Below, piece by piece: positions 1 through 57,587 of a stretch of DNA of 57,587 bases. The notes beneath the pieces were generated by a model that saw only the letters and a program-made list of their open reading frames with translations, did not search any database and was not told where the DNA came from. The first letter of the stretch is position 1; every line of letters begins with the position of its first letter. This stretch comes from a virus, in the IMG/VR virus record IMGVR_UViG_3300020472_000029, positions 1 to 57,587 of that record. One strand, 5' to 3'. The position numbers and the translations under genes were made by a program.

Positions 1-20
1 AGTGTGGATAATGATGTCAT
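1..20 (-). CDS. Possible start of a gene cut by the window edge
   Basis: Reading leftward, an ATG ends at position 20 and is preceded by an AAAAGGA stretch that could serve as a ribosome binding site a few bases upstream. Only six codons are inside the window, so nothing can be said about the product. The minus-strand direction agrees with the neighbouring genes. This is a weak call based only on start context. Confidence 0.25.
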
Positions 21-92
21 AAGTCCTTTTCTTGATTACTTTATTAGTATAACCCATATTCTAGGGTTGTGACAATATACTGTGACACTTAA

Positions 93-401
93 TTAATTGA
101 CACCTATCCACACCTTAAATGCCCACCACAACAGAAAAGGTACAATCACTACCCATAAATGGTAAAAGAGTGTTATCAAAAGAGTACCAAGTATGATCCA
201 ACCTGTTTCTGAACTAGCAATACTTGTAACAAAAGGTGTTACTACACTAGGTCTATTCTCTGGAATTACATGAACATCACTTGTACCATATCTTGCCTTT
301 GCTTCACTTAACGCATCTTCTCTGTTAATACTTAAACTTTCAAAGGGAACATTTACCCTCCTATTAGTTTTAGTTGTTGTAAATAATCTCCAATTGAACA
401 T
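93..401 (-). CDS. Small membrane protein, function unknown
   Basis: A 102-residue protein with a polar N-terminal half followed by a hydrophobic stretch from about residue 65 to the end, enough for one long or two short membrane-spanning helices (ILGTLLITLFYHLWVVIV and FLLWWAFKVW). The start is supported by GGAG located in the last codons of the upstream gene, seven or so bases before the ATG. It follows the oxygenase-like gene ending at 405 and is probably cotranscribed with it. I do not recognise the family. Confidence 0.6.
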   Translation of the reverse strand: MFNWRLFTTTKTNRRVNVPFESLSINREDALSEAKARYGTSDVHVIPENRPSVVTPFVTSIASSETGWIILGTLLITLFYHLWVVIVPFLLWWAFKVWIGVN

Positions 402-404
402 GAT

Positions 405-1127
405 TCACTCCATATCAGGATGTAGGAAGATTTGATTACTCATTCTCTTCTTGTTAAGTTCTAATTTCTGTTCTTCTGTTAATGGTTGAACATTCCATCC
501 ATAATCCCATCCACATACTGTCTCAGGCATAATGTTCATTGCAATAGTTACCCGATCATTTCCTTGGTTAGTGTTATAACCATGAAGTACATGTGATGGA
601 AACAGAATTAAGTCGCCCTCCTTGCATTTCATTTCACCAACCTGATTATACATGGTCTTGGTCTCAAATGGCAAGGAAATGTTAGGAACTGTTGCAAACA
701 TCCCTCCAACATGACCCATCGCCTCTCTACCTACAAAATAAGTGTTTGCATGAGTATCATTTAAATTCACATAATATACTCCAGAGATAACAGAATTAAC
801 ATGAGTATGTGCTTCTTGTTTTCCACCTTTATCGCAAACATTAATCCAACTATCTGTTACAATCATTCCATTCTGTAAATATTTCCCCATAACATCTTTT
901 ACAAATATTTTTGATTGTTCTTCACACCAACTTTTCAATTCTTTGAACTTATCATCATGCAATAATGAATAGTAATCTAAATGATACAAAAAATCGCCAC
1001 TTTCACTTGTATGGGGTGACCCAGACTTCACAGCGAGTTCATTTAAAACTAGCGATTTTATGTCTTTATGAAAAGGACATGAAACTACACCCAAAGGAGT
1101 AGGCAAAATAGGAAATACATCCATCAT
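405..1127 (-). CDS. 2OG-Fe(II) oxygenase-like protein
   Basis: A 240-residue protein with the double-stranded beta-helix signature of 2-oxoglutarate/iron oxygenases of the phage-rich type that carries HxH rather than HxD. The proposed iron ligands are His107 and His109 (AHTHV) and His182 (FPSHVLHG), with Arg192 (DRVTIAMN) as the likely 2-oxoglutarate carboxylate ligand. It overlaps the next oxygenase-like gene by four bases (ATGA), so the two are probably translationally coupled. Cyanophages commonly carry several such proteins and their substrates are unknown; hydroxylation of a protein or base is only an inference. One of twelve related ORFs in this window. Confidence 0.75.
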   Translation of the reverse strand: MMDVFPILPTPLGVVSCPFHKDIKSLVLNELAVKSGSPHTSESGDFLYHLDYYSLLHDDKFKELKSWCEEQSKIFVKDVMGKYLQNGMIVTDSWINVCDKGGKQEAHTHVNSVISGVYYVNLNDTHANTYFVGREAMGHVGGMFATVPNISLPFETKTMYNQVGEMKCKEGDLILFPSHVLHGYNTNQGNDRVTIAMNIMPETVCGWDYGWNVQPLTEEQKLELNKKRMSNQIFLHPDME

Positions 1128-1744
1128 CTGTAGTTCTTACTCGTGCTCATTCTTTCTTTTCTCTTATCATCCATATATTCAGTTGGAAATGGAACAGTAT
1201 TAAAACTAAGAGTGAATCTATCTTGATCTGTGTTATTAACTCTGCTACCATGTTCTAACCAAGATGGAAAGATAATCAAATGATTATTCTTAAGTGCAAC
1301 ATCATGCTCATAATTTGTATATGGAGTTTGTGCTAAATGTGTCTCACACATTTTATATGGAGTTAATGGTGAGATTAAATACAAGTTACCATGATCTCCT
1401 TCTGGTAAGTCCCAATAAAATGCACCACTAAGTACACTTCCCTCATGTCTATGTCTGTGAGTAAATCCACCTTTAGGAAGTATATTGTACCACGAACCGC
1501 TCAACATAGTATCCCAATATCCAGACTTCCTACAATAATCATCTAGGCAATCTTGAAATGCAAATAACATTGGATGTGCAACTTCATCCTGTAATGGATC
1601 CCAACCACCATGAGAACTAACACCATTAACTGCTAATGAGTGTGGGTTATTCTTACCATTGTTTTTAATATGATCTGTAAAGTCTTTGAGGTTTGGGTGA
1701 GTAGAGAGATCATATTCTTCTACTAATGTTGGAAATAAATTCAT
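1124..1744 (-). CDS. 2OG-Fe(II) oxygenase-like protein
   Basis: A 206-residue protein with an HRHRHEG stretch around residues 96-102 that supplies the HxH iron ligands, a distal His165 (FPSWLEHGS) and an Arg176 (DRFTLSFN) in the position of the 2-oxoglutarate-binding arginine. The spacing of roughly 65 residues between the first pair and the last His fits a jelly-roll oxygenase core. It lies between two further oxygenase-like genes on the same strand with only a few bases between them. The substrate is not apparent. Confidence 0.75.
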   Translation of the reverse strand: MNLFPTLVEEYDLSTHPNLKDFTDHIKNNGKNNPHSLAVNGVSSHGGWDPLQDEVAHPMLFAFQDCLDDYCRKSGYWDTMLSGSWYNILPKGGFTHRHRHEGSVLSGAFYWDLPEGDHGNLYLISPLTPYKMCETHLAQTPYTNYEHDVALKNNHLIIFPSWLEHGSRVNNTDQDRFTLSFNTVPFPTEYMDDKRKERMSTSKNYR

Positions 1745-1746
1745 AC

Positions 1747-2247
1747 TTACAAATAAACAAAGTTACCTACTATTCTACGATTAGCATTTGTACATGTTGT
1801 CCCACCATGCTTATATCTGTTTGGAAATATTATAACTCTATTCGCCTTACTCTCCACTCTAGCACCATCTTCAAAATATGTATAACCATCATTGTCATTC
1901 ATGTATAGGATACAGATATTAAGATCAACTGGTTTATCATCCTGATCTATTACATCATAATGTAATGGTGATTGTACAATCCCTGATGTCTTAGATGTAG
2001 CATTAAACTTTACTCTTGTTAATCCCAATGGACTCAGTTGTGATACCACTGGTCTTACATGTTCCCAATAATCCGAACAAGGTTCGCAAGAATCGTAGAA
2101 CATATGAGAGTATTGAGGACACCCATCATAATCAATGGTACTATCACTATGAAACCAAGGCAATCTCTCACCCAAGAGAAACTCTTGAAGTTTTAAGAAT
2201 ATATCCTCAGGCAAGAAGTTATCATATAGAGTCACACATTGATCCAT
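1747..2247 (-). CDS. 2OG-Fe(II) oxygenase-like protein
   Basis: A protein of about 166 residues with the canonical HxD...H triad: His96 and Asp98 (LHYDV), His147 (RYKHGG) and Arg158 (NRRIVGNF). The opening motif, with LPED followed by a leucine-rich helix and a PW pair, resembles the oxygenase-like protein at 38418-38897, suggesting the two are paralogues. The reading frame opens with GTG directly followed by ATG; the ATG at 2247 is preferred. It is the upstream member of a three-gene oxygenase cluster. Confidence 0.75.
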   Translation of the reverse strand: MDQCVTLYDNFLPEDIFLKLQEFLLGERLPWFHSDSTIDYDGCPQYSHMFYDSCEPCSDYWEHVRPVVSQLSPLGLTRVKFNATSKTSGIVQSPLHYDVIDQDDKPVDLNICILYMNDNDGYTYFEDGARVESKANRVIIFPNRYKHGGTTCTNANRRIVGNFVYL

Positions 2248-2256
2248 CACTCTATA

Positions 2257-2448
2257 TTAATCCCTTCTGACCTTAATGTCAAGGACATCCATTGCCTTAC
2301 TCATATATTCAGAGGTATCGACAGTGGCATCTATTTGTTTTTTGTCGTGGTCATCACGATGTTTAAGATAGTTTTGATCGGGTCTCTTAGTTGGATCCAA
2401 TATTATACTATCAATCTGTTTTACTATCTCCTTCATTACCCTTCTCAC
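2257..2448 (-). CDS. Small hypothetical protein
   Basis: A 63-residue, highly charged protein without hydrophobic segments. It overlaps the preceding small ORF by 26 to 38 bases depending on which of two in-frame ATGs is used (residue 1 or residue 5). The next gene starts about ten bases after its stop, so it fits an operon. I do not recognise the family. Confidence 0.4.
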   Translation of the reverse strand: MRRVMKEIVKQIDSIILDPTKRPDQNYLKHRDDHDKKQIDATVDTSEYMSKAMDVLDIKVRRD

Positions 2449-2590
2449 TTTCTATTACTTGTAACATTTCCAAAGCACCTTGTACTTTAAGAAACTCTTC
2501 CTTCTTTAATTCAAATTGTTTCTGTAACTCTACAATTTCTCTTTGGAGTACTTCTGCTCTCTGAGATAGAGTCTCTTTGTGGTTAGTCAT
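2411..2590 (-). CDS. Small coiled-coil protein
   Basis: A predicted 59-residue protein that is almost entirely heptad-like helix (LQREIVELQKQFELKKEEF), so a coiled coil is likely. An earlier TTG codon is in frame at 2605, but ATG at 2590 is the more conservative start; no strong ribosome binding site precedes either. It sits at the divergence point with the rightward adhesin gene. Function unknown. Confidence 0.5.
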   Translation of the reverse strand: MTNHKETLSQRAEVLQREIVELQKQFELKKEEFLKVQGALEMLQVIESEKGNEGDSKTD

Positions 2591-2630
2591 TAAATTAATG
2601 TTCAATCATAACTATTATACCATATTTAGA

Positions 2631-2640
2631 TCAATAAATA
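2631..2640 (+). promoter_or_regulatory. Putative late promoter -10 element
   Basis: The sequence TCAATAAATA lies 27 bases upstream of the rightward adhesin ATG. It matches the T4-type late promoter core (TATAAATA) closely, and similar elements precede other virion genes here. It explains how a single rightward gene inside a leftward block could be expressed late. Confidence 0.45.
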
Positions 2641-2666
2641 CATGTGAGGTATAGTATCTACCGTAA

Positions 2667-4346
2667 ATGACTCTGGAAACCAACTATTCAGCAATTGAAG
2701 AACAAAAAGAAAATGAGATGGAGGCAAATCCAGATCTTTACAACGGTTCATTCACTTATGCTCACTATACTACTGGACAAGATACTCATCTGTACAAGAG
2801 TTTATCTACTGTTGGTGATTTCTATTGCAAAATATGGTATCGTAATGAAGAGTTTGATGATGATAGAGTAAATGGTGAAAGGAATGTTATAATCGTTGGT
2901 ACTCCAGAGGGTGATCCATTTATAGGGGATGCTGAAACGATTCACAGATACCTTGACATGCCAGGATCAGTATTTGTTAATGCACAATATAGACAACAAC
3001 TAACTGACTTAACCTATTCCAACAGGGATCTCAAGGATTGTGTTAAATTCCTCTCTGCATGTATAGGTAAGTATAATGGTAATAAAGATACAATCAAACT
3101 TGTAGATACTAATAATAATGAACTAACATATAGTATGGTGTATGATGAAGAAGCACTAACTTTAGAAGTTACTGATTCAGATGCACCACTAACATTAACG
3201 GATACATTCCCCAACACAATGTCTGAGGATGCTCCTATTAAACAGTTTGGAACTAATATCGCTGGTGAAGCATCAGCAATGGATGGTGCTGTAAATAAGA
3301 TTTACAATACCGTTCTGGGTAGTGGTCCTATTGGTTTTGATAACATAAAAGGTGACTTCCAAAGTGGAGATAACTCTATCAGTCAGTATTATAGAGGTGG
3401 TAATAATATTGGTAATATATCTCAGAATAATAATATACCCACTAGTGGAACAATAAGTTGGTCAAATTTCCGTAACGCATGTAATAAGATTGAAGCAAAC
3501 TGTTCAGGAAACTTCGATCACTTAGAAGCACGTTGGGAGATATATGGAAACGATGAATGGGTTGCCAAAACAAATAAGACTGTTATATTAAGTGGTCACT
3601 GTGGTACTAGAGATCAGAATCAACCTGCTATTAGATTCAATAACTCTGGTGGTGGTAATACAATAGAATTTAGAATTATTGCTTCAGGACGTGTATATGG
3701 TTGGGCAGGATCACCAGCGGGATATAACTTAAGTCAGGGGCCTGTAGATGGTAGTGGTACTCTGACTAATGGAGGTCCAGGCGGTTATGCAATACACCTC
3801 GCATCATCCATCAAAATTGGTGGAGAATGGGCAGGTTCGATCAAAGGTGGAGGTGGCGGCGGAGGAAAAGGCGGTCAAGGTGGTCAAGGTGGTTGTGGAG
3901 GACACGGCGGTTCTCGAAGATGTAATGGTTCATTCTGTTGGAACACGAAGAGAGTGTGTCACAGAAATGGTGGTCAAGGTGGATCAGGTGGATCAGGTGG
4001 TCGAGGCGGATGGGGTTATGGATATAGTTGGGATGCCGCAAGTGGATGGTGGGTTAATATTCAGGGTACTCACTTACCTGCTCCTTCTGGTGGTCAAGGT
4101 GGATCAGGAGGTAGTAGTCGTGGAGGTGGATCAGGAGGAACTGGAGGAAGAGGAGGAAATGGTGGAGGATATGAGGGGCCTGGATTTAGCGGAGATACTG
4201 GTAGTAAGGGTAATAATGGTGGTAATGACGAACATGGATGTGGTTTTCCCTGTGGTAAATCAGGATCCAACGGTTCAGGTGGAACTCCAGGCGGTAGTCC
4301 CAATGGCAAATATACTACAAGTCATACAGGTGGAAGATATCAGTAA
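2667..4346 (+). CDS. Putative receptor-binding adhesin with glycine-rich tip
   Basis: A 559-residue protein alone on the plus strand. The N-terminal 250 residues are ordinary and mixed. From about residue 395 it turns into tracts of GG-x repeats (GGGGGGGKGGQGGQGG and others) interrupted by non-repetitive loops at roughly 415-435, 450-475 and 515-545 that carry six cysteines. This architecture, glycine-rich struts holding variable loops, resembles the tail-fibre tip adhesin gp38 of Salmonella phage S16, whose polyglycine-II helices present the receptor-binding loops. The assignment as an adhesin is by architecture and by its place among fibre genes, not by sequence homology. The C terminus overlaps the convergent gene by seven bases. 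Confidence 0.6.
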   Translation: MTLETNYSAIEEQKENEMEANPDLYNGSFTYAHYTTGQDTHLYKSLSTVGDFYCKIWYRNEEFDDDRVNGERNVIIVGTPEGDPFIGDAETIHRYLDMPGSVFVNAQYRQQLTDLTYSNRDLKDCVKFLSACIGKYNGNKDTIKLVDTNNNELTYSMVYDEEALTLEVTDSDAPLTLTDTFPNTMSEDAPIKQFGTNIAGEASAMDGAVNKIYNTVLGSGPIGFDNIKGDFQSGDNSISQYYRGGNNIGNISQNNNIPTSGTISWSNFRNACNKIEANCSGNFDHLEARWEIYGNDEWVAKTNKTVILSGHCGTRDQNQPAIRFNNSGGGNTIEFRIIASGRVYGWAGSPAGYNLSQGPVDGSGTLTNGGPGGYAIHLASSIKIGGEWAGSIKGGGGGGGKGGQGGQGGCGGHGGSRRCNGSFCWNTKRVCHRNGGQGGSGGSGGRGGWGYGYSWDAASGWWVNIQGTHLPAPSGGQGGSGGSSRGGGSGGTGGRGGNGGGYEGPGFSGDTGSKGNNGGNDEHGCGFPCGKSGSNGSGGTPGGSPNGKYTTSHTGGRYQ

Positions 4347-5437
4347 CTATAGTTAAGATCGCCTTGACGCTTAAAGATAGTTGGTTGTTGTCCATTCTTT
4401 GCACCAGAGAATCCATATAACAATTCAGTCGTCAATCCATCCTTTGATGCTTTAACTACAACATCACCAAAGGTTGCTTTGATGTTTTCGCATTGTTCCC
4501 ATACTTCTAACTGTTCTATCCAATCATCACTGATCCAACTATAATCCCTACTGTCATTAATAATAATACCTTTACCATCATTATATGATGATTGATATGA
4601 ATTAAATACTGGGAAATCATCCATTGGTTGAGTACCATGTGGAGCATAATAATTATATGATGTTCCCATTTCAAATGAGAATTCCTTCTTCAATCCATCA
4701 GCGTCAAACTCAACATATGGAGTCAATATACTGTTTGGTGACTCTACTTGTGTTATACCTAATGTATTAAACATTTGTTGAGAGTTCTTATAAGCATGAC
4801 TATTCTTAGAACCACATACTTTATCAAGTATTCCTTCTACCTCTGAACTAACCCACGCTTCTTCATTCTTATTCAATCCCAACTTTATAGACTTAAGTTT
4901 TTTACTTATCCATAGAGTACCGAAACTCCAGTCATGTCTATCGGTCTCAATATTATCAAGTATCTCTAAGTATTCTCTTAACGCTTGTGTATTAGTATTA
5001 CCAGTAACAGTAGAAGCAAGTTGGCATAGTGCATCAATACTTGGTTTCAATACTGGAGGTTCATCCTCAAAATGCACCAACTCCCATTCTGGAGTGGATG
5101 GATCGTCAGCATCAAACCATAATGCTTTAGTACCATCAAGATACTTGAAGAGAGTACAATCTAATACTGTTCCATCAAATAATGTATACTGAGGTATTCC
5201 AGTTGGTACAAAGAATAGAAAAGCATACTTAGGTTTATCTACTTCAACTCCTGCCTTTATACTCTTTTTGAAATATACTCCTGAATCTCTACGTTTAGTA
5301 TTAGGTTGATCCCATCCCAATTGAAACAATGCTGGATTAGCATCAACAATACTCCTGATATTTGACACATCAGTGTCATTCACCAGTTTTGGATGACGAT
5401 TAGCGTCTTTAGATATACTATCAAAATCTACTGTCAT
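4340..5437 (-). CDS. Hypothetical protein, possibly virion or fibre-associated
   Basis: A 365-residue soluble protein without signal peptide or membrane segments and without a motif I can name. It is convergent with the adhesin gene, overlapping its 3' end by seven bases, and is followed upstream by an oxygenase-like gene four bases away. Its position among tail-fibre genes suggests a structural or accessory role, but this is inference from context only. Confidence 0.6.
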   Translation of the reverse strand: MTVDFDSISKDANRHPKLVNDTDVSNIRSIVDANPALFQLGWDQPNTKRRDSGVYFKKSIKAGVEVDKPKYAFLFFVPTGIPQYTLFDGTVLDCTLFKYLDGTKALWFDADDPSTPEWELVHFEDEPPVLKPSIDALCQLASTVTGNTNTQALREYLEILDNIETDRHDWSFGTLWISKKLKSIKLGLNKNEEAWVSSEVEGILDKVCGSKNSHAYKNSQQMFNTLGITQVESPNSILTPYVEFDADGLKKEFSFEMGTSYNYYAPHGTQPMDDFPVFNSYQSSYNDGKGIIINDSRDYSWISDDWIEQLEVWEQCENIKATFGDVVVKASKDGLTTELLYGFSGAKNGQQPTIFKRQGDLNYSY

Positions 5438-5440
5438 GTT

Positions 5441-6022
5441 TTAACTCCAGTCTTGTCCTTTTTGATACGAAAACCATACAATAACAGAGTATCTAGTACC
5501 CTTAGTCACTGGTTTGACTTCATGTGGATATAATAAGTTACTTGGATATACATGTATAGAATTACTATGTTTATCTAAGTTAGTATCACCCCAGAAGCAA
5601 ATCTCACCACCTTCATAGTTATCATTAATATTATATGATGCAGTTACAGAACCAGCATCACCATCAGCATCCGTATGAATAGATAGGTATCCACTCTCAG
5701 GATATTTACATAACCAGTATCCTGAGTATTTATCATACTCTGGAGAATCTGGTGGATTAATCACAGAATAGTCTTTATATATCTTAGGCATAACTCTCAT
5801 CATTGCTCTATGAATTAGACCATATATCTCACCATCATCCTCTGATAGTAACTTATGTGACCTATATCCATGCAAATTATATAAATTATCCTCTCTACAA
5901 TTATCATACTCAGGCCACTCAAATGAGTCGCATAAGTCTAACAACTTTTTATGACTCTCTTGGGGCAATACGTCCTGATAGTTAAATATGTAATCAATTA
6001 ACTGGCGTGAAGACTTCATCAT
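5441..6022 (-). CDS. 2OG-Fe(II) oxygenase, prolyl-4-hydroxylase type
   Basis: A 193-residue protein with a clear iron/2-oxoglutarate site: His116 and Asp118 in LSIHTDAD, His167 in YPHEVKPV, and Arg177 in GTRYSVIVW. The GTRYS-type arginine segment is typical of prolyl-4-hydroxylase-like enzymes. It overlaps the upstream oxygenase-like gene by 29 bases. The substrate is unknown. Two consecutive ATGs allow starts three bases apart. Confidence 0.8.
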   Translation of the reverse strand: MMKSSRQLIDYIFNYQDVLPQESHKKLLDLCDSFEWPEYDNCREDNLYNLHGYRSHKLLSEDDGEIYGLIHRAMMRVMPKIYKDYSVINPPDSPEYDKYSGYWLCKYPESGYLSIHTDADGDAGSVTASYNINDNYEGGEICFWGDTNLDKHSNSIHVYPSNLLYPHEVKPVTKGTRYSVIVWFSYQKGQDWS

Positions 6023-6791
6023 CTGGTGGGTTAATAAAATATTCCTGATTCACAAAACCAGAAATGCTAAATCTTGGTTCTTTTGGTTCATTAAACATAT
6101 CATTTTTAATGATAGGATGATGCCAAAGATAAGCAGGATATAATATCATTCTATTGTACTTCATAGGTACATGATGATACTCTTCATAAGCATCTTCAAT
6201 AAATCCAGAGTCTAATGTAACCTCTTCTAGTCTCTTCTTCCTATCAAATTCATATCTCCATTCTTTAAGATTCCAATACTCTTCTGTTCTCTTATATGAA
6301 TTATCAACATATTCCATATTAGTTTCACCAGTAGATTCATGTTTAAAGAATGAAGTACCACCAACACAATCTTCCTCTTTATTCAAATAAAGAACATAAG
6401 CAAACATTGCATTATCAATATGTGGTTGAGTACTAACTCTAGGACATTTCATCCCACCACGAACTACATTAACTTGATCTGTTATATCAAGATCATTTGG
6501 ATTACCTACTACACCTTTAAAATCACTAAAATTATTAATAAACCAAGCAACCAAGGTGTGCAATTCCTGTAATAATATGGAACATGCACCTTGATTGCCT
6601 GGAAATACTACCGTCTCGTGAATTATCTTCTCAAGAGGAGTCTTTTTTATTATATTCTCTACAAATAGGTCGGGATTATCAAGGACATTATCAACTACAA
6701 CGATAGGGTGATTGTCCCTTTCACCAATCCTACGGTTTTGGTATTTGATATTGTCCGATACTTTAATCCACGATTCATCAATGTAATTCAT
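5994..6791 (-). CDS. 2OG-Fe(II) oxygenase-like protein (DUF6445-type)
   Basis: A 265-residue protein with QPHIDN near residues 122-127 giving His124 and Asp126 as iron ligands, followed by the characteristic YVLYLN strand, a GGTSFF loop, and YNRMILYP...WHHP carrying the distal histidine. The same order (PHxD, VYLN, GGT, YNRA-LYP, H) occurs in the pair at 13832-15213, so these belong together. The gene overlaps the next oxygenase-like ORF by 29 bases. Substrate unknown. Confidence 0.7.
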   Translation of the reverse strand: MNYIDESWIKVSDNIKYQNRRIGERDNHPIVVVDNVLDNPDLFVENIIKKTPLEKIIHETVVFPGNQGACSILLQELHTLVAWFINNFSDFKGVVGNPNDLDITDQVNVVRGGMKCPRVSTQPHIDNAMFAYVLYLNKEEDCVGGTSFFKHESTGETNMEYVDNSYKRTEEYWNLKEWRYEFDRKKRLEEVTLDSGFIEDAYEEYHHVPMKYNRMILYPAYLWHHPIIKNDMFNEPKEPRFSISGFVNQEYFINPPDDEVFTPVN

Positions 6792-6809
6792 TCAATAATC
6801 CCATTTTTT

Positions 6810-6820
6810 AATATTTATTT
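6810..6820 (-). promoter_or_regulatory. Putative late promoter -10 element
   Basis: On the minus strand AAATAAATATT lies about 20 bases upstream of the oxygenase-like gene starting at 6791 and overlaps the 3' end of the giant fibre gene. It resembles the T4 late core TATAAATA. The short distance to the start makes this a moderate call. Confidence 0.35.
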
Positions 6821-9800
6821 GGGTTTGTAGATCCTCTCAACCTTATTAGATTTTAGATCATCTATCTCATCTTTGAGTTCCTTGATCGCCTCAATTAATA
6901 GAGGAACAAGTTTCTCATACTGTACTGTTAGATAGTTCTCATCAGTAGGAGCAGGTCTAACTGCCTCTGGTAGAACATCCTGTACTGCCTGTGCAGATAC
7001 ACCAGCAAATCTTCTGTTACCAGATCCACCTAATAATTTCTTACCTATCTCATTATGAGTATAAGTGAATCCACTCAAGGAACATACCTTAGCAACTGCG
7101 TTGTCAATCTGTTGGATACTTGTCTTAAGTCTAATATCAGAAGCAAATGCAGTAATATCGCCTGGAACTGAAAGATTCTGTCCGCTGGAGATCTTAAAGG
7201 AGTTATTATAGTCAATATTGTTTGCTGAAGACCAGTATGGAATTGCCCATGAACTACCACCAGAAAGGTTTGTTGCTACCTGTGCAGTAGCAGCATTAAC
7301 CTGTGCAGTACCAGCAGCAGTGAATGTACCATTACACTCAAAGTCTTTAACAGTCAGTTTAGTACCATTAAACTGCATGTTACTACTTGTAGTAGTATTA
7401 TTCTGACTAGAGTTGTAAAGAACCTGACCAGAAGCACCCTTACAGTCATCTGCAAGACCAGCAGCATCTGCCTTACCTTCAAAGTCTGCACAAATTACCT
7501 TAGTACCAACTGTCAATGTAGTTGATACATTCATTGTACCATTACAGTCAATGGCATCACCACCACCATTGTTACTGATAGTTAATCCACCATTACCACT
7601 CAATGAACCACCATTAAAGGCGTTCGCAACAATAATATTTGCCTTGAAACTACCAGCAGCGTCTCTTGCAACAATACTTGCTGCGTTTTGAGTATTTGCC
7701 TCTGCGTTCATTCCATCGAGGAGATCGGCATTAAGGTTAGCAACCTTCTTCGGAGAAGCAACAACGAATGGAGCAACATTACTACCAAAGGATGCAGTAG
7801 ATTCAAACTGATAAGACTTAATATTACCAGTAGCACCTGCATCAATAACCATAGACTTATTAGATCCAGCAGATAGTTGGGTAACAATACCAACATCAGA
7901 GTAGATCTTAGGAGAACAAACACCGTCTCCACCAGTCTTCATGTTGATCCTCTCCATCGTCATGGCATAACCAGTCAGAGAGGTAACAATACCAGAGTTA
8001 AGATTAACTCTTATTTCAGGTTGTCCTGAACCTGCATTACCACGACCACCAATGTATTGTGACTTAATAGCAGTAACAACACCAGAATTGATGTACATGT
8101 CAGGACCATAAAGGTCATCAGTGAAGTGCAAGTCAGTTGCAGTAACAGCAGTACCTGATATGTTTTCAGACCAAATATTGGTAGAGGTTAGGTTAGTAAC
8201 AATACCAGCAAGACCATATAACTGAGGTGTAATGATATGATTGGTTATTCTTACCTGAGTTGCAATACCTGTGTAGATATTAGTCTCATTTACATAAGAT
8301 GTACCAACATGTGCCAATGTAGTGATACCTACATCACTATAGTTTCTAGAGATGGATGCGTCAGTTGCCTTAAAGTCAGTAACAATACCATTAGTTGCAT
8401 ATAGATTCTTAGGTACTGTAAGTGTCTCAGCATATGCAGTTCTTGCTTCAAACTTATTAACAGTAATAGAACCAACACCAACTGTTATATCACCAACTTG
8501 AAGATGTCCAGCAAATGTACTGATTCCTGCCCATGTGGAATGCCATGAAGACTCTGCCTTAATATGTGCAGCAGGTTTGAAGGATACGTAAGTACCAACA
8601 ACCTCCATGTTGTTCATTCTGGCAGTACCACCTTCATCTACGATGGTGTAGTAACCGTATGTTTCCCAAGGAATACCCTGTGGTGAAATACCACCAGTAG
8701 TATTATATCCCCAAAGATCAATTACCTTCTTAACAACCAAGGTGTCATAAGACACACCAGCAAATGACTGATTAGATGCAAAGGTAACAATACCTGATAC
8801 AAACAGGTCTTTAACCTTAACAACACCATTAACTTCTAGTGAATCCTTAAAGTTGAATACACCAACATTAGACTGACCAATACCAATCTGATCTACCTTG
8901 AGGAAGTTCCTATCTCTTTCTTGTGAGATTACACCAAACCTTCTCCACTCACCTTCTGCATATATGTGTCCTAAGTATCCACCAGCATCGGGGATACCAA
9001 CAAGTGACAAATCACCAGATCTCTTAGTTCCTGTAGGAGTAGAAATACCAACTGTAATTAATTTACCCTGTGGTGCATCACCTCTCAGATACATGTTGAT
9101 TGCTTCAACACCCTCAGTAGAGTTACTTGTTAGTTTCTCAGTGAAATTAACAGGACCATAGAACTGTGATGTTCTATTGTTGTTGTCTCCACCCTCAACT
9201 GTGATTGATTCTCTAACAAGAACTTCATCAAATACACCAGATACTCTCTTAGTAGATTCTGCCTCAGCATCATCACCAGTGTATGAGAATACAGGTGCCT
9301 CAATGACTTCTTCCTCACCAGTAATAGAGGATAATCTCTTATATCCAGTGTAGAAGTCACCAGAGTCGTTCATACCAGTATAAACAACAGTACCACCGTC
9401 TAGTTCTTTCTTCTGAGCGGCAAGTGTTTCTGTATCAGATAGGACTCTATCTTGTTTCTGTGGTAATGAAGTTGAATAGTTACCTGAACCATATCCAAGG
9501 TACTCAAAGGTATGACCAGATGCACGAAGAATAGATGGTCTGCGAAGTTCCATCGGTAGAACATCAATCTTCTTGATTGTAGTTCCTACAACAGCATTAG
9601 ATGCAAGAGTACCAAACTGACCACGAAGGATCTTGTTAATATTACTATTAACGAATCTGACAATCTCACCATTAACCATACAGTAATCACCACGTTTGAA
9701 TCCAGCGATTCCTGTCAAAGTAATAGCAGTATCAGTAGATGTCAGTGGAGCATCAATTGTAGTAGAGATACCTGCATAGAAGTATGTTGCTCTACCTGCA

Positions 9801-12800
9801 AGATTATTCTCACCTAAACCTAATGTCTTAGCATTTGCACTGATACCTGTTCCGAATAGTCTTGCATCAGTAATTGAATATGAAGTATCAATACCAGCAG
9901 TAATAATACCAACATTACATACAATACTCCTTAAAGGAATAGCAGACTCAACATCATCAACAACTAGAAGTCTATCTTCAAATAATGGGTTCTTAGTTCC
10001 CCAAATCGTAAATACATTACCAGAAACCAATGTGTGGTTCTTATCTACTCTAATAGTTGCAATACCAGATGAACGATCTACATCAATCCATGTAACACCA
10101 GTACCAACGTTTGCAAGAGTATATGTTGCCTGTCTTCTATCATCTCTACCTGTAAAGTAAGGTGCTAGAGTTCTTGATGTTCCAATCTCAACAGAAACAG
10201 TCCTTGCAGTTGGGACATCTACAATTTTAAATGTACCATTCAACTCAGGAGTCTCAAATCCCTGTAATGTTAAACCATCACCCTGATTATTAAAGATTGA
10301 AGTAACAGAAACTACACCAGCGACTGTTGGATTACCTGCTGGGAAAGCAGATACAGTCATGGTGTTACCTACACCATAAGTACAACCACCATCAATAAGT
10401 TCTACTCCAGTAATAGTACCAGCAGCAGAAACAGTAACCTCTGCAGCAGCATTCTTACCAGATAGTGCATTATTCTCAAGGTCTGCAGCATATATTACTG
10501 TTGCAATACCAGATCCGTTATTATATCCAGAGCCTGGAGTGATTAACTCTACTGATTTAATAGTATTCAGTCTATGCTCTACATCAGTATAAAGAGTAAT
10601 AGTAGTATTACCCGTACCAGTAATAACTGCACCCGTTACAGCGAAACCTACCTGCTGTCCTTGCATGAAGTAGGATAGTGCCTCACGAGTAACTGAGTTC
10701 TTCTTGTCATTAGTAACAACTTCACCAACAACAGATGCACTTGAGTGTGTAATTGCAGGTTGTGGATCAGACTCGTAGTTATCTCTATCCTGTTGTGGAT
10801 ATAGGTTCCTTACGTCCTGAGAGAAAGACTTCATGGATACACCATATCCAAGGTCTTTGTCCAGTGGAATTGACCCACAAACGACGGTTAGGTTATATAC
10901 CCCGTCTTGTCCAGATGTGCCTGGAACGTGCGGTCTAGACTCTTGTACCCTATACACAGAGAACGTATCAGCAGACTTAGATCTCTGTACTGTAGGCAGT
11001 GCATCAATCTGTTGTTGAGTAGTTCTTTGGTTGACCTGACTCTTAAATGCGCCAGGATCAGTTGATATACCAGCAACAGTAAATGACTTTGCAGTTGGAA
11101 TAGTAGCAATGACATGTTCGCCATTATATCCTAGACCATATACACCAGTACTATTATTGACACTATCAACACCTTTAATATCTACTAAGTCACCTATCTG
11201 TAACCTATGTTGTTTCTCAGTAGTGAATGTAAGAGTCTGTGATCCAAATGTAGCATTCTTAAGAATCTTAACGTTCTTGAGTTGAGTTGGGTTACTCAAA
11301 TCAGCACTCAAATAAGATGCACTACTTACACCAACAGTCTTAGATTCTTGTAGAATGAAACCAGGCTTAGGAGCACGAGCATTAGTATGTTCTTTAGGTA
11401 GAACATATCTCATTCTATAGAGTCTATCCAATAAGGATCTATTATCTACTCTACGTTTGATGTATGTTGTACCAGTTTCTGATCCAATAACACCCAGACC
11501 AATTGTATTAAGTGCAGGGAAGATTGTATTATAAGTTGTACTTGGGTGACCAAGAATATACCAGTTACTATTGGCAGCATCCCATTGAACTGGATGGCCT
11601 GGGTCGCCTGGGTTCTTATCACTAACTGTAGATCTAACTATTAATTTACCACCATTGTTAGAAAGTCCAGTTATAGGTCTCCTAGAAGCAGCATCGTTAA
11701 ATGTAGATGCCAACTGGATTCTATCAGCAGCAAGGTTACCACCAGCAATGGCATAATATACCTTATCATTTACAATACCATTTGGAGTCTCACCAGTGTT
11801 ACTAAAGACTCTAATTTTCTCACCATTAACTAACTGATGATTAGCAGTAAATTGAAGTACGTTAGAAATAATGGCATTAACACCAGAGTTTCTGATAACT
11901 TGATACTCCTTCTTATATGATGTACCAATACCACTAGGAACCTGCATGAGAATTGGAGTCTCATATGTTTCCTGTACTGCCTGACCAGATAAAGTATTGA
12001 CCAAACTTAGATATAATGTCTCTCCTTTTCTTGCACCAATACTGAATGAATCCACCTCTGCTGGTGGTACAATATCAATACTATTGTAACTATTAAGATA
12101 TAATCTATCTGTTACACCAATACCAATAGTTTTTGCAACATCAAGAGTCAACCAAGATGATGTACTCTCTTCATTCTGGAGTTCTCTTGGTGGAATAATA
12201 TGTGTAATATAACCAACATCGTCTCTATCAAATGCACTTGGTCTAAATCCTGATGCTTCAAGAGCAGTCTGACCAAAGTTACTGTTAGAGTTAGTAATAG
12301 ATGCGTCACCACCTCTCTCTGCATGGAAGTGACGAGCATATGCAATAGCGAAAACAGACACCAACTGAACAACAGCGTTGTTCCTAACTCTCATGTGAGA
12401 TGTCTCATATGATGGCTTATAGATTGCCCTTGAGTTGGAGTGTAGTGGTTTGTCTGACTCAGATACAGTAGTAGTATCGTTAAAGATTGCAGTTGAAGGA
12501 TTATATAATACGAAAGCATTATCATCCTTCTGGATTGAGATACCAGTGAACTGGGCACAAACCATAGATTTGAAACCAGTTGCCTTGTCTCCATCACAAT
12601 CCAAACCATTCATACCATAAACTGATCTCAATGAACAGTTAAAGACATATGGAGATGCAGATCCTACAGTATCAGGTTCAACTATAACAGATGAGTTCTG
12701 AATTTCTTGTGCGGTAGGTAGTGCATTGCCAGGTGTGGCAGGAGTAACAAACCTAAACTCAGTATCACTAAGTACCTCATCAACTAAGAAAGAACCATTA

Positions 12801-13789
12801 TATGAATTAATAGCAGTAGTAATACCAGCAATTAAGACAGGAGTATCCTTGAATAATCCATGATTTCTATCAGTATCAACAGTAATTATACTTGTAGGTG
12901 TATTACCGTCACCAGCCTTAATAGAAGTAATACCAACAGGGTCAGCAGCAAGGTCACCAACAATTCTAAACTCATCTACGTTAGGTTCAAAGTCAGTAAA
13001 TGTTGGGTAATCACCAAGAGGACGACCAGATGAATCTCCATAGGCTTTTGCAACCTTGAAGTAATACATATCAAGGTCAGTAAGCTGACTGTCTGTGCCA
13101 TTAATAAGCACATTATTCATACCATCAGCAAACGTAAATGTCGCTAATTTATGGTGTGAGTATGTAGGTGTCTTAGTATTACTATCATAGTCATAATATG
13201 CAACCTTACTAATATCAGCATCAAAAATGGTGAAAGCAGTAAAGTAACAAGTACCAGTTACACGAAGTACTCCAGAGTACTGCATGTTATCATCTTCTGG
13301 ATCTGGTACATATAATGGTCTTAGTTTTGTTTTACGAAGGTCAAAACCAATAATAGATGTACCCCTAGGTAGGATAGCACCACCTTCAGTAGAGTTATAC
13401 TTATATAATTCGTTATTAGGATCTAATACATCAAAGTTAGTTTCATTTGTAAATTGACTAAGTGTTGATGCCTGCCATGCTGCGTTCTTTCTTACTTTAT
13501 ATTCTGCCGTTCCACTATTATTTGTTACAGTAAGCCCAGGCCTGTTATCAATATAATGTACGCCTGGATATGCAAGTATAGTTGTTCTGTCTATCTTATC
13601 GTTATTCTGACCACTCTGATATGAAAATCTTGCCGCTTCAATCAGTGCCCTCTGTATCGTTTTAAAAGGACGAGTTTGTGAATTACCTCTGTTCTCGATA
13701 CTATCAGTAGCATCAAAATCACTGGGATTAACATATAGAATGTTACCTTCAGCATTCTTCAGAAAGTTTTCTAATCTTGATAGAGGCAT
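6815..13789 (-). CDS. Giant tail-fibre protein with S74 peptidase/chaperone C terminus
   Basis: A 2324-residue protein, the largest in the window. The N-terminal part (LYVNPSDFDATDS, then TRPFKTIQRAL) looks like a parallel-beta-helix fibre start known from large cyanophage structural proteins. Around residues 1750-2050 a loose repeat built on GIVT/GVVT/GIAT recurs at least six times and probably forms trimeric fibre shaft. The last 108 residues are an intramolecular chaperone of the endosialidase (peptidase S74) type: SDIRLK with the presumptive catalytic Ser2217, GVSAQAVQDVLPE, and YEKLVPLLIEAIKEL. Such domains trimerise the fibre and cut themselves off at the serine. A late promoter-like element precedes it. 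It probably contacts the host surface or links to the baseplate. Confidence 0.85.
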   Translation of the reverse strand: MPLSRLENFLKNAEGNILYVNPSDFDATDSIENRGNSQTRPFKTIQRALIEAARFSYQSGQNNDKIDRTTILAYPGVHYIDNRPGLTVTNNSGTAEYKVRKNAAWQASTLSQFTNETNFDVLDPNNELYKYNSTEGGAILPRGTSIIGFDLRKTKLRPLYVPDPEDDNMQYSGVLRVTGTCYFTAFTIFDADISKVAYYDYDSNTKTPTYSHHKLATFTFADGMNNVLINGTDSQLTDLDMYYFKVAKAYGDSSGRPLGDYPTFTDFEPNVDEFRIVGDLAADPVGITSIKAGDGNTPTSIITVDTDRNHGLFKDTPVLIAGITTAINSYNGSFLVDEVLSDTEFRFVTPATPGNALPTAQEIQNSSVIVEPDTVGSASPYVFNCSLRSVYGMNGLDCDGDKATGFKSMVCAQFTGISIQKDDNAFVLYNPSTAIFNDTTTVSESDKPLHSNSRAIYKPSYETSHMRVRNNAVVQLVSVFAIAYARHFHAERGGDASITNSNSNFGQTALEASGFRPSAFDRDDVGYITHIIPPRELQNEESTSSWLTLDVAKTIGIGVTDRLYLNSYNSIDIVPPAEVDSFSIGARKGETLYLSLVNTLSGQAVQETYETPILMQVPSGIGTSYKKEYQVIRNSGVNAIISNVLQFTANHQLVNGEKIRVFSNTGETPNGIVNDKVYYAIAGGNLAADRIQLASTFNDAASRRPITGLSNNGGKLIVRSTVSDKNPGDPGHPVQWDAANSNWYILGHPSTTYNTIFPALNTIGLGVIGSETGTTYIKRRVDNRSLLDRLYRMRYVLPKEHTNARAPKPGFILQESKTVGVSSASYLSADLSNPTQLKNVKILKNATFGSQTLTFTTEKQHRLQIGDLVDIKGVDSVNNSTGVYGLGYNGEHVIATIPTAKSFTVAGISTDPGAFKSQVNQRTTQQQIDALPTVQRSKSADTFSVYRVQESRPHVPGTSGQDGVYNLTVVCGSIPLDKDLGYGVSMKSFSQDVRNLYPQQDRDNYESDPQPAITHSSASVVGEVVTNDKKNSVTREALSYFMQGQQVGFAVTGAVITGTGNTTITLYTDVEHRLNTIKSVELITPGSGYNNGSGIATVIYAADLENNALSGKNAAAEVTVSAAGTITGVELIDGGCTYGVGNTMTVSAFPAGNPTVAGVVSVTSIFNNQGDGLTLQGFETPELNGTFKIVDVPTARTVSVEIGTSRTLAPYFTGRDDRRQATYTLANVGTGVTWIDVDRSSGIATIRVDKNHTLVSGNVFTIWGTKNPLFEDRLLVVDDVESAIPLRSIVCNVGIITAGIDTSYSITDARLFGTGISANAKTLGLGENNLAGRATYFYAGISTTIDAPLTSTDTAITLTGIAGFKRGDYCMVNGEIVRFVNSNINKILRGQFGTLASNAVVGTTIKKIDVLPMELRRPSILRASGHTFEYLGYGSGNYSTSLPQKQDRVLSDTETLAAQKKELDGGTVVYTGMNDSGDFYTGYKRLSSITGEEEVIEAPVFSYTGDDAEAESTKRVSGVFDEVLVRESITVEGGDNNNRTSQFYGPVNFTEKLTSNSTEGVEAINMYLRGDAPQGKLITVGISTPTGTKRSGDLSLVGIPDAGGYLGHIYAEGEWRRFGVISQERDRNFLKVDQIGIGQSNVGVFNFKDSLEVNGVVKVKDLFVSGIVTFASNQSFAGVSYDTLVVKKVIDLWGYNTTGGISPQGIPWETYGYYTIVDEGGTARMNNMEVVGTYVSFKPAAHIKAESSWHSTWAGISTFAGHLQVGDITVGVGSITVNKFEARTAYAETLTVPKNLYATNGIVTDFKATDASISRNYSDVGITTLAHVGTSYVNETNIYTGIATQVRITNHIITPQLYGLAGIVTNLTSTNIWSENISGTAVTATDLHFTDDLYGPDMYINSGVVTAIKSQYIGGRGNAGSGQPEIRVNLNSGIVTSLTGYAMTMERINMKTGGDGVCSPKIYSDVGIVTQLSAGSNKSMVIDAGATGNIKSYQFESTASFGSNVAPFVVASPKKVANLNADLLDGMNAEANTQNAASIVARDAAGSFKANIIVANAFNGGSLSGNGGLTISNNGGGDAIDCNGTMNVSTTLTVGTKVICADFEGKADAAGLADDCKGASGQVLYNSSQNNTTTSSNMQFNGTKLTVKDFECNGTFTAAGTAQVNAATAQVATNLSGGSSWAIPYWSSANNIDYNNSFKISSGQNLSVPGDITAFASDIRLKTSIQQIDNAVAKVCSLSGFTYTHNEIGKKLLGGSGNRRFAGVSAQAVQDVLPEAVRPAPTDENYLTVQYEKLVPLLIEAIKELKDEIDDLKSNKVERIYKPK

Positions 13790-13820
13790 TGACCTTCAAC
13801 CTATAGGATTTCTTCTAACC

Positions 13821-13828
13821 TATTTAGA
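13821..13828 (-). promoter_or_regulatory. Putative late promoter -10 element
   Basis: The minus strand reads TCTAAATA about 32 bases ahead of the giant fibre gene ATG at 13789. The CTAAATA core recurs before gp26, the HNH gene, purC and others in this window, consistent with T4-like late transcription. Confidence 0.45.
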
Positions 13829-13831
13829 CAC

Positions 13832-14521
13832 TCAAAGAAAGAGAACCTGTGCAACCCTAGGATATTCGTTAAACCACCCTAGTTTAAGTTCAGCAGAGTG
13901 CAACACATCAGTAGGATACAGAACTGCACGATTATATTTCATTTCAAGTAAGTATTCTCTCTTAAACTTCTCATCCATAATGGATTGTATAGTGTCATAA
14001 GACTCATTCCTAACCTGATACAAGTATGGATCTAAACTCTCACTAATGGTCATCTGACCACCATAACTCCACATACTTGTACCACCATTACACTCATGTG
14101 GTGAATTTAAATATATTACTACACCAAATTGGTTGGGATATGTATTCTTTTCATATGTATCTTGATGTGGTATGAGTCCAACAGGATTACTCTTTATACT
14201 ATCATCCGTAATGAAATTGCACATATATGAGGCACTACCCCATGATTCTTCATACTTATCTCTATCAGTAGGTCTTCCCCATATATCCTCATCAAAACAC
14301 AGTTCATCAAATATTGGTTTAACATTCCATATTTCAGTAGTATCCAAATATACTCTATTTCCAGGCATACCACCACTTATTGGAAGATTACCTTGACCAC
14401 GAATGGAACGAACCTCATCTGGATTCTGATAGAAATTATCAATAATAACAGCAGATCTCTTATCTATTCCAATATCACCTACAACAGTAATATCCAATAC
14501 ATCACTTAATTCAAACATCAC
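13832..14521 (-). CDS. 2OG-Fe(II) oxygenase-like protein (DUF6445-type)
   Basis: A 229-residue protein with His119 and Asp121 (IPHQDTY), the GVVIYLN strand, a GGTSMW loop, YNRAVLYP, the distal His208 (VLHSAEL) and Arg222 near the C terminus. All elements of a functional iron site are visible. It overlaps the next gene upstream by four bases (ATGA), and that gene is a clear paralogue in which the ligands are missing, so this pair arose by tandem duplication. Substrate unknown. Confidence 0.75.
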   Translation of the reverse strand: MMFELSDVLDITVVGDIGIDKRSAVIIDNFYQNPDEVRSIRGQGNLPISGGMPGNRVYLDTTEIWNVKPIFDELCFDEDIWGRPTDRDKYEESWGSASYMCNFITDDSIKSNPVGLIPHQDTYEKNTYPNQFGVVIYLNSPHECNGGTSMWSYGGQMTISESLDPYLYQVRNESYDTIQSIMDEKFKREYLLEMKYNRAVLYPTDVLHSAELKLGWFNEYPRVAQVLFL

Positions 14522-15213
14522 ATGTATAATGTCTGTGTCATACGAGGGGTGTCAGGGTGTCTAAACCATCCCTTCTGTAGTTCTGGACAACTCAACAACT
14601 GTGTTTTATATAATATCGCCCTATTAAATTCCATAGGGAAAGCATGTTCAACCTTCCAAGCAAAAGAAGACTTCAATTGCATGTTCATATTATCAAAATC
14701 CTTCTCATCCTGCCACTTATCCAAGTTAGGTTTAGCTATAGTCATACTTCCAAGGAAACTGTATAGATCCGTACCACCCTTTTGTTCTTCTCCCTTATTC
14801 AAATATACCTCAAGTCTAAACTGGAATGGTGAAGGTATATGTGGATAACTACTCTGTGAAGGCATTATCTTCAGAGGTTCATCAAGAAAATCCTTCTCAG
14901 TAATATACTCACACATAAAAGAAGCCCTATCCCATACTTGACCGTATGGATATGGGTCAGTCTCAATACCCCAGAATTCCTTATCAAAACATACTTGATC
15001 AAATAATGGTCTTAAATTCTTTTGTAGATCTTGAATCTCCAATGCATGTTCTGGTTTATTAGGATTTACTAAACCTTCACGTTTCTTCAATGCTAATCTA
15101 CGAACAGATTCTGGATCCTTATAAAAATGATCAAAAAGCATCACCCTGTTATTATCAGCTCCTATATTGGTTATAGCAACAATATCAAGTTTATCGTTAT
15201 CTAATTCAAACAT
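14518..15213 (-). CDS. Oxygenase-like paralogue lacking iron ligands
   Basis: A 231-residue protein that aligns almost without gaps to its neighbour at 13832-14521: same N terminus (IGAD/IGID, RVMLFDHFY), CFDxxxWG, ASFMCxYIT, FRLEVYLN, GGTDLYSF, FNRAILY, GWF. The residues that should bind iron are replaced: Ser119 for His, Ser121 for Asp (MPSQSSY), and Ser208 for the distal His (LLSCPEL). The C-terminal arginine (Arg224) is kept. It is therefore probably a non-enzymatic fold, perhaps a partner or substrate-binding subunit of the active copy. The reading frame is intact, so it is not simple decay. Confidence 0.75.
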   Translation of the reverse strand: MFELDNDKLDIVAITNIGADNNRVMLFDHFYKDPESVRRLALKKREGLVNPNKPEHALEIQDLQKNLRPLFDQVCFDKEFWGIETDPYPYGQVWDRASFMCEYITEKDFLDEPLKIMPSQSSYPHIPSPFQFRLEVYLNKGEEQKGGTDLYSFLGSMTIAKPNLDKWQDEKDFDNMNMQLKSSFAWKVEHAFPMEFNRAILYKTQLLSCPELQKGWFRHPDTPRMTQTLYM

Positions 15214-15233
15214 TTTCTAATACTTAATGAAGA

Positions 15234-15530
15234 GGGGGCATTCCACCCCCAAGGATCAGTTGGTTAACAAGGTTGATCTAAACCCCGATTGCCCCTTAGG
15301 CAGTAGCGAGTTCGCTAGTGCGGGCAAATTCTCTCGTGAGAACACGAGAGAATGCTACGATGTTATTCGCAGCGGTGTCGATGTCTTTAGCATCTGTGTT
15401 TTGCTTATCCAAGCAGGTTTCAGTCATGTCCCGTATACCCTGTCGAAACCTTGGCACCCCCTTGCAAAGGTGGAGGTGAGGGGAGTCGAACCCCTGTCCA
15501 GAATGTCGATTACACCACCTACATGACTTT
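15234..15530 (-). ncRNA. ssrA: Permuted two-piece tmRNA (transfer-messenger RNA)
   Basis: Read leftward, an acceptor piece (about 15530 to 15471) comes first: a T arm AGGGG-TTCGACT-CCCCT followed by the 3' acceptor strand CACCTCC and A. After only about nine bases the coding piece begins at 15461 with GGGGGTGCCAAGGTTTCGAC, whose first seven bases pair with CACCTCC (one G-U). AGTCATGT at 15521-15528 pairs exactly with ACATGACT read from 15429-15422, forming helix P2, with a further TATAC/GTGTA pairing. The tag frame runs from GCG at 15370 to TAA at 15296 and begins ANNIVAFSR, like host cyanobacterial tags. Hairpins within and after the tag, ending with a G5/C5 stem at 15234-15250, fit the pseudoknot region. 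Outer ends are approximate. Confidence 0.85.
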
Positions 15531-15542
15531 TTAAGTCATTCA

Positions 15543-15689
15543 TCAGGACTTTTTAACAGGTTTTTCAGTTAATTGTGGTTTACCAGTCTGTTTGGCAATA
15601 AATGCAGCAAGTTCTGGAGTCTCTTCCCACTCCCATGTCTCCTCACGACCTTTCTTATCAGTCTTTGTGAATGTTCTCTTAACCATCAT
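15543..15689 (-). CDS. Small hypothetical protein
   Basis: A 48-residue charged protein (KRTFTKTDKKGREETWEWEETPELAAF in two overlapping parts is its core, Trp- and Glu-rich in the middle and Lys-rich at both ends). The frame stays open upstream, but ATG at 15689 or 15686 overlaps the stop of the coiled-coil gene, as expected for coupled genes. It is the last protein gene before the tmRNA. Function unknown. Confidence 0.5.
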   Translation of the reverse strand: MMVKRTFTKTDKKGREETWEWEETPELAAFIAKQTGKPQLTEKPVKKS

Positions 15690-15864
15690 TTTTCTCCAAT
15701 AATAATTGATTAACTTGGGACTCAAGTAAAGCAACTGTCTGTTGCATTTCCCTAAAATCATCACTAAGTCTTTTAATCTGAGAGTGATGATCTGAGATTG
15801 CCTGACCAAATGCATCTATGTTTTTGAGAAGCAACTCATTTCCGTAAGGTGTGTCTTCAGTCAT
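15679..15864 (-). CDS. Small coiled-coil protein
   Basis: A 61-residue acidic protein, helical throughout, with heptads in AISDHHSQIKRLSDDF and TVALLESQVNQLLLE. It overlaps the oxygenase-like gene upstream by eight bases and the small gene downstream by about ten. Likely a real cotranscribed gene; function unknown. Confidence 0.5.
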   Translation of the reverse strand: MTEDTPYGNELLLKNIDAFGQAISDHHSQIKRLSDDFREMQQTVALLESQVNQLLLEKNDG

Positions 15865-16453
15865 TTTCCTTCCTATTCATTCTAATAGTACCCTCTGGTT
15901 CTGGGGTTAGGTATTTCATGTATATATTACCAGAAATAGTAGTCCCTACCTGACCAGAATTAACACTATGCATTAAAAAGGATGGGAATATAATTATATC
16001 ACCTTTTTTAAGATCTGGTTTATAATCCAGAGGAAATGCACCATGACAATTACCCAACTGATTTTGAATCAAACCCATAGAAGGATTAAAGAAAGATGTT
16101 CTTGATCTTTCTACAGTCTCATATACAATAAAACTCCACTGAGAGTTAGGATGTATATGCGGATCCTGATAATCATGCTCACCGTATCTATTTCTCCATA
16201 CATGTCCAATATTGGGATCATTACCCATTAATCCCAAAGGACCTAGGTTTCTACCAATAACTTCTCCTAGATGTTCCCAGACTGCTGGAGTCAATTCTAG
16301 TTTAGTATTGAAAGTTGTCTTGAGACCAGAATCCCATGTGGGTTGTAAATCCTCTGGTGGTTCTTCTGCTATCTTAAAAATATCCAGATCAACCTTATCT
16401 TCAAAGATTGGAATACTAAAAATTTGTTTTAAATTAGGGGCAGGTTCATTCAT
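15857..16453 (-). CDS. 2OG-Fe(II) oxygenase-like protein (HxH type)
   Basis: A 198-residue protein with VWRNRY, then DPHIHPNSQWSF giving His99 and His101, a downstream IIIFPSFLMHSVNSG with the distal His, and TTISGNIY. The protein at 56761-57300 has the same motifs in the same order (VWRNKY, DPHIHSGAQWSF, IIIFPSWIEHF, TTIAGNVY), so the two are close paralogues separated by 40 kb. It overlaps the oxygenase-like gene upstream by four bases. Substrate unknown. Confidence 0.75.
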   Translation of the reverse strand: MNEPAPNLKQIFSIPIFEDKVDLDIFKIAEEPPEDLQPTWDSGLKTTFNTKLELTPAVWEHLGEVIGRNLGPLGLMGNDPNIGHVWRNRYGEHDYQDPHIHPNSQWSFIVYETVERSRTSFFNPSMGLIQNQLGNCHGAFPLDYKPDLKKGDIIIFPSFLMHSVNSGQVGTTISGNIYMKYLTPEPEGTIRMNRKEND

Positions 16454-17082
16454 TTTCTAGCGGGCAAAGGGTTCTTTCTCATGAATTTGTATATCAAACT
16501 GGTTCTTAAACCACGATATGTTTCGTTTGGTGGATTACCGTGATGTTCTATATTACCCTTGAATAATATAATTCGGCCAGGTGCAGGATCTACTCCTTGC
16601 CATTCACCATTTAGTTTAGCCATTAACTGACCACCCCACTCTGATTGCCAATGCTTATTAGCATAGTAACCAAAACTTATTCCATTATCACACTCACAAT
16701 CCCTATGTGGAGTGGTATTGTGGATATATTGTTGTCCATTGATTAGTATCTCACCCAGTTCTAAGTCAATATTCATTGTACCAAGTACGGCACCTGCAAT
16801 CATCTCAAAACAACTGTCTTTTGCAATTTCTGACTTAGGTGGGAATATGGATTGTTTTAAAGCACCAACTTCAGGCCATTCAGGATCTGCTCCTATATCA
16901 CGACCATCTGTTGGATACCCACTAGTATGTCCATAGTACCAACCATAACTGCTCATTATAAGATTATCAACGTAGTTAATAAACCAATGTGGAAATAGGT
17001 TATCAACAATATAAATTTCATCCTTGGATAGGTCATAGTTAGACCAATCTAAGAATTCCTTATTTGCATCAATGTGGATCAT
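16450..17082 (-). CDS. 2OG-Fe(II) oxygenase-like protein
   Basis: A 210-residue protein with His126 and Asp128 (TTPHRDCECD), a WGGQLMAKLNGEW strand pair, FKGNIEHHG with the distal His, and RTSLIYKF containing the probable 2-oxoglutarate-binding arginine. The layout matches prolyl-4-hydroxylase-type domains. It is coupled by a four-base overlap to the HxH-type oxygenase-like gene that follows it. Substrate unknown. Confidence 0.75.
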   Translation of the reverse strand: MIHIDANKEFLDWSNYDLSKDEIYIVDNLFPHWFINYVDNLIMSSYGWYYGHTSGYPTDGRDIGADPEWPEVGALKQSIFPPKSEIAKDSCFEMIAGAVLGTMNIDLELGEILINGQQYIHNTTPHRDCECDNGISFGYYANKHWQSEWGGQLMAKLNGEWQGVDPAPGRIILFKGNIEHHGNPPNETYRGLRTSLIYKFMRKNPLPARK

Positions 17083-17103
17083 AGTCTTATTTTAATACCT
17101 TAT

Positions 17104-18759
17104 TCAGGAGTTGTCAATACCCACTCCAGGCCAGTCAAAGTCATCAACCTGATCAGCTCTGAGTGCTAAATTCTTTCTGTCCTCATTTATATATCCGATA
17201 CCCTGTAACATTGACCATGCTTGAGTTTCATCATCGTTTCGTATTTCTCTCAAAGCAGATGCTCCACCAATATAATGATTGATCTTAGGAACTTCAGTAT
17301 TAATTAATTCATTCATAGTACTCTCAGCATTTGATATTGCAGTGTCATAAGTACCACAATCGCCTGGAACAGATCCTGCTGGAGGAACTTGTTTGTATCC
17401 AATACTACCTGATGTACTAGCAAAAGAAACTGTAGTTCCTTCACTAACATATACCTCTTGTCCTCCTGATCCTGCATTTTGAATATATGTCGGCCAATTA
17501 AGATCACCTACCCAATACTCTGCATAATGTGCTCCAACTGCTGGTTCTGGATCTTGTTGTACTTCATGCCATTGTGCAACAACATTTGGATCCTTATTGT
17601 TAATGAGTACTAATTTATGTCCTCTACCAATCTGATTACTCTTTAGAATACCTATCTCCACTGGATCTATAGGATTCTTAGTAGCATCAAAAACAAGGTC
17701 ACTATTATCTGGACCACGAACAACCAAGAAAGAACTGTATGCAGCACCAACAGATGTTGTTGTACTCAAGAATAAAGCACAGTATGTAGATACTATACCA
17801 ACATTGAATGTATATCCAGTTGTTGCAGCAATACTTGCGGTGACTGTCTTGTTGAGAGTCATGAAATCGTATGTGACTGATACTCCAGTCGTAATACCAT
17901 TTGCATCAACCACTGTCTTAATTCCTACAGCAGTTCCAAACCCTGTTATCCTTGCTCCATTTGGTAGAACTCCACCAGTACTACCCGTATCAATACCTGT
18001 AGTATCCTTGTCATAAACATAGTCTCCTATATTAGAATGAGTGAAGATTCCAACATTCTTATCACCATATATCTTATTGTCACTGGATGTACAGAATCCA
18101 CTTAAAGCAAATCTCCCACCAGGCCAAGATGTAGTTCCCAGTCCAACAACAGTTGGAAGGTTACCAGTTGTATAAACATAAGGATCCTCAAGAGCATCAG
18201 TTATATAATCACCAACTTTAATTGATGCATCATATCCACTAGTTCCTCCGTCAGTATTAAATCCAGTTAATTGTGGTCCTAGAACATCAAAAATTGCCAT
18301 TGGGGATGTTCCGCCAGTGGTAACAGACAATATTCCAACACTAGCACTTACAATATTAGTTACTACATCAGAACCATACTCCCTATTCTTGGGGTATCTC
18401 CAATACTTTGCACCATAATATCCAATAGTACGTCTCTGATCAGCGGACTTTACTACTTTCCATGACTCATAGTTACTACCATTATTATCTTGCCAATCAT
18501 TTACTTGTTTCTCCCACACCAAATCAGATCTACATCCATGTGCAACCCTTGCTTTATAAGCATTCTCTACTTGAGTAATAGCAACATTAATTGGTTGAAT
18601 TAATGGAGGTATCTTACCATCCAATTTAACGATAATTTCATCATATTCATCAATGACAGCATCAGTTATCGCCAGTTGCTCTTGCATCTGATCAGCTTGA
18701 GATCCCTTCTGAGTTCTGGTATCTCTAAGTCTTTTAGCAATGTCCCTTGGTTTAGTCAT
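17104..18759 (-). CDS. Virion structural protein, tail or fibre region
   Basis: A 551-residue protein. The first 90 residues (QADQMQEQLAITDAVIDEYDEI) and the last 80 (AISNAESTMNELINTEV) are helical; between them lies a Gly/Thr/Val-rich beta segment (GVGTTSW, GIKTV, GITTGVSV) like cyanophage fibre proteins. It overlaps the preceding gene by four bases and sits between spike genes and fibre genes, so a baseplate-fibre connector is likely, though that is contextual. Confidence 0.6.
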   Translation of the reverse strand: MTKPRDIAKRLRDTRTQKGSQADQMQEQLAITDAVIDEYDEIIVKLDGKIPPLIQPINVAITQVENAYKARVAHGCRSDLVWEKQVNDWQDNNGSNYESWKVVKSADQRRTIGYYGAKYWRYPKNREYGSDVVTNIVSASVGILSVTTGGTSPMAIFDVLGPQLTGFNTDGGTSGYDASIKVGDYITDALEDPYVYTTGNLPTVVGLGTTSWPGGRFALSGFCTSSDNKIYGDKNVGIFTHSNIGDYVYDKDTTGIDTGSTGGVLPNGARITGFGTAVGIKTVVDANGITTGVSVTYDFMTLNKTVTASIAATTGYTFNVGIVSTYCALFLSTTTSVGAAYSSFLVVRGPDNSDLVFDATKNPIDPVEIGILKSNQIGRGHKLVLINNKDPNVVAQWHEVQQDPEPAVGAHYAEYWVGDLNWPTYIQNAGSGGQEVYVSEGTTVSFASTSGSIGYKQVPPAGSVPGDCGTYDTAISNAESTMNELINTEVPKINHYIGGASALREIRNDDETQAWSMLQGIGYINEDRKNLALRADQVDDFDWPGVGIDNS

Positions 18760-19598
18760 TTAATCTCCGTACCTTCATACTCAATCTCCAGTTTATCAAC
18801 GTCTTTCCGTTCTCCATAGACAACGAAACTACAATTTACTGGACCTCCAGCACTATTTAAAACTTTAATTTTAGTACCCCAATCAACTACCTCATAAGAT
18901 AGTTCTTGATAAGATTGAATAGAAGTTAGTGTAACTGTTATTGTATCATGATCTACCAAACCTTTCCAGTATTCTGGTAAATCAATAACGTTTCCTTTTA
19001 CTGTACCTCTATGATAGACACCAATCTCTGCACCCTCTATACAAGCATGTCTAAGTCTCATACCCTCTTTAGTAGGATGAGGAATATCGAATTTCTTAAA
19101 CGGTGCAGCGACAGAAGCAAAAGCACCAAAACCTGAAAATATCTTTGCACAAGTAATATTACCAGCAACTGCAAGTAATCCCTGAATAGTAACAAACCCA
19201 GAGACATTCAAATTACCATTCTGTTGTGCTATTGCATTACCAACAGACAATGCATTTTTAATCTCAATACCATTCTTAAGACTCAAAGCATTCTTAATGG
19301 TAGTACCAAGTTTGGTACATAATCCCATAAAGGTACTAACTGCAATGACATTAACTACACCATGAAAGTTAGCAATACCATCACACCTAAGTGATAATGG
19401 TGCAGATATACCAATAGGAGGACCAATCATCACTGTGGCAGTAGGGATGCCAGGCGAAATTGCAGTACCAAAGTAACAGGGACCATTAGCAACTAATGTG
19501 CCTGGAAATAATCTACTAGTAACAGATAGAAATGACATGTCCAAGGCGCCAATGACGACCTTATCACCTGCCATTACTATAGATGCGGTAAGTGCCAT
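18756..19598 (-). CDS. Virion structural protein with conserved C-terminal module
   Basis: A 280-residue protein. The N-terminal 150 residues are hydrophobic, repetitive beta-like sequence (NALSLKNGIEIKNALSVGNAI). From about residue 168 follows a module I recognise from memory in many marine phage tail proteins: FDIPHPTKEGMRLRHACIEG, EIGVYHRG, LPEYWKGLVD and VVYGERKDVD. Its function is not established as far as I know; a fibre-tip or maturation role is plausible. It lies between the spike gene and a structural gene, with four-base or one-base overlaps on each side. Confidence 0.6.
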   Translation of the reverse strand: MALTASIVMAGDKVVIGALDMSFLSVTSRLFPGTLVANGPCYFGTAISPGIPTATVMIGPPIGISAPLSLRCDGIANFHGVVNVIAVSTFMGLCTKLGTTIKNALSLKNGIEIKNALSVGNAIAQQNGNLNVSGFVTIQGLLAVAGNITCAKIFSGFGAFASVAAPFKKFDIPHPTKEGMRLRHACIEGAEIGVYHRGTVKGNVIDLPEYWKGLVDHDTITVTLTSIQSYQELSYEVVDWGTKIKVLNSAGGPVNCSFVVYGERKDVDKLEIEYEGTEIK

Positions 19599-20197
19599 TA
19601 TAAGAAGTCCTTAAATTTATCCAACCATTTCATAATGGAACCCATAAATGATCCTTGGAAGATATCAGTCTGTGTTCCTACTTCAGTAGCTACACCACCA
19701 GTCGTTTCAACAAACTGAGCAGCCATACTTAAATTATTTGCTCCAAGAATATTAACATTAGTTCCTTTTAGATGAACAATAGGACTATCAAGTTGAATAT
19801 GTTTTGTACTCTTTAATGTTACCTCACCATCTCCACCAGTGGATTGCAATCTTACATTTCTTCCCTTAAGTATAACATCACCATCTTGAGCCTCTATCAA
19901 TATATGACCAGAACCAGCAGCAATTATCTTAGAAAAACCATCTTGTGAATTGCCATCATCCTTGGAGGTGGCACCTCTGATACCACACATTTCATATGAT
20001 GTACCCAGAACTACTTGTTTATAGTATCCATGTTGATAATATTGGAACCCCTGAATGTTATCAGTAAACATTGATAGGTCAATAATAAATCCCTTCATAT
20101 CACCTTCAGGGATTTTGATACCAGAAGCTATCCTAAAGCCAGGATAATTAGCAACATATTCTTTGGTATCTACCTTTTGTGGTTCGTTTTCTGCCAT
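19598..20197 (-). CDS. Baseplate spike-like beta-helix protein
   Basis: A 199-residue protein whose middle (HILIEAQDGDVILKGRNVRL, then GEVTLKSTKHIQLDSPIV) shows the short alternating strands of a triple-stranded beta-helix as found at the end of T4 gp5 and VgrG spikes. It directly follows the gp5-like gene (one-base overlap), which here lacks an obvious needle repeat, so this ORF may supply the spike shaft as a separate subunit. That assignment is inference from repeat pattern and order. Confidence 0.6.
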   Translation of the reverse strand: MAENEPQKVDTKEYVANYPGFRIASGIKIPEGDMKGFIIDLSMFTDNIQGFQYYQHGYYKQVVLGTSYEMCGIRGATSKDDGNSQDGFSKIIAAGSGHILIEAQDGDVILKGRNVRLQSTGGDGEVTLKSTKHIQLDSPIVHLKGTNVNILGANNLSMAAQFVETTGGVATEVGTQTDIFQGSFMGSIMKWLDKFKDFL

Positions 20198-22710
20198 TAT
20201 TCTCTAATAACCTCCTTACCAACACAATCAATGACATTAATAACAAGAGCCCTTCCATCAGGACCATAGAGTCTGTTTCCATTCTCATCGTATTGATTTG
20301 GTTTCTCACCAATATCCTGTACGAAGTCTGGAGCATATGATATGATCGGTAACAACTCAGCACCTCTACCATTTCTTGTATCTATTGTCACGTCTGGAAT
20401 TATCTTATGTTTATCAGAACAATTGATATTCTTAACTCCAACAATAGATCCAGCAGGAGTAGTAACTAAATCGAAGGTACATTGACCAACTTGGCCACCA
20501 TCACCATCAGTATATCCAATTCCAGGCCTATATGGAACAATATCAGTAACTATACCAACAGGTTCGCTTCCTATACCAGCAACACCTCTTGTAGTCCAGT
20601 TATATGTATCTGTATTTGCGATTCCTGCAAAAATATTACCAGCTAAATCCTCCAATGCGCCAGGAGTTATAGTAAGATGATACTCTGTATTATGTTTCAA
20701 GTCAACTTCTGGATCTATCTTAATTATAGCTGCGGATAAGAATGATATTCTACTATCAGTAATAGGTATAGTCTCATGAACAGCATTACTAGCAGATTCT
20801 ACAATCGTTAGATCACCAGATCCCCTAACAATGGATTCATTAAATGTGACTGATAGAGACACAGAAGTCTGAACACCTACTGCATTATCAGAAGGAGTTG
20901 TAAAGGTAATAAATGGTGATTCATCATCAATAGGTTCTTCTGTAACAGGGAATTTAGGAGGTATAATACCATTAGTCTGACAATATCCACCTCCACCACG
21001 AACCATAAAGACTTGAACTATTCTTCCCTTATCATCAATCCTTGCCCTAGCAATAGCTCCACCACCATGTCTAGTCTTATCAATAATACTAATTGTTGGA
21101 GTTACTTCATAACCAAGACCAGGCTGAGCTACAACTATGGTTAAAATACTACCATCTATAGCAGATACAACTGGTATCAACTCTGCCTTCTTAAGAGGAT
21201 CACCAAATACTGCTACTTTTGGTGGAACACACTTAGGATAAGTAAATCCTGGCGGAATGGAATCTCCCAAATCATCTTGATTCTTAGGATTATTAGTCCT
21301 CTCATTACAATCAAACCATTGATCAAGATCACCACCAAGCATACTTAAGAAGGATAGACTTCCATCTCCAGCAGCAAAATCTAAATTATTAACAAAATCA
21401 AGATTGTCAAGAACACTGGACATCTTACCAGCACTCTTGGTAGATAATCCCCATCCCTGTGTCCAATCATCATATTCCTTGCATCGTAGAGAATCGCAAG
21501 CCAAGAAACTCAAGATCATATTCATATAAGAAGTTATCTTACTGAATAGACTGGTAACATTATTAAGTATTCCCGATAACCAATCTAATCCGTCTAGAAT
21601 TGGTTTTAGTAGACTGGAAATAGCACCTAATAACTTACTTAATATTGCAGAGACAGCTTGTTCAATAGCACAAACACTTGCGTTAATGGTGTTTCCAATA
21701 AGATCCTTTAGCAACCCCTTAATGAAATCCATAAGATCGAAACCAGCCTTCTCGAAGAGACAGAAAATCAAATCCATGATTCTCTTGAAGGCTTGAACGA
21801 TTGGGTTCTTTTGTGGTTCTGGTACTATTAATCCAATTAAGTTACGAAATATCTTACCAAGATATTTCATTACTTTATCTCTTAGTCTTCTAATTATATT
21901 CTTAATTGCCCCAAGAATTAATCGTGATGCTTTACCAACAAGTCTTTCTATATCTGCAATGAAATTCTGAGCGGCATCTACATATACTCCTGCAAAACTA
22001 GTTAAAGAATTGATAGTCTTAACAAAACTACCTATGGTATGAGTTATCTCAGAAATTGCATCATCTTCACAAGCATTAGAAGCAGTATGAGGACCAAGAC
22101 TTACATTGGCCATTCTTACATCGCCATCAGTTACTCTTCTTAATCCTTCCTTCCCTCCATCAGGATCTGTTGATTCTCCAGCTTGGTTATCTGCATTTTC
22201 TGTTGGGGTTGCAACTGTTTTAGCTTTCTGTAATGCTAATGTTGTTGGTCCATAAGAACCAGCATTTCTACCACTTACTGTACCAAAAGCACCAGACTCC
22301 GCCTGCTTACCCTCACTTGAGAGTTGCATAACATTAGTAGGAGACTTGGTTTTATTAACACTTCTAGCTAAAGCACCCATTATAACTGGTTGCTGTGCGT
22401 CATCACCATCCATGAAGAATCCAAAGACAGTCTCGCCACCTACCATTCTAGAACTCTCACCAAAACATGATTGTCCAGAACCAGAGGTGGCATCCACCAT
22501 CACATGGGCCCAAGGAAGATCTTCATCCTTCAATTCTGCCTCATCAAAAGGATGAGACCCAATAATCCTAACCTTACACCTATAAGCCCAACCTTCTTCC
22601 AAATCAGTCGCTTTGTTCTTCCAGTGCTTAGCATCGGCAACTTTGCCGATCCACCAAACGAAACCGTCTCGACCAACATAATTGGTCGTCAACATGGACT
22701 GATCTATCAT
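20197..22710 (-). CDS. 5: Baseplate hub/spike protein, gp5-like
   Basis: An 837-residue protein. Residues 1-125 match the OB-fold of T4 gp5 (VWWIGKVADA, YRCKVRIIGSHP, LPWAHVM, GETVFGFFMDGDDAQQPVIMG). There follows a helical, hydrophobic middle (about 220-400) and, near residues 600-710, an SbsA-type Ig-like domain (PSDNAVGVQTSVSLSVTFNE, LKHNTEYHLTI). Two GYxxxP-type segments flank it (GLGYEVTPTISI, GIGYTDGDGG). The T4 lysozyme domain is not visible. It would form the central hub that carries the membrane-piercing spike. It abuts the spike-like gene by a one-base overlap. Confidence 0.75.
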   Translation of the reverse strand: MIDQSMLTTNYVGRDGFVWWIGKVADAKHWKNKATDLEEGWAYRCKVRIIGSHPFDEAELKDEDLPWAHVMVDATSGSGQSCFGESSRMVGGETVFGFFMDGDDAQQPVIMGALARSVNKTKSPTNVMQLSSEGKQAESGAFGTVSGRNAGSYGPTTLALQKAKTVATPTENADNQAGESTDPDGGKEGLRRVTDGDVRMANVSLGPHTASNACEDDAISEITHTIGSFVKTINSLTSFAGVYVDAAQNFIADIERLVGKASRLILGAIKNIIRRLRDKVMKYLGKIFRNLIGLIVPEPQKNPIVQAFKRIMDLIFCLFEKAGFDLMDFIKGLLKDLIGNTINASVCAIEQAVSAILSKLLGAISSLLKPILDGLDWLSGILNNVTSLFSKITSYMNMILSFLACDSLRCKEYDDWTQGWGLSTKSAGKMSSVLDNLDFVNNLDFAAGDGSLSFLSMLGGDLDQWFDCNERTNNPKNQDDLGDSIPPGFTYPKCVPPKVAVFGDPLKKAELIPVVSAIDGSILTIVVAQPGLGYEVTPTISIIDKTRHGGGAIARARIDDKGRIVQVFMVRGGGGYCQTNGIIPPKFPVTEEPIDDESPFITFTTPSDNAVGVQTSVSLSVTFNESIVRGSGDLTIVESASNAVHETIPITDSRISFLSAAIIKIDPEVDLKHNTEYHLTITPGALEDLAGNIFAGIANTDTYNWTTRGVAGIGSEPVGIVTDIVPYRPGIGYTDGDGGQVGQCTFDLVTTPAGSIVGVKNINCSDKHKIIPDVTIDTRNGRGAELLPIISYAPDFVQDIGEKPNQYDENGNRLYGPDGRALVINVIDCVGKEVIRE

Positions 22711-22711
22711 A

Positions 22712-22939
22712 TTAATCGTCGTATACTAAACATTCTGGTTCATCTGGATGCTGATCACAGAATAGTTCTAAGCAGTTGGGATCGTGGTGATCTCCTGCTA
22801 CGATCTCTTCGTGATGATGCTCCTCATATTCAATTAAATCATGAAGTTCTTCCTCAACATGTCTCCTAGTTTGAGGATTAGTTTGAGGGTTGTCAAGGAT
22901 CTCTTTGTCCCTGTCGATATGTTGTTCTATAGTTTCCAT
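22712..22939 (-). CDS. Small His/Cys-rich acidic protein
   Basis: A 75-residue protein with a helical acidic N-terminal half and a C-terminal half rich in possible metal ligands: EEHHHEEI, GDHHDPNC, ELFC and PEC. It is encoded directly between the hub gene and the gp5-like gene. A metal-bound spike tip or a chaperone can be imagined, but no PAAR-type repeat is visible, so the function is unknown. Confidence 0.55.
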   Translation of the reverse strand: METIEQHIDRDKEILDNPQTNPQTRRHVEEELHDLIEYEEHHHEEIVAGDHHDPNCLELFCDQHPDEPECLVYDD

Positions 22940-22967
22940 AATAGTAACCTAATAATAATCAACCCAT

Positions 22968-24350
22968 TTACTCGATACCATAAGAGTCACGAATTAGATT
23001 TAAAGATGTAGTATTAGTACCACCTGATATTTCAAAATGGTGCCTCACTGATCTAATCAAATAAAGACTACTTTGTTGAGCATCTGCTTTTTTTACATTG
23101 CCAACAGTACCGTCTGCTTTGGGCAGTTCAACGTATATTATATCACCTGCCTTGAGATTTGGGTTAATTGGTATCACTATATTTAGGGACTGTGTGAAAA
23201 GCAAGTTATATCTAGAAAAGGATTTACACATGTCGGATTTATCCCGTCCCTGTGTAGACATCTCACTGTTTTTACTTTCAGCAAAAACTGGATCCCACAT
23301 TCCAGTGTCACCAATTCTACACATTATTCTAGAAGAATAATCAATAAGTTCCCTCTCATCACCTTCGCCTGGAAGAGGTATAAAATCAGCTGATGTATTA
23401 AGATTTTCTTTCTCGTCTTTCAATTCATACTGAATAGCATCTAATTGCCAATCAACTGGATCAAAGAAATACTGTAGATTATTGTATAATCCTGTTCTAA
23501 GATTCTTTTGTACATCAGTATTCTTATCAATAAAATAATGAATGATCTGTCTATCTGTTGTCTCTCTATCAGTTACACTAGTCGCAGTATATTTTGGTAT
23601 CTCTTTATTGTCTGCTGATTTACTATTAGCCTTCGCAGAAAGTAATGACTCAATGGATTTAAAATTAAACCCATCTCTAGTCTCCCAAAAGAAAAATCCA
23701 GCTGTACCTCTTGCTTTTGAACCCTTACCCTTACCCTCAGTTCCAGACTTAGATTGAGATGCTGTTGATGCTTTAGGAGCTAACCAAACCAATACCTGAA
23801 AAGGTTTCTTCATGTTACCCATGAAACCATAGGTAGTAGAAGATTCTTCTATCTCATTTATTCTAGTACTATCTACCTTTAAAACGTCAGTAAGGATAGT
23901 TCTCACATGAGTACTAATACTTTGAATTTCAAATCTATTACCACACCTACTAATTTCATTATTAAAACATTCCTTAGTCTTACAAACTAAAGTAAATGAC
24001 TCACTAGTTTCATCCTGTATCAAATCCCTAACAGCAGCAACATAAAGAGGAGGTGTCTTTGACTCTCCATCAAATGACAAATCCCCATAATTAGTACCAA
24101 GGACAAGATCAAGTCTCTCAAATCCCCGTATGGGTATACCACTGTAAGCACCAGCAGTAGTACTCATTTTAATATAAGCAGTTACATTAGGTGATAAGAT
24201 ATCCTCAAAATAATCAACAGTAACAATACCTTCCTCAATTCGGAAAGCCCTTCTATTACCAGACTGATCCAAAGATTGCTTAGGAGGATTAGATCCCTTA
24301 CATGGAGTAAGAGCTGCCTTCTTTATTGTGATATTTTGTAGAGAAGACAT
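22968..24350 (-). CDS. Baseplate hub subunit, gp27-like
   Basis: A 460-residue protein. Its place between the gp5-like gene and two long tape-measure-like genes, its size and features such as the early DYFEDILSP segment, repeated beta-rich blocks, and a C-terminal LYLIRSVRHHFEISGG segment fit the hub protein that in T4 is gp27 (391 residues) and in other tails the gpD-like hub. A low-complexity KSGTEGKGKGSKARG insert interrupts the middle. Homology is inferred from order and overall pattern rather than a diagnostic motif. Confidence 0.55.
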   Translation of the reverse strand: MSSLQNITIKKAALTPCKGSNPPKQSLDQSGNRRAFRIEEGIVTVDYFEDILSPNVTAYIKMSTTAGAYSGIPIRGFERLDLVLGTNYGDLSFDGESKTPPLYVAAVRDLIQDETSESFTLVCKTKECFNNEISRCGNRFEIQSISTHVRTILTDVLKVDSTRINEIEESSTTYGFMGNMKKPFQVLVWLAPKASTASQSKSGTEGKGKGSKARGTAGFFFWETRDGFNFKSIESLLSAKANSKSADNKEIPKYTATSVTDRETTDRQIIHYFIDKNTDVQKNLRTGLYNNLQYFFDPVDWQLDAIQYELKDEKENLNTSADFIPLPGEGDERELIDYSSRIMCRIGDTGMWDPVFAESKNSEMSTQGRDKSDMCKSFSRYNLLFTQSLNIVIPINPNLKAGDIIYVELPKADGTVGNVKKADAQQSSLYLIRSVRHHFEISGGTNTTSLNLIRDSYGIE

Positions 24351-26120
24351 TTATGCGTTACCTAATTTACTTAACATGAAATCTTCCATTTGAACTCCCC
24401 CACCAGCGATAATTTGCATTGGAGGGATTCCTCCTTGATTACCACCACCACTAACCACAACAGCATTCTTAGATTGAGCTGGTGTGGTCTGTGAAATAAG
24501 GTATGTATTGTTATTTACAATACCACGTTTAGTCTTATTATAAGAAGGATACTGTTCTGGAACAGTCTGAGCAACTTGCATTGGAACAACTCCACTATTT
24601 TGATCTGGTAATGTAGTTGAAACATCAGCAGGAGGTAGGGAGGAATGAGGTGGATGAGGAGGACCAGACTTGGAATCTGGGGTCAAATGGCCAACCCAAG
24701 TATGACCAGTTCCAGGCAAAATACCACTGACACCCGATGCAGTATCTGCTGTCCTTCTGACATCAATTAAAGCAACTGGAACCTTAGTACCTTCTGGTAC
24801 AAATATATCTACTGATCTACCATCACCACTGTGATCATGTAGTTGAATACCTAATTTTATTAACTCAGTCATCTGTTCTCTACTCATTCCTTTTTCAAAT
24901 TTCTGACCATTTTCTAATTCTGTTGGTACACCTTGTGCTACTAACTTCTCTACTATAGGGAGAACATCTTTTATAACATCATTAGCAGTACCACTAAGAG
25001 TTTGGAAATGTCCATGAACCCATCCAGCAGCTTGATTAACATTACCTGTCTCACCAAAGGTTGCACCACCAGTACTCTGAGCTAAAAGACCACCCGTACC
25101 ACCAGTAGAAGATATCAATGTCTCATTAGAAGGAAAAACAGAACTTGTTGGTTGAAACGATCCAGCTGGATATCCAACTCTATCACCTATATTAACTTTA
25201 TTTCCATCACGATCATAATTATCTTCGTCGTGTTTTTTATTAGGATCATTTGATCTTTCTATATAATTTAATTTAATCTTAGAAAAGTTCTCTTCATCAA
25301 GAGCCCCATCAGCACGAGGGAACCCATCTTTATCAACTGTTCTTTCAGGTTCATTCTTTTTATCAAAATCAAACCAATTAAATGTAAGAGCATCTAAAGT
25401 ACCACCAGTAATTCTCTTAGTACCTTCCCACATATCTCTAGCTCTGTCACCAGACCATTCCCAGAAAGATGGTCCCATTGCTCTCATTAATATCCCACTA
25501 TCGACAAGTTGTTCTAGTTCTTTTGATAACTTATAGAACTTATCAACATCCAATTTCTCCTTCTTTGTTATATTATCATGCCCATCCTTCTTCATTAAAC
25601 CACCAGTAAGAGACTTAGGCTGATTTGACTTAACACTTGCAAGATTCTTTACAGTCTTATCAATATTAGTCTTTCTCTGTTCTGCAACATCATCAAAAGT
25701 TTTTTGTCCCTCCTCAGCTTTCTTCTTCTCAGCACTGAGTTCCTTCTTCATCTTATTCTTATCACCACCATATTGTTCTTGCAATACAGTCTCAGTTGTT
25801 CCTTTCGCTTCTGTTGGAGGAGCAAAAGCTAATGCTCCCATAGTAAGTAATGCACTACCAGCAGCTATAGGTAACATTTTATCCATGAAACCACCACCAA
25901 ATCCAGAAGAACCAGATCCTTTAGCACCTTGAAGTCTATCAAGACTCTTAATAAATGCTTTGGCTTTAAAAAAAGTAACAGGTTCTGGTAACTTTACCTT
26001 AGAGAAATCAGCTACCTTACCAGTAATAAACTTATTAAAGTCCTTTATACGATTGTCAGCCTTTTTGACAGTCTTCTTAACCTTCTTTGTAACCTTATCG
26101 ACAGAAATACCAGGCTTCAT
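24351..26120 (-). CDS. Tail tape-measure or hub-like virion protein
   Basis: A 589-residue protein, close in length to T4 gp29 (590), with a Lys-rich N terminus, a hydrophobic segment near residues 85-105 (MLPIAAGSALLTMGALAF) and helical low-complexity sequence. The C-terminal third contains a compact domain with QLHDHSGDGRSVDIFVPEG and GHTWVGHL, whose His/Asp pattern recalls metallopeptidases of tail-associated murein hydrolases (M15 or M23), although the spacing is not canonical. It overlaps the similar upstream gene by four bases and carries the TFN..DFD motif shared with it. Tape measure with a hydrolase tip is a guess. Confidence 0.5.
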   Translation of the reverse strand: MKPGISVDKVTKKVKKTVKKADNRIKDFNKFITGKVADFSKVKLPEPVTFFKAKAFIKSLDRLQGAKGSGSSGFGGGFMDKMLPIAAGSALLTMGALAFAPPTEAKGTTETVLQEQYGGDKNKMKKELSAEKKKAEEGQKTFDDVAEQRKTNIDKTVKNLASVKSNQPKSLTGGLMKKDGHDNITKKEKLDVDKFYKLSKELEQLVDSGILMRAMGPSFWEWSGDRARDMWEGTKRITGGTLDALTFNWFDFDKKNEPERTVDKDGFPRADGALDEENFSKIKLNYIERSNDPNKKHDEDNYDRDGNKVNIGDRVGYPAGSFQPTSSVFPSNETLISSTGGTGGLLAQSTGGATFGETGNVNQAAGWVHGHFQTLSGTANDVIKDVLPIVEKLVAQGVPTELENGQKFEKGMSREQMTELIKLGIQLHDHSGDGRSVDIFVPEGTKVPVALIDVRRTADTASGVSGILPGTGHTWVGHLTPDSKSGPPHPPHSSLPPADVSTTLPDQNSGVVPMQVAQTVPEQYPSYNKTKRGIVNNNTYLISQTTPAQSKNAVVVSGGGNQGGIPPMQIIAGGGVQMEDFMLSKLGNA

Positions 26121-27721
26121 AATGCATCCACAATGTTATACGTATTTTTGCTATACATGATAGCAATATTATTATTATCAAATGGTAGTAAGAATGGAAC
26201 TCTAGAAGAATTAGAAGTATCTTGAATTGATGCTATTGGTTGAGTTCCTTGTTTAATAGCTTGATTAGGATCAGTTCCGAGAGGAACAGGAATTATATTC
26301 TCATTCGTCTCTACATCTGTAGATGAATCTGCTTGTTGAGACACTTCAAGAGAATTATCCTTTCTTATATTAGAGTCACTTTTAGAAGGTTCTACTTTTG
26401 TTTGATTCTCTTTATCCAAATTCCAAGTATCACCAGTCATTCCATCAATGCCCTTAGCAATCCATTTCATAACACCTTTTGGTTTCTCACCTTCAGGTGT
26501 TTCTATATTAGTATTCTTCCCATCCCAATCATTCATATTAAATGTCATGAGATCTCCTATACCTTTTATCCATCTCATCGCCCCTGTAGCACCAGATTCG
26601 CCACGCTTACCTTTCATTCCTTCCTTACCATCAGTACCATCCTCTTTGGCAGGTTTAGTACTTAATACATTAGATGTTGTAAGGGGAGTTGATTTTTTAA
26701 CAGTACTTTCACCTGCACCACCTCCATCACCATGATCAGCAACCTTTACACCACCTGAACTTCCAGTTGTCTCAGGAATTACTTTTTCTTTTGTGGTAAC
26801 AGTACTATCTGTTTCTTGATGAGGTATTACCTGTAATTTCTGTACTGCGGCCGCAGATGTCTCATCCCTTGGTAAGATAACATTTAATTCTGCTGGTGCT
26901 TCTAGATCGCCTGGTATTAAGGCTGTCTGTGTTGTACCTGCTAAACTCTTCGGTTTTTCTTGTTCTTCTCCAGTTTCAGGTTTTACTTCATCTTCTGGTT
27001 TTTCCTTTCCTTTAGCAGCTTTATTTACCTGATCTTCAAAATTCCAAATAGTTTCCTGAAGAGTCTTAACTGCTTTATTAAATTTCTTTATTTCCTTCTT
27101 GTTTAATAATTCTGTACCTTCTACTGGTTCTATTGGTGTAACCTTACTTCCTGGCTTAACCTTTTGTGATTCTCTACCTTTCTTCAGTAATTTACTAACA
27201 CCCCAAGTTGTCAAAGCAATTAACCCAAGAGTTGCAGCACCCTTGAGAATATTCTGAATTAAACCACCTTTCTTCTTCTTAGGTTCCTTAGCACTCTCAG
27301 TCTTAGGAGCTAAATTTATCTTAGTAAGTTTCTTGAGAAGACTGACAAATATCTTCTTAGCCTTGTCAATAAACTTAAATATCTCTTGAAGTGGTTTCTT
27401 AAGAGATTGCAAACTCTTTGCAAATGCTTCCAACTGACCCAGACCACCTTTAAAGATCTTAGCCAACATGGCTCTGGGATCAAATGGTTGTACTGCTTTG
27501 GAAACCTTCTTAACTATTTTTGGTTGGAGTCTAGTAATCTGACTCTTAACTATCTTACGTACTTTAGTAATTGTTACTGGAGTACCATCATCCTCTGGAA
27601 GTTGTAACTTCTTAACAGATCCCTTAAGTACCGAATCCGCTCCTTTTACTTTTCCTTCAGCCTTAGGAGAACCCTTTGGTGAAGAAACCTTTTTTTTAAG
27701 TATGGGTGAAGCTACTACCAT
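26117..27721 (-). CDS. Tail tape-measure or hub-like virion protein
   Basis: A 534-residue protein, strongly basic at the N terminus, with a hydrophobic stretch near residues 150-180 (ILKGAATLGLIALTTWGV), Pro/Glu/Lys-rich linkers and a short collagen-like stretch (KEGMKGKRGESGATGAM). Two copies of a short motif (DLMTFNMNDWDGK and DGMTGDTWNLDKE) match a segment of the following gene, so both may descend from one ancestor. It starts one base after the gp51-like stop. Role in the tail is inferred from order. Confidence 0.5.
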   Translation of the reverse strand: MVVASPILKKKVSSPKGSPKAEGKVKGADSVLKGSVKKLQLPEDDGTPVTITKVRKIVKSQITRLQPKIVKKVSKAVQPFDPRAMLAKIFKGGLGQLEAFAKSLQSLKKPLQEIFKFIDKAKKIFVSLLKKLTKINLAPKTESAKEPKKKKGGLIQNILKGAATLGLIALTTWGVSKLLKKGRESQKVKPGSKVTPIEPVEGTELLNKKEIKKFNKAVKTLQETIWNFEDQVNKAAKGKEKPEDEVKPETGEEQEKPKSLAGTTQTALIPGDLEAPAELNVILPRDETSAAAVQKLQVIPHQETDSTVTTKEKVIPETTGSSGGVKVADHGDGGGAGESTVKKSTPLTTSNVLSTKPAKEDGTDGKEGMKGKRGESGATGAMRWIKGIGDLMTFNMNDWDGKNTNIETPEGEKPKGVMKWIAKGIDGMTGDTWNLDKENQTKVEPSKSDSNIRKDNSLEVSQQADSSTDVETNENIIPVPLGTDPNQAIKQGTQPIASIQDTSNSSRVPFLLPFDNNNIAIMYSKNTYNIVDAL

Positions 27722-27910
27722 CTATTGAGCCTGATTTGCTGCTTTTTGTTTGGCCTTTAAATTCTCTTCTTCAATATGTTGCCTAAGCAACCCAACATAG
27801 ATGTCCCGTTCCCACGAAACCATATTTTCAATTTCCGTCAGTGAATATTTATGGAACTGCATCAAAGCAAAATTGATTCGGAAGTATGTCTCAAGATCTA
27901 CATGAGCCAT
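27722..27910 (-). CDS. Small ORF after gp26; probable frameshift extension (gp51-position)
   Basis: A 62-residue helical ORF (YFRINFALMQFHKYSLTEIENM, read in parts, then WERDIYVGLLRQH). It occupies the place of T4 gene 51, which like gp26 acts in hub assembly. No ribosome binding site lies at a useful distance from its ATG at 27910, and the ATG sits in a hairpin. The ORF is exactly in the -1 frame of gp26 with no stop between them, and a slippery heptamer precedes the gp26 stop. It is therefore likely made as the tail of a gp26 fusion of about 304 residues, as tail-assembly chaperones are in many phages. Confidence 0.6.
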   Translation of the reverse strand: MAHVDLETYFRINFALMQFHKYSLTEIENMVSWERDIYVGLLRQHIEEENLKAKQKAANQAQ

Positions 27911-27940
27911 ACTTAGGCGAAAAAATCCGAGAGTCCCTCC
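27882..27940 (-). promoter_or_regulatory. Predicted -1 programmed ribosomal frameshift signal
   Basis: Three elements are arranged as in E. coli dnaX. A Shine-Dalgarno-like GGAGGG (27935-27940) is followed after nine bases by the heptamer T TTT TTC (27925-27919), in the correct phase for the gp26 frame (GAT TTT TTC GCC TAA). After four more bases comes a hairpin (27914-27882): AAGTATG pairs with CATACTT, then after a one-by-one mismatch CTCA pairs with TGAG. A -1 slip reads CGC CTA AGT ATG, entering the 62-residue ORF in frame. Confidence 0.7.
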
Positions 27941-28635
27941 AATGTGACAGGATTATCCTTACCAGTCTTAGGATTGGTAACAACAATATCATGAGTAAGT
28001 TTAGGCATAGTCTCAAAGAAGTTCTCAATCTTCTTGAATTGCTCTGAAGTAAGAGATTCAAGCCATTCTACAAGTTCCTTCTTAGTACATTCTTTAGCAG
28101 CCCAAACATTATCATCACTATAAACCATATCAATAGAAGATGCAATAATCTGGAAAGACTTTTCAACCCCTCCATCATCTTCATCATCAGAGAAATTATC
28201 CTCTAGGAATTGATTCAAAGAAGGATACTTCATCTTAAGAGTATATCCCTCACCCAATTGAATCTCTTGACTATGATTAGGATCGGTCTTAACCTCAACC
28301 TCATCAATGTTAATAAAAGCTGGGACTTGGGTTTCACCATCATCACCACAGGTAACAATAATTTCAATCTGTTCTCCAACAGACTTACCACGAACATTCA
28401 AAAAGATATATTCAATATCAAAACTAGGAAGAGTATCAACTTTGATTCCTCTAGTAATGATACAGTCTTTTAATACCTGTTTGACTGCGTTGGAAATTTG
28501 TTTTGGGTTCTGTGATTCTAAGGCTAGAATTAGAATCTTCTCTTCTCTAACTAAAAACGGTCTAAACTTAATTGTCTTTCCTGTAGAAGGTAAAGTCAAT
28601 TCATGTTGAGAAGTACTAATTTTTGGTAAAGGCAT
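27913..28635 (-). CDS. 26: Baseplate hub assembly protein gp26
   Basis: A 240-residue protein starting MPLPKISTSQHELTLPST, followed by KFRPFLVREEKILILALES, the recognisable N-terminal signature of the T4 gp26 family. A Cys-containing beta segment (IIVTCGDDGE) and an acidic DDEDDGG loop follow, then a helical C terminus. In T4, gp26 is needed for hub assembly and now regarded as a chaperone. It heads a leftward operon of tail genes, with a CTAAATA element 30 bases upstream. Its 3' end carries the frameshift signal described separately. Confidence 0.85.
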   Translation of the reverse strand: MPLPKISTSQHELTLPSTGKTIKFRPFLVREEKILILALESQNPKQISNAVKQVLKDCIITRGIKVDTLPSFDIEYIFLNVRGKSVGEQIEIIVTCGDDGETQVPAFINIDEVEVKTDPNHSQEIQLGEGYTLKMKYPSLNQFLEDNFSDDEDDGGVEKSFQIIASSIDMVYSDDNVWAAKECTKKELVEWLESLTSEQFKKIENFFETMPKLTHDIVVTNPKTGKDNPVTLEGLSDFFA

Positions 28636-28664
28636 GATAAGTTATCAATTCATTCATATCTAAA

Positions 28665-28673
28665 GTTATTTAG
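28665..28673 (-). promoter_or_regulatory. Putative late promoter -10 element
   Basis: CTAAATAAC on the minus strand lies 30 bases upstream of the gp26 ATG. No sigma70-type -35 box is visible, as expected for T4-like late promoters that depend on a phage sigma factor and coactivator. Confidence 0.5.
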
Positions 28674-28690
28674 AGGGTTTTTTGAGACTT

Positions 28691-28948
28691 TTATCCCTGT
28701 GCTCTATCACCTTTCTGTGTATATTCATCTTGTTTCGTAAAGAACTCACTCATGCTTGATTGACAATCAGGTGGTTCGGGGTACTTATATCCTTTCATCT
28801 TTCTCCATTTTCCATGCATTGCACCCATAGCCCATGACTGAGCAAGACTCCTAGGCCCGTTCTCAAGTAAATCTAGTTCATACCTACTAGAGGTATAACC
28901 CTTGTACTCTTCTCTCCAATTAGAATCGTCAAATGGTGGTTTGTTCAT
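28691..28948 (-). CDS. Conserved hypothetical phage protein
   Basis: An 85-residue protein from the ATG at 28948 (an in-frame ATG also exists at 28984). It has a charged, aromatic composition (NWREEYKGYTSSRYELDL, AMGAMHGKWRKMKGY) without membrane segments. It overlaps the DUF3293-like gene by about 20 bases. It resembles proteins I recall from cyanophage tail regions but has no function I can name. Confidence 0.5.
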   Translation of the reverse strand: MNKPPFDDSNWREEYKGYTSSRYELDLLENGPRSLAQSWAMGAMHGKWRKMKGYKYPEPPDCQSSMSEFFTKQDEYTQKGDRAQG

Positions 28949-29459
28949 AGGTGTAAGTCTTTTTCCCAACTTTAGTGTGTCCATATGGACCAGTTTTACC
29001 TGGCCTTACTTGTCCGAGTGAAGAACCTTTATTAGAAACTCCAGTTGAACTCTTTTTAGCTCTCTTGGCAGTAGGATGTAAAGTAGCTTTGCCTTTACCC
29101 TTCTTAGTGATTACTGAATCTTGGTTATATTCTTTACCAAGACGTTTCATCCGTTTCTTAAAGGTCTTATACTTTTTCTTAGGAGCATTAACAACAACAG
29201 ATGGTTCACTCACTGTTTTTTTGTTACCTTTATCATCCTTTTCAGGATATTCTCCTTTAACTTCTTTATATCCATAGCCGTGACTACGGATCTTCTTGCG
29301 TAACTCCTTGTTACTCTTTTTGTTCTCCTTATTTGACTTATCACCTCTTGTTGCAGTTAGAACTGCCGTGTTGCGACTCTTAGAATGAGAAACCACACGA
29401 GACATTCCACCCTCAGTAAGAGAGCTACATTCTAACACAAATTCGGTGAAGGTCTTCAT
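28929..29459 (-). CDS. Basic DUF3293-like protein
   Basis: A 176-residue, very basic protein. The central part (NKELRKKIRSHGYGYKEVKG, then EPSVVV, LGKEYNQDSVI) resembles the small DUF3293 family, which has the same order of a charged helix, a Gly-Tyr strand, ESxLV and QDxV. The last 50 residues are Lys/Gly-rich. The opening MKTFTEFVLE recalls the start of several T4-like capsid-associated proteins, but I infer no role from that. A late promoter-like element lies 31 bases upstream. Confidence 0.5.
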   Translation of the reverse strand: MKTFTEFVLECSSLTEGGMSRVVSHSKSRNTAVLTATRGDKSNKENKKSNKELRKKIRSHGYGYKEVKGEYPEKDDKGNKKTVSEPSVVVNAPKKKYKTFKKRMKRLGKEYNQDSVITKKGKGKATLHPTAKRAKKSSTGVSNKGSSLGQVRPGKTGPYGHTKVGKKTYTYEQTTI

Positions 29460-29489
29460 AGTACAGACACTTTGTAATGTGGCACAGTA

Positions 29490-29499
29490 ATTATTTATT
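29490..29499 (-). promoter_or_regulatory. Putative late promoter -10 element
   Basis: AATAAATAAT on the minus strand, 31 bases ahead of the start at 29459 and overlapping the end of the gp54 gene. It fits the T4 late core and its spacing from the gene matches the other examples in this window. Confidence 0.45.
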
Positions 29500-30445
29500 T
29501 TAGACGGTTCTCATTGGCAGTGTTACTGTCAGTATTAACTCCATTGTTAGTAGAATTCAATGAATTATAAGCAGAACCACTTAAAATAGTCTGACCATTA
29601 TGAGTTGTACCTTGTGAATTAGCCCATGTACTATCACCCTTAAGATTATCAGGTTGTACAACAACGTACCTATCATATTTGAAATTAACAGTAACTTGAA
29701 GGACCTGAGCATCCCCATAAGATAACTGAATACTATCAACACTTTCTGGGAAAGCATTAACAAACAGATATGATAGTGGATTTGGTCTCTCTGGTGGGGT
29801 TAGTGGTGTTTTAACTCCAGGCCTATTAACCATTTTACCCATACTACCCACCATCAACCCTTCATCCTTAGATCTTGGACCAGCCCCTATATTCCTTTCA
29901 AATTTAGTAACAGTAATATTTCTCTTATAACTATGTGGATACCTAAATCTATGAAACCCCTGTCTATCCCTCTGATTGGCATATCCAATTGGGTTACCTT
30001 GAACATTTCTCATACCACCATTAGCAGCATATACAGGATTAATAAAATTAATCCATTCTTGAAATAATTTAAGAACTTGATAATCAGCTGAAAGATAAAA
30101 CTTTAAATTTAAATCAACATAAGCTCTTGTCTGTGCAAAGAATTCAGTTACACCCTGTCTTGCTCCAGATTCTTCAATTGTAGCTAAATTAGTACCAGGC
30201 AAACTTGCTTCTGAACATAAAAAATCAAACCTCGATGCAGGACTCTTATTGAATACTCCAGCAGTAACAAGCCAAGTGTTTAAATCAGTATTAGAATCAC
30301 CATTATTCTTGTCAGATAAACCCAATGACACCTTAAATGTATTGGATAAAGCAGGAGACCCTAAGAAATTCTGAAACGATTGAGCCGCTATCCCCTCTCC
30401 AGCACCATCATTGGTTATATTAGCGAGTAAGTTACTTTCTGCCAT
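29495..30445 (-). CDS. 54: Baseplate tail-tube initiator, gp54-like
   Basis: From the ATG at 30445 the protein is 316 residues, close to T4 gp54 (320). The frame stays open 59 codons upstream, but that extension crosses into the divergent gp4 gene and is hydrophobic noise. Conserved-looking segments are RFDFLCSEASLPGTNL and DVNLKFYLSADYQ-like strands, typical of tail-tube-fold proteins that start tube polymerisation on the baseplate. It is divergent from gp4, which is followed by gp48 and gp53, so the neighbouring T4 baseplate genes support the call. Confidence 0.65.
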   Translation of the reverse strand: MAESNLLANITNDGAGEGIAAQSFQNFLGSPALSNTFKVSLGLSDKNNGDSNTDLNTWLVTAGVFNKSPASRFDFLCSEASLPGTNLATIEESGARQGVTEFFAQTRAYVDLNLKFYLSADYQVLKLFQEWINFINPVYAANGGMRNVQGNPIGYANQRDRQGFHRFRYPHSYKRNITVTKFERNIGAGPRSKDEGLMVGSMGKMVNRPGVKTPLTPPERPNPLSYLFVNAFPESVDSIQLSYGDAQVLQVTVNFKYDRYVVVQPDNLKGDSTWANSQGTTHNGQTILSGSAYNSLNSTNNGVNTDSNTANENRLK

Positions 30446-30450
30446 GTGAT

Positions 30451-30458
30451 CTAAATAA
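30451..30458 (+). promoter_or_regulatory. Putative late promoter -10 element for gp4 operon
   Basis: CTAAATAA on the plus strand lies 27 bases before the gp4 ATG, in the short divergent gap between gp54 and gp4. It would drive the rightward gp4-gp48-gp53 operon. Confidence 0.5.
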
Positions 30459-30484
30459 TGCCATGATCCCCACATACTATGTAT

Positions 30485-30922
30485 ATGGCTTATAAGGGAA
30501 AATATAAACCAAGACACACCAAAAAGTATAAAGGAGACCCAACCCAGATAATTTATAGATCTCTCTGGGAAAGGAAATTCATGGAATACTGTGATCTGAA
30601 TGAGAGTATAAGTCAGTGGCAATCAGAAGAATTCTGGATTCCATATAAGAGTCCTCTGGATAACAAGATGCATAGGTACTTCCCAGACTTCTTTATTAAA
30701 TATAAGGACGCTAAAGGAAAGAAGAGGTCGGTTGTAATAGAAGTCAAACCAAAGAAACAACTATTGATGCCCAAAAGAAATCCCAAGAAGAGAACAAAAG
30801 CCTGGGCATATGAAGTACAAACATATGTTGTCAATCAAGCAAAATGGGAAGCAGCAAAGGATTACTGTGATAATAGAAAGTATGAGTTCAAAATCATGAC
30901 AGAGGATGACCTAGGGATATGA
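30485..30922 (+). CDS. 4: Head completion protein gp4
   Basis: A 145-residue protein beginning MAYKGKYKPRHTKKYKG; an ATG two codons earlier is less likely. The sequence YRSLWERKFMEYCD, the SQWQSEEFWIPY segment, HRYFPDFFIKYKD and VVIEVKPKKQ are diagnostic for the T4 gp4 family, which has a TnsA-like PD-(D/E)XK nuclease fold (PDF and EVK here). In T4 it completes DNA-filled heads before tail joining. It is first in a rightward operon and overlaps the next gene by four bases. Confidence 0.9.
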   Translation: MAYKGKYKPRHTKKYKGDPTQIIYRSLWERKFMEYCDLNESISQWQSEEFWIPYKSPLDNKMHRYFPDFFIKYKDAKGKKRSVVIEVKPKKQLLMPKRNPKKRTKAWAYEVQTYVVNQAKWEAAKDYCDNRKYEFKIMTEDDLGI

Positions 30923-31419
30923 TTGCTGAAACAATAAGAAAGAGAGCTGGTAAAAAGAACAAAAGTGGAGATTGGTATGTCTCTCAATTGGAAGATGAAT
31001 TAGCTCCTCTACAAGATAAAAATATCAGTTTTGCTGATACTGGAGGAATAACTATTGGTAGCATGTTCTTCTTTTCATACGGTGCAAAATACCCCGAAAA
31101 ATATGAATTTTGGGATGTACAACCACTAGCAGTTGCACTCAGTTTTTATAAAGATGGATTCCTAGGTGCGAACTTACACTACATAAATCCCCAATATAGA
31201 GATGCAGTTGCAAGAAGCCTACTAAATAGTGGTAGCGAAGGTGCAACTGCTGTACCTAAAAACACTTTGCACAAATACCTATACTCTGGTATAGGGAATC
31301 TATATCAAGTTCCTGATGGTGAAGATTGGGCGGAGATATCTCTTCTCCCGACTGAAAAATTTATGAGTAACAAGGGAATGAAATATCCTAAACATAAAGC
31401 CTGGAACTGGAAAAAATAA
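30919..31419 (+). CDS. Conserved virion-associated protein
   Basis: A 166-residue protein with a central block (MFFFSYGAKYPEKYEFWDVQ, then PLAVAL, GFLGANLHYINPQYRDAV) that I recall as a widespread phage domain often found in tail or neck gene clusters. It is sandwiched between gp4 and gp48 with overlaps of four and one bases, so a baseplate or neck role is likely. No catalytic motif is visible. T4 gene 2, which neighbours gene 4, was considered but the sequence does not show its features. Confidence 0.6.
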   Translation: MIAETIRKRAGKKNKSGDWYVSQLEDELAPLQDKNISFADTGGITIGSMFFFSYGAKYPEKYEFWDVQPLAVALSFYKDGFLGANLHYINPQYRDAVARSLLNSGSEGATAVPKNTLHKYLYSGIGNLYQVPDGEDWAEISLLPTEKFMSNKGMKYPKHKAWNWKK

Positions 31420-33086
31420 TGGCCGCCACTGGACCCCAAGAAGTATCAACCGCAGCAATTACCACTGATGGTAAGCCAGGTATTACAGCGATTAATTCCA
31501 ATACTAATAAGGAACAAAATTATAAATTATATTATATCGGAGAAAGTAAATCAGCCGTTGTATTACCTGTAGATAATCAAACTCCTCCAAAACCGATAAT
31601 CGGAGGTAAGTCAATATACACGAATGGAGTATGGGATACCACACAGTTCAGTGGGATAAATGAAAGTGACCAATCATCAATACACAGTAAAATACAAACT
31701 GAAATAAGAAATCACACAACAACTACCAACCAAGTTGTTCCACAATGGGCGGATACGAATAGTCAAGGGTTTGAGGTAACATCTACACAGAATCAAGTTG
31801 CTGTAGAAACAGAAAATAATAAAGCTGGTGGTGGATTCTTCCAACCTTTCTATAATGCGTGGGAAGGGGTAAGTACATGGACTGGCAATTTCATTGATGG
31901 AACTAAACGTAACTTTGAACTTGGTATTCAAGTTTGGACAGATGGTCCAGCTGCTCTTGTTTTTAATGCTGGTGTGCAAGGTGGAGCTTATGATAACGAT
32001 AACGATCTTAAGTTAAACAAAAGAGTAATTACATACCCATCAGACTTGTCTAATCAACAAGATGTGATGAAGATTGAGTGTTATTCATATCAACCTCCAT
32101 ACGAAGCTTCTATGGCACAGAGCTTTGGTAAAGGTAACACTGATACCAATCTAGGATATGGTCTTTCAAGACAAACTCCATACAGAAAGAAGTTAGGTGC
32201 AGGAATTATACTACCAGTGCCAAATAATGTTTCAGATGCCAACTCTACCAGTTGGGTTGATGATAACATGTCAACCATGTCAATGGGAGCAGCACAACAT
32301 GTAAATGCTACCATTAAAGGTAAAGCAGTGACATTAGGTCTTGGTTACGCCTTTGGGATGGGAGGTGCTGCAGAAGGATTTAACAGATTAACTGGTAATG
32401 CTGCACTCTATGGTACTATTGGTACAAAACAAGCAGGTCAAGGAGAACTAGGAGCTAACCTAATAAGTCAATTAACTGGGAAACTAGGATTTGACGTTAC
32501 TCCAGAGACTATTCTAAGTAGAGCTGGTGGTGTAATTGCAAACGCCAATACTGAACTAATGTTCTCTGGAGTGAAATTAAGACAATTTGGATTCCAATGG
32601 AGAATGACTCCAAGGGATGAAATGGAAGCACATCAAATTAGAATGATAATTCGTGCATTTAAACAGTGGTCTGCTCCTAGAAAGATAACAAAATTACATT
32701 CAGGTGAAAAAGAAGGTGGAACAGTAGGTAGGGCGGGGTCACCATCCTATTTCCTAGGAACTCCAAACATCTTCAGACTTAGATACATGACAGCTGGTGG
32801 TAAAAGCATACTTGGATTAAACAAATTCAAACCTTGTGCTTTAACTAGTATTCAAGTTCAATATACCCCAGATGGGCAATGGAATGCTTATGAGGGTGGT
32901 CAACCAATATCTGTAATAATGGATCTCAGGTTTGCAGAACTAGAACCAATATATAATACTGATTATAGTAATAGTATTGCAGAGAATAGAGCATTTGATC
33001 CAAGTGACCCTAACTCTTTAGGAGATCTAATGCCTATTAGTATTATTGAACAAAACAATCCAGCATCATCAGACGTAGGGTATTAA
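31419..33086 (+). CDS. 48: Baseplate tail-tube cap, gp48-like
   Basis: A 555-residue protein, longer than T4 gp48 (364). The middle contains RVITYPSDLSNQQDVMKIEC, a characteristic opening of the cyanophage gp48 fold, and the C-terminal half (MFSGVKLRQFGFQWRMTPRD, then EMEAHQIRMIIRAFK, SIQVQYTPDGQW) has the tail-tube-like beta sandwich. It lies before gp53 and close to gp54, as expected for the proteins that nucleate the tail tube on the baseplate. The N-terminal 190 residues are an apparent extension. Confidence 0.7.
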   Translation: MAATGPQEVSTAAITTDGKPGITAINSNTNKEQNYKLYYIGESKSAVVLPVDNQTPPKPIIGGKSIYTNGVWDTTQFSGINESDQSSIHSKIQTEIRNHTTTTNQVVPQWADTNSQGFEVTSTQNQVAVETENNKAGGGFFQPFYNAWEGVSTWTGNFIDGTKRNFELGIQVWTDGPAALVFNAGVQGGAYDNDNDLKLNKRVITYPSDLSNQQDVMKIECYSYQPPYEASMAQSFGKGNTDTNLGYGLSRQTPYRKKLGAGIILPVPNNVSDANSTSWVDDNMSTMSMGAAQHVNATIKGKAVTLGLGYAFGMGGAAEGFNRLTGNAALYGTIGTKQAGQGELGANLISQLTGKLGFDVTPETILSRAGGVIANANTELMFSGVKLRQFGFQWRMTPRDEMEAHQIRMIIRAFKQWSAPRKITKLHSGEKEGGTVGRAGSPSYFLGTPNIFRLRYMTAGGKSILGLNKFKPCALTSIQVQYTPDGQWNAYEGGQPISVIMDLRFAELEPIYNTDYSNSIAENRAFDPSDPNSLGDLMPISIIEQNNPASSDVGY

Positions 33087-33087
33087 A

Positions 33088-33855
33088 ATGTCTCTAGGAT
33101 ACTTTTCACATTTACCAAATATAAATTACGTTTCTAGAACTACTGATAGAAGTTCTAATGATGAATTTATTCCAGTAAAAAACCTCTTTAAAAGAGGAAG
33201 ACTTCGTGAAGACTTATCATCAGTCTTCCTGGCATTTAATGATTATGTAATTGGCGAAGATATAAGACCAGAACAGGTCGCAATGGAGATATATGGGGAC
33301 CCTAGGTTAGATTGGGTAGTCTTAACCTGCAATAATATAATCAACGTTAGAGACGAATGGCCACTCAATACAGACAGTTTTAGAAAATTCTTATTAGACA
33401 AATATGGTTCTGATGAGAATATGGCAAAAATCCATCATTACGAAACCCAAGCATTTAATGATAACTATGCAAGAATCGTAATACCAGCAGGATTAAAAGT
33501 AGATTCCAACTTTGACTTCAACTTCATTTTATATAATAAAGAATACCAACAAGAACTAAGTTATAGTGGTGGTCTTGACAACACATCTCTATCAAATACA
33601 GCAACGGTAGATGCACAGGGAAATGCATCAGATTCTTCTGGAAACGTTATAAGAAATAATAATCTTAGAGCAGTATCATTTCTAGAATACGAACAAAACA
33701 TTGATAATGGAAAGAGAAGGATCAAGGTTTTGAAAAAAGATTATCTTGATACTGTATATAATGATATGAAGAATATATTCAAGTACAAGAAGTCCAGTCA
33801 ATATAGGACTCCATTCCTAAAACAAGCACATAACCCAAGACTTAGCGGGTCATAA
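33088..33855 (+). CDS. 53: Baseplate wedge subunit gp53
   Basis: A 255-residue protein with the gp53 hallmark in residues 55-95: DYVIGEDIRPEQVAMEIYGD, then PRLDWVVLTCNNI and DEWPL, which aligns with T4 gp53 (RPEELANAIYGNPQLYWVLL). A LysM-like function has been proposed for other members but is not visible here. The C terminus is basic and ends YRTPFLKQAHNPRL. It is the last gene of the rightward operon and is followed by a terminator. Confidence 0.85.
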   Translation: MSLGYFSHLPNINYVSRTTDRSSNDEFIPVKNLFKRGRLREDLSSVFLAFNDYVIGEDIRPEQVAMEIYGDPRLDWVVLTCNNIINVRDEWPLNTDSFRKFLLDKYGSDENMAKIHHYETQAFNDNYARIVIPAGLKVDSNFDFNFILYNKEYQQELSYSGGLDNTSLSNTATVDAQGNASDSSGNVIRNNNLRAVSFLEYEQNIDNGKRRIKVLKKDYLDTVYNDMKNIFKYKKSSQYRTPFLKQAHNPRLSGS

Positions 33856-33893
33856 AAAAAGAGCCCCCATCGGGGCCCCAATATTCGGGTTCT
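33854..33893 (-). terminator. Rho-independent terminator for gp32 transcript
   Basis: Read leftward, GCCCC-GATG-GGGGC-type stem (33876-33863), possibly extended by an outer AGAG/CTCT pairing from 33893, is followed by a run of seven T ending at 33854. It lies downstream of the gp32 stop and immediately beside the gp53 stop codon. Confidence 0.7.
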
Positions 33894-33930
33894 CTAGGAT
33901 CGATCCGTGGATCCCACCAAAAGAAACCAA

Positions 33931-33966
33931 GCTGATGCAATCTAACATGCATCAGCGGTTTTTTTA
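33931..33966 (+). terminator. Rho-independent terminator for gp53 operon
   Basis: A perfect nine-base stem GCTGATGCA/TGCATCAGC (33931-33939 and 33948-33956) with an eight-base loop is followed by GG and seven T. It ends the rightward gp4-gp53 operon just before the convergent gp32 gene. Confidence 0.9.
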
Positions 33967-33976
33967 GCTCCATAGG

Positions 33977-34894
33977 CTACTCTTCCGCTAACTGCTGGAA
34001 GTATTTAAGCGCATCGTCTTCTTCATCTGTATTAGATGTTGCAGCAACAGGAACTTTACTTAGTTCATCATCTGTTGCAACAGGAGCCGCAACCTCACGA
34101 TGATTGTCTTCATCAGCAACCTCTGGATCCTGATAACGTAATGAACCAGTTGGTAGTTTAGAACCAAGAACTGTGTCAAGACGCTTCTTAAGAGCATCAT
34201 ACTCTTTGAACTGATCAGGAGCAATGAATTCACTTAGGTCATTAACCTTATCGTAAATTCCTTCAAGTGCCTTATCATCATCTAGTAGTGCTTCTACCTT
34301 ACCGAACTCTGAACTATCATAGTTCCAGAACCCTGCAACCTGTTTGATCTTCAACTTGAAGTTAGCACCTTTCCAGAAATCAAATGGATTGATTGGATCC
34401 TCATCCTCAAATTCTGGTTGCATTGAAGCAGTAATCTTATCAAAGATCTTCTTACCAAACTTGTAGATGAAGACTTTACCTTCATTCTCAGGATTGGAAG
34501 AATCCTTAACAACATATACATTTGCATAGTAAGAAAGCTTACGCTTCTGCTTACGTGCAATATCCTTATCTGATTCACGACCACTGTTCCAGAGACTACG
34601 ATTTAGTTCTCCAACAGGATCATCTTTACCTACTGTGGTCAAAGAATTCTCAATATACCAACCGCCAGGTCCTTGAAACGCATGGCTCCAAACCTGAACC
34701 CAAGGAAGTTCCATATTAGCATGTTGAGGAAGGAACCTAACAACGGCATAACCGTTACCTGCCTTATCAACTGCTGGTTTCCAGAGTCGTTCGTCAGTAT
34801 TATTGCCCCTCTCGTTGAGTTTCTCAACTTTCTTCATTAATCTCTCTGTGAGAGACCCCGAGCGGGATTGTTTTTTTAAGTCAGCAAATGACAT
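33977..34894 (-). CDS. 32: Single-stranded DNA-binding protein gp32
   Basis: A 305-residue protein matching T4 gp32 (301) across its core: DKAGNGYAVVRFLP, GGWYIEN, YYANVYVVKD, PENEGKVFIYKFGKKIFDKI, GANFKLKIKQVAGFWNYDSS, and an acidic C-terminal tail (NTDEEDDALKYFQQL). It coats single-stranded DNA in replication and recombination, with the acidic tail recruiting partners. The zinc site of T4 gp32 (one His, three Cys) is absent: the segment reads KDDPVGELNRSLWNSG and has no Cys. A TTGACA-17-TATAAT promoter lies 46 bases upstream, and GGAG precedes the ATG. Confidence 0.95.
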   Translation of the reverse strand: MSFADLKKQSRSGSLTERLMKKVEKLNERGNNTDERLWKPAVDKAGNGYAVVRFLPQHANMELPWVQVWSHAFQGPGGWYIENSLTTVGKDDPVGELNRSLWNSGRESDKDIARKQKRKLSYYANVYVVKDSSNPENEGKVFIYKFGKKIFDKITASMQPEFEDEDPINPFDFWKGANFKLKIKQVAGFWNYDSSEFGKVEALLDDDKALEGIYDKVNDLSEFIAPDQFKEYDALKKRLDTVLGSKLPTGSLRYQDPEVADEDNHREVAAPVATDDELSKVPVAATSNTDEEDDALKYFQQLAEE

Positions 34895-34939
34895 TTAGTA
34901 TTCTCCGTATTTTTGTATTTGGAAGTATTGACCGTATTA

Positions 34940-34968
34940 ATTATACTAGTATTAGTTGGGTTTGTCAA
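34940..34968 (-). promoter_or_regulatory. Sigma70-type promoter of gp32
   Basis: TTGACA (34968-34963) and TATAAT (34945-34940) are separated by 17 bases, a full consensus promoter on the minus strand. Transcription would start near 34933, giving a leader of about 40 bases to gp32. The -35 box overlaps the last codons of the upstream gene. Confidence 0.85.
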
Positions 34969-35318
34969 TCCTCAGATTGGGAATCTGGCATTTGACCTTC
35001 TAATCTGTTTAATGTTTCGGACAAGTGATCAAAGAAAGCATCAACGTTTTGATTGGGTTTTAATCCCAGAAATTCCGCAGACTTTAAAGCCTGTGCTCGC
35101 ATCTCCTTTGCATCAGGATCATCCTTCTCAAGAGACAACCTGAACATAAAGTTCTTCTGTTTCTCGACAAGTCTTCTCATCGTGTTAAGATGATGTTTGG
35201 TAAAAGGCGAATAAGGATTAAATCCCTGTTTTGCCATAATATCCATCAAATCCTCTTGAAGCTCTTGTATCTCGGCCATTGCGGCTCTGACTACTGGAGA
35301 TTTAAAGAAATCACTCAT
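34965..35318 (-). CDS. DUF1825-like protein
   Basis: A 117-residue helical protein (FFKSPVVRAAMAEIQELQED, LVEKQKNFMFRLSLEKDDPD, AKEMR). These segments match the DUF1825 family found in cyanobacteria and cyanophages. Cyanophage annotations have sometimes named this gene 33 by synteny with gp32, but the real gp33-like coactivator appears to be the ORF at 35627-35881. Position beside gp32 and a late-type promoter suggest a role in transcription or replication, not proven by sequence. Confidence 0.7.
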   Translation of the reverse strand: MSDFFKSPVVRAAMAEIQELQEDLMDIMAKQGFNPYSPFTKHHLNTMRRLVEKQKNFMFRLSLEKDDPDAKEMRAQALKSAEFLGLKPNQNVDAFFDHLSETLNRLEGQMPDSQSED

Positions 35319-35327
35319 GGTTAAAAA

Positions 35328-35630
35328 TTAGCTTTCAACACTACTATTTATGTATTTTTCGACCCACATAGGTAGATATACCAAGGTAAGTGCGGCATTC
35401 CAGAACGTAATAAAAAAGAATAAATGAAGTAGTCTGTTAGGTGAAAATATCAAACCTAACACAACAACAATCACCCACAAATAATCCAAAACTCCATGAA
35501 AGGCCTGCCACCCATCACCAAACTTATCTATCAGTTTATCTCTCTGACGAGCAAAGAATGGTGATACGTGCCTCATGATAACGAACCCCTCATTGAGGAA
35601 CATTATTGTAAAACCTATCCAGAATATCAT
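35328..35630 (-). CDS. Small membrane protein
   Basis: A 100-residue protein with about three hydrophobic helices (residues 1-20, 47-65, 70-88) and a basic loop ARQRDKLIDKFG between the first two. The start overlaps the gp33-like stop by four bases. No family recognised; location in the host membrane is inferred from hydrophobicity. Confidence 0.6.
   Translation of the reverse strand: MIFWIGFTIMFLNEGFVIMRHVSPFFARQRDKLIDKFGDGWQAFHGVLDYLWVIVVVLGLIFSPNRLLHLFFFITFWNAALTLVYLPMWVEKYINSSVES
35343..35352 (-). promoter_or_regulatory. Putative late promoter -10 element
   Basis: CATAAATAGT on the minus strand, 25 bases before the DUF1825-like gene, overlapping the 3' end of the upstream membrane protein gene. 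It matches six or seven of eight positions of the T4 late core. Confidence 0.4.
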
Positions 35631-35881
35631 AAAGGTAATTTAGATCTTGATGTTCTCTTAAGATAGTTTAGTTCAGTTGCTTGAGCTTTTAACTTCTCCT
35701 TAAGAGGTTTGGTAATTAACTTACCTACTGACTCAAATTCTATATTCTTATCTTCACAATAACTAATTATTGCTTCAATATAATTTAGATTAGACTTCTG
35801 TACAAGTGTCTCGATGTCACTAGTAAATTTGTTCTGACAAAGAAACTTTTCTTTGAGCAGTTCGTTAACGTCTTTCTCCAT
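35627..35881 (-). CDS. 33: Late transcription coactivator gp33-like
   Basis: An 84-residue protein from the ATG at 35881, which has GGAGA just upstream; an open frame to 35962 is ignored. The segment FTSDIETLVQKSNLNYIEAI, followed by YCEDKNIEFESVGKLI and LKEKLKAQATELNYLK, aligns with T4 gp33 (FIIEKMVEEFGMSYLEATT, EENSIPE, IIEKIQSEAIDENLL). In T4, gp33 binds the RNA polymerase flap and the sliding clamp to activate late promoters. Late promoter-like elements in this genome fit with that job. It overlaps the exonuclease gene by 17 bases. Confidence 0.75.
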   Translation of the reverse strand: MEKDVNELLKEKFLCQNKFTSDIETLVQKSNLNYIEAIISYCEDKNIEFESVGKLITKPLKEKLKAQATELNYLKRTSRSKLPL

Positions 35882-36551
35882 ACTCTCCGAGTTTACATGT
35901 GACAAATTCTTCGACATATTCTGTAAGAAGTTTAATATAGTCACGTTTGTTCGACTTTTCATAGACTTTCACCTTGCCATCATCGGCAACCATAAGGGTA
36001 ACAATTTTTTTAACAGATATGCCTGTCATTTCAAAATACATACAAGCATAAGCGGTTTCTTGTACAAAGTACTGTTGAATCCACTTCTCTGGTTTTATCT
36101 TTTTTGAAGTCTTAAAATCTATAATGGCCAGTTCGCCATTGTATTCTGCAATACAATCAACCCTTCCAGCTATACCGAAATACTCACTATATAGTGGTTT
36201 TTCTAAAGCGTGAATATTATTTATATTGTCTAAAGAATCCTTTGCTGCAAGGAATAATGCTTTAGTTGTAGGCAGAACATCTAACTTATCAATATCCTCA
36301 TTTAGAAGATATTTTTCTACCAAATCGTGGAATCTAGTTCCCCTATCAGTAGAGACTTTTGTTATCTGATTTGCGACTTCTTCACCGACCTTCTTACGCC
36401 AATTCATAAAGATTTGACGATTATAGAAACTCGTTATTGATGTAATAGATGGAGCTTTCTTCCCACTGGGAAGGGTATAATACCTGACTCCATCAATTTG
36501 ATTAGCTTCTAACTCAAAGTCACCAAGTTTATTTAAATGAACAAACGTCAT
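35865..36551 (-). CDS. PD-(D/E)XK exonuclease, MGME1/RecB-like
   Basis: A 228-residue protein with the RecB-family nuclease motifs in order: TRFHDLVEKYL (motif with catalytic His), GIAGRVDCIAEY with Asp, LAIIDFKTSKK (Asp-x-Lys), and QYFVQETAYACMY (QxxxY). This arrangement fits the phage and mitochondrial MGME1-type exonucleases acting on single-stranded DNA ends. In cyanophages it lies beside PhoH as here, with a four-base overlap. It probably takes part in recombination or host DNA breakdown. Confidence 0.85.
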   Translation of the reverse strand: MTFVHLNKLGDFELEANQIDGVRYYTLPSGKKAPSITSITSFYNRQIFMNWRKKVGEEVANQITKVSTDRGTRFHDLVEKYLLNEDIDKLDVLPTTKALFLAAKDSLDNINNIHALEKPLYSEYFGIAGRVDCIAEYNGELAIIDFKTSKKIKPEKWIQQYFVQETAYACMYFEMTGISVKKIVTLMVADDGKVKVYEKSNKRDYIKLLTEYVEEFVTCKLGEYGERR

Positions 36552-37312
36552 AAAGAAAGAGCGAGTTTAGTAACCAAATAGTTTCTTACTAAGCCAGATC
36601 GAACAATATCATCAAGACCAAATTCAACAACACCGAAATCATCTTCCATGATCTCAATGATACGTTTAAAGTCTAGGATTCCATTCTTCTCATTGGATTT
36701 AGTGAGATCTGTCTGTGTAGAATCACCACAAAATACGATTTTGCAGTTATCTCCTACTCTTGTTATTATACTATCTAATTCGTGAAAGTTCAAGTTTTGC
36801 ATTTCATCAACTAACACAATGCAATTATCTAACGTTGTTCCACGGATAAATGAAGTACTCCAGAAGGATATAGTCTCCTGTGTTTTAAGATTCCCATAGA
36901 GCATTTCAAAGTCTGCATCTGTAGGCATCTCAAACATGTACTTTACCATATTCTTGTAAGGTATCTGATAAAGTGAGGACTTGTCTTCATGATCGCCAGG
37001 AAGAAAGCCAATTTCACGAGTAGAAACAAGACTCCTAACAATATAAATTTTTTCGTAAGGCGTAATTTCATTTAAAACGTCTTTAAGGGCTAGATATAGA
37101 CTGATAAAAGTTTTACCAGTTCCAGCAGCTCCATAGGCAAAAAGATTCTTACCTTTGGCATAATAATCAAATAAAATCTTCTGATTGTCTGTTATAGGTT
37201 CTACATCAACCAACATACCATCGTTAATAGGTTTCTTGCGGCGCATCTGCTTCGCAGTCATACCCACTCCAATTGGATCAGAGTTACTTGATGCTCTTTT
37301 GCGTCTTGCCAT
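36548..37312 (-). CDS. phoH: PhoH-like ATPase
   Basis: A 254-residue protein with a Walker A motif GAAGTGKT at residues 61-68, Walker B in CIVLVDEMQNLN, and the PhoH signature VFCGDSTQTD. The LSTREIGFLPGD-like stretch (VSTREIGFLPGDHEDK) is also family-typical. PhoH is an ATPase whose phage role is unsettled; RNA processing and phosphate-stress links are discussed. It is very common in marine myoviruses. The gene is coupled by short overlaps to its neighbours in an early/middle operon. Confidence 0.95.
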   Translation of the reverse strand: MARRKRASSNSDPIGVGMTAKQMRRKKPINDGMLVDVEPITDNQKILFDYYAKGKNLFAYGAAGTGKTFISLYLALKDVLNEITPYEKIYIVRSLVSTREIGFLPGDHEDKSSLYQIPYKNMVKYMFEMPTDADFEMLYGNLKTQETISFWSTSFIRGTTLDNCIVLVDEMQNLNFHELDSIITRVGDNCKIVFCGDSTQTDLTKSNEKNGILDFKRIIEIMEDDFGVVEFGLDDIVRSGLVRNYLVTKLALSL

Positions 37313-37587
37313 TATCCGTTCCTAGTATTGATACCACGACCTGCAAGTCTTCCTTGAATACCAGCAGACTTCTCAGCTTTCTTCAAGACCTCAGACCAGC
37401 CAGGATTCTTATTGTGAAGTTTATCTCTCCACTCACCAACTTCTCCAACGCCTGGACATGTACTGGGGTCAGAAAAGTCACGAGTCCAATTGGGATTGTC
37501 TTCTTTCCATTGATCCCAATCATGAACACTCATAATAACTTCCTTTGTCTCACCAGTTTCCGTATTTTTTACAGGATAAGTAGCCAT
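37312..37587 (-). CDS. Conserved hypothetical protein beside phoH
   Basis: A 91-residue soluble protein beginning MATYPVKNTETGETKEVIMS with a Trp-rich middle (VHDWDQWKEDNPNW) and a CPGVGEVGEWRDKL segment. Its N-terminal strand pattern resembles FmdB-like zinc ribbons, but the paired cysteines of that fold are missing. It shares one base with both phoH and thyX, so it is part of the same operon. Function unknown. Confidence 0.6.
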   Translation of the reverse strand: MATYPVKNTETGETKEVIMSVHDWDQWKEDNPNWTRDFSDPSTCPGVGEVGEWRDKLHNKNPGWSEVLKKAEKSAGIQGRLAGRGINTRNG

Positions 37588-38243
37588 TAATCTTCCTCTT
37601 CAACGGTTATCCATTCCAAAGCTTCCGACACTATTGGGAATGTTTCGACAAAAACATCTCTACATGATTCTGCAATCTGCATATGTTCTTTCTGCGTTCC
37701 ATGTGCAGAACGTAAGTTTATATAGTGTATCCAAGAACGACAAGATCCAGTCATATAGATCTTAGTCGGAGTACAAAGAGGAAGAACCATCCTTGCACAC
37801 TCTTTGGCAACACCAATCTCTAACATTTGATGATACAAGTTTGTTGCTGAACTAAACAAAGTAACCATTTGTCTGTTTAGTTTATCTACCATATCAGGAT
37901 CTAGATCGTCTGTCGAGTTTTGACGATTCTTTAAATCCTGTCTTCTAAGTTCTGGTAGTTCAATCTCTTTTAACTCACTTGTACTAGCATACCTTTGTGA
38001 AAACTCTTGGAAGGTAAAAGATCTGTGTCGTAATATCTGTGCAGCAATAGCACGAGTAGTGTCTATCTCTAATGTCATAGAGGACTGTTCAAATACTGAC
38101 CAATGATTGTGCTTAATGCAATACTTTAATAGTCCAGCAAACTTTTCATTGTCCTGATTAGACGGATTAGAAACTCTGGCAATATAAGCCATCAGTTTTT
38201 CCGCATCAGGGGTAACTGATACTAAAGATACGTTTTTCGTCAT
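37587..38243 (-). CDS. thyX: Flavin-dependent thymidylate synthase ThyX
   Basis: A 218-residue protein from the ATG at 38243; an in-frame ATG at 38285 would run through an upstream small gene. The ThyX motif is present as RHRSFTFQEFSQRYAS, with Thr and Gln replacing the commoner Ser and Asn. It methylates dUMP to dTMP using FADH2 and methylenetetrahydrofolate, supplying thymidine for phage DNA. A second segment, SCRSWIHYINLRS, contains the substrate-binding arginines. It starts four bases after the stop of a 55-residue ORF. Confidence 0.95.
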   Translation of the reverse strand: MTKNVSLVSVTPDAEKLMAYIARVSNPSNQDNEKFAGLLKYCIKHNHWSVFEQSSMTLEIDTTRAIAAQILRHRSFTFQEFSQRYASTSELKEIELPELRRQDLKNRQNSTDDLDPDMVDKLNRQMVTLFSSATNLYHQMLEIGVAKECARMVLPLCTPTKIYMTGSCRSWIHYINLRSAHGTQKEHMQIAESCRDVFVETFPIVSEALEWITVEEED

Positions 38244-38247
38244 ACAG

Positions 38248-38415
38248 TTAGTCGGTGTATCCGTCGTCGTCTTCGCCTGTGACATAATGTGGTTCTTTTA
38301 AATGATCAGTAATTCTATTGGTGTATGCATCTACATCAGAATATACTTCCGATTCTAACACATTTACCAGAGATTTCAAGTTTTTAACAACGGCTTTAAG
38401 TTTTTCCTTTTCCAT
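38248..38415 (-). CDS. Small protein upstream of thyX
   Basis: A 55-residue ORF: helical and Lys-rich first (MEKEKLKAVVKNLKSLVN), then acidic, ending VTGEDDDGYTD. It fills the gap between thyX and an oxygenase-like gene with two- and four-base spacings, which supports its reality. Function unknown. Confidence 0.6.
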   Translation of the reverse strand: MEKEKLKAVVKNLKSLVNVLESEVYSDVDAYTNRITDHLKEPHYVTGEDDDGYTD

Positions 38416-38417
38416 TA

Positions 38418-38897
38418 CTAGATATAGTAGTTGAAGTTTATTAACACCCTTTTGGCTGTATCGGTGGAAGTTACTCCACGATGCTTTTCATTTGAGTTAA
38501 ATGTAAGCATACGGTTTTCAACACTGTCAAATTTCATACCATTTTCAAATTCCGTGTATCCATTATTGGTATTAATATAATAGATGGAAGTTATACAGTC
38601 GTCAACATCCGAATGAAACGCATGTTCAACAGGCTGAGGTGTTTTCATATTTAGATTAGCTTTACTCCTAACAAATGCTGTGGCATCGAATTTCTGAAAT
38701 ACAGGATCCAAAACCTCCCAACATCGGCTAATAGGTGCATAATCCAAATATAAACCATGAACAAACTGGAAATGACCATCCCCAGGCATCACAGCACCAT
38801 CTATACAATTCCAAGGAATCTCCATACCCATAAAGACATCCTGAATATCTCTAAATTGGTCAGGAGGAAGGAAATTATCAGTTATTTTATATTTCAC
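38418..38897 (-). CDS. 2OG-Fe(II) oxygenase-like protein
   Basis: A 159-residue protein with His95 and Asp97 (FHSDV), His139 (EKHRG) and Arg150 (AKRVLINF), the full set of iron and 2-oxoglutarate ligands. Its opening DNFLPPDQFRDIQD and the IPW pair resemble the protein encoded at 1747-2247, pointing to a shared ancestor although one lies in the late region and this one in the early operon. Substrate unknown. Confidence 0.75.
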   Translation of the reverse strand: MKYKITDNFLPPDQFRDIQDVFMGMEIPWNCIDGAVMPGDGHFQFVHGLYLDYAPISRCWEVLDPVFQKFDATAFVRSKANLNMKTPQPVEHAFHSDVDDCITSIYYINTNNGYTEFENGMKFDSVENRMLTFNSNEKHRGVTSTDTAKRVLINFNYYI

Positions 38898-39117
38898 CGT
38901 GTTCTTCTGCCTCTTTCAATAATCCAGATACCAACTTCTCAGTATCATCCATCGTTTTCACGGCAAATATTGAGGACTTCATATATTTCTTCAACTTCTT
39001 GTACTTTTTAAGTACCTTCCTATATTCTTCTTGATTGATATTAACATTACCCTGTTTAGGGGTTGGTGTTTCTTCCTGTACAGATTCTTCCTGTACAGGT
39101 TCTTGTTCTTCAGTCAT
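38887..39117 (-). CDS. Small acidic/helical protein
   Basis: A 76-residue protein: Glu/Gln-rich at the N terminus with a near repeat (EEQEPVQEESVQEETP), then a Lys-rich helix (VLKKYKKLKKYMKSS) and a helical end. Overlaps of four bases upstream and eleven downstream place it in the early operon. Function unknown. Confidence 0.55.
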   Translation of the reverse strand: MTEEQEPVQEESVQEETPTPKQGNVNINQEEYRKVLKKYKKLKKYMKSSIFAVKTMDDTEKLVSGLLKEAEEHGEI

Positions 39118-39311
39118 TGAGTCACCTTCTTAACAGTAAGTTCGATGGAGTCATCGTCCATCTCCCATTCCTCATCAACTACATATCCATTCTCAGAGAT
39201 AGTTTCGTAAATAACCTCTCTTGCATCCTGTTGTGATACACTAGACTTAAAGACCTCTTTTCCAGATTCATCTTCAATTGTACCATTGGGGTATATGTGA
39301 AATTTCTGCAT
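39114..39311 (-). CDS. Small hypothetical protein
   Basis: A 65-residue acidic protein with a beta-like start (MQKFHIYPNGTIEDESGKEV) and a final strand IELTVKKVTQ. It shares one base with the gene upstream and four with the gene downstream. No family recognised. Confidence 0.55.
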   Translation of the reverse strand: MQKFHIYPNGTIEDESGKEVFKSSVSQQDAREVIYETISENGYVVDEEWEMDDDSIELTVKKVTQ

Positions 39312-39613
39312 TACTTTTCCTCCCCATCCTTTGGTTTCCTCTTTCTAGTCTTTCTCTCTGGTGGTGTAGGTTCCACCTTCTTTATCATGGAAGATTTCCA
39401 TAACTTAGGATTGACTTGACCATCTGATTGTTTCCAAGCTACGACATTTTTATACTTGTCATAGTAATAATCAAACATCTCAACCGTACTATCACCTAAA
39501 GCAATATCGTAACAAGTTTTGTCCTCATTACGATATTCAACGAGATATGCAGTATAAGGAAGTTTTTTATCCTTTGCTAACTCTGGATCACAGTTTTCGT
39601 GAATTACGTTCAA
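39311..39613 (-). CDS. Small hypothetical protein
   Basis: A 100-residue protein with a folded-looking core (YTAYLVEYRNEDKTCYDIAL, then EMFDYYYDKYKNVVAWKQSD) and a basic C-terminal tail (PPERKTRKRKPKDGEEK). The tail suggests nucleic-acid binding but this is only compositional. Four-base overlap with the upstream gene. Confidence 0.6.
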   Translation of the reverse strand: MNVIHENCDPELAKDKKLPYTAYLVEYRNEDKTCYDIALGDSTVEMFDYYYDKYKNVVAWKQSDGQVNPKLWKSSMIKKVEPTPPERKTRKRKPKDGEEK

Positions 39614-40215
39614 CTTCTATTCCCCCAAGTAATCTCTGGAAATGCTTCAGAAACCAATTCCCTATCAATCTTATACTGTGATGATAGTTGTTTATCCTTT
39701 ACGAGAATAAGAATATCTGCCTCTTCTTTATGAAGAGTCTCAAGTAAATTAATAAACATACTTTCTCTCTTTATTTTGTTAAGTTGGTCATCACCACCTT
39801 TCACAAAACGATAAAACTGTCTTCCACCATTACGAATAGTAGTTCTCTGGGGCAACCCCTTCTGAGGATCAGCCTGTTGATCACCATCTACTGGTTGGTA
39901 TGGAACAGGTCCTTCTGGAAGCATGGAAATGACACTCTCATCAAAATTCCAGATGAACATCATTTTCATACCATCATTATTACAATGTGTTCTAATGATA
40001 TCTACCTTTTTGGATCTAACTCTCTCAGAACCAACTGCGTCTAAGATCTCATTAACCAAAGGATTAGGTGGCAATTCCCGTTTTTTAACTGCCACTGTCC
40101 TTGGTTTAGATGGAGTTGCTGCAGCTTTCGCTGCAGGCTTGCGTGTAGTTGTTGTCTTCTTACGAGCTGTGGATTTACTCTTCCTCGGTGTCGGTGTCTT
40201 CTTCGCTGTCGTCAT
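39610..40215 (-). CDS. DUF6433-like protein with histone-like basic N terminus
   Basis: From the ATG at 40215 the protein has 201 residues. The first 45 are almost only Lys, Arg, Thr, Ala, Ser and Pro (AKKTPTPRKSKSTARKK and RKPAAKAAATPSKPR), like histone H1 or HU tails. The rest (NPLVNEILDAVGSERVRSKK, MKMMFIWNFDESVISMLPEG) matches a T4-like phage family I recall as DUF6433. The combination suggests DNA association. It overlaps the small membrane protein gene upstream by about 40 bases; a TTG at 40227 is a less likely start. Confidence 0.6.
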   Translation of the reverse strand: MTTAKKTPTPRKSKSTARKKTTTTRKPAAKAAATPSKPRTVAVKKRELPPNPLVNEILDAVGSERVRSKKVDIIRTHCNNDGMKMMFIWNFDESVISMLPEGPVPYQPVDGDQQADPQKGLPQRTTIRNGGRQFYRFVKGGDDQLNKIKRESMFINLLETLHKEEADILILVKDKQLSSQYKIDRELVSEAFPEITWGNRS

Positions 40216-40420
40216 AGTTGTTTTCAAATCGAAGTGCTAAAATCTCATCAGGGATTAAATTGCCATTTTCATCAAACATTTCTGGGTGAGTTGCATAAGC
40301 AACTTGTTGATTTGCTTGTTGAAAAAGAATGTTTTGTTGGGCTAACCATCCTATTATACCACCAATCATCAAAAATGTCACGCACAATAGGGTCATTATA
40401 ACAAGTGCTGTAGCTTCCAT
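40175..40420 (-). CDS. Small membrane protein with acidic tail
   Basis: An 81-residue protein with one strong N-terminal transmembrane helix (LVIMTLLCVTFLMIGGIIGW) and a very acidic end (DDSEEDTDTEEE). The acidic tail is encoded in the overlap with the basic N terminus of the next gene, so the overlap may be fixed by complementary codon use in two frames. Function unknown. Confidence 0.6.
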   Translation of the reverse strand: MEATALVIMTLLCVTFLMIGGIIGWLAQQNILFQQANQQVAYATHPEMFDENGNLIPDEILALRFENNYDDSEEDTDTEEE

Positions 40421-40435
40421 AGCTCCTCTCCGTGG

Positions 40436-40636
40436 TTAGTTCTTTTTCTTTATGTCTAGAGAGAGATCAATTTCTCTGTTAAAGAAACTAAACCTCATCT
40501 CAAATGTTTTCTTAGGCTCTGGTTTCTTAGGATCTCCTTTTAGTAAAAGTTCAACGCCCTTATTTATGTCAATATCTCCAAGTGACACGTTACAATACCC
40601 TATGTTCTTTAAGATATCTAATAGCTTTCTGGGCAT
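40436..40636 (-). CDS. Small hypothetical protein
   Basis: A 66-residue protein with an alpha-beta pattern (RKLLDILKNIGYCNVSLGDI) and a basic C terminus ending LSLDIKKKN. The ATG at 40636 is preferred over in-frame GTG and TTG codons just upstream. It overlaps the glutaredoxin gene by 47 bases. No family recognised. Confidence 0.5.
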   Translation of the reverse strand: MPRKLLDILKNIGYCNVSLGDIDINKGVELLLKGDPKKPEPKKTFEMRFSFFNREIDLSLDIKKKN

Positions 40637-41117
40637 CACCAATGTGTTTTCCAGCTAACTCCACCTGTGGAAAGGATTTTGAATTTGGGAACTTAGTCTC
40701 AAACTCTTCTTCTGTATAATCAACACCAACTAACAAATATTCATAATCCTTCCCTACCATATCAAATACCATTTGAAGTTTAGTACAAACAGCACATCCT
40801 TCTTTTCCATAAATTGTAAACATAGTTCTATTCCGTTCTGGTATAGGTTCAACGACTTCAACAGTTTCCCATTGATGTCTATAGACAATTAATCCCGTCA
40901 GAGTTTCTTCACTAATACAAACGGTAAAATACTCAGGCAATAAGCAAAGTATTCTACCTTCAGTATAAGATCCATCACCGTCAGGAACTCGTACTACTGT
41001 GTCGTGTCTGACTTTTTTGGTCTTCGCAGAATCTAAGAAAACTACTTTCGAGTCCTTCGGTTGTCCTGTTACCCTGCGATACCCAGACATGGCAGAATTC
41101 GTAGACGGATCGTACAT
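40590..41117 (-). CDS. Glutaredoxin with an N-terminal extra domain
   Basis: A 175-residue protein in one frame. Residues 99-175 are a complete glutaredoxin (MFTIYGKEGCAVCTKL with Cys108 and Cys111, FPQVELAGKHIGDAQKAIRYL). The preceding 98 residues include an SH3/KOW-like beta stretch (TVVRVPDGDGSYTEGRILCL, FTVCI, GLIVYRHQWETVEVVE) that looks truly coding. Either this is a fusion or an unnoticed internal start at Met99 also makes a free glutaredoxin. In T4, glutaredoxin NrdC serves ribonucleotide reductase. The first 45 codons overlap another plausible ORF. Confidence 0.65.
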   Translation of the reverse strand: MYDPSTNSAMSGYRRVTGQPKDSKVVFLDSAKTKKVRHDTVVRVPDGDGSYTEGRILCLLPEYFTVCISEETLTGLIVYRHQWETVEVVEPIPERNRTMFTIYGKEGCAVCTKLQMVFDMVGKDYEYLLVGVDYTEEEFETKFPNSKSFPQVELAGKHIGDAQKAIRYLKEHRVL

Positions 41118-41208
41118 AATCTAAGGTAAGGTAGGGTTTAAGTTTCAAAAACGATTCCTGACGTAATAACATACGTTCGTCACTATATCTCCAATCTTCA
41201 CACGTCAT
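40981..41208 (-). CDS. Small helical protein overlapping the glutaredoxin gene
   Basis: From the ATG at 41208, a 75-residue ORF (CEDWRYSDERMLLRQESFLK, LKPYLTLDYVRSVYEFCHVW) with convincing helical, aromatic composition. Its start overlaps the stop of the upstream gene by about ten bases, as is usual here. Its last 45 codons overlap the start of the glutaredoxin-fusion frame, so one of the two N- or C-terminal boundaries may be wrong. Function unknown. Confidence 0.45.
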   Translation of the reverse strand: MTCEDWRYSDERMLLRQESFLKLKPYLTLDYVRSVYEFCHVWVSQGNRTTEGLESSFLRFCEDQKSQTRHSSTSS

Positions 41209-41407
41209 CTTCTTCTCTAGCCTTGATAAATTGATCCATGTGGTCGATGATTTGATCCGCATCAATTAAATTATTGATACTTGAAACCATCTGAGCGATT
41301 TCTCTTGCTACAAATGCCCTTTCAGACCTAGCAGCAAATGCAAGTGCGTTTCTTAAACATTCTTCCGCATCTTTCAATGAGTCCTCTACTTGAGTCGAGA
41401 GTGCCAT
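41198..41407 (-). CDS. Small helical protein
   Basis: A 69-residue protein (LSTQVEDSLKDAEECLRNAL and FVAREIAQMVSSINNLIDAD) starting at ATG 41407, which has a strong GGAGG ribosome binding site formed by the last codons of talC. The four-helix-like character suggests a small dimer. It is cotranscribed with talC. Function unknown. Confidence 0.65.
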   Translation of the reverse strand: MALSTQVEDSLKDAEECLRNALAFAARSERAFVAREIAQMVSSINNLIDADQIIDHMDQFIKAREEDDV

Positions 41408-41408
41408 T

Positions 41409-42086
41409 TTAACCTCCAACGGTATCTATTTGAGTTAGATTATCAGAAATAGAATTCCAATCATCTTGGAATAACTGCAAACCCTTCTCTGTAAGAATAT
41501 GATTATACATCTTATCAAAGATTGTTGCAGGCATTGTTACAACTTCCGCTCCAACCCTAAAGGTATCGGAAACACTCCTAACGTCCCTCACAGAGGCACC
41601 CAGAATGTTGGTTCTAACAAGGTGTTCTTTGTATATATCAGAGATGCTCTTTACTAAATCTAACCCACTAAATGAATTGTCATCCACCCTACCTAAGAAT
41701 GGTGAAACGTAGGTGGCATCTGCCTTTGCCGCAAGAATTGCCTGTGCTGCAGAGAATACTAAAGTTACATTAGTAGTAAATCCCTCCCCAACAAGAGCCT
41801 TACAAGCTTTAAGTCCTTCGACTGTACAAGGAACCTTAATGGTTACATTAGACATTTCCTTGAATACTTGTGCCTGATCAATCATATCAGGAGCCGTATC
41901 TGCGACTACCTCAGCAGAAATAGACTCAAAATGTGGAAACTGATTAGATATCTCTCTAACCACCTCCACTGGATCTCCACCACTTTTACGTATAAGTGTG
42001 GGGTTTGTTGTCACACCATCAATAAGACCCGTAGAGTCACGTTTGGTGATCTCTTCGATGTTGGCAGTGTCCAAAAAGATTTTCAT
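41409..42086 (-). CDS. talC: Transaldolase TalC
   Basis: A 225-residue protein of the short TalC/MipB class. FLDTANIEEI, GVTTNPTLI, the Schiff-base Lys84 in VTIKVPCT, TNVTLVFSAAQAILAA, YVSPFLGRVDD and GASVRDV are all present. It moves a three-carbon unit between sugar phosphates in the pentose phosphate pathway. Cyanophages use TalC to favour NADPH and ribose-5-phosphate production over carbon fixation. In this window it can be linked to the glycogen phosphorylase at 54387, both acting on host carbon stores. Confidence 0.97.
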   Translation of the reverse strand: MKIFLDTANIEEITKRDSTGLIDGVTTNPTLIRKSGGDPVEVVREISNQFPHFESISAEVVADTAPDMIDQAQVFKEMSNVTIKVPCTVEGLKACKALVGEGFTTNVTLVFSAAQAILAAKADATYVSPFLGRVDDNSFSGLDLVKSISDIYKEHLVRTNILGASVRDVRSVSDTFRVGAEVVTMPATIFDKMYNHILTEKGLQLFQDDWNSISDNLTQIDTVGG

Positions 42087-42088
42087 AA

Positions 42089-42244
42089 TTAATCTGGTTT
42101 CTTGATTTTTTTGTTTTGTCTTTTAATCAACTTTGCGTATTTTACATCCGAATCCGTCCAAAGTTGTGGATTCTTCTTTGCCTGTTTAATCAACCTCTTT
42201 GCGGTCTTCCGCAAATCTTTCCTCTGTAACTCGTCCTGTGCCAA
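42089..42244 (-). CDS. Small basic protein with TTG start
   Basis: An open frame of 51 codons ending two bases before talC. The sequence is basic and helical (LRKTAKRLIKQAKKNPQLW, then DVKYAKLIKRQNKK). No ATG is available; TTG at 42244 is the likeliest start, with an in-frame stop four codons further up than 42256. It overlaps the upstream small ORF by 59 bases. The composition resembles small basic cyanophage proteins I recall, so I keep it with reserve. Confidence 0.4.
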   Translation of the reverse strand: MAQDELQRKDLRKTAKRLIKQAKKNPQLWTDSDVKYAKLIKRQNKKIKKPD

Positions 42245-42371
42245 ATTTTCTTTCCCTTTGATGTGCTTTAATATTTAACATTTCATTTAATTGAAATGAC
42301 ATCCTAGGGATTTCAGGCATGGAGTTCCTAAGTTTCTGGACTACAAGAAGTTGTCTTTCTAGTCTAGACAT
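42186..42371 (-). CDS. Small basic helical protein
   Basis: A 61-residue protein (MSRLERQLLVVQKLRNSMP, then FQLNEMLNIKAHQRERKF) that overlaps the upstream gene by eight bases. The C-terminal third shares its DNA with the TTG-started ORF in another frame. Function unknown. Confidence 0.45.
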   Translation of the reverse strand: MSRLERQLLVVQKLRNSMPEIPRMSFQLNEMLNIKAHQRERKFGTGRVTEERFAEDRKEVD

Positions 42372-42567
42372 TTGATCTCCTTAATGTATGTAAATACCTC
42401 AAAACATCTTCTCTTACTTCCATCAACTCATTATAACACTTTTGGTTATGAGCACAAGCACGAAGTTTATTATCAGGTTTATGAACTGATTCGATAAAGA
42501 TATCAAGTCCCCGATTATACTTCTCTGATTTAGTTTCCGTATCTACATCTATAGAGTTTTGATCCAT
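42364..42567 (-). CDS. Small hypothetical protein
   Basis: A 67-residue protein with two cysteines close together (LRACAHNQKCYNEL) and a helical end (REDVLRYLHTLRR). Spacing of one base to the gene upstream and an eight-base overlap downstream place it in the operon. Function unknown. Confidence 0.55.
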   Translation of the reverse strand: MDQNSIDVDTETKSEKYNRGLDIFIESVHKPDNKLRACAHNQKCYNELMEVREDVLRYLHTLRRSNV

Positions 42568-42568
42568 T

Positions 42569-42838
42569 TTAATTATCGAATTTGTTTGTACCAGTGACCA
42601 TTTTGATCTTTTCGATCTCCATCCACTGATTTTCGACTTCTCCTGCTATATACATGACCTTCTGATCCGTAATATCCCTCTGTTCCAACAAATAAGCTAT
42701 AGTGTCGGCTAGGGATTGTCTATTACCCTCACCATCTTTAAGATAGATTGAGTAAGTACTACGAAATTTCCTAACTAGATGTATTCTTAATACAACATAT
42801 AGTATTAAGTTACTAATTAGGATCAATAAGAAAGTCAT
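42569..42838 (-). CDS. Small single-pass membrane protein
   Basis: An 89-residue protein with an N-terminal hydrophobic helix (FLLILISNLILYVVLRIHLV) followed by a soluble, mostly helical domain. The start overlaps the heme oxygenase stop by four bases (ATGA). No family recognised. Confidence 0.55.
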   Translation of the reverse strand: MTFLLILISNLILYVVLRIHLVRKFRSTYSIYLKDGEGNRQSLADTIAYLLEQRDITDQKVMYIAGEVENQWMEIEKIKMVTGTNKFDN

Positions 42839-43557
42839 CTATATCTCTCTGATACAGTCATTTCCCTAACAAAATCCCTAAAAAAACTTTTAAGAATTAG
42901 GAAAAGACCTTTCGCTGCATTACCTTGAATCTCATCAAACAAATACATGTTCAACCTAAAAGCAAAGTTAGCTTCGGTAACAATAGCATTTGCCTGTGAC
43001 TCATCAATTGGTAAATTATCTAGAGCAGAACGATACTTGGTCTTAAAAGATTTCTTGTCTGAGATAGTTGGAAACTCATAAAAGTCCAATCCACCATCAT
43101 CAAGAACTAAAGCCCTTTCTGCAATGCCCTTAAGAATCTGACCGCCAGATAGATCTCCAAGATACCTAGTGTAATGATGACCCACAAGAAGATATGGTGT
43201 ATCATGTGCTACTTCTTTGATTCGATTAACATAGTTCTGAGTAGCCTCAGAAGGATAAATGTTATCTCTCCAATCAGAGCCCCAAAAATACTCACAATCT
43301 TTAACAAGTGCATCATGACGTTTTAAGTCCTCAAATGCAAGAGGTCCTATTGTTGGATCCTCTTCCTTTAACCTATCAATCTCAGTTTCTAACGCATGAT
43401 ATACGAAATAGAAATTTGCAATTAATTGACGGTAACTATCTTTATCAAGAACACCTTTAAGAAAACCCTTAACAAATTTAGTGTTTTCAGCTGCGCTATG
43501 TGATTCTTTAGTACCGTCTTTTAATCTTTTTGCAAAATCAGTTACTGCCATATCCAT
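42835..43557 (-). CDS. ho1: Heme oxygenase Ho1
   Basis: A 240-residue protein with the heme oxygenase hallmark: proximal His20 in TKESHSAAE, the distal-helix signature HHYTRYLGDLSGGQ, and the helical C terminus NMYLFDEIQ. It opens heme to biliverdin IX-alpha, iron and CO with ferredoxin as electron donor, the first step to phycobilins. Cyanophages often pair it with pebS or pcyA; neither is in this window. An in-frame ATG two codons downstream is an alternative start. Confidence 0.95.
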   Translation of the reverse strand: MDMAVTDFAKRLKDGTKESHSAAENTKFVKGFLKGVLDKDSYRQLIANFYFVYHALETEIDRLKEEDPTIGPLAFEDLKRHDALVKDCEYFWGSDWRDNIYPSEATQNYVNRIKEVAHDTPYLLVGHHYTRYLGDLSGGQILKGIAERALVLDDGGLDFYEFPTISDKKSFKTKYRSALDNLPIDESQANAIVTEANFAFRLNMYLFDEIQGNAAKGLFLILKSFFRDFVREMTVSERYR

Positions 43558-43572
43558 TAAGGAGTAATGTTG

Positions 43573-43815
43573 TTATTGTACATCAGAATCATTGGTTTGT
43601 AAAGCTGGGAAAAAGTGATATTCATTATCCCACCTCAATCCTGAGTTGTTTAATTCGTGTTTCGTAACATTCTCATCCTTCCAATTCTCTAAGGTTTCAA
43701 GAATGTCTGTTAGTTTATGTAATTTTTTTGTTGTGTCATCATTGGATGAATACCCAAGTGCTTTCCGTAAATGCTTCTGGGCTTCATCAAGATGAAATTT
43801 TGATACTGTGTTCAT
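43573..43815 (-). CDS. Small hypothetical protein
   Basis: An 80-residue protein, helical in its first half (FHLDEAQKHLRKALGYSS, KKLHKLTDILETLENW). It overlaps the peptide deformylase gene by 29 bases. Function unknown. Confidence 0.5.
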   Translation of the reverse strand: MNTVSKFHLDEAQKHLRKALGYSSNDDTTKKLHKLTDILETLENWKDENVTKHELNNSGLRWDNEYHFFPALQTNDSDVQ

Positions 43816-44254
43816 ATTCTTCTAAGTAATCTACAAATAGAATGCCATCCAAATGATCAATCTCATGTTGAACTACCCTTGCAGGTAGATCTTTAAGTTT
43901 CCAATGTTTGAACTTTCCAGATCTGTCTTGAAATTTAACTCTGATCTCTTTGGGTCTTGAAACTTCCCCATGTTCATCAGGAACACTCAAACAAGCTTCA
44001 TCAAATAGACACTCCTCTTTACTCTTCCAAGTTATCCTTGGATTAATCATCATATAAGCTTCTCCTTCCTGATCAATAGTGATAACTCTTTTGTTAATCC
44101 CTATTTGTGGAGCAGCTAAACCAATGCCTTCATATTTATACATGGCATCGGACATTTTATCATATAATTGGTTAATAGTATCGTCCACTACAGGAATCTC
44201 AGTAGATACTACTCTAAGAACTTCATCTCCTATTGTTCTAATTTCATCTGTCAT
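43787..44254 (-). CDS. def: Peptide deformylase
   Basis: A 155-residue protein with the three metal-site motifs: GIGLAAPQIG, EACLSVP (Ala in place of the usual Gly, as in several phage and organelle enzymes) and QHEIDHLDG. It removes the formyl group from new proteins. It is shorter at the C terminus than bacterial enzymes (about 170 residues), typical of cyanophage deformylases, which are thought to help mature D1 and other photosystem proteins. Coupled by four-base overlap to the upstream membrane protein gene. Confidence 0.97.
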   Translation of the reverse strand: MTDEIRTIGDEVLRVVSTEIPVVDDTINQLYDKMSDAMYKYEGIGLAAPQIGINKRVITIDQEGEAYMMINPRITWKSKEECLFDEACLSVPDEHGEVSRPKEIRVKFQDRSGKFKHWKLKDLPARVVQHEIDHLDGILFVDYLEEYEHSIKISS

Positions 44255-44586
44255 CTTCTACCTATAACTACATCCCCATCATCATCATCTTCTTCTTCAT
44301 CATCCCAAGGATCTTCTACTTGACCGCTATCCATACGATCTTGTAGAGACTTATATAATGGATCTTGTGGTTCTTCTGGTCGTCTATTAAAATTAACAAC
44401 TAAAAGTTCATCACCAGACTTAACCTCTGCCATTTCTGGATGGGGTGGTCTAGTAACAGTTCTAGTCTTCTCCTCAGTCAATACTTTATTAAGATGAGCA
44501 TCATCAGCTGCTATCCACCCTTTAGACATCAACCTTACCGCAAATACAAATAGTATTACCCAAGTTAATATAAAAATTACCGTCAT
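44251..44586 (-). CDS. Small membrane protein with acidic tail
   Basis: A 111-residue protein with an N-terminal transmembrane helix (VIFILTWVILFVFAVRLM) and a long soluble tail ending in EDPWDDEEEDDDDGD. Its ATG overlaps the stop of a 36-residue membrane ORF (ATGA). Function unknown. Confidence 0.6.
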   Translation of the reverse strand: MTVIFILTWVILFVFAVRLMSKGWIAADDAHLNKVLTEEKTRTVTRPPHPEMAEVKSGDELLVVNFNRRPEEPQDPLYKSLQDRMDSGQVEDPWDDEEEDDDDGDVVIGRR

Positions 44587-44693
44587 TCTTCATCCTCTGC
44601 TGGATGGTTGAAAATATACAACCACGTAAAAAATAATATAATAATTAATGCAAATCTAATTGAACTTGGTGATGTGTCTATAGTTCCTACCAT
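44583..44693 (-). CDS. Tiny membrane protein
   Basis: A 36-residue ORF with one hydrophobic helix (FALIIILFFTWLYIF) and an acidic end. It shares bases with the genes on both sides (ATGA downstream, seven bases upstream), the pattern of a real coupled gene. Function unknown. Confidence 0.55.
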   Translation of the reverse strand: MVGTIDTSPSSIRFALIIILFFTWLYIFNHPAEDEE

Positions 44694-45040
44694 CTGCCTG
44701 GTATGTACCTTTGTGCTTTCTGTGCTGTATCCTGCACTATTGGCATAATATCATTCGATACTCTTTCTTCTACAATATCTACAATATCATCAACTACACT
44801 GACATCTAAGTCCATGAATGGTGGAATTATTCCCAAGATTCTTAACAAACCATCAACAAATAATGCAAGACATGTAAAACCAAGGATCATACTGATGATT
44901 GTAGCGTCTCTATTATGTTTACGCATAGACGCTTCATCTATTGCCCTTGCTTCCGCAAGAGCATCAGCTACCATCTTATCAACCTCTTTCTTTGTATAGA
45001 AGTCTCCTACAATAGGAATATCATGTATGTCTGGGCTCAT
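44687..45040 (-). CDS. Membrane protein, function unknown
   Basis: About 117 residues from the ATG at 45040. A charged N-terminal helix (YTKKEVDKMVADALAEARAI), a transmembrane helix (ISMILGFTCLALFVDGLL) and an amphipathic C-terminal helix are visible. TTG codons at 45055 and 45067 lie near a GGGAGGG stretch and could also start translation. CTAAATAAA just before the ATG is too close to act as a promoter for it. Confidence 0.5.
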   Translation of the reverse strand: MSPDIHDIPIVGDFYTKKEVDKMVADALAEARAIDEASMRKHNRDATIISMILGFTCLALFVDGLLRILGIIPPFMDLDVSVVDDIVDIVEERVSNDIMPIVQDTAQKAQRYIPGRW

Positions 45041-45063
45041 AGTTTTATTTAGCAATCCCTCCC

Positions 45064-45258
45064 TCAATATCTAGAAGGAATCTTATCATAATCTTGAGTA
45101 GGATCTGTATCTTCTGATATATTATCCACTAAACCCTCTTTCTTAAGCTTTTTGTAATTATAACATCCTTCAAATGAGGGTTTAATCTTTGCAGGAGGTA
45201 GGCCACCTTGTTCTAAGACTTCATCCAAGAACATCTGGGCTCTTTCATCTTCGGTCAT
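45064..45258 (-). CDS. Small hypothetical protein
   Basis: A 64-residue protein (MTEDERAQMFLDEVLEQGG, LPPAKIKPSFEGCYNYKKLK) that starts in an ATGA overlap with a 29-residue membrane ORF. Similar small proteins are common in cyanophage early regions. Function unknown. Confidence 0.55.
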   Translation of the reverse strand: MTEDERAQMFLDEVLEQGGLPPAKIKPSFEGCYNYKKLKKEGLVDNISEDTDPTQDYDKIPSRY

Positions 45259-45344
45259 ATGTTAAAACGGGAATTGGGGTCATACTTAATTATAACCCAA
45301 GCAGAATAGACTGCCAGTGCGGCAGGAATTAATAGAAAAGGCAT
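45255..45344 (-). CDS. Tiny membrane protein
   Basis: A 29-residue ORF: one hydrophobic helix (MPFLLIPAALAVYSAWVII) and a short polar end. Its stop overlaps the next ATG. It lies about 14 bases downstream of the predicted start site of the sigma70 promoter at 45365, so it would be the first gene of that transcript. It recalls single-helix photosystem subunits in size only. Confidence 0.5.
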   Translation of the reverse strand: MPFLLIPAALAVYSAWVIIKYDPNSRFNI

Positions 45345-45354
45345 GATTTTAAAA

Positions 45355-45510
45355 TTACGATTTTACTATACCACCCTTTGATCGTTCTGTCAAGGGAAGG
45401 CCTAACGTTTTGTATTCTAGTAACTGTTTCAAAAAAAGAATCTCTTCCTTAAGTTTTTGATTCTCTTTCTCTAAAAAGTCACAATGTTCTTGGTAAATGA
45501 TTATACTCAT
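45355..45510 (-). CDS. Small coiled-coil protein
   Basis: A 51-residue ORF with a leucine-zipper-like run (CDFLEKENQKLKEEI, then LFLKQLLEY). It starts six bases after a terminator hairpin, and its last codons contain a consensus promoter for downstream genes. Transcription into it may depend on readthrough. Function unknown. Confidence 0.5.
   Translation of the reverse strand: MSIIIYQEHCDFLEKENQKLKEEILFLKQLLEYKTLGLPLTERSKGGIVKS
45365..45394 (-). promoter_or_regulatory. Sigma70-type early promoter
   Basis: TTGACA (45394-45389) and TATAGT (45370-45365) are spaced by 17 bases on the minus strand. Transcription would begin near 45358 and run through the tiny membrane ORF, deformylase, ho1 and talC towards phoH. 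The promoter lies inside the 3' end of the 51-residue ORF. Confidence 0.75.
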
Positions 45511-45516
45511 AGAATT

Positions 45517-45542
45517 AAAAAACCCCGATTTTTGGTCGGGGT
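45517..45542 (-). terminator. Rho-independent terminator
   Basis: CCCCGA/TCGGGG stem (45541-45536 and 45528-45523) with a seven-base loop, followed leftward by six T. It would end transcripts from the Cys-containing small gene at 45581 just ahead of the next promoter. Confidence 0.85.
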
Positions 45543-45580
45543 CTAATTTTTAAACAGACGGGTTTACTATTAGGTTTTCT

Positions 45581-45757
45581 TTATCGTAAGATATCGCTAC
45601 ACACTCTTCGACATTGATTCGCATTATCGTCACATTCAATTAGACAGTCAAAGTATTCATCCATTGCCTGGTCAGTGTCACTAAAAGTTAGTGAGTCTAG
45701 ACTATCTTCGTGATGGATCCATTCTGCCATTTGATTATGTGACATTAGGTTACGCAT
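45581..45757 (-). CDS. Small four-cysteine protein
   Basis: A 58-residue acidic ORF (MAEWIHHEDSLDSLTFSDTD, then FDCLIECDDNANQCRRVCSD). The cysteine pattern C-x3-C-x7-C-x3-C suggests two helices joined by disulfides or a metal. GGAGGA lies seven bases before the ATG, the best ribosome binding site in this area. Followed by a terminator 40 bases downstream. Function unknown. Confidence 0.65.
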   Translation of the reverse strand: MRNLMSHNQMAEWIHHEDSLDSLTFSDTDQAMDEYFDCLIECDDNANQCRRVCSDILR

Positions 45758-45833
45758 AAACTACTCCTCCATAAACAACAATTTTGACCATAATGTAGAT
45801 GGTTTTAGAGCATCTGTTCTCCGTTATTCTACC

Positions 45834-45842
45834 ATTATTTAG
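45834..45842 (-). promoter_or_regulatory. Putative late promoter -10 element
   Basis: CTAAATAAT on the minus strand about 77 bases ahead of the four-cysteine gene. The 140-base gap here has no other gene; a 12-codon frame starting ATGGTCAAAATT precedes the ribosome binding site but has no independent support. Confidence 0.35.
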
Positions 45843-45898
45843 TCAGGAAATCCTCAAAATCGACATCTTCTAAACAATTCTTAAAGGCGTAATTCTAC

Positions 45899-46369
45899 TT
45901 AGACGGTATACCCTGCACCTACTTTAGCTGGTGGTTCTAGATTAACCGTACCATAAAGTGGCTGATGAGCATGTTCAAGTAGATGATCTACTTTACGATT
46001 AAGATCGTCCAGTTTAGCAAGAACTTCTGTTAGATCACACTCGCAAGAAGTAGTTGGTACTGTATAAGTAGTTCCCATAGTATCTACATTATAATCAACT
46101 GCACTTGCATAGTAAGCAGGATCATCATAAGCTGTATTACCAGCTCCAGTAGTTACTGTATAGGAAGCAGTACTTCCAGCAGAAATATTTTCTGTACCAT
46201 CATAATCGAATGATGAGGTTCCTACTGAAACATCTCCAGAATGAGTAATTCTTGGATCAGATGCTGGATCATAATCATTTGATGAAGTACCTACTGATAC
46301 ACGGTCTTCAGGTTTAATATAGGCTCCAGTTTCTGGATCATGAGATCCATCGTTATATGAATTTGTCAT
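45899..46369 (-). CDS. Hypothetical protein with short internal repeats
   Basis: A 156-residue acidic protein. VSVGTSSNDYDPASD and VSVGTSSFDYDGTEN are two copies of one motif, followed by Thr/Tyr/Gly-rich sequence, then a helical stretch with Cys (CECDLTEVLAKLDDLNRKVD). It overlaps a 48-residue membrane ORF by four bases. No family recognised. Confidence 0.6.
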   Translation of the reverse strand: MTNSYNDGSHDPETGAYIKPEDRVSVGTSSNDYDPASDPRITHSGDVSVGTSSFDYDGTENISAGSTASYTVTTGAGNTAYDDPAYYASAVDYNVDTMGTTYTVPTTSCECDLTEVLAKLDDLNRKVDHLLEHAHQPLYGTVNLEPPAKVGAGYTV

Positions 46370-46512
46370 TTTTCTATTGGTTTGGGTATATCATTATTTA
46401 CCATAGATTCTACCACAGGTGTTACGTTAGGTAAAGGTTCGCCTGTAAGTATTGCAACAGGAGCAGCAGCAACCACTACTGCCACTGCCGTAAATGCCAA
46501 TCCTGCTTCCAT
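46366..46512 (-). CDS. Tiny membrane protein
   Basis: A 48-residue ORF with an Ala/Val-rich hydrophobic helix (GLAFTAVAVVVAAAPVAIL) and a polar tail ending PKPIEK. Its stop shares bases with the next ATG (ATGA). The helix could be a signal anchor. Function unknown. Confidence 0.55.
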   Translation of the reverse strand: MEAGLAFTAVAVVVAAAPVAILTGEPLPNVTPVVESMVNNDIPKPIEK

Positions 46513-46526
46513 TAATTGTAACAGTT

Positions 46527-46715
46527 CTACCAATCTTCTTCCTCCTGTTCTCTCATTTCTATGTATTCTTTATTTTGTCTACATATTCCATGAACATCCA
46601 TTTCCTGATGGAGATGAGCCATAGTATGCAGACCTTCAATCATTAAAAGAACTCCTAGTACCATTACTGGTAACATCCATAGTGGATGACCCAAAATTTC
46701 TCCTGCTGGTTTCAT
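46527..46715 (-). CDS. Small membrane protein
   Basis: A 62-residue protein from the ATG at 46715 with one hydrophobic helix (LWMLPVMVLGVLLMIEGLH) and a charged end with His, Met and Cys. The frame is open further up but that part is terminator DNA. A TATAAT-like sequence lies a few bases before the ATG. Function unknown. Confidence 0.55.
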   Translation of the reverse strand: MKPAGEILGHPLWMLPVMVLGVLLMIEGLHTMAHLHQEMDVHGICRQNKEYIEMREQEEEDW

Positions 46716-46728
46716 AGTATTATACCAC

Positions 46729-46755
46729 AAAAAAGGAGGGGTTGAAACCCCTCCT
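46729..46755 (-). terminator. Rho-independent terminator
   Basis: A perfect ten-base stem AGGAGGGGTT/AACCCCTCCT with a two-base centre (46734-46755), followed leftward by a T-rich run. It lies 26 bases downstream of the DUF4278-like gene and separates it from the membrane protein gene. Confidence 0.9.
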
Positions 46756-46780
46756 CTAGTTATGCAAGATTCATATAAAC

Positions 46781-46903
46781 CTAAGCATTGCAAAGTTCTT
46801 TAACGAACTTGGTTCCACGATAAGTCAATTCTGACTTAGTGCAGACTTCTTGCTTACGCTTGTCGGTGTCGTACTTAACACCTCTGTATGTGACTTGTGC
46901 CAT
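46781..46903 (-). CDS. DUF4278-like small protein
   Basis: A 40-residue ORF with MAQVTYRGVKYDTD and a second LTYRGTKF near the end, the YRG motif of the cyanobacterial DUF4278 family. AGGAG lies eight bases before the ATG and a strong terminator follows. The family has no firm function. Presence in a phage suggests acquisition from a host. Confidence 0.65.
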   Translation of the reverse strand: MAQVTYRGVKYDTDKRKQEVCTKSELTYRGTKFVKELCNA

Positions 46904-46945
46904 TGGATTAACTCCTAAAGTAGTTGGGTTTTTAGGTCCGTTCCT

Positions 46946-47113
46946 TTAGTCGGCTTTTGCGTCCCAACATCCTTCCGTTTCGTCTTTAACGATCTGAACC
47001 ATTTCAGCTCGCACTTCTTCCTCGATTTTATATTCCCTCATCTTATCGACGAGTTCATAACCTTCAGAACAAGTTAGAGAAGCAGCTATAAGAATGGATT
47101 GCAAATGAATCAT
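46946..47113 (-). CDS. Small protein with signal-like N terminus
   Basis: A 55-residue ORF whose start (MIHLQSILIAASLTCSEGY) looks like a short signal peptide with a Cys, followed by an acidic helical part. It is preceded by a structured leader (47114-47230) and its 3' end contains a diverged copy of part of that leader. Function unknown. Confidence 0.5.
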   Translation of the reverse strand: MIHLQSILIAASLTCSEGYELVDKMREYKIEEEVRAEMVQIVKDETEGCWDAKAD

Positions 47114-47119
47114 GGGATG

Positions 47120-47180
47120 AACGTATCCGTTCCGAGTCGGCTTACTTGCGGTCCCTTATGGGACTGAACGATATGTGCAT
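47120..47180 (-). promoter_or_regulatory. Structured 5' leader with uORF and hairpin
   Basis: Upstream of the 55-residue gene lies a 12-codon frame (47180-47142, peptide MHISFSPIRDRK) that contains a perfect GTCCC-ATAA-GGGAC hairpin (47164-47151), followed by AAGCCGACT and GGAACGGA (47143-47126). The latter elements recur at 46956-46937. A weak extended -10 (TATAGAAT) lies further up at about 47195-47203. The arrangement suggests translational or transcriptional control, without direct proof. Confidence 0.4.
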
Positions 47181-47232
47181 ATTAACACACCTATTCTATA
47201 TATGCAAGTATATGTGTTCGATTTGATACAAT

Positions 47233-47637
47233 TTAAGAATGTTTTAACTTTTTGTATATGAAGTTGTTACGAGTCAGTATGACTCCAGCTCTGTCTTCAT
47301 AATTGGGTTTATTCGGTTTTTGCCACTTTAGTATGCGTTCCTCTTTAAAAGGATCATAAAAATCTTGTCTTTGATACCACTCTTGCCACTCTTCATGAGA
47401 TTTATCTCTATTGCATAAAAAACAGGCACAAACGAGATTGGTAATCTCATTAGTACCTCCAGAGTATCTTGGAACTAAGTGATCAAGAGTTAAACTTTCT
47501 CTTGACCCACAGTAAGCGCATTTATTATCAAATGATTCCTTAATGGATAATTTCCATATTTTCTTAGCTTCGCCAGGTGAACAGGTGTGAAGATTAAACA
47601 AATAATCATCAGGGGAACTAAAAATCTGCAAAAGCAA
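47233..47637 (-). CDS. HNH endonuclease
   Basis: A 134-residue protein with a typical HNH core: NKCAYCGSRESLTLDHLVPR, then GGTNEITNLVCACFLCNRDK. The two CxxC pairs bind zinc and the DH...N...N residues form the nuclease site. There is no ATG in the frame; TTG at 47637 or 47631 with AGGA just before it is the likely start. The gene stands alone in the intergenic space after the carbamoyltransferase gene, so it may be a free-standing homing endonuclease. Confidence 0.8.
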   Translation of the reverse strand: MLLQIFSSPDDYLFNLHTCSPGEAKKIWKLSIKESFDNKCAYCGSRESLTLDHLVPRYSGGTNEITNLVCACFLCNRDKSHEEWQEWYQRQDFYDPFKEERILKWQKPNKPNYEDRAGVILTRNNFIYKKLKHS

Positions 47638-47652
47638 TCCTAGTAACTCGCT

Positions 47653-47661
47653 GTTATTTAG
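47653..47661 (-). promoter_or_regulatory. Putative late promoter -10 element
   Basis: CTAAATAAC on the minus strand spans the stop codon of the carbamoyltransferase gene and lies about 16 bases before the HNH start. It could drive the HNH gene with a very short leader, or be coincidental. Confidence 0.35.
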
Positions 47662-49162
47662 CCTTAGATTTTATTGTGTCTCCATACACCAAAACGTCTA
47701 AATCACTCTTATAAAAAGTCTCTAAACCATCAATAACCCTTCCTGCAATTGGTTTTCCATTTACATTCAAAGAAGTATTCAAAAGTACTGGTGATCCAGT
47801 TAGTTCTTCAAACTTAAGAATTAGTTCATAATAATCTTCATGTTCTTTTGATACTGTTTGTATTCTACATGTTCCATCATTATGAGTAATTGCAGGATAT
47901 TTCTCTGGTTCTAATACGTCTGTAACATATAACATATAAGGAGAAGGACCATTCCAATAGAAATGTTCAGAAACCTTCTCTTCTAATACAGAAGCACCAA
48001 ATGGTCTGAATGGTTCTCTCCTCTTAACTTTCTGATTAATCCATTCCTTACCATTTACATCAAAAGGACTCATTAATATACTTCTATTACCTAACGCTCT
48101 AGGGCCAATCTCTCCATGTCCTTGATACCATCCAACTATCTCACCTTGAGCAAGACGTTCTGCTGTATCTTTAATGGTCTTAGATGAAGGTCTAGGTACT
48201 GATTCATCCTCCTGCCAGAATGGGAATCCACTTCTGTCAAATGGATCTAAATTATAAGTTCTTCTTAGATATTCAAGAACACCAATACTTAAACCCTGAT
48301 CATTAGAGTGTGGTGGTATAACAAGATTAGGGAAGTTATCTTTTAATACCTTATTAATAATAGTATTCTGTGCAATACCACCAGAATACCCTACAACATC
48401 ACCTTCTTTAACAAACTCTCTGAAATGTCTCAAATATAACTGTTCTGTCCTCTCATGAGCAGTAGCAACATAATCTAAAGCATAAAGTTTATTCTTAAAT
48501 AAATTCTCTTCAATTTTCTTGAAATCCCATACCTGATCTAACTTATCAATATGATCAACATAAGGAACATCTGGGAGATCTGTATTATTAGCCCATGCTT
48601 TTAATGCCATAACCTTACCCGCTTGGTCTAGGTAATGACCACCCATTTGAAGCATTGCTCCAACTCTGGTCATAATAAAACCAAAACTTGGAGAATATTG
48701 TGCTTCGTTTGCTTGAGCTTTAGCACTGTCTATTAATTTTCCATCTCTCCAAACACTTCTGTACATCCAATCATCCCCAAAACCATCAAACACAAAATGG
48801 ATATTTGGTTCAATTCCCAAAGGCCAAAAACTTAGCGAATGAGCGTAATGGTGGTCAATTCTATGAATTGGACAATTAAATCCCAAATCACGAAATGGTG
48901 GAATTTCAATAGTTTCTTCAATTTTCTCTACCTCACAATATACCTCATTATGAACATGAGTGTCCAAAACAATACCAACAGCATCAACATCCTGTGGGGT
49001 AATATTCCATTCATCTAGTATACGTGTCCAACTATAAAGACCTTCAAAGCCAAAATGTTTGACTTGAAAGTCTCTTTCGTATGATTTGTATTTTACCTGT
49101 TCACCATCAAAATAAGTAATATTTGAATCATGAGCACATAAACGAAGAGCTAACAGTTTCAT
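47654..49162 (-). CDS. Carbamoyltransferase, NodU/CmcH (TobZ) family
   Basis: A 502-residue protein starting MKLLALRLCAHDSNITY. HHYAHSLSFW, FDGFGDDW, GYSGGIAQN and GEIGPRALGNRS are the metal and nucleotide motifs of the family, and the C-terminal domain (REPFRPFGASVL, NTSLNVNGKPI) is complete. These enzymes transfer a carbamoyl group from carbamoyl phosphate to a hydroxyl of a sugar or similar acceptor through carbamoyl-AMP. In phages the acceptor is unknown; modification of a surface sugar or nucleotide is possible. Such genes occur in several cyanophages. Confidence 0.93.
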   Translation of the reverse strand: MKLLALRLCAHDSNITYFDGEQVKYKSYERDFQVKHFGFEGLYSWTRILDEWNITPQDVDAVGIVLDTHVHNEVYCEVEKIEETIEIPPFRDLGFNCPIHRIDHHYAHSLSFWPLGIEPNIHFVFDGFGDDWMYRSVWRDGKLIDSAKAQANEAQYSPSFGFIMTRVGAMLQMGGHYLDQAGKVMALKAWANNTDLPDVPYVDHIDKLDQVWDFKKIEENLFKNKLYALDYVATAHERTEQLYLRHFREFVKEGDVVGYSGGIAQNTIINKVLKDNFPNLVIPPHSNDQGLSIGVLEYLRRTYNLDPFDRSGFPFWQEDESVPRPSSKTIKDTAERLAQGEIVGWYQGHGEIGPRALGNRSILMSPFDVNGKEWINQKVKRREPFRPFGASVLEEKVSEHFYWNGPSPYMLYVTDVLEPEKYPAITHNDGTCRIQTVSKEHEDYYELILKFEELTGSPVLLNTSLNVNGKPIAGRVIDGLETFYKSDLDVLVYGDTIKSKAK

Positions 49163-49167
49163 ATAAG

Positions 49168-49473
49168 TTACATGCCTGGAGGCGCTCCATAACCGTCACC
49201 GCCTGGACCACCGCCTGGGAATTGTCCTGGCCCTCCTCCTTGTTGATAAGGATTTCCTTGTCCCCACTGTTGTTGTCCTTGTGACATTCCACCCAAGCCT
49301 GGGTTTTGTGGTTGCATTGGACCACCTTGCGTACCGCCAGGAGCAATACCTTGTGCGGCTGAGGTTCCAAATCCATGTTCAGCTCTATGTAGATCTAACA
49401 TTTCTACAATACTTTTAAGTTGTGCTTTGACTAACTTCAATTCAGCAAGAGCTTGATCTAATTTTTCTTCCAT
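49168..49473 (-). CDS. Coiled-coil protein with Gly/Gln/Pro-rich tail
   Basis: A 101-residue protein from ATG 49473, preceded by AGAAGGA. Residues 1-35 form a coiled coil (LDQALAELKLVKAQLKSIVE); the rest is low-complexity GGGPGQ and QGGPMQPQ sequence. The same layout is known for phage scaffold-like or virion decoration proteins, but function is unknown. It shares a compact spacing with the genes on both sides. Confidence 0.6.
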   Translation of the reverse strand: MEEKLDQALAELKLVKAQLKSIVEMLDLHRAEHGFGTSAAQGIAPGGTQGGPMQPQNPGLGGMSQGQQQWGQGNPYQQGGGPGQFPGGGPGGDGYGAPPGM

Positions 49474-49474
49474 G

Positions 49475-49645
49475 TTAGCGTCCTTCTCTAGATTTGTTTC
49501 TAATAGTAATGTGATTGCCTTCAATTTGGAATTCTAAGTAATCAGTATGATCCCACCCAAGTTCCTCATAGAGACCATTGAGAGTATCCATATCATCCCA
49601 GAGATCACTAGGGGTGGGTTCACCCCAAAAACAATTCTCTTCCAT
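49475..49645 (-). CDS. Small acidic protein
   Basis: A 56-residue ORF (MEENCFWGEPTPSDLWDDMD, LYEELGWDHTDYLEF) with an acidic first half and a basic end (RNKSREGR). It ends just before the next ATG and starts directly after the upstream gene's stop. Function unknown. Confidence 0.6.
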   Translation of the reverse strand: MEENCFWGEPTPSDLWDDMDTLNGLYEELGWDHTDYLEFQIEGNHITIRNKSREGR

Positions 49646-49646
49646 T

Positions 49647-49868
49647 TTACTTAGATGGTTGTTTAAAATACTGATCTATTACTGTCACCTGATCATGATA
49701 ACGAGCAATCTTATCAAGTTCAACTTGGATCGCTTCAGTAATGTCAGAATGTTCTCCAATCCCAGCAGGATGTTCTAGATAAACATTAACATTTGCTTTG
49801 TGTTTTGCAATCTCACCTTGAGCGTGAGCTTTCACTGCCGATAATAATTGTTCTCTCATGTGTAACAT
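49647..49868 (-). CDS. Conserved small helical protein
   Basis: A 73-residue protein (MREQLLSAVKAHAQGEIAKH, then NVNVYLEHPAGIGEHSD) that I recall as a recurrent cyanophage gene. Two possible ATGs three codons apart. It precedes coiled-coil proteins and follows a glutaredoxin gene with four bases between. Function unknown. Confidence 0.65.
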   Translation of the reverse strand: MLHMREQLLSAVKAHAQGEIAKHKANVNVYLEHPAGIGEHSDITEAIQVELDKIARYHDQVTVIDQYFKQPSK

Positions 49869-49871
49869 AGT

Positions 49872-50108
49872 TTATACAATTTGATGCTGTTGCAGATATT
49901 TAACAGTTTCAGCGGATCCACCAATTGTAGTGGCATCTACAGATACTTGTGGAAATGTAGCACCCTCCCCGAACTGTCCGATAAAGGCCTCTTTAGTGAA
50001 GTCTTTGTCTAATTTATACTCAACATACCGTAGTTGTGCTAATTTTAACACAGAAAGGACTTTTTCGCAATGAGGGCACCCATCCTTTGAATATACTGTG
50101 AAATTCAC
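49872..50108 (-). CDS. Glutaredoxin
   Basis: A 78-residue thioredoxin-fold protein with CPHC at residues 11-14, the TFPQVSVD cis-proline segment and a C-terminal helix. It starts at GTG, which overlaps the stop of the preceding small membrane ORF (GTGA). The likely role is to reduce ribonucleotide reductase or maintain thiols during infection. It is a second glutaredoxin besides the fused one at 40590-41117. Confidence 0.93.
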   Translation of the reverse strand: MNFTVYSKDGCPHCEKVLSVLKLAQLRYVEYKLDKDFTKEAFIGQFGEGATFPQVSVDATTIGGSAETVKYLQQHQIV

Positions 50109-50257
50109 AGAATAATTGCTCCAATTACAAATCCTTTAGCAAATGCAAGACAAAGCATCTGATAATCAGTCAAGTTAAACTTTTCCTGAATTTTCTTTGC
50201 CCATGCCTTATCCCACTCTTTGATGTTGTGGGCAACCTCTTTTACCTTATTCATCAT
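50105..50257 (-). CDS. Small protein with C-terminal hydrophobic helix
   Basis: A 50-residue ORF (VKEVAHNIKEWDKAWAKKI) with a hydrophobic end (LCLAFAKGFVIGAIIL) that could anchor it in the membrane. Its stop shares two bases with the glutaredoxin GTG start. Two adjacent ATGs are possible starts. Function unknown. Confidence 0.6.
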   Translation of the reverse strand: MMNKVKEVAHNIKEWDKAWAKKIQEKFNLTDYQMLCLAFAKGFVIGAIIL

Positions 50258-50275
50258 CTTTAATTAAAAAACTAT

Positions 50276-50923
50276 TTAGGGCACAATCCGATCTTTCATA
50301 GCAGTGAAACTATCAAAAGATATATCACCTGCAACAGAAACTCTATATCCAGACTGTGTATATCCAGGCATAACACAATGATTCAATCCACTCGGAAACA
50401 TCAACATTGTACCTTCACAATCTGGACTTAACTTATAATTGTATGTCCTTATCTTACCAAGACAATCAGTATACAGAAGAATGAAATCTGTTGCGTCTGG
50501 ATGTGCATATCCCATGTCACCTTTCTGTTCTTCTTCCCAATCTGTAGGGATCTTTAACCAAATAACAAAACTCAAAACAGAACGGTGATCATGTATTCCT
50601 TGATACTGATCTTTTGTAGTAGCTCTGACCCAGAATCTATTCAAACATAGTTGATGATAATGTGTTGTGAATAAAGAAAGAGGTGGGCCCCACTTATCCA
50701 TATACTCCTTCATATTAGGTATCAACACTTCATCAGTGAATCTGCCATCATTGTCAGTAAGTGGCCACTGATTATCTTTTGTATGATTTACTATTTCATT
50801 ACCATCAAACTCATAACCATTAGGAGCAAACTCTCTGATGTAATCATATAACAAGTCTATATGTTTCTCTTCTAATTTAGTCTCAAGAACCCCATAATTG
50901 GGTAAATAATCTAACCTTGCCAT
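50276..50923 (-). CDS. 2OG-Fe(II) oxygenase-like protein
   Basis: A 215-residue protein with QGIHDHRSVLSF giving His111 and His113 (Asp112 between them), a MFPSGLNHCVMPGY segment with the distal His, and YRVSVAGDISF with Arg. The pattern is that of the HxH jelly-roll group seen elsewhere in this window. It overlaps the upstream membrane protein gene by 13 bases and is in the purC transcript. Substrate unknown. Confidence 0.75.
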   Translation of the reverse strand: MARLDYLPNYGVLETKLEEKHIDLLYDYIREFAPNGYEFDGNEIVNHTKDNQWPLTDNDGRFTDEVLIPNMKEYMDKWGPPLSLFTTHYHQLCLNRFWVRATTKDQYQGIHDHRSVLSFVIWLKIPTDWEEEQKGDMGYAHPDATDFILLYTDCLGKIRTYNYKLSPDCEGTMLMFPSGLNHCVMPGYTQSGYRVSVAGDISFDSFTAMKDRIVP

Positions 50924-51195
50924 AGCATATCAGGCATTGCTGCTGGTTGTTGTCGGCCTACTGTGAACATAAGGATGAAATATCCTACAAACCAAATGAT
51001 ATTAAAGATCCATGCTTGTCTAATCAAATACTTTCTGATACCCATAGCAACAAAGACATTCTTTACATCTTTAGGACTATCCTCATCACCTCTTGCTCTA
51101 AGTATCTGTTCTATAATAACAGCAATAATTGCACCTATCACTAAAGGATAGAATACAAAGTTTGCAAACGACATTATCGAGATTAAAAAGATCAT
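50911..51195 (-). CDS. Small membrane protein
   Basis: A 94-residue protein with hydrophobic helices at about residues 8-30 and 60-80 and a basic loop between (DSPKDVKNVF). The ATG overlaps the purC stop (ATGA); a second in-frame ATG lies seven codons on. Function unknown. Confidence 0.6.
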   Translation of the reverse strand: MIFLISIMSFANFVFYPLVIGAIIAVIIEQILRARGDEDSPKDVKNVFVAMGIRKYLIRQAWIFNIIWFVGYFILMFTVGRQQPAAMPDMLWQG

Positions 51196-51911
51196 CTGTC
51201 TAAGAGTTGTTTAAGTATATATTTGTAAGCTGATACTATATCACCTTTTTCATTCCTAAACAAGTCCTTATCAAAACTTTGACCATCTTTCCATAGTCTC
51301 ATTCCGTCAGGTGATAGTTCATCAGCCAAGAGTAAATTTTGTCCAGAATCATAACCAAACTCCAATTTAAAATCAACAAGTGTAAGTCCAATATCACGAA
51401 AGATATTTTTAAGTATGTAATTAACTTCTCTTGCTACTGTTCCCATCTCTTGTAGTACTTCAGGACCATACCCCATTAACATGATACGATCTGTAGTAAG
51501 TAATGGATCATCTTTCTCATCGTCTTTCAGATACCACTCAACCAAAGGCCAATTAAGAATCTTACCTTCTTCTAGTGTTGTCTGTCTAACTATTGAACCA
51601 GCACAAACATTTCTGACTACTACTTCTATTGGTACAATATCTACCTTCTTACAACACATTACTTTACGTGGATCCATAGTCATTACTACACCATGCGAAG
51701 GCATACTTAAGTAATGAGTCTTTATATTGTGACTCTCCATTAACTCGAAAAGTATCTTAGAAATCTCACAACAAATAGAACCTTTATCTTCTATCCACAA
51801 TTCCTTCTTACCATTACCAGCAGTAACTCTGTCCTCATACCTAATAACAACCTCATCAGGGTTATCGGTTTGAAAAACAGTCTTTACTTTTCCCTTTAGA
51901 ATAGATTCCAT
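51192..51911 (-). CDS. purC: SAICAR synthetase PurC
   Basis: A 239-residue protein from ATG 51911 (MESILKGKVKTVFQTD), the usual family start. KGSICCEISKILFELM, PIEVVVRN, GSIVRQ, DEKDDPLL and the LVDFKLEFG and ADELSPDGMR motifs are present. It joins CAIR with aspartate using ATP in purine synthesis. An earlier ATG at 51938 lies in the psbA terminator hairpin and is unlikely. No free ribosome binding site precedes the start; the only GGGAGG is in that hairpin. Confidence 0.95.
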   Translation of the reverse strand: MESILKGKVKTVFQTDNPDEVVIRYEDRVTAGNGKKELWIEDKGSICCEISKILFELMESHNIKTHYLSMPSHGVVMTMDPRKVMCCKKVDIVPIEVVVRNVCAGSIVRQTTLEEGKILNWPLVEWYLKDDEKDDPLLTTDRIMLMGYGPEVLQEMGTVAREVNYILKNIFRDIGLTLVDFKLEFGYDSGQNLLLADELSPDGMRLWKDGQSFDKDLFRNEKGDIVSAYKYILKQLLDR

Positions 51912-51939
51912 AAAAAATGGGAGGTTGTACCCTCCCATT
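51911..51939 (-). terminator. psbA terminator abutting the purC start
   Basis: Nine-base stem AATGGGAGG/CCTCCCATT (51939-51931 and 51924-51916) with a six-base loop, followed leftward by six T that run directly into the purC ATG. It lies 22 bases after the psbA stop. Confidence 0.85.
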
Positions 51940-51945
51940 ATATCA

Positions 51946-51955
51946 GATTATTTAG
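51946..51955 (-). promoter_or_regulatory. Putative late promoter -10 element upstream of purC
   Basis: CTAAATAATC on the minus strand, between the psbA stop and the terminator. If active, its transcript would begin close to the hairpin, so purC mRNA would carry or partly lack the stem. Confidence 0.4.
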
Positions 51956-51961
51956 TTTTTA

Positions 51962-53056
51962 TCAACCAATCGCAGGAGCAGTAAGTGCAATGCGAGTAGG
52001 TAGTCCATCATCAGGAAGTGCAGCCAAGTCCAATGGGAAGTTGTGTGCATTTCTTTCATGCATTACTTCCATTCCAAGGTTTGCCCTGTTCAGAACGTCA
52101 CCCCATGTTGGGACAACCTTTCCTTGTGCATCCAGAATTGATTGGTTAAAGTTGAAACCATTCAAGTTGAATGCCATCGTACAGATACCCATTGATGTCA
52201 GCCATATACAGACGACTGGGAAGACAGCAAGGAAGAAGTGAAGACTTCGACTGTTGTTGAATGATGCATACTGGAAGATTAATCTACCAAAGTATCCATG
52301 AGCAGCAACAATGTTGTAGGTCTCTTCTTCTTGACCAAACTTGTAACCATAGTTCTGTGACTCATTCTCTGTTGTTTCTCTGATTAGAGAAGAGGTAACG
52401 AGTGATCCATGCATAGCACTGAATAAAGCACCACCGAACATACCTGCAACACCAGCCATATGGAATGGATGCATCAGAATGTTGTGTTCTGCCTGGAATA
52501 CGAACATAAAGTTGAACGTACCAGATATACCTAGAGGCATTCCGTCAGAGAAAGAACCCTGTCCGAAAGGATAAACTAGGAATACTGCGAAAGCAGCTGA
52601 TACTGGAGCAGAGTATGCAACACAGATCCAAGGTCTCATACCTAGACGGTATGATAATTCCCACTGGCGACCCATGTAGGCACAGATACCAATAAGGAAG
52701 TGGAATACTACCAACTGATATGGACCTCCGTTATAGAGCCACTCGTCCATTGTAGCGGCTTCCCAAATGGGATAGAAGTGAAGTCCAATTGCGTTACTTG
52801 AAGGAACAACAGCACCAGAGATGATGTTATTACCATACATTAAAGAACCAGCAACAGGTTCTCTGATTCCGTCAATATCGACGGGTGGAGCAGCGATGAA
52901 AGCAACAATGAAACAAGTAGCTGCAGCAAGAAGGCAAGGAACCATAAGGACTCCGAACCAACCAACATACAAGCGATTATCTGTGCTGGTTACCCAATCA
53001 CAGAACACGTTCCAGTTTTGCAAAGGCGACTGCTCTCTTCTTTGAAGAGTTGTCAT
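51962..53056 (-). CDS. psbA: Photosystem II D1 protein
   Basis: A 364-residue D1 protein, complete: [24 protein letters not shown] with Gln130 (the low-light D1:1 type), the His ligands in [10 protein letters not shown] and [12 protein letters not shown], and a processing region LDLAALPDD with an extension ending ALTAPAIG. Phage D1 replaces damaged host D1 and keeps photosynthesis running. The C-terminal extension is a few residues longer than the usual 16. The start has no ribosome binding site but a 130-base leader with a seven-base hairpin (53129-53105). Confidence 0.99.
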
Positions 53057-53198
53057 GAGGACAATTTAAAGTAGGGCTGACAGGGAATCAGCGAAACTTA
53101 GTATCCTGTAGTACCCTCGAATCTACAGGTAAAATGAGAGATATTATAACCCCATGATCTCGGTTTGGGGGAGTATAAGGTGCCGTGTAGACACTAAT

Positions 53199-53228
53199 AT
53201 TATATAGTCAGGCTTTAACTTTTGTCAA
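53199..53228 (-). promoter_or_regulatory. Sigma70-type promoter of psbA
   Basis: TTGACA (53228-53223) and TATAAT (53204-53199) spaced by 18 bases on the minus strand, a full consensus. The transcript would start near 53192 and have a 130-base leader containing CCTGTAG/CTACAGG (53129-53123 and 53111-53105). A second TATAAT-like box (53144-53149 region) is weaker. The promoter lies in the 3' end of a small ORF. Confidence 0.9.
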
Positions 53229-53378
53229 GTAATATGCCTTGTAATAATTGGTCACCCCGTTTGTCGTTACTTGCTTACTGCACCAGTCATCTGCACACTC
53301 GTATATACTATCATCCTGTCCAAATTGCTTGAACAGGATAACGAGTACTTGTTGTTTAAGTCCTACTTGTTGATCCAT
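53208..53378 (-). CDS. Small protein upstream of psbA
   Basis: A 56-residue ORF (MDQQVGLKQQVLVILFKQFG, SIYECADDWCSKQVTTNG) with two cysteines. The ATG overlaps the stop of a 33-residue ORF (TAATG). Its last codons carry the psbA -35 and -10 boxes. A longer open frame extends upstream but crosses the tiny ORFs. Function unknown. Confidence 0.55.
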   Translation of the reverse strand: MDQQVGLKQQVLVILFKQFGQDDSIYECADDWCSKQVTTNGVTNYYKAYYLTKVKA

Positions 53379-53479
53379 TAAATGATTCCGATAGTTCCAG
53401 CCGTAAAACCAACTGCACAGAAAAATCCAAATTCCATTAATGGATACCAAGCACTACTGAAAAGCGTATTGAGCTCCAT
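53378..53479 (-). CDS. Tiny membrane protein
   Basis: A 33-residue ORF (MELNTLFSSAWYPLMEFG, FFCAVGFTAGTIGII), hydrophobic over most of its length. It overlaps the preceding 24-residue ORF by 26 bases in another frame and joins the next ORF by TAATG. It may be a single-helix membrane protein, like photosystem accessory subunits, but I recognise no family. Confidence 0.5.
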   Translation of the reverse strand: MELNTLFSSAWYPLMEFGFFCAVGFTAGTIGII

Positions 53480-53528
53480 CGAGAAAAATGTATGCGGCTA
53501 CAGTTGAAAGAAATATTAATTGATACAT
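53454..53528 (-). CDS. Tiny membrane protein
   Basis: A 24-residue ORF (MYQLIFLSTVAAYIFLDG plus six residues) starting in a TAATG overlap with the gene upstream. Hydrophobic. Its place in a coupled string between hli and psbA genes supports translation; function unknown. Confidence 0.45.
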   Translation of the reverse strand: MYQLIFLSTVAAYIFLDGAQYAFQ

Positions 53529-53725
53529 TATGCTCCTGAAGGTACTGGGACTGGTTGCATCTGAGCAACCCTTATACCCTTACCACCATTGGTATCGTCA
53601 TCATCGTCATTGTTTAAAACTCTAAGCAATAGTTCAATCACCACAAGAGCAGCCATAGGATAAAAAACCCAGAGGACTGCTACTAGTGGTGATATTGAAT
53701 CTGATGCGGCTGTTAAGTCGCCCAT
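53528..53725 (-). CDS. Small membrane protein with acidic stretch
   Basis: A 65-residue protein with a hydrophobic helix (LVAVLWVFYPMAALVVIELLL), an NDDDDD run and a Pro/Val-rich end. AAGGA lies upstream of the ATG and a CTAAATAATT element lies about 32 bases ahead. First of a chain of four coupled small ORFs before psbA. Function unknown; association with thylakoids is suggested only by its neighbours. Confidence 0.6.
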   Translation of the reverse strand: MGDLTAASDSISPLVAVLWVFYPMAALVVIELLLRVLNNDDDDDTNGGKGIRVAQMQPVPVPSGA

Positions 53726-53756
53726 TAATGTGTTCCTTTCGTGATAAGTTACGAAT

Positions 53757-53766
53757 AATTATTTAG
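53757..53766 (-). promoter_or_regulatory. Putative late promoter -10 element
   Basis: CTAAATAATT on the minus strand, about 32 bases ahead of the start at 53725, in the gap after the hli genes. Same core as other late elements here. Confidence 0.45.
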
Positions 53767-53778
53767 TTTTGTTACGAC

Positions 53779-53889
53779 TTACACAAAATACTTAACGTAT
53801 GTGTAAGCACCTATGATTCCCCAGAAGGCTATCATTGCAAACCTTCCGTTTGCTCTCGCCCAGATGTCGAAGTTATTAGTATCATCCAT
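53779..53889 (-). CDS. hli: High-light inducible protein (36 aa)
   Basis: A 36-residue ORF: FDIWARANGRFAMIAFWG with the chlorophyll-binding NGRFAM signature and one transmembrane helix. Hli proteins bind chlorophyll and carotenoid and dissipate excess energy around photosystem II. Its ATG overlaps the stop of the second hli ORF (TAATG). Too short for usual length cut-offs, but the motif is diagnostic. Confidence 0.9.
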   Translation of the reverse strand: MDDTNNFDIWARANGRFAMIAFWGIIGAYTYVKYFV

Positions 53890-53996
53890 TAGAATATGCC
53901 TGGAATGATTTGACCTGTTAGTGCATATGCACCTAGAGCGGACATTATGCCGATCATGGCCCAGCGGCCATTTTGTAATTCTGCGTTTTCGTTCAT
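53889..53996 (-). CDS. hli: High-light inducible protein (35 aa)
   Basis: A 35-residue ORF: ELQNGRWAMIGIMSALGAY followed by LTGQIIPGIF, a standard Hli core and ending. It shares its C-terminal TGxIIPGIF with the longer hli protein upstream. One-base-coupled to the 36-residue hli gene. Confidence 0.92.
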   Translation of the reverse strand: MNENAELQNGRWAMIGIMSALGAYALTGQIIPGIF

Positions 53997-54043
53997 TTTC
54001 TTAGATTTAATAGGGTTAGAAATTTAAAAGAGACCTTTCAGTC

Positions 54044-54250
54044 TTAAAAGATGCCAGGAATAATTGTCCCAGTCAAGATGTAATTGAAGATTGCAATATT
54101 AAAACCAATCATCGCCATGCGACCATTAGTTAGTTCTGCGTTCTTCCAGTAATCGTGATCGTAATCAACCTCAATTTGAGGTTCAGCTGCGAACATGTTC
54201 TGACGACCACCATCTTCAGTAGTGACATACCTTGCGGTTGAACTTGTCAT
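54044..54250 (-). CDS. hli: High-light inducible protein (68 aa)
   Basis: A 68-residue protein from ATG 54250. The N-terminal 37 residues are polar (TTEDGGRQNMF, IEVDYDHDYW); then ELTNGRMAMIGFNIAIF and LTGTIIPGIF form the Hli helix. The frame is open to 54304, but that would start in the -35 box of its own promoter. First of three hli genes, all leftward. Confidence 0.95.
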   Translation of the reverse strand: MTSSTARYVTTEDGGRQNMFAAEPQIEVDYDHDYWKNAELTNGRMAMIGFNIAIFNYILTGTIIPGIF

Positions 54251-54274
54251 TCGTTTATTAAGAAACGTAACAAT

Positions 54275-54304
54275 ATTATATAGTAATGTAAAGTCTTCTG
54301 TCAA
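54275..54304 (-). promoter_or_regulatory. Sigma70-type promoter of the hli cluster
   Basis: TTGACA (54304-54299) and TATAAT (54280-54275) spaced by 18 bases on the minus strand, 25 bases upstream of the hli ATG. Spacing and flanks (TATAATATT) are the same as in the psbA promoter, suggesting both are read by host polymerase at the same time. Confidence 0.9.
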
Positions 54305-54386
54305 GTATAATTACCTATCATGTTACCCGACCCTGACAGACGAAAAATACCCCGACTTTTTTTCCGAGCTTTTTTGGAATTAAAAG

Positions 54387-56771
54387 CTAAATTTGCCACA
54401 CCCTCTCGCAATAATCTTTTATCGATCTGTCACTTGAGAAAAATCCTGACCTTGCAATGTTTAACAGGGACATGGTGTTCCAGTTGTCCTGATCTTCCCA
54501 CGCACTACTGACACGATCCTGAGCATCAAGATAATCATTGATGTCTGCCATAACACAAAATGGGTCGTGATTGATAAGATTATCTAATAGAGCCGAAAAG
54601 ATATCTTTATCGCCATGACTGAAATGACCACCCTGAATCAAATTGACCGATTCCCACACTTCATCGCTCATATGGTCTTTAGGGTTATATCCCTGATCCC
54701 ACAAATTACGTATTCCATTCTCATCATGTCCAAATAGGAAGAAATTCTCTCCTCCCACTAAATTACGAATCTCTACATTTGCCCCATCTAACGTACCAAT
54801 GGTAAGAGACCCATTCATCTGGAATTTCATATTACCTGTACCAGAAGCTTCCTTACCTGCTGTAGAAATCTGTTCAGATAGGTTTGCAGCAGGATATACC
54901 ATTTCTCCCAACTTGACACTATAGTTTGGCAAGAATACTACACGTAACTTACCATCCATATCAGGATCACTATTAACAATTTCTCCAATACTACAGATAA
55001 ACTCAATAATCTTCTTAGCCATATAATATCCAGGCGCAGCCTTACCACCAAATATTACTGTCCTTGGCACTACATCATAACCATCTTTAATGCGTCTGTA
55101 TTGGGTAACACACCACAGCGCAAGTAAATGTTGTCTCTTGTACTCATGGATCCTCTTGACTTGTACATCAAATAGACTAGTAGGATCAACAGATACCCCA
55201 CAATGTTCAAAGATATAGTTGGCAAGATTATGCTTTCCTATGATCTTAGACTCCGCAAGTTTCTCCAATAAATCTGGATTAGATTTGTTCTCCTCCAATT
55301 TACTAAGAGTATCCATATTAGTGACCCAATTTGGACCAACATACTGATCAAGAACTTGTGTAAGTGATGGATTAGAAGATGCAATCCACCTCCTAGGAGT
55401 AACACCATTAGTCACATTGGTGAATTTATGTGGCCAAAGATCAGCAAACTCTGGCATCAACTGTGTCTTAATCAACTCAGAATGTAACTCTGCAACACCA
55501 TTAACATGATGAGATCCAATAGTTGCAAGGTGTGCCATCCTAACAAACTTATTACCACTCTCATCAATAATGGACATTTTCTCTAACATCGCATCATCGC
55601 CAGGATAATTCAGTCTGACTACCTGTAAGAATCTTCTATTAATTTCATAGATAATCTCCATATGACGAGGTAGAAGTGTCTTAAACATTTTAAGATCCCA
55701 CTTCTCTAATGCTTCTGGTAGAAGAGTGTGATTAGTGTATGCAATGGAAGCATGTGTTATCTCCCATGCTTGATCCCATTCCATATGACGATCATCAACA
55801 AGGAGTCTCATCAATTCAGCAACAGCAACAGATGGATGAGTATCATTCAACTGTACCTGATAATGTTCTGCAAACTGTTCAGCAGGAATACCACGTTTAT
55901 CAAGACTATTAAACATATCTTGAATAGATGCACTAACAAAGAAATATTGTTGTTTTAATCTAAGTGTCTTACCAGCATCAGTACCATCATTAGGATAAAG
56001 AACCTTAGAGATAGTTTCTGAAGTAACACTCTGTTCTACAGAACCAAGATAGTCACCAATATTAAATGCATAGAAATCAAATGTCTCAGTAGCATCAGCT
56101 CTCCATAGTCTTATCTTATTACAACTATTAACTTGATAGCCTAACTGCAATATATCATAAGGAACTGCAACTACCTGTTCAGAAGGAACCCATCGAACCC
56201 TATAGTTATTATGATCTGAAATATAATTCTCTACTTTACCACCAAATCCAACTAAAACAGACTCATCTGGCTGACATAACTCCCATGGCCAATCTCCATG
56301 CAACCAGTTATCAGTTATCTCTAACTGCATGTTGTCTTTTATTATCTGTTTGAATATACCATACTTGTACCTTATACCATAACCTGTAGCAGGAACCTTT
56401 AGTGTCGATAGTGACTCCATATAACAAGCAGCAAGACGACCTAACCCTCCATTACCTAAGCCAGGTTCCTCTGCAATTTCAAGTACCTTTTCCAAACACT
56501 GATCGTATTCATTCAATGCTTCTCTTGCTTCACCTACTAGTCCCAAGTTGAGGAGGTTACCATTCAACTGTGGTCCTATTAGAAATTCAGCTGATAGATA
56601 TGCAACTTCTTTCTGTCCTTCTTTCTTCGTATCTAACCAGTAAGTCATCATCTGATCTCTTACTGCATAACATAATGCCATATAGAAATCATGTCTGGAT
56701 GCATTATCAGGTCTCTTACCTAAAGTATAGTAAAGACGTTCTCTGATGCCATTGTATAAGTTATTCTTCAT
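54387..56771 (-). CDS. glgP: Glycogen phosphorylase
   Basis: A 794-residue protein from ATG 56771, with AGAGG five bases upstream. It spans the whole family: VAYLSAEFLIG near the start, EPGLGNGGLGRLAACYMESL, GYGIRYKYGIFKQ, the VQLNDTHPSVA and TNVTNGVTPRRW segments, KRIHEYKRQHL, and the pyridoxal phosphate site EASGTGNMKF. It cuts alpha-1,4-glucan with phosphate to glucose-1-phosphate. Full length and intact motifs argue for activity. The start overlaps an oxygenase-like gene by eleven bases. An auxiliary metabolic gene that would open host glycogen stores, feeding the pathway where TalC acts. Confidence 0.97.
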   Translation of the reverse strand: MKNNLYNGIRERLYYTLGKRPDNASRHDFYMALCYAVRDQMMTYWLDTKKEGQKEVAYLSAEFLIGPQLNGNLLNLGLVGEAREALNEYDQCLEKVLEIAEEPGLGNGGLGRLAACYMESLSTLKVPATGYGIRYKYGIFKQIIKDNMQLEITDNWLHGDWPWELCQPDESVLVGFGGKVENYISDHNNYRVRWVPSEQVVAVPYDILQLGYQVNSCNKIRLWRADATETFDFYAFNIGDYLGSVEQSVTSETISKVLYPNDGTDAGKTLRLKQQYFFVSASIQDMFNSLDKRGIPAEQFAEHYQVQLNDTHPSVAVAELMRLLVDDRHMEWDQAWEITHASIAYTNHTLLPEALEKWDLKMFKTLLPRHMEIIYEINRRFLQVVRLNYPGDDAMLEKMSIIDESGNKFVRMAHLATIGSHHVNGVAELHSELIKTQLMPEFADLWPHKFTNVTNGVTPRRWIASSNPSLTQVLDQYVGPNWVTNMDTLSKLEENKSNPDLLEKLAESKIIGKHNLANYIFEHCGVSVDPTSLFDVQVKRIHEYKRQHLLALWCVTQYRRIKDGYDVVPRTVIFGGKAAPGYYMAKKIIEFICSIGEIVNSDPDMDGKLRVVFLPNYSVKLGEMVYPAANLSEQISTAGKEASGTGNMKFQMNGSLTIGTLDGANVEIRNLVGGENFFLFGHDENGIRNLWDQGYNPKDHMSDEVWESVNLIQGGHFSHGDKDIFSALLDNLINHDPFCVMADINDYLDAQDRVSSAWEDQDNWNTMSLLNIARSGFFSSDRSIKDYCERVWQI

Positions 56772-57300
56772 TAGGGCCTCTAGGTGGTTCTTGTAAGTAA
56801 ACGTTGCCTGCAATTGTTGTTCCTTCATTACCACTGGTAACAAAGTGTTCTATCCATGATGGGAAGATTATTATATGGCCAGAAGGAATGTTAGGTATGA
56901 AATCCATAGGTATGGACTCCGCATACATTGCCCACTGATTCATGATAACTTTCCTAGAAGGATTCATAAACACAGTTCTAGAATGTTCAACAGATTCAAG
57001 TATGATGAAACTCCATTGAGCACCAGAATGGATATGAGGATCCTGCCAATCAGTCTTTGTATATTTGTTTCTCCAAACTTGTCCAATATAAAATGGATCA
57101 TTCAGAAACTGACCTATACACTCACTAATTAACCTATGAACATACTCATAGGTCTCATCGGTAAAAGAATCACTGCCCATAGTAGTTTTAATACCACTAA
57201 GGTATGAACTCTCATACTTATCAGAAACGAGATCAACTTTATCCAAATCAATCTCTTCCACAAAGAATGGAGTTGCAAAAATAGCATTTGGATTTCTCAT
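56761..57300 (-). CDS. 2OG-Fe(II) oxygenase-like protein (HxH type)
   Basis: A 179-residue protein: VWRNKYTKTDWQDPHIHSGA with His89 and His91, QWSFIILESVEHSRT, IIIFPSWIEHF with the distal His, and TTIAGNVY. It is a close paralogue of the protein at 15857-16453. It is translationally overlapped with glgP, whose start lies in its last codons. The promoter is not evident; the porin terminator lies just upstream. Substrate unknown. Confidence 0.78.
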   Translation of the reverse strand: MRNPNAIFATPFFVEEIDLDKVDLVSDKYESSYLSGIKTTMGSDSFTDETYEYVHRLISECIGQFLNDPFYIGQVWRNKYTKTDWQDPHIHSGAQWSFIILESVEHSRTVFMNPSRKVIMNQWAMYAESIPMDFIPNIPSGHIIIFPSWIEHFVTSGNEGTTIAGNVYLQEPPRGPNEE

Positions 57301-57316
57301 ACTATTAATTATAACA

Positions 57317-57349
57317 TAAAAAAAGACCCCCTACAATGTAGGAGGTCTT
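57317..57349 (-). terminator. Rho-independent terminator of the porin-like gene
   Basis: AAGACCTCCTAC pairs with GTAGGGGGTCTT (one mismatch) around a three-base loop, followed leftward by seven T. It lies 26 bases after the stop of the porin-like gene and before the oxygenase-glgP pair. Confidence 0.85.
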
Positions 57350-57374
57350 GTGTGTTGTATATCTAATTTAAGAA

Positions 57375-57587
57375 TCAGAATGTGAACTTAGCACCGATTT
57401 TAGCGCCCCAATCTACTACTGTGTCTCCAGCAGAGTCTTCACCGTTAGAAGCACCTGAAAGCTCTCCATAAAGAGCAAGATCTTCATTAACACCATAAGA
57501 AGCACCAACCTTACCAGAAAGTTCTGTTTCTGTGTCGTCAGTAGACTCAGCATGATTTAGTGAAGGACCACCTTGTACATAGTAAGC
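57375..57587 (-). CDS. Porin-like outer membrane beta-barrel protein (C-terminal part)
   Basis: The last 70 codons of a gene that begins outside the window. The translation alternates hydrophobic and polar residues in strands (SGKVGASYGVNEDLALYGEL, DWGAKIGAKFTF) and ends in Phe, the outer-membrane insertion signal of bacterial beta-barrels. Some cyanophages encode such proteins, seemingly of host origin; they might alter the cell surface or serve in the virion. The full length is not known. Confidence 0.65.
   Translation of the reverse strand, partial: AYYVQGGPSLNHAESTDDTETELSGKVGASYGVNEDLALYGELSGASNGEDSAGDTVVDWGAKIGAKFTF

Follow-up and report, generated by a model that had tools for sequence, protein, structure and literature searches.

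The gp26 gene of the marine T4-like virus analysed here is followed by a 62-codon ORF (ORF62), usually annotated as 'gp51'. The locus raises the question of whether ORF62 is translated as a protein of its own or as the C-terminal part of a longer protein that begins with gp26. The original prediction, made from the sequence of the whole stretch of 57,587 nucleotides (IMG/VR record IMGVR_UViG_3300020472_000029, hereafter the window), placed a dnaX-like −1 frameshift signal at the 3′ end of gp26. In E. coli dnaX an upstream Shine-Dalgarno (SD) sequence, a tandem-slip heptamer and a downstream hairpin make up the signal. The gp26 signal has the same layout, but the heptamer is T_TTT_TTC instead of A_AAA_AAG, and the frameshift, which in dnaX gives the shorter product, would give the longer one in gp26. 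All elements of the predicted signal were found on the minus strand exactly as described, to the base:

27913..28635, minus strand: gp26 gene, 240 aa, proposed short form (TAC-N)
27935..27940, minus strand: GGAGGG, internal SD-like stimulator, 9 nt 5′ of the heptamer
27934-27926, minus strand: nine-base spacer between GGAGGG and the heptamer
27919..27925, minus strand: slippery heptamer T_TTT_TTC, proposed site of a tandem −1 slip of the P- and A-site tRNAs
27918-27915, minus strand: GCCT, four-base spacer between heptamer and hairpin
27913..27915, minus strand: TAA stop codon of gp26, end of the short form
27882..27914, minus strand: downstream hairpin, 7 bp + 1x1 mismatch + 4 bp (AAGTATGgCTCA / TGAGaCATACTT)
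27722..27925, minus strand: −1 frame extension, FFRLSM + ORF62, C-terminal domain of the proposed long form (TAC-NC)
27722..27910, minus strand: ORF62, usual annotation 'gp51', 62 codons, ATG (27910-27908) inside the hairpin
26117..27721, minus strand: next gene, 534 aa, directly after the ORF62 stop; by its position a candidate tape-measure or hub gene

The 3′ end of gp26 reads TTG GAG GGA CTC TCG GAT TTT TTC GCC TAA GT ATG. The zero-frame codons at the heptamer are GAT TTT TTC, the phase needed for a tandem −1 slip. Reading on in the −1 frame gives FFRLSM and the entire ORF62 without an intervening stop, a product of 304 aa, in agreement with the predicted length of about 304 residues. The hairpin (AAGTATG-g-CTCA...TGAG-a-CATACTT) has an MFE of -10.9 kcal/mol (z -2.0) and contains the ATG of ORF62, as had been foreseen. 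Among the 55 main ORFs of the window only gp26 has an X_XXY_YYZ motif within five codons of the stop together with a −1 frame open for at least 40 codons; for the final five codons of all window ORFs taken together, the expectation is 0.31 TTTTTTN heptamers. The match to the frameshift layout is far beyond chance.

The original prediction had also described ORF62 as lacking a usable ribosome binding site. The ATG is indeed without an SD sequence, but the observation does not discriminate, as gp26 and the following ORF lack one as well, and it was dropped as an argument for frameshifting. With the distant GGAGGG set aside, no clear SD sequence was seen in the 24 bases preceding the start codons at 28635, 27910 and 27721 (minus strand; gp26, ORF62 and the 534-aa ORF, respectively).

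The gene lies in a tail gene cluster. gp26 matches PF12322 (E 3.7e-74) and the baseplate hub family phrog_150 (E 1.1e-78), and a tail tube protein gene is found upstream (29495-30622, phrog_45, E 7e-37). An ORF of 176 aa, also upstream of gp26 (28929-29459, minus strand), matches the S-adenosylmethionine lyase family PF23780 (E 1.1e-15), an unusual find among tail genes, and shares part of its length with a 97-aa ORF (28691-28984, phrog_16908). On the other side, an ORF of 589 aa (24351-26120, minus strand) separates the 534-aa ORF from the gp27-like gene; it matches phrog_34252 (endolysin) and phrog_11440 at approximately residues 345-539 and may be a hub protein that carries a lytic domain.

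Conservation was assessed in a set of 80 IMG/VR gp26 relatives (60-100% identity, identical and near-identical copies included). In all 80 the heptamer T_TTT_TTC occupied the same position, and no stop interrupted the −1 frame before that of gp51 or the end of the contig. With three further productive queries and with annotated phage records the set grew to 285 distinct junctions, 276 of which carried an in-phase T_TTT_TTN at the 3′ end of gp26, with C (214), A (41), T (20) or G (1) as last base. In all 276 the −1 frame was open. Its length from FF to the stop was 59-69 codons in the 272 junctions that end within the contig, with no short −1 frame among them. The taxa with the heptamer include Kyanoviridae, Eurybiavirus P-HM2, Methylophilales phage Melnitz-2, Caulobacter phage Cr30, Aeromonas phage PX29, Vibrio phage R10Z and Rhizobium phage I1_18; Vibrio phage F86, Sinorhizobium phage phiM9 (T_TTT_TTG), P-RSM1 and S-CAM4 were added later to the phages examined. 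The codon after the heptamer is variable among relatives, and so is the gp26 stop codon (TAA, TAG and TGA are all present).

The X_XXY_YYZ pattern of a −1 frameshift site is thus found in the zero frame at 27925-27919 of the window and in 276 distinct relatives, and conservation of the heptamer and of the frame relation, which the original prediction had offered as its own test, was borne out. In-frame stops between the ORFs or loss of the heptamer, either of which was to speak against the prediction, did not occur in the clade of the window, nor did FF without the T6 run. The T6-bearing set contained no FF encoded by TTC TTC and no closed −1 frame. The protein encoded by the −1 frame is conserved from its first residues (FFRxALxHxSLExYYxxNF), and F1, F2, F19, W38, E39 and Y43 are invariant in 52 relatives.

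Both stimulators were then compared among the relatives. Of 110 divergent representatives, 105 had an SD match of at least 4 nt just upstream of the heptamer; in background gp26 windows the share was 36%. The conserved Glu at this site is encoded by GAG in 64/100 cases (28 expected), and in PX29 and R10Z, which have Arg at that position, GAGG is kept. High-scoring stems near the heptamer occurred in 49% of unique downstream sequences and in 6.7% of codon-shuffled controls; the mean folding z was -1.9 downstream of the heptamer vs +0.2 to -0.9 in control windows. In the clade of the window 85% of the cells of the 12-pair stem are paired, with a covariation of 0.098 vs 0.048 after shuffling (0 of 500), and sliding the stem by 1-3 columns lowers pairing to 24-45%. 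A 5-bp stem in a second clade is 84.8% paired, with a covariation of 0.327 vs 0.239 (0 of 500), although a one-column slide retains much of the score (0.290). Because the shuffle control leaves the relatedness of the sequences in, we regard the covariation as supportive rather than as proof. An upstream SD-like element and enriched, covarying downstream structure thus accompany the heptamer. The expectation that relatives would share the stem stood in part: hairpins with covariation exist in two clades, but their position differs from clade to clade, and the same pairing is not kept throughout. A single hairpin register for all relatives was rejected, as registers 40 (the clade of the window), 33, 29 and 27 each dominate different clades; pooled across clades most columns show little covariation, and in some clades the hairpin is weak.

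Could the T run be kept merely by a required C-terminal Phe-Phe of gp26 and a T-rich codon usage, with no slippage? Phe-Phe is indeed frequent at the C-terminus of gp26, and 72% of Phe codons are TTT. Codon statistics on the 110 representatives (gp26 <80% identical) make this explanation scarcely credible. The first Phe is TTT in all 110 against the 72% background (log10 P -15.8, representatives taken as independent), and the codon preceding the heptamer has T as its last base in 110/110 against 70.6 expected from codon usage (log10 P -21.8, which treats representatives as independent and is only indicative), although its amino acid varies (Ser, Asp, Asn, Ala, Gly, Thr). Moreover, in 42 distinct loci the second zero-frame residue has changed from Phe to Leu (41 TTA and 1 TTG heptamers) with T6 and the −1 frame FF persisting, and phiM9, with TTG, likewise has Leu in the zero frame and keeps the heptamer. 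Nor would a need for Phe-Phe in gp26 account for a −1 frame that is open and conserved throughout. Slippage of RNA polymerase on T6, instead of the ribosome, is a very improbable cause of the frame change. Homopolymeric runs can cause transcriptional slippage, but six T is short for efficient slippage of this kind, which moreover needs neither the X_XXY_YYZ phase nor an SD-like element or a hairpin, all of which are kept.

A more serious competitor, if still an improbable one, is that ORF62 is a small gene in its own right, which ribosomes enter by termination-reinitiation at an ATG that lies 2 nt past the gp26 stop in the window, the heptamer being incidental. An ATG is present in the clade of the window, and TGATG or TAATG overlaps occur in Cr30, phiM9, R10Z, K474 and others. 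However, 131 of the 276 distinct junctions offer no ATG, GTG or TTG among codons 1-7 of the −1 frame, while conservation of the protein reaches up to the slip site; in these phages slippage is the only evident route to it. The SD-like element is 24 nt upstream of the ATG of ORF62, which is too far for initiation, and it is kept also in relatives where the ATG is absent. ORF62 by itself, moreover, corresponds only to about the last quarter of T4 gp51. The lack of a start codon has left its trace in annotation: the C-terminal gp51 frame is unannotated in S-SSM4, P-RSM1 and S-CAM4, where an apparent gap separates gp26 from the next gene. In P-HM2 the frame is annotated in truncated form. Separate initiation at the ATG in the window may nevertheless add some free C-domain.

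Some more distant junctions are built differently. The heptamer is absent in the sampled Ackermannviridae (Vi01, RCIP0012, JA15), in Vibrio phage K474 and in Pseudomonas phage Cygsa01. In JA15, K474 and Cygsa01 an ATG at or overlapping the gp26 stop is found instead; the junction is TAATG in the Limestonevirus JA15, and TAATT, with no obvious start, in Vi01 and RCIP0012. In Salmonella phage Vi01 (locus 1684-1850) and Klebsiella phage RCIP0012 (locus 1699-1865) the −1 frame behind gp26 encodes a gp51-like C-domain (NFHLIFEIDLLSYF...). No T6 heptamer and no ATG lead into it, and it might be expressed by initiation at a codon other than ATG or by a non-canonical slip at ATT TTC.

Programmed −1 ribosomal frameshifting, yielding the 240-aa gp26 and a 304-aa gp26-gp51 fusion as short and long tail assembly chaperones, is the reading that we favour, with a probability of about 0.92 as judged from the sequence evidence. 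Very probably, then, ribosomes of the window virus and of hundreds of its relatives slip one letter backward at the end of gp26 and make a short and a long protein from one message. Ribosomes translating gp26 would be slowed by the SD-like sequence and the hairpin, with UUU in the P site and UUC in the A site, and in a fraction of passages both tRNA-Phe would move back one base onto UUU UUU. The majority would terminate two codons further on and release the short chaperone; the remaining ribosomes would bypass the stop and make the fusion, the long chaperone, as the minority product. If the pair works like lambda G/GT, the short form in many copies and the long form in few might attach to the tape measure or hub proteins, and the C-domain of the long form might recruit tail tube or hub subunits. 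What the sequences show is the signal, its conservation and the relation of the fusion to T4 gp51 by homology; the slippage itself, its rate, the ratio of short to long protein and the chaperone role are inferred.

The nature of the two products was approached by comparison with phage T4. Residues 15-246 of T4 gp51 (249 aa) align to positions 23-284 of a profile of the predicted fusion, the C-domain past the junction included, and T4 gp26 (208 aa) aligns to the gp26 part only. T4 gp51 matches PF12322 (3.9e-52), phrog_150 (2.6e-84) and phrog_634 (1.2e-23); the −1 extension matches phrog_634 (E 1.4e-25) and the C-terminus of phrog_150. T4 gp51 is therefore a full-length homologue of the predicted fusion, and the ORF annotated as 'gp51' is only its C-terminal part. 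Provided that the frameshift occurs, the window virus, too, has the gp26-like N-domain and the gp51 C-domain in one chain. T4 genes 26 and 51 are paralogues, lie next to each other and are divergently transcribed. By this homology T4 encodes the short and the long form as adjacent divergent genes, the window phage by overlapping frames. Cyanophage gp51 was described in 2010 as having about 20% of the usual length, the first ~200 residues being absent, and gp51 as missing in Aeh1 (Sullivan et al. 2010, PMC3037559); the short and missing gp51 would be explained by the frameshift supplying the gp26 part. Assembly of T4 depends on gp51, which the particle itself does not contain, and both gp51 and gp26 are classed as chaperones of hub assembly (PMC3004832).

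Structure models gave a pLDDT of 87.7 for gp26 and 83.4 for the C-domain, modelled separately. In a fold search with gp26 the HK97 tail assembly chaperone gp13 (2ob9) had the highest probability among the PDB matches listed (0.57, E 1.5), with a TM-score by target of 0.42; the match is not significant, and membership of gp26 in the TAC fold family is only suggested by the model. The Pfam TAC families gave no sequence match to gp26, and the structure search with the C-domain model no significant match. Searches of NCBIfam and of PDB sequences returned nothing useful, and a scan with the Cr30 protein returned only itself and one relative. In Cr30 and RHph_I1_18 the annotated tape measure gene is located two genes after the gp51 frame. 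The best reading overall is that gp26 and the predicted fusion form a G/GT-type pair of tail assembly chaperones made by −1 frameshifting.

Frameshifts of this kind are known. In lambda G/GT, P2 E/E′, Mu and other tail assembly chaperone systems (PMC5009743) ribosomes slip by −1 close to the 3′ end of a tail-assembly gene that precedes the tape measure region, and the short and long products have a common N-terminus, as proposed here, but gp26 has no detected sequence homology to the Pfam TAC families. In Pseudomonas phage Adele and other Vandenendeviridae (PMC12846349) the TAC frameshift resembles the one proposed for gp26 in its conserved −1 frame, its T-rich slippery site and the contractile tail of the phage, and differs in its GTTTTT motif. 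T4 gp51 and gp26 correspond approximately end to end to the predicted fusion and to the short form, respectively, but they are two genes, and T4 needs no frameshift. The 2016 review calls G-T frameshifting widely conserved 'except T4' (PMC5009743).

The original prediction knew of no described case for gp26, but one has probably been described already, as judged from the title of Vladimirov et al. 2022 and from its citation in PMC12846349. By its title, that work identifies tail assembly chaperones of T4-like phages and proposes a mechanism other than frameshifting. The passage citing it in PMC12846349 (2025) credits it with the finding that TAC-N genes of T4-like phages carry poly-T −1 slippery sequences, and the PRFect papers (PMC10885494) with a short gene and a long fusion gene in some T4-like phages. 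From the title and these citations the proteins are very probably the gp26/fusion pair described here, and the frameshift in some T4-like phages was, on balance, probably already stated there. The kind of event is thus known; new here are its breadth, the start-less lineages, the heptamer variants and the explanation of the 'short gp51' noted in 2010.

A wider reading can be put forward tentatively, and we think it more probably wrong than right as a whole. In it frameshifting in gp26 would be the ancestral T4-like route to the long chaperone, often the sole route today, in cyanophages, KVP40-like vibriophages, PX29/Aeh1-like aeromonas phages, rhizobial phages and methylotroph phages. T4 gene 51 would be a derived duplication, and the 'short' and 'missing' gp51 of 2010 would be annotation artefacts. 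The full picture may be unpublished.

The favoured reading, a frameshift in gp26 of these phages, would already account for the ~20% length of cyanophage gp51 and its absence from Aeh1 (PMC3037559), and would correct two structural-gene annotations in hundreds of marine phage genomes. It would also place these T4-like phages under the G/GT frameshift rule from which the review (PMC5009743) excepts T4. Frameshift and gene duplication would then offer a natural comparison of two ways to set the ratio of the same two proteins.
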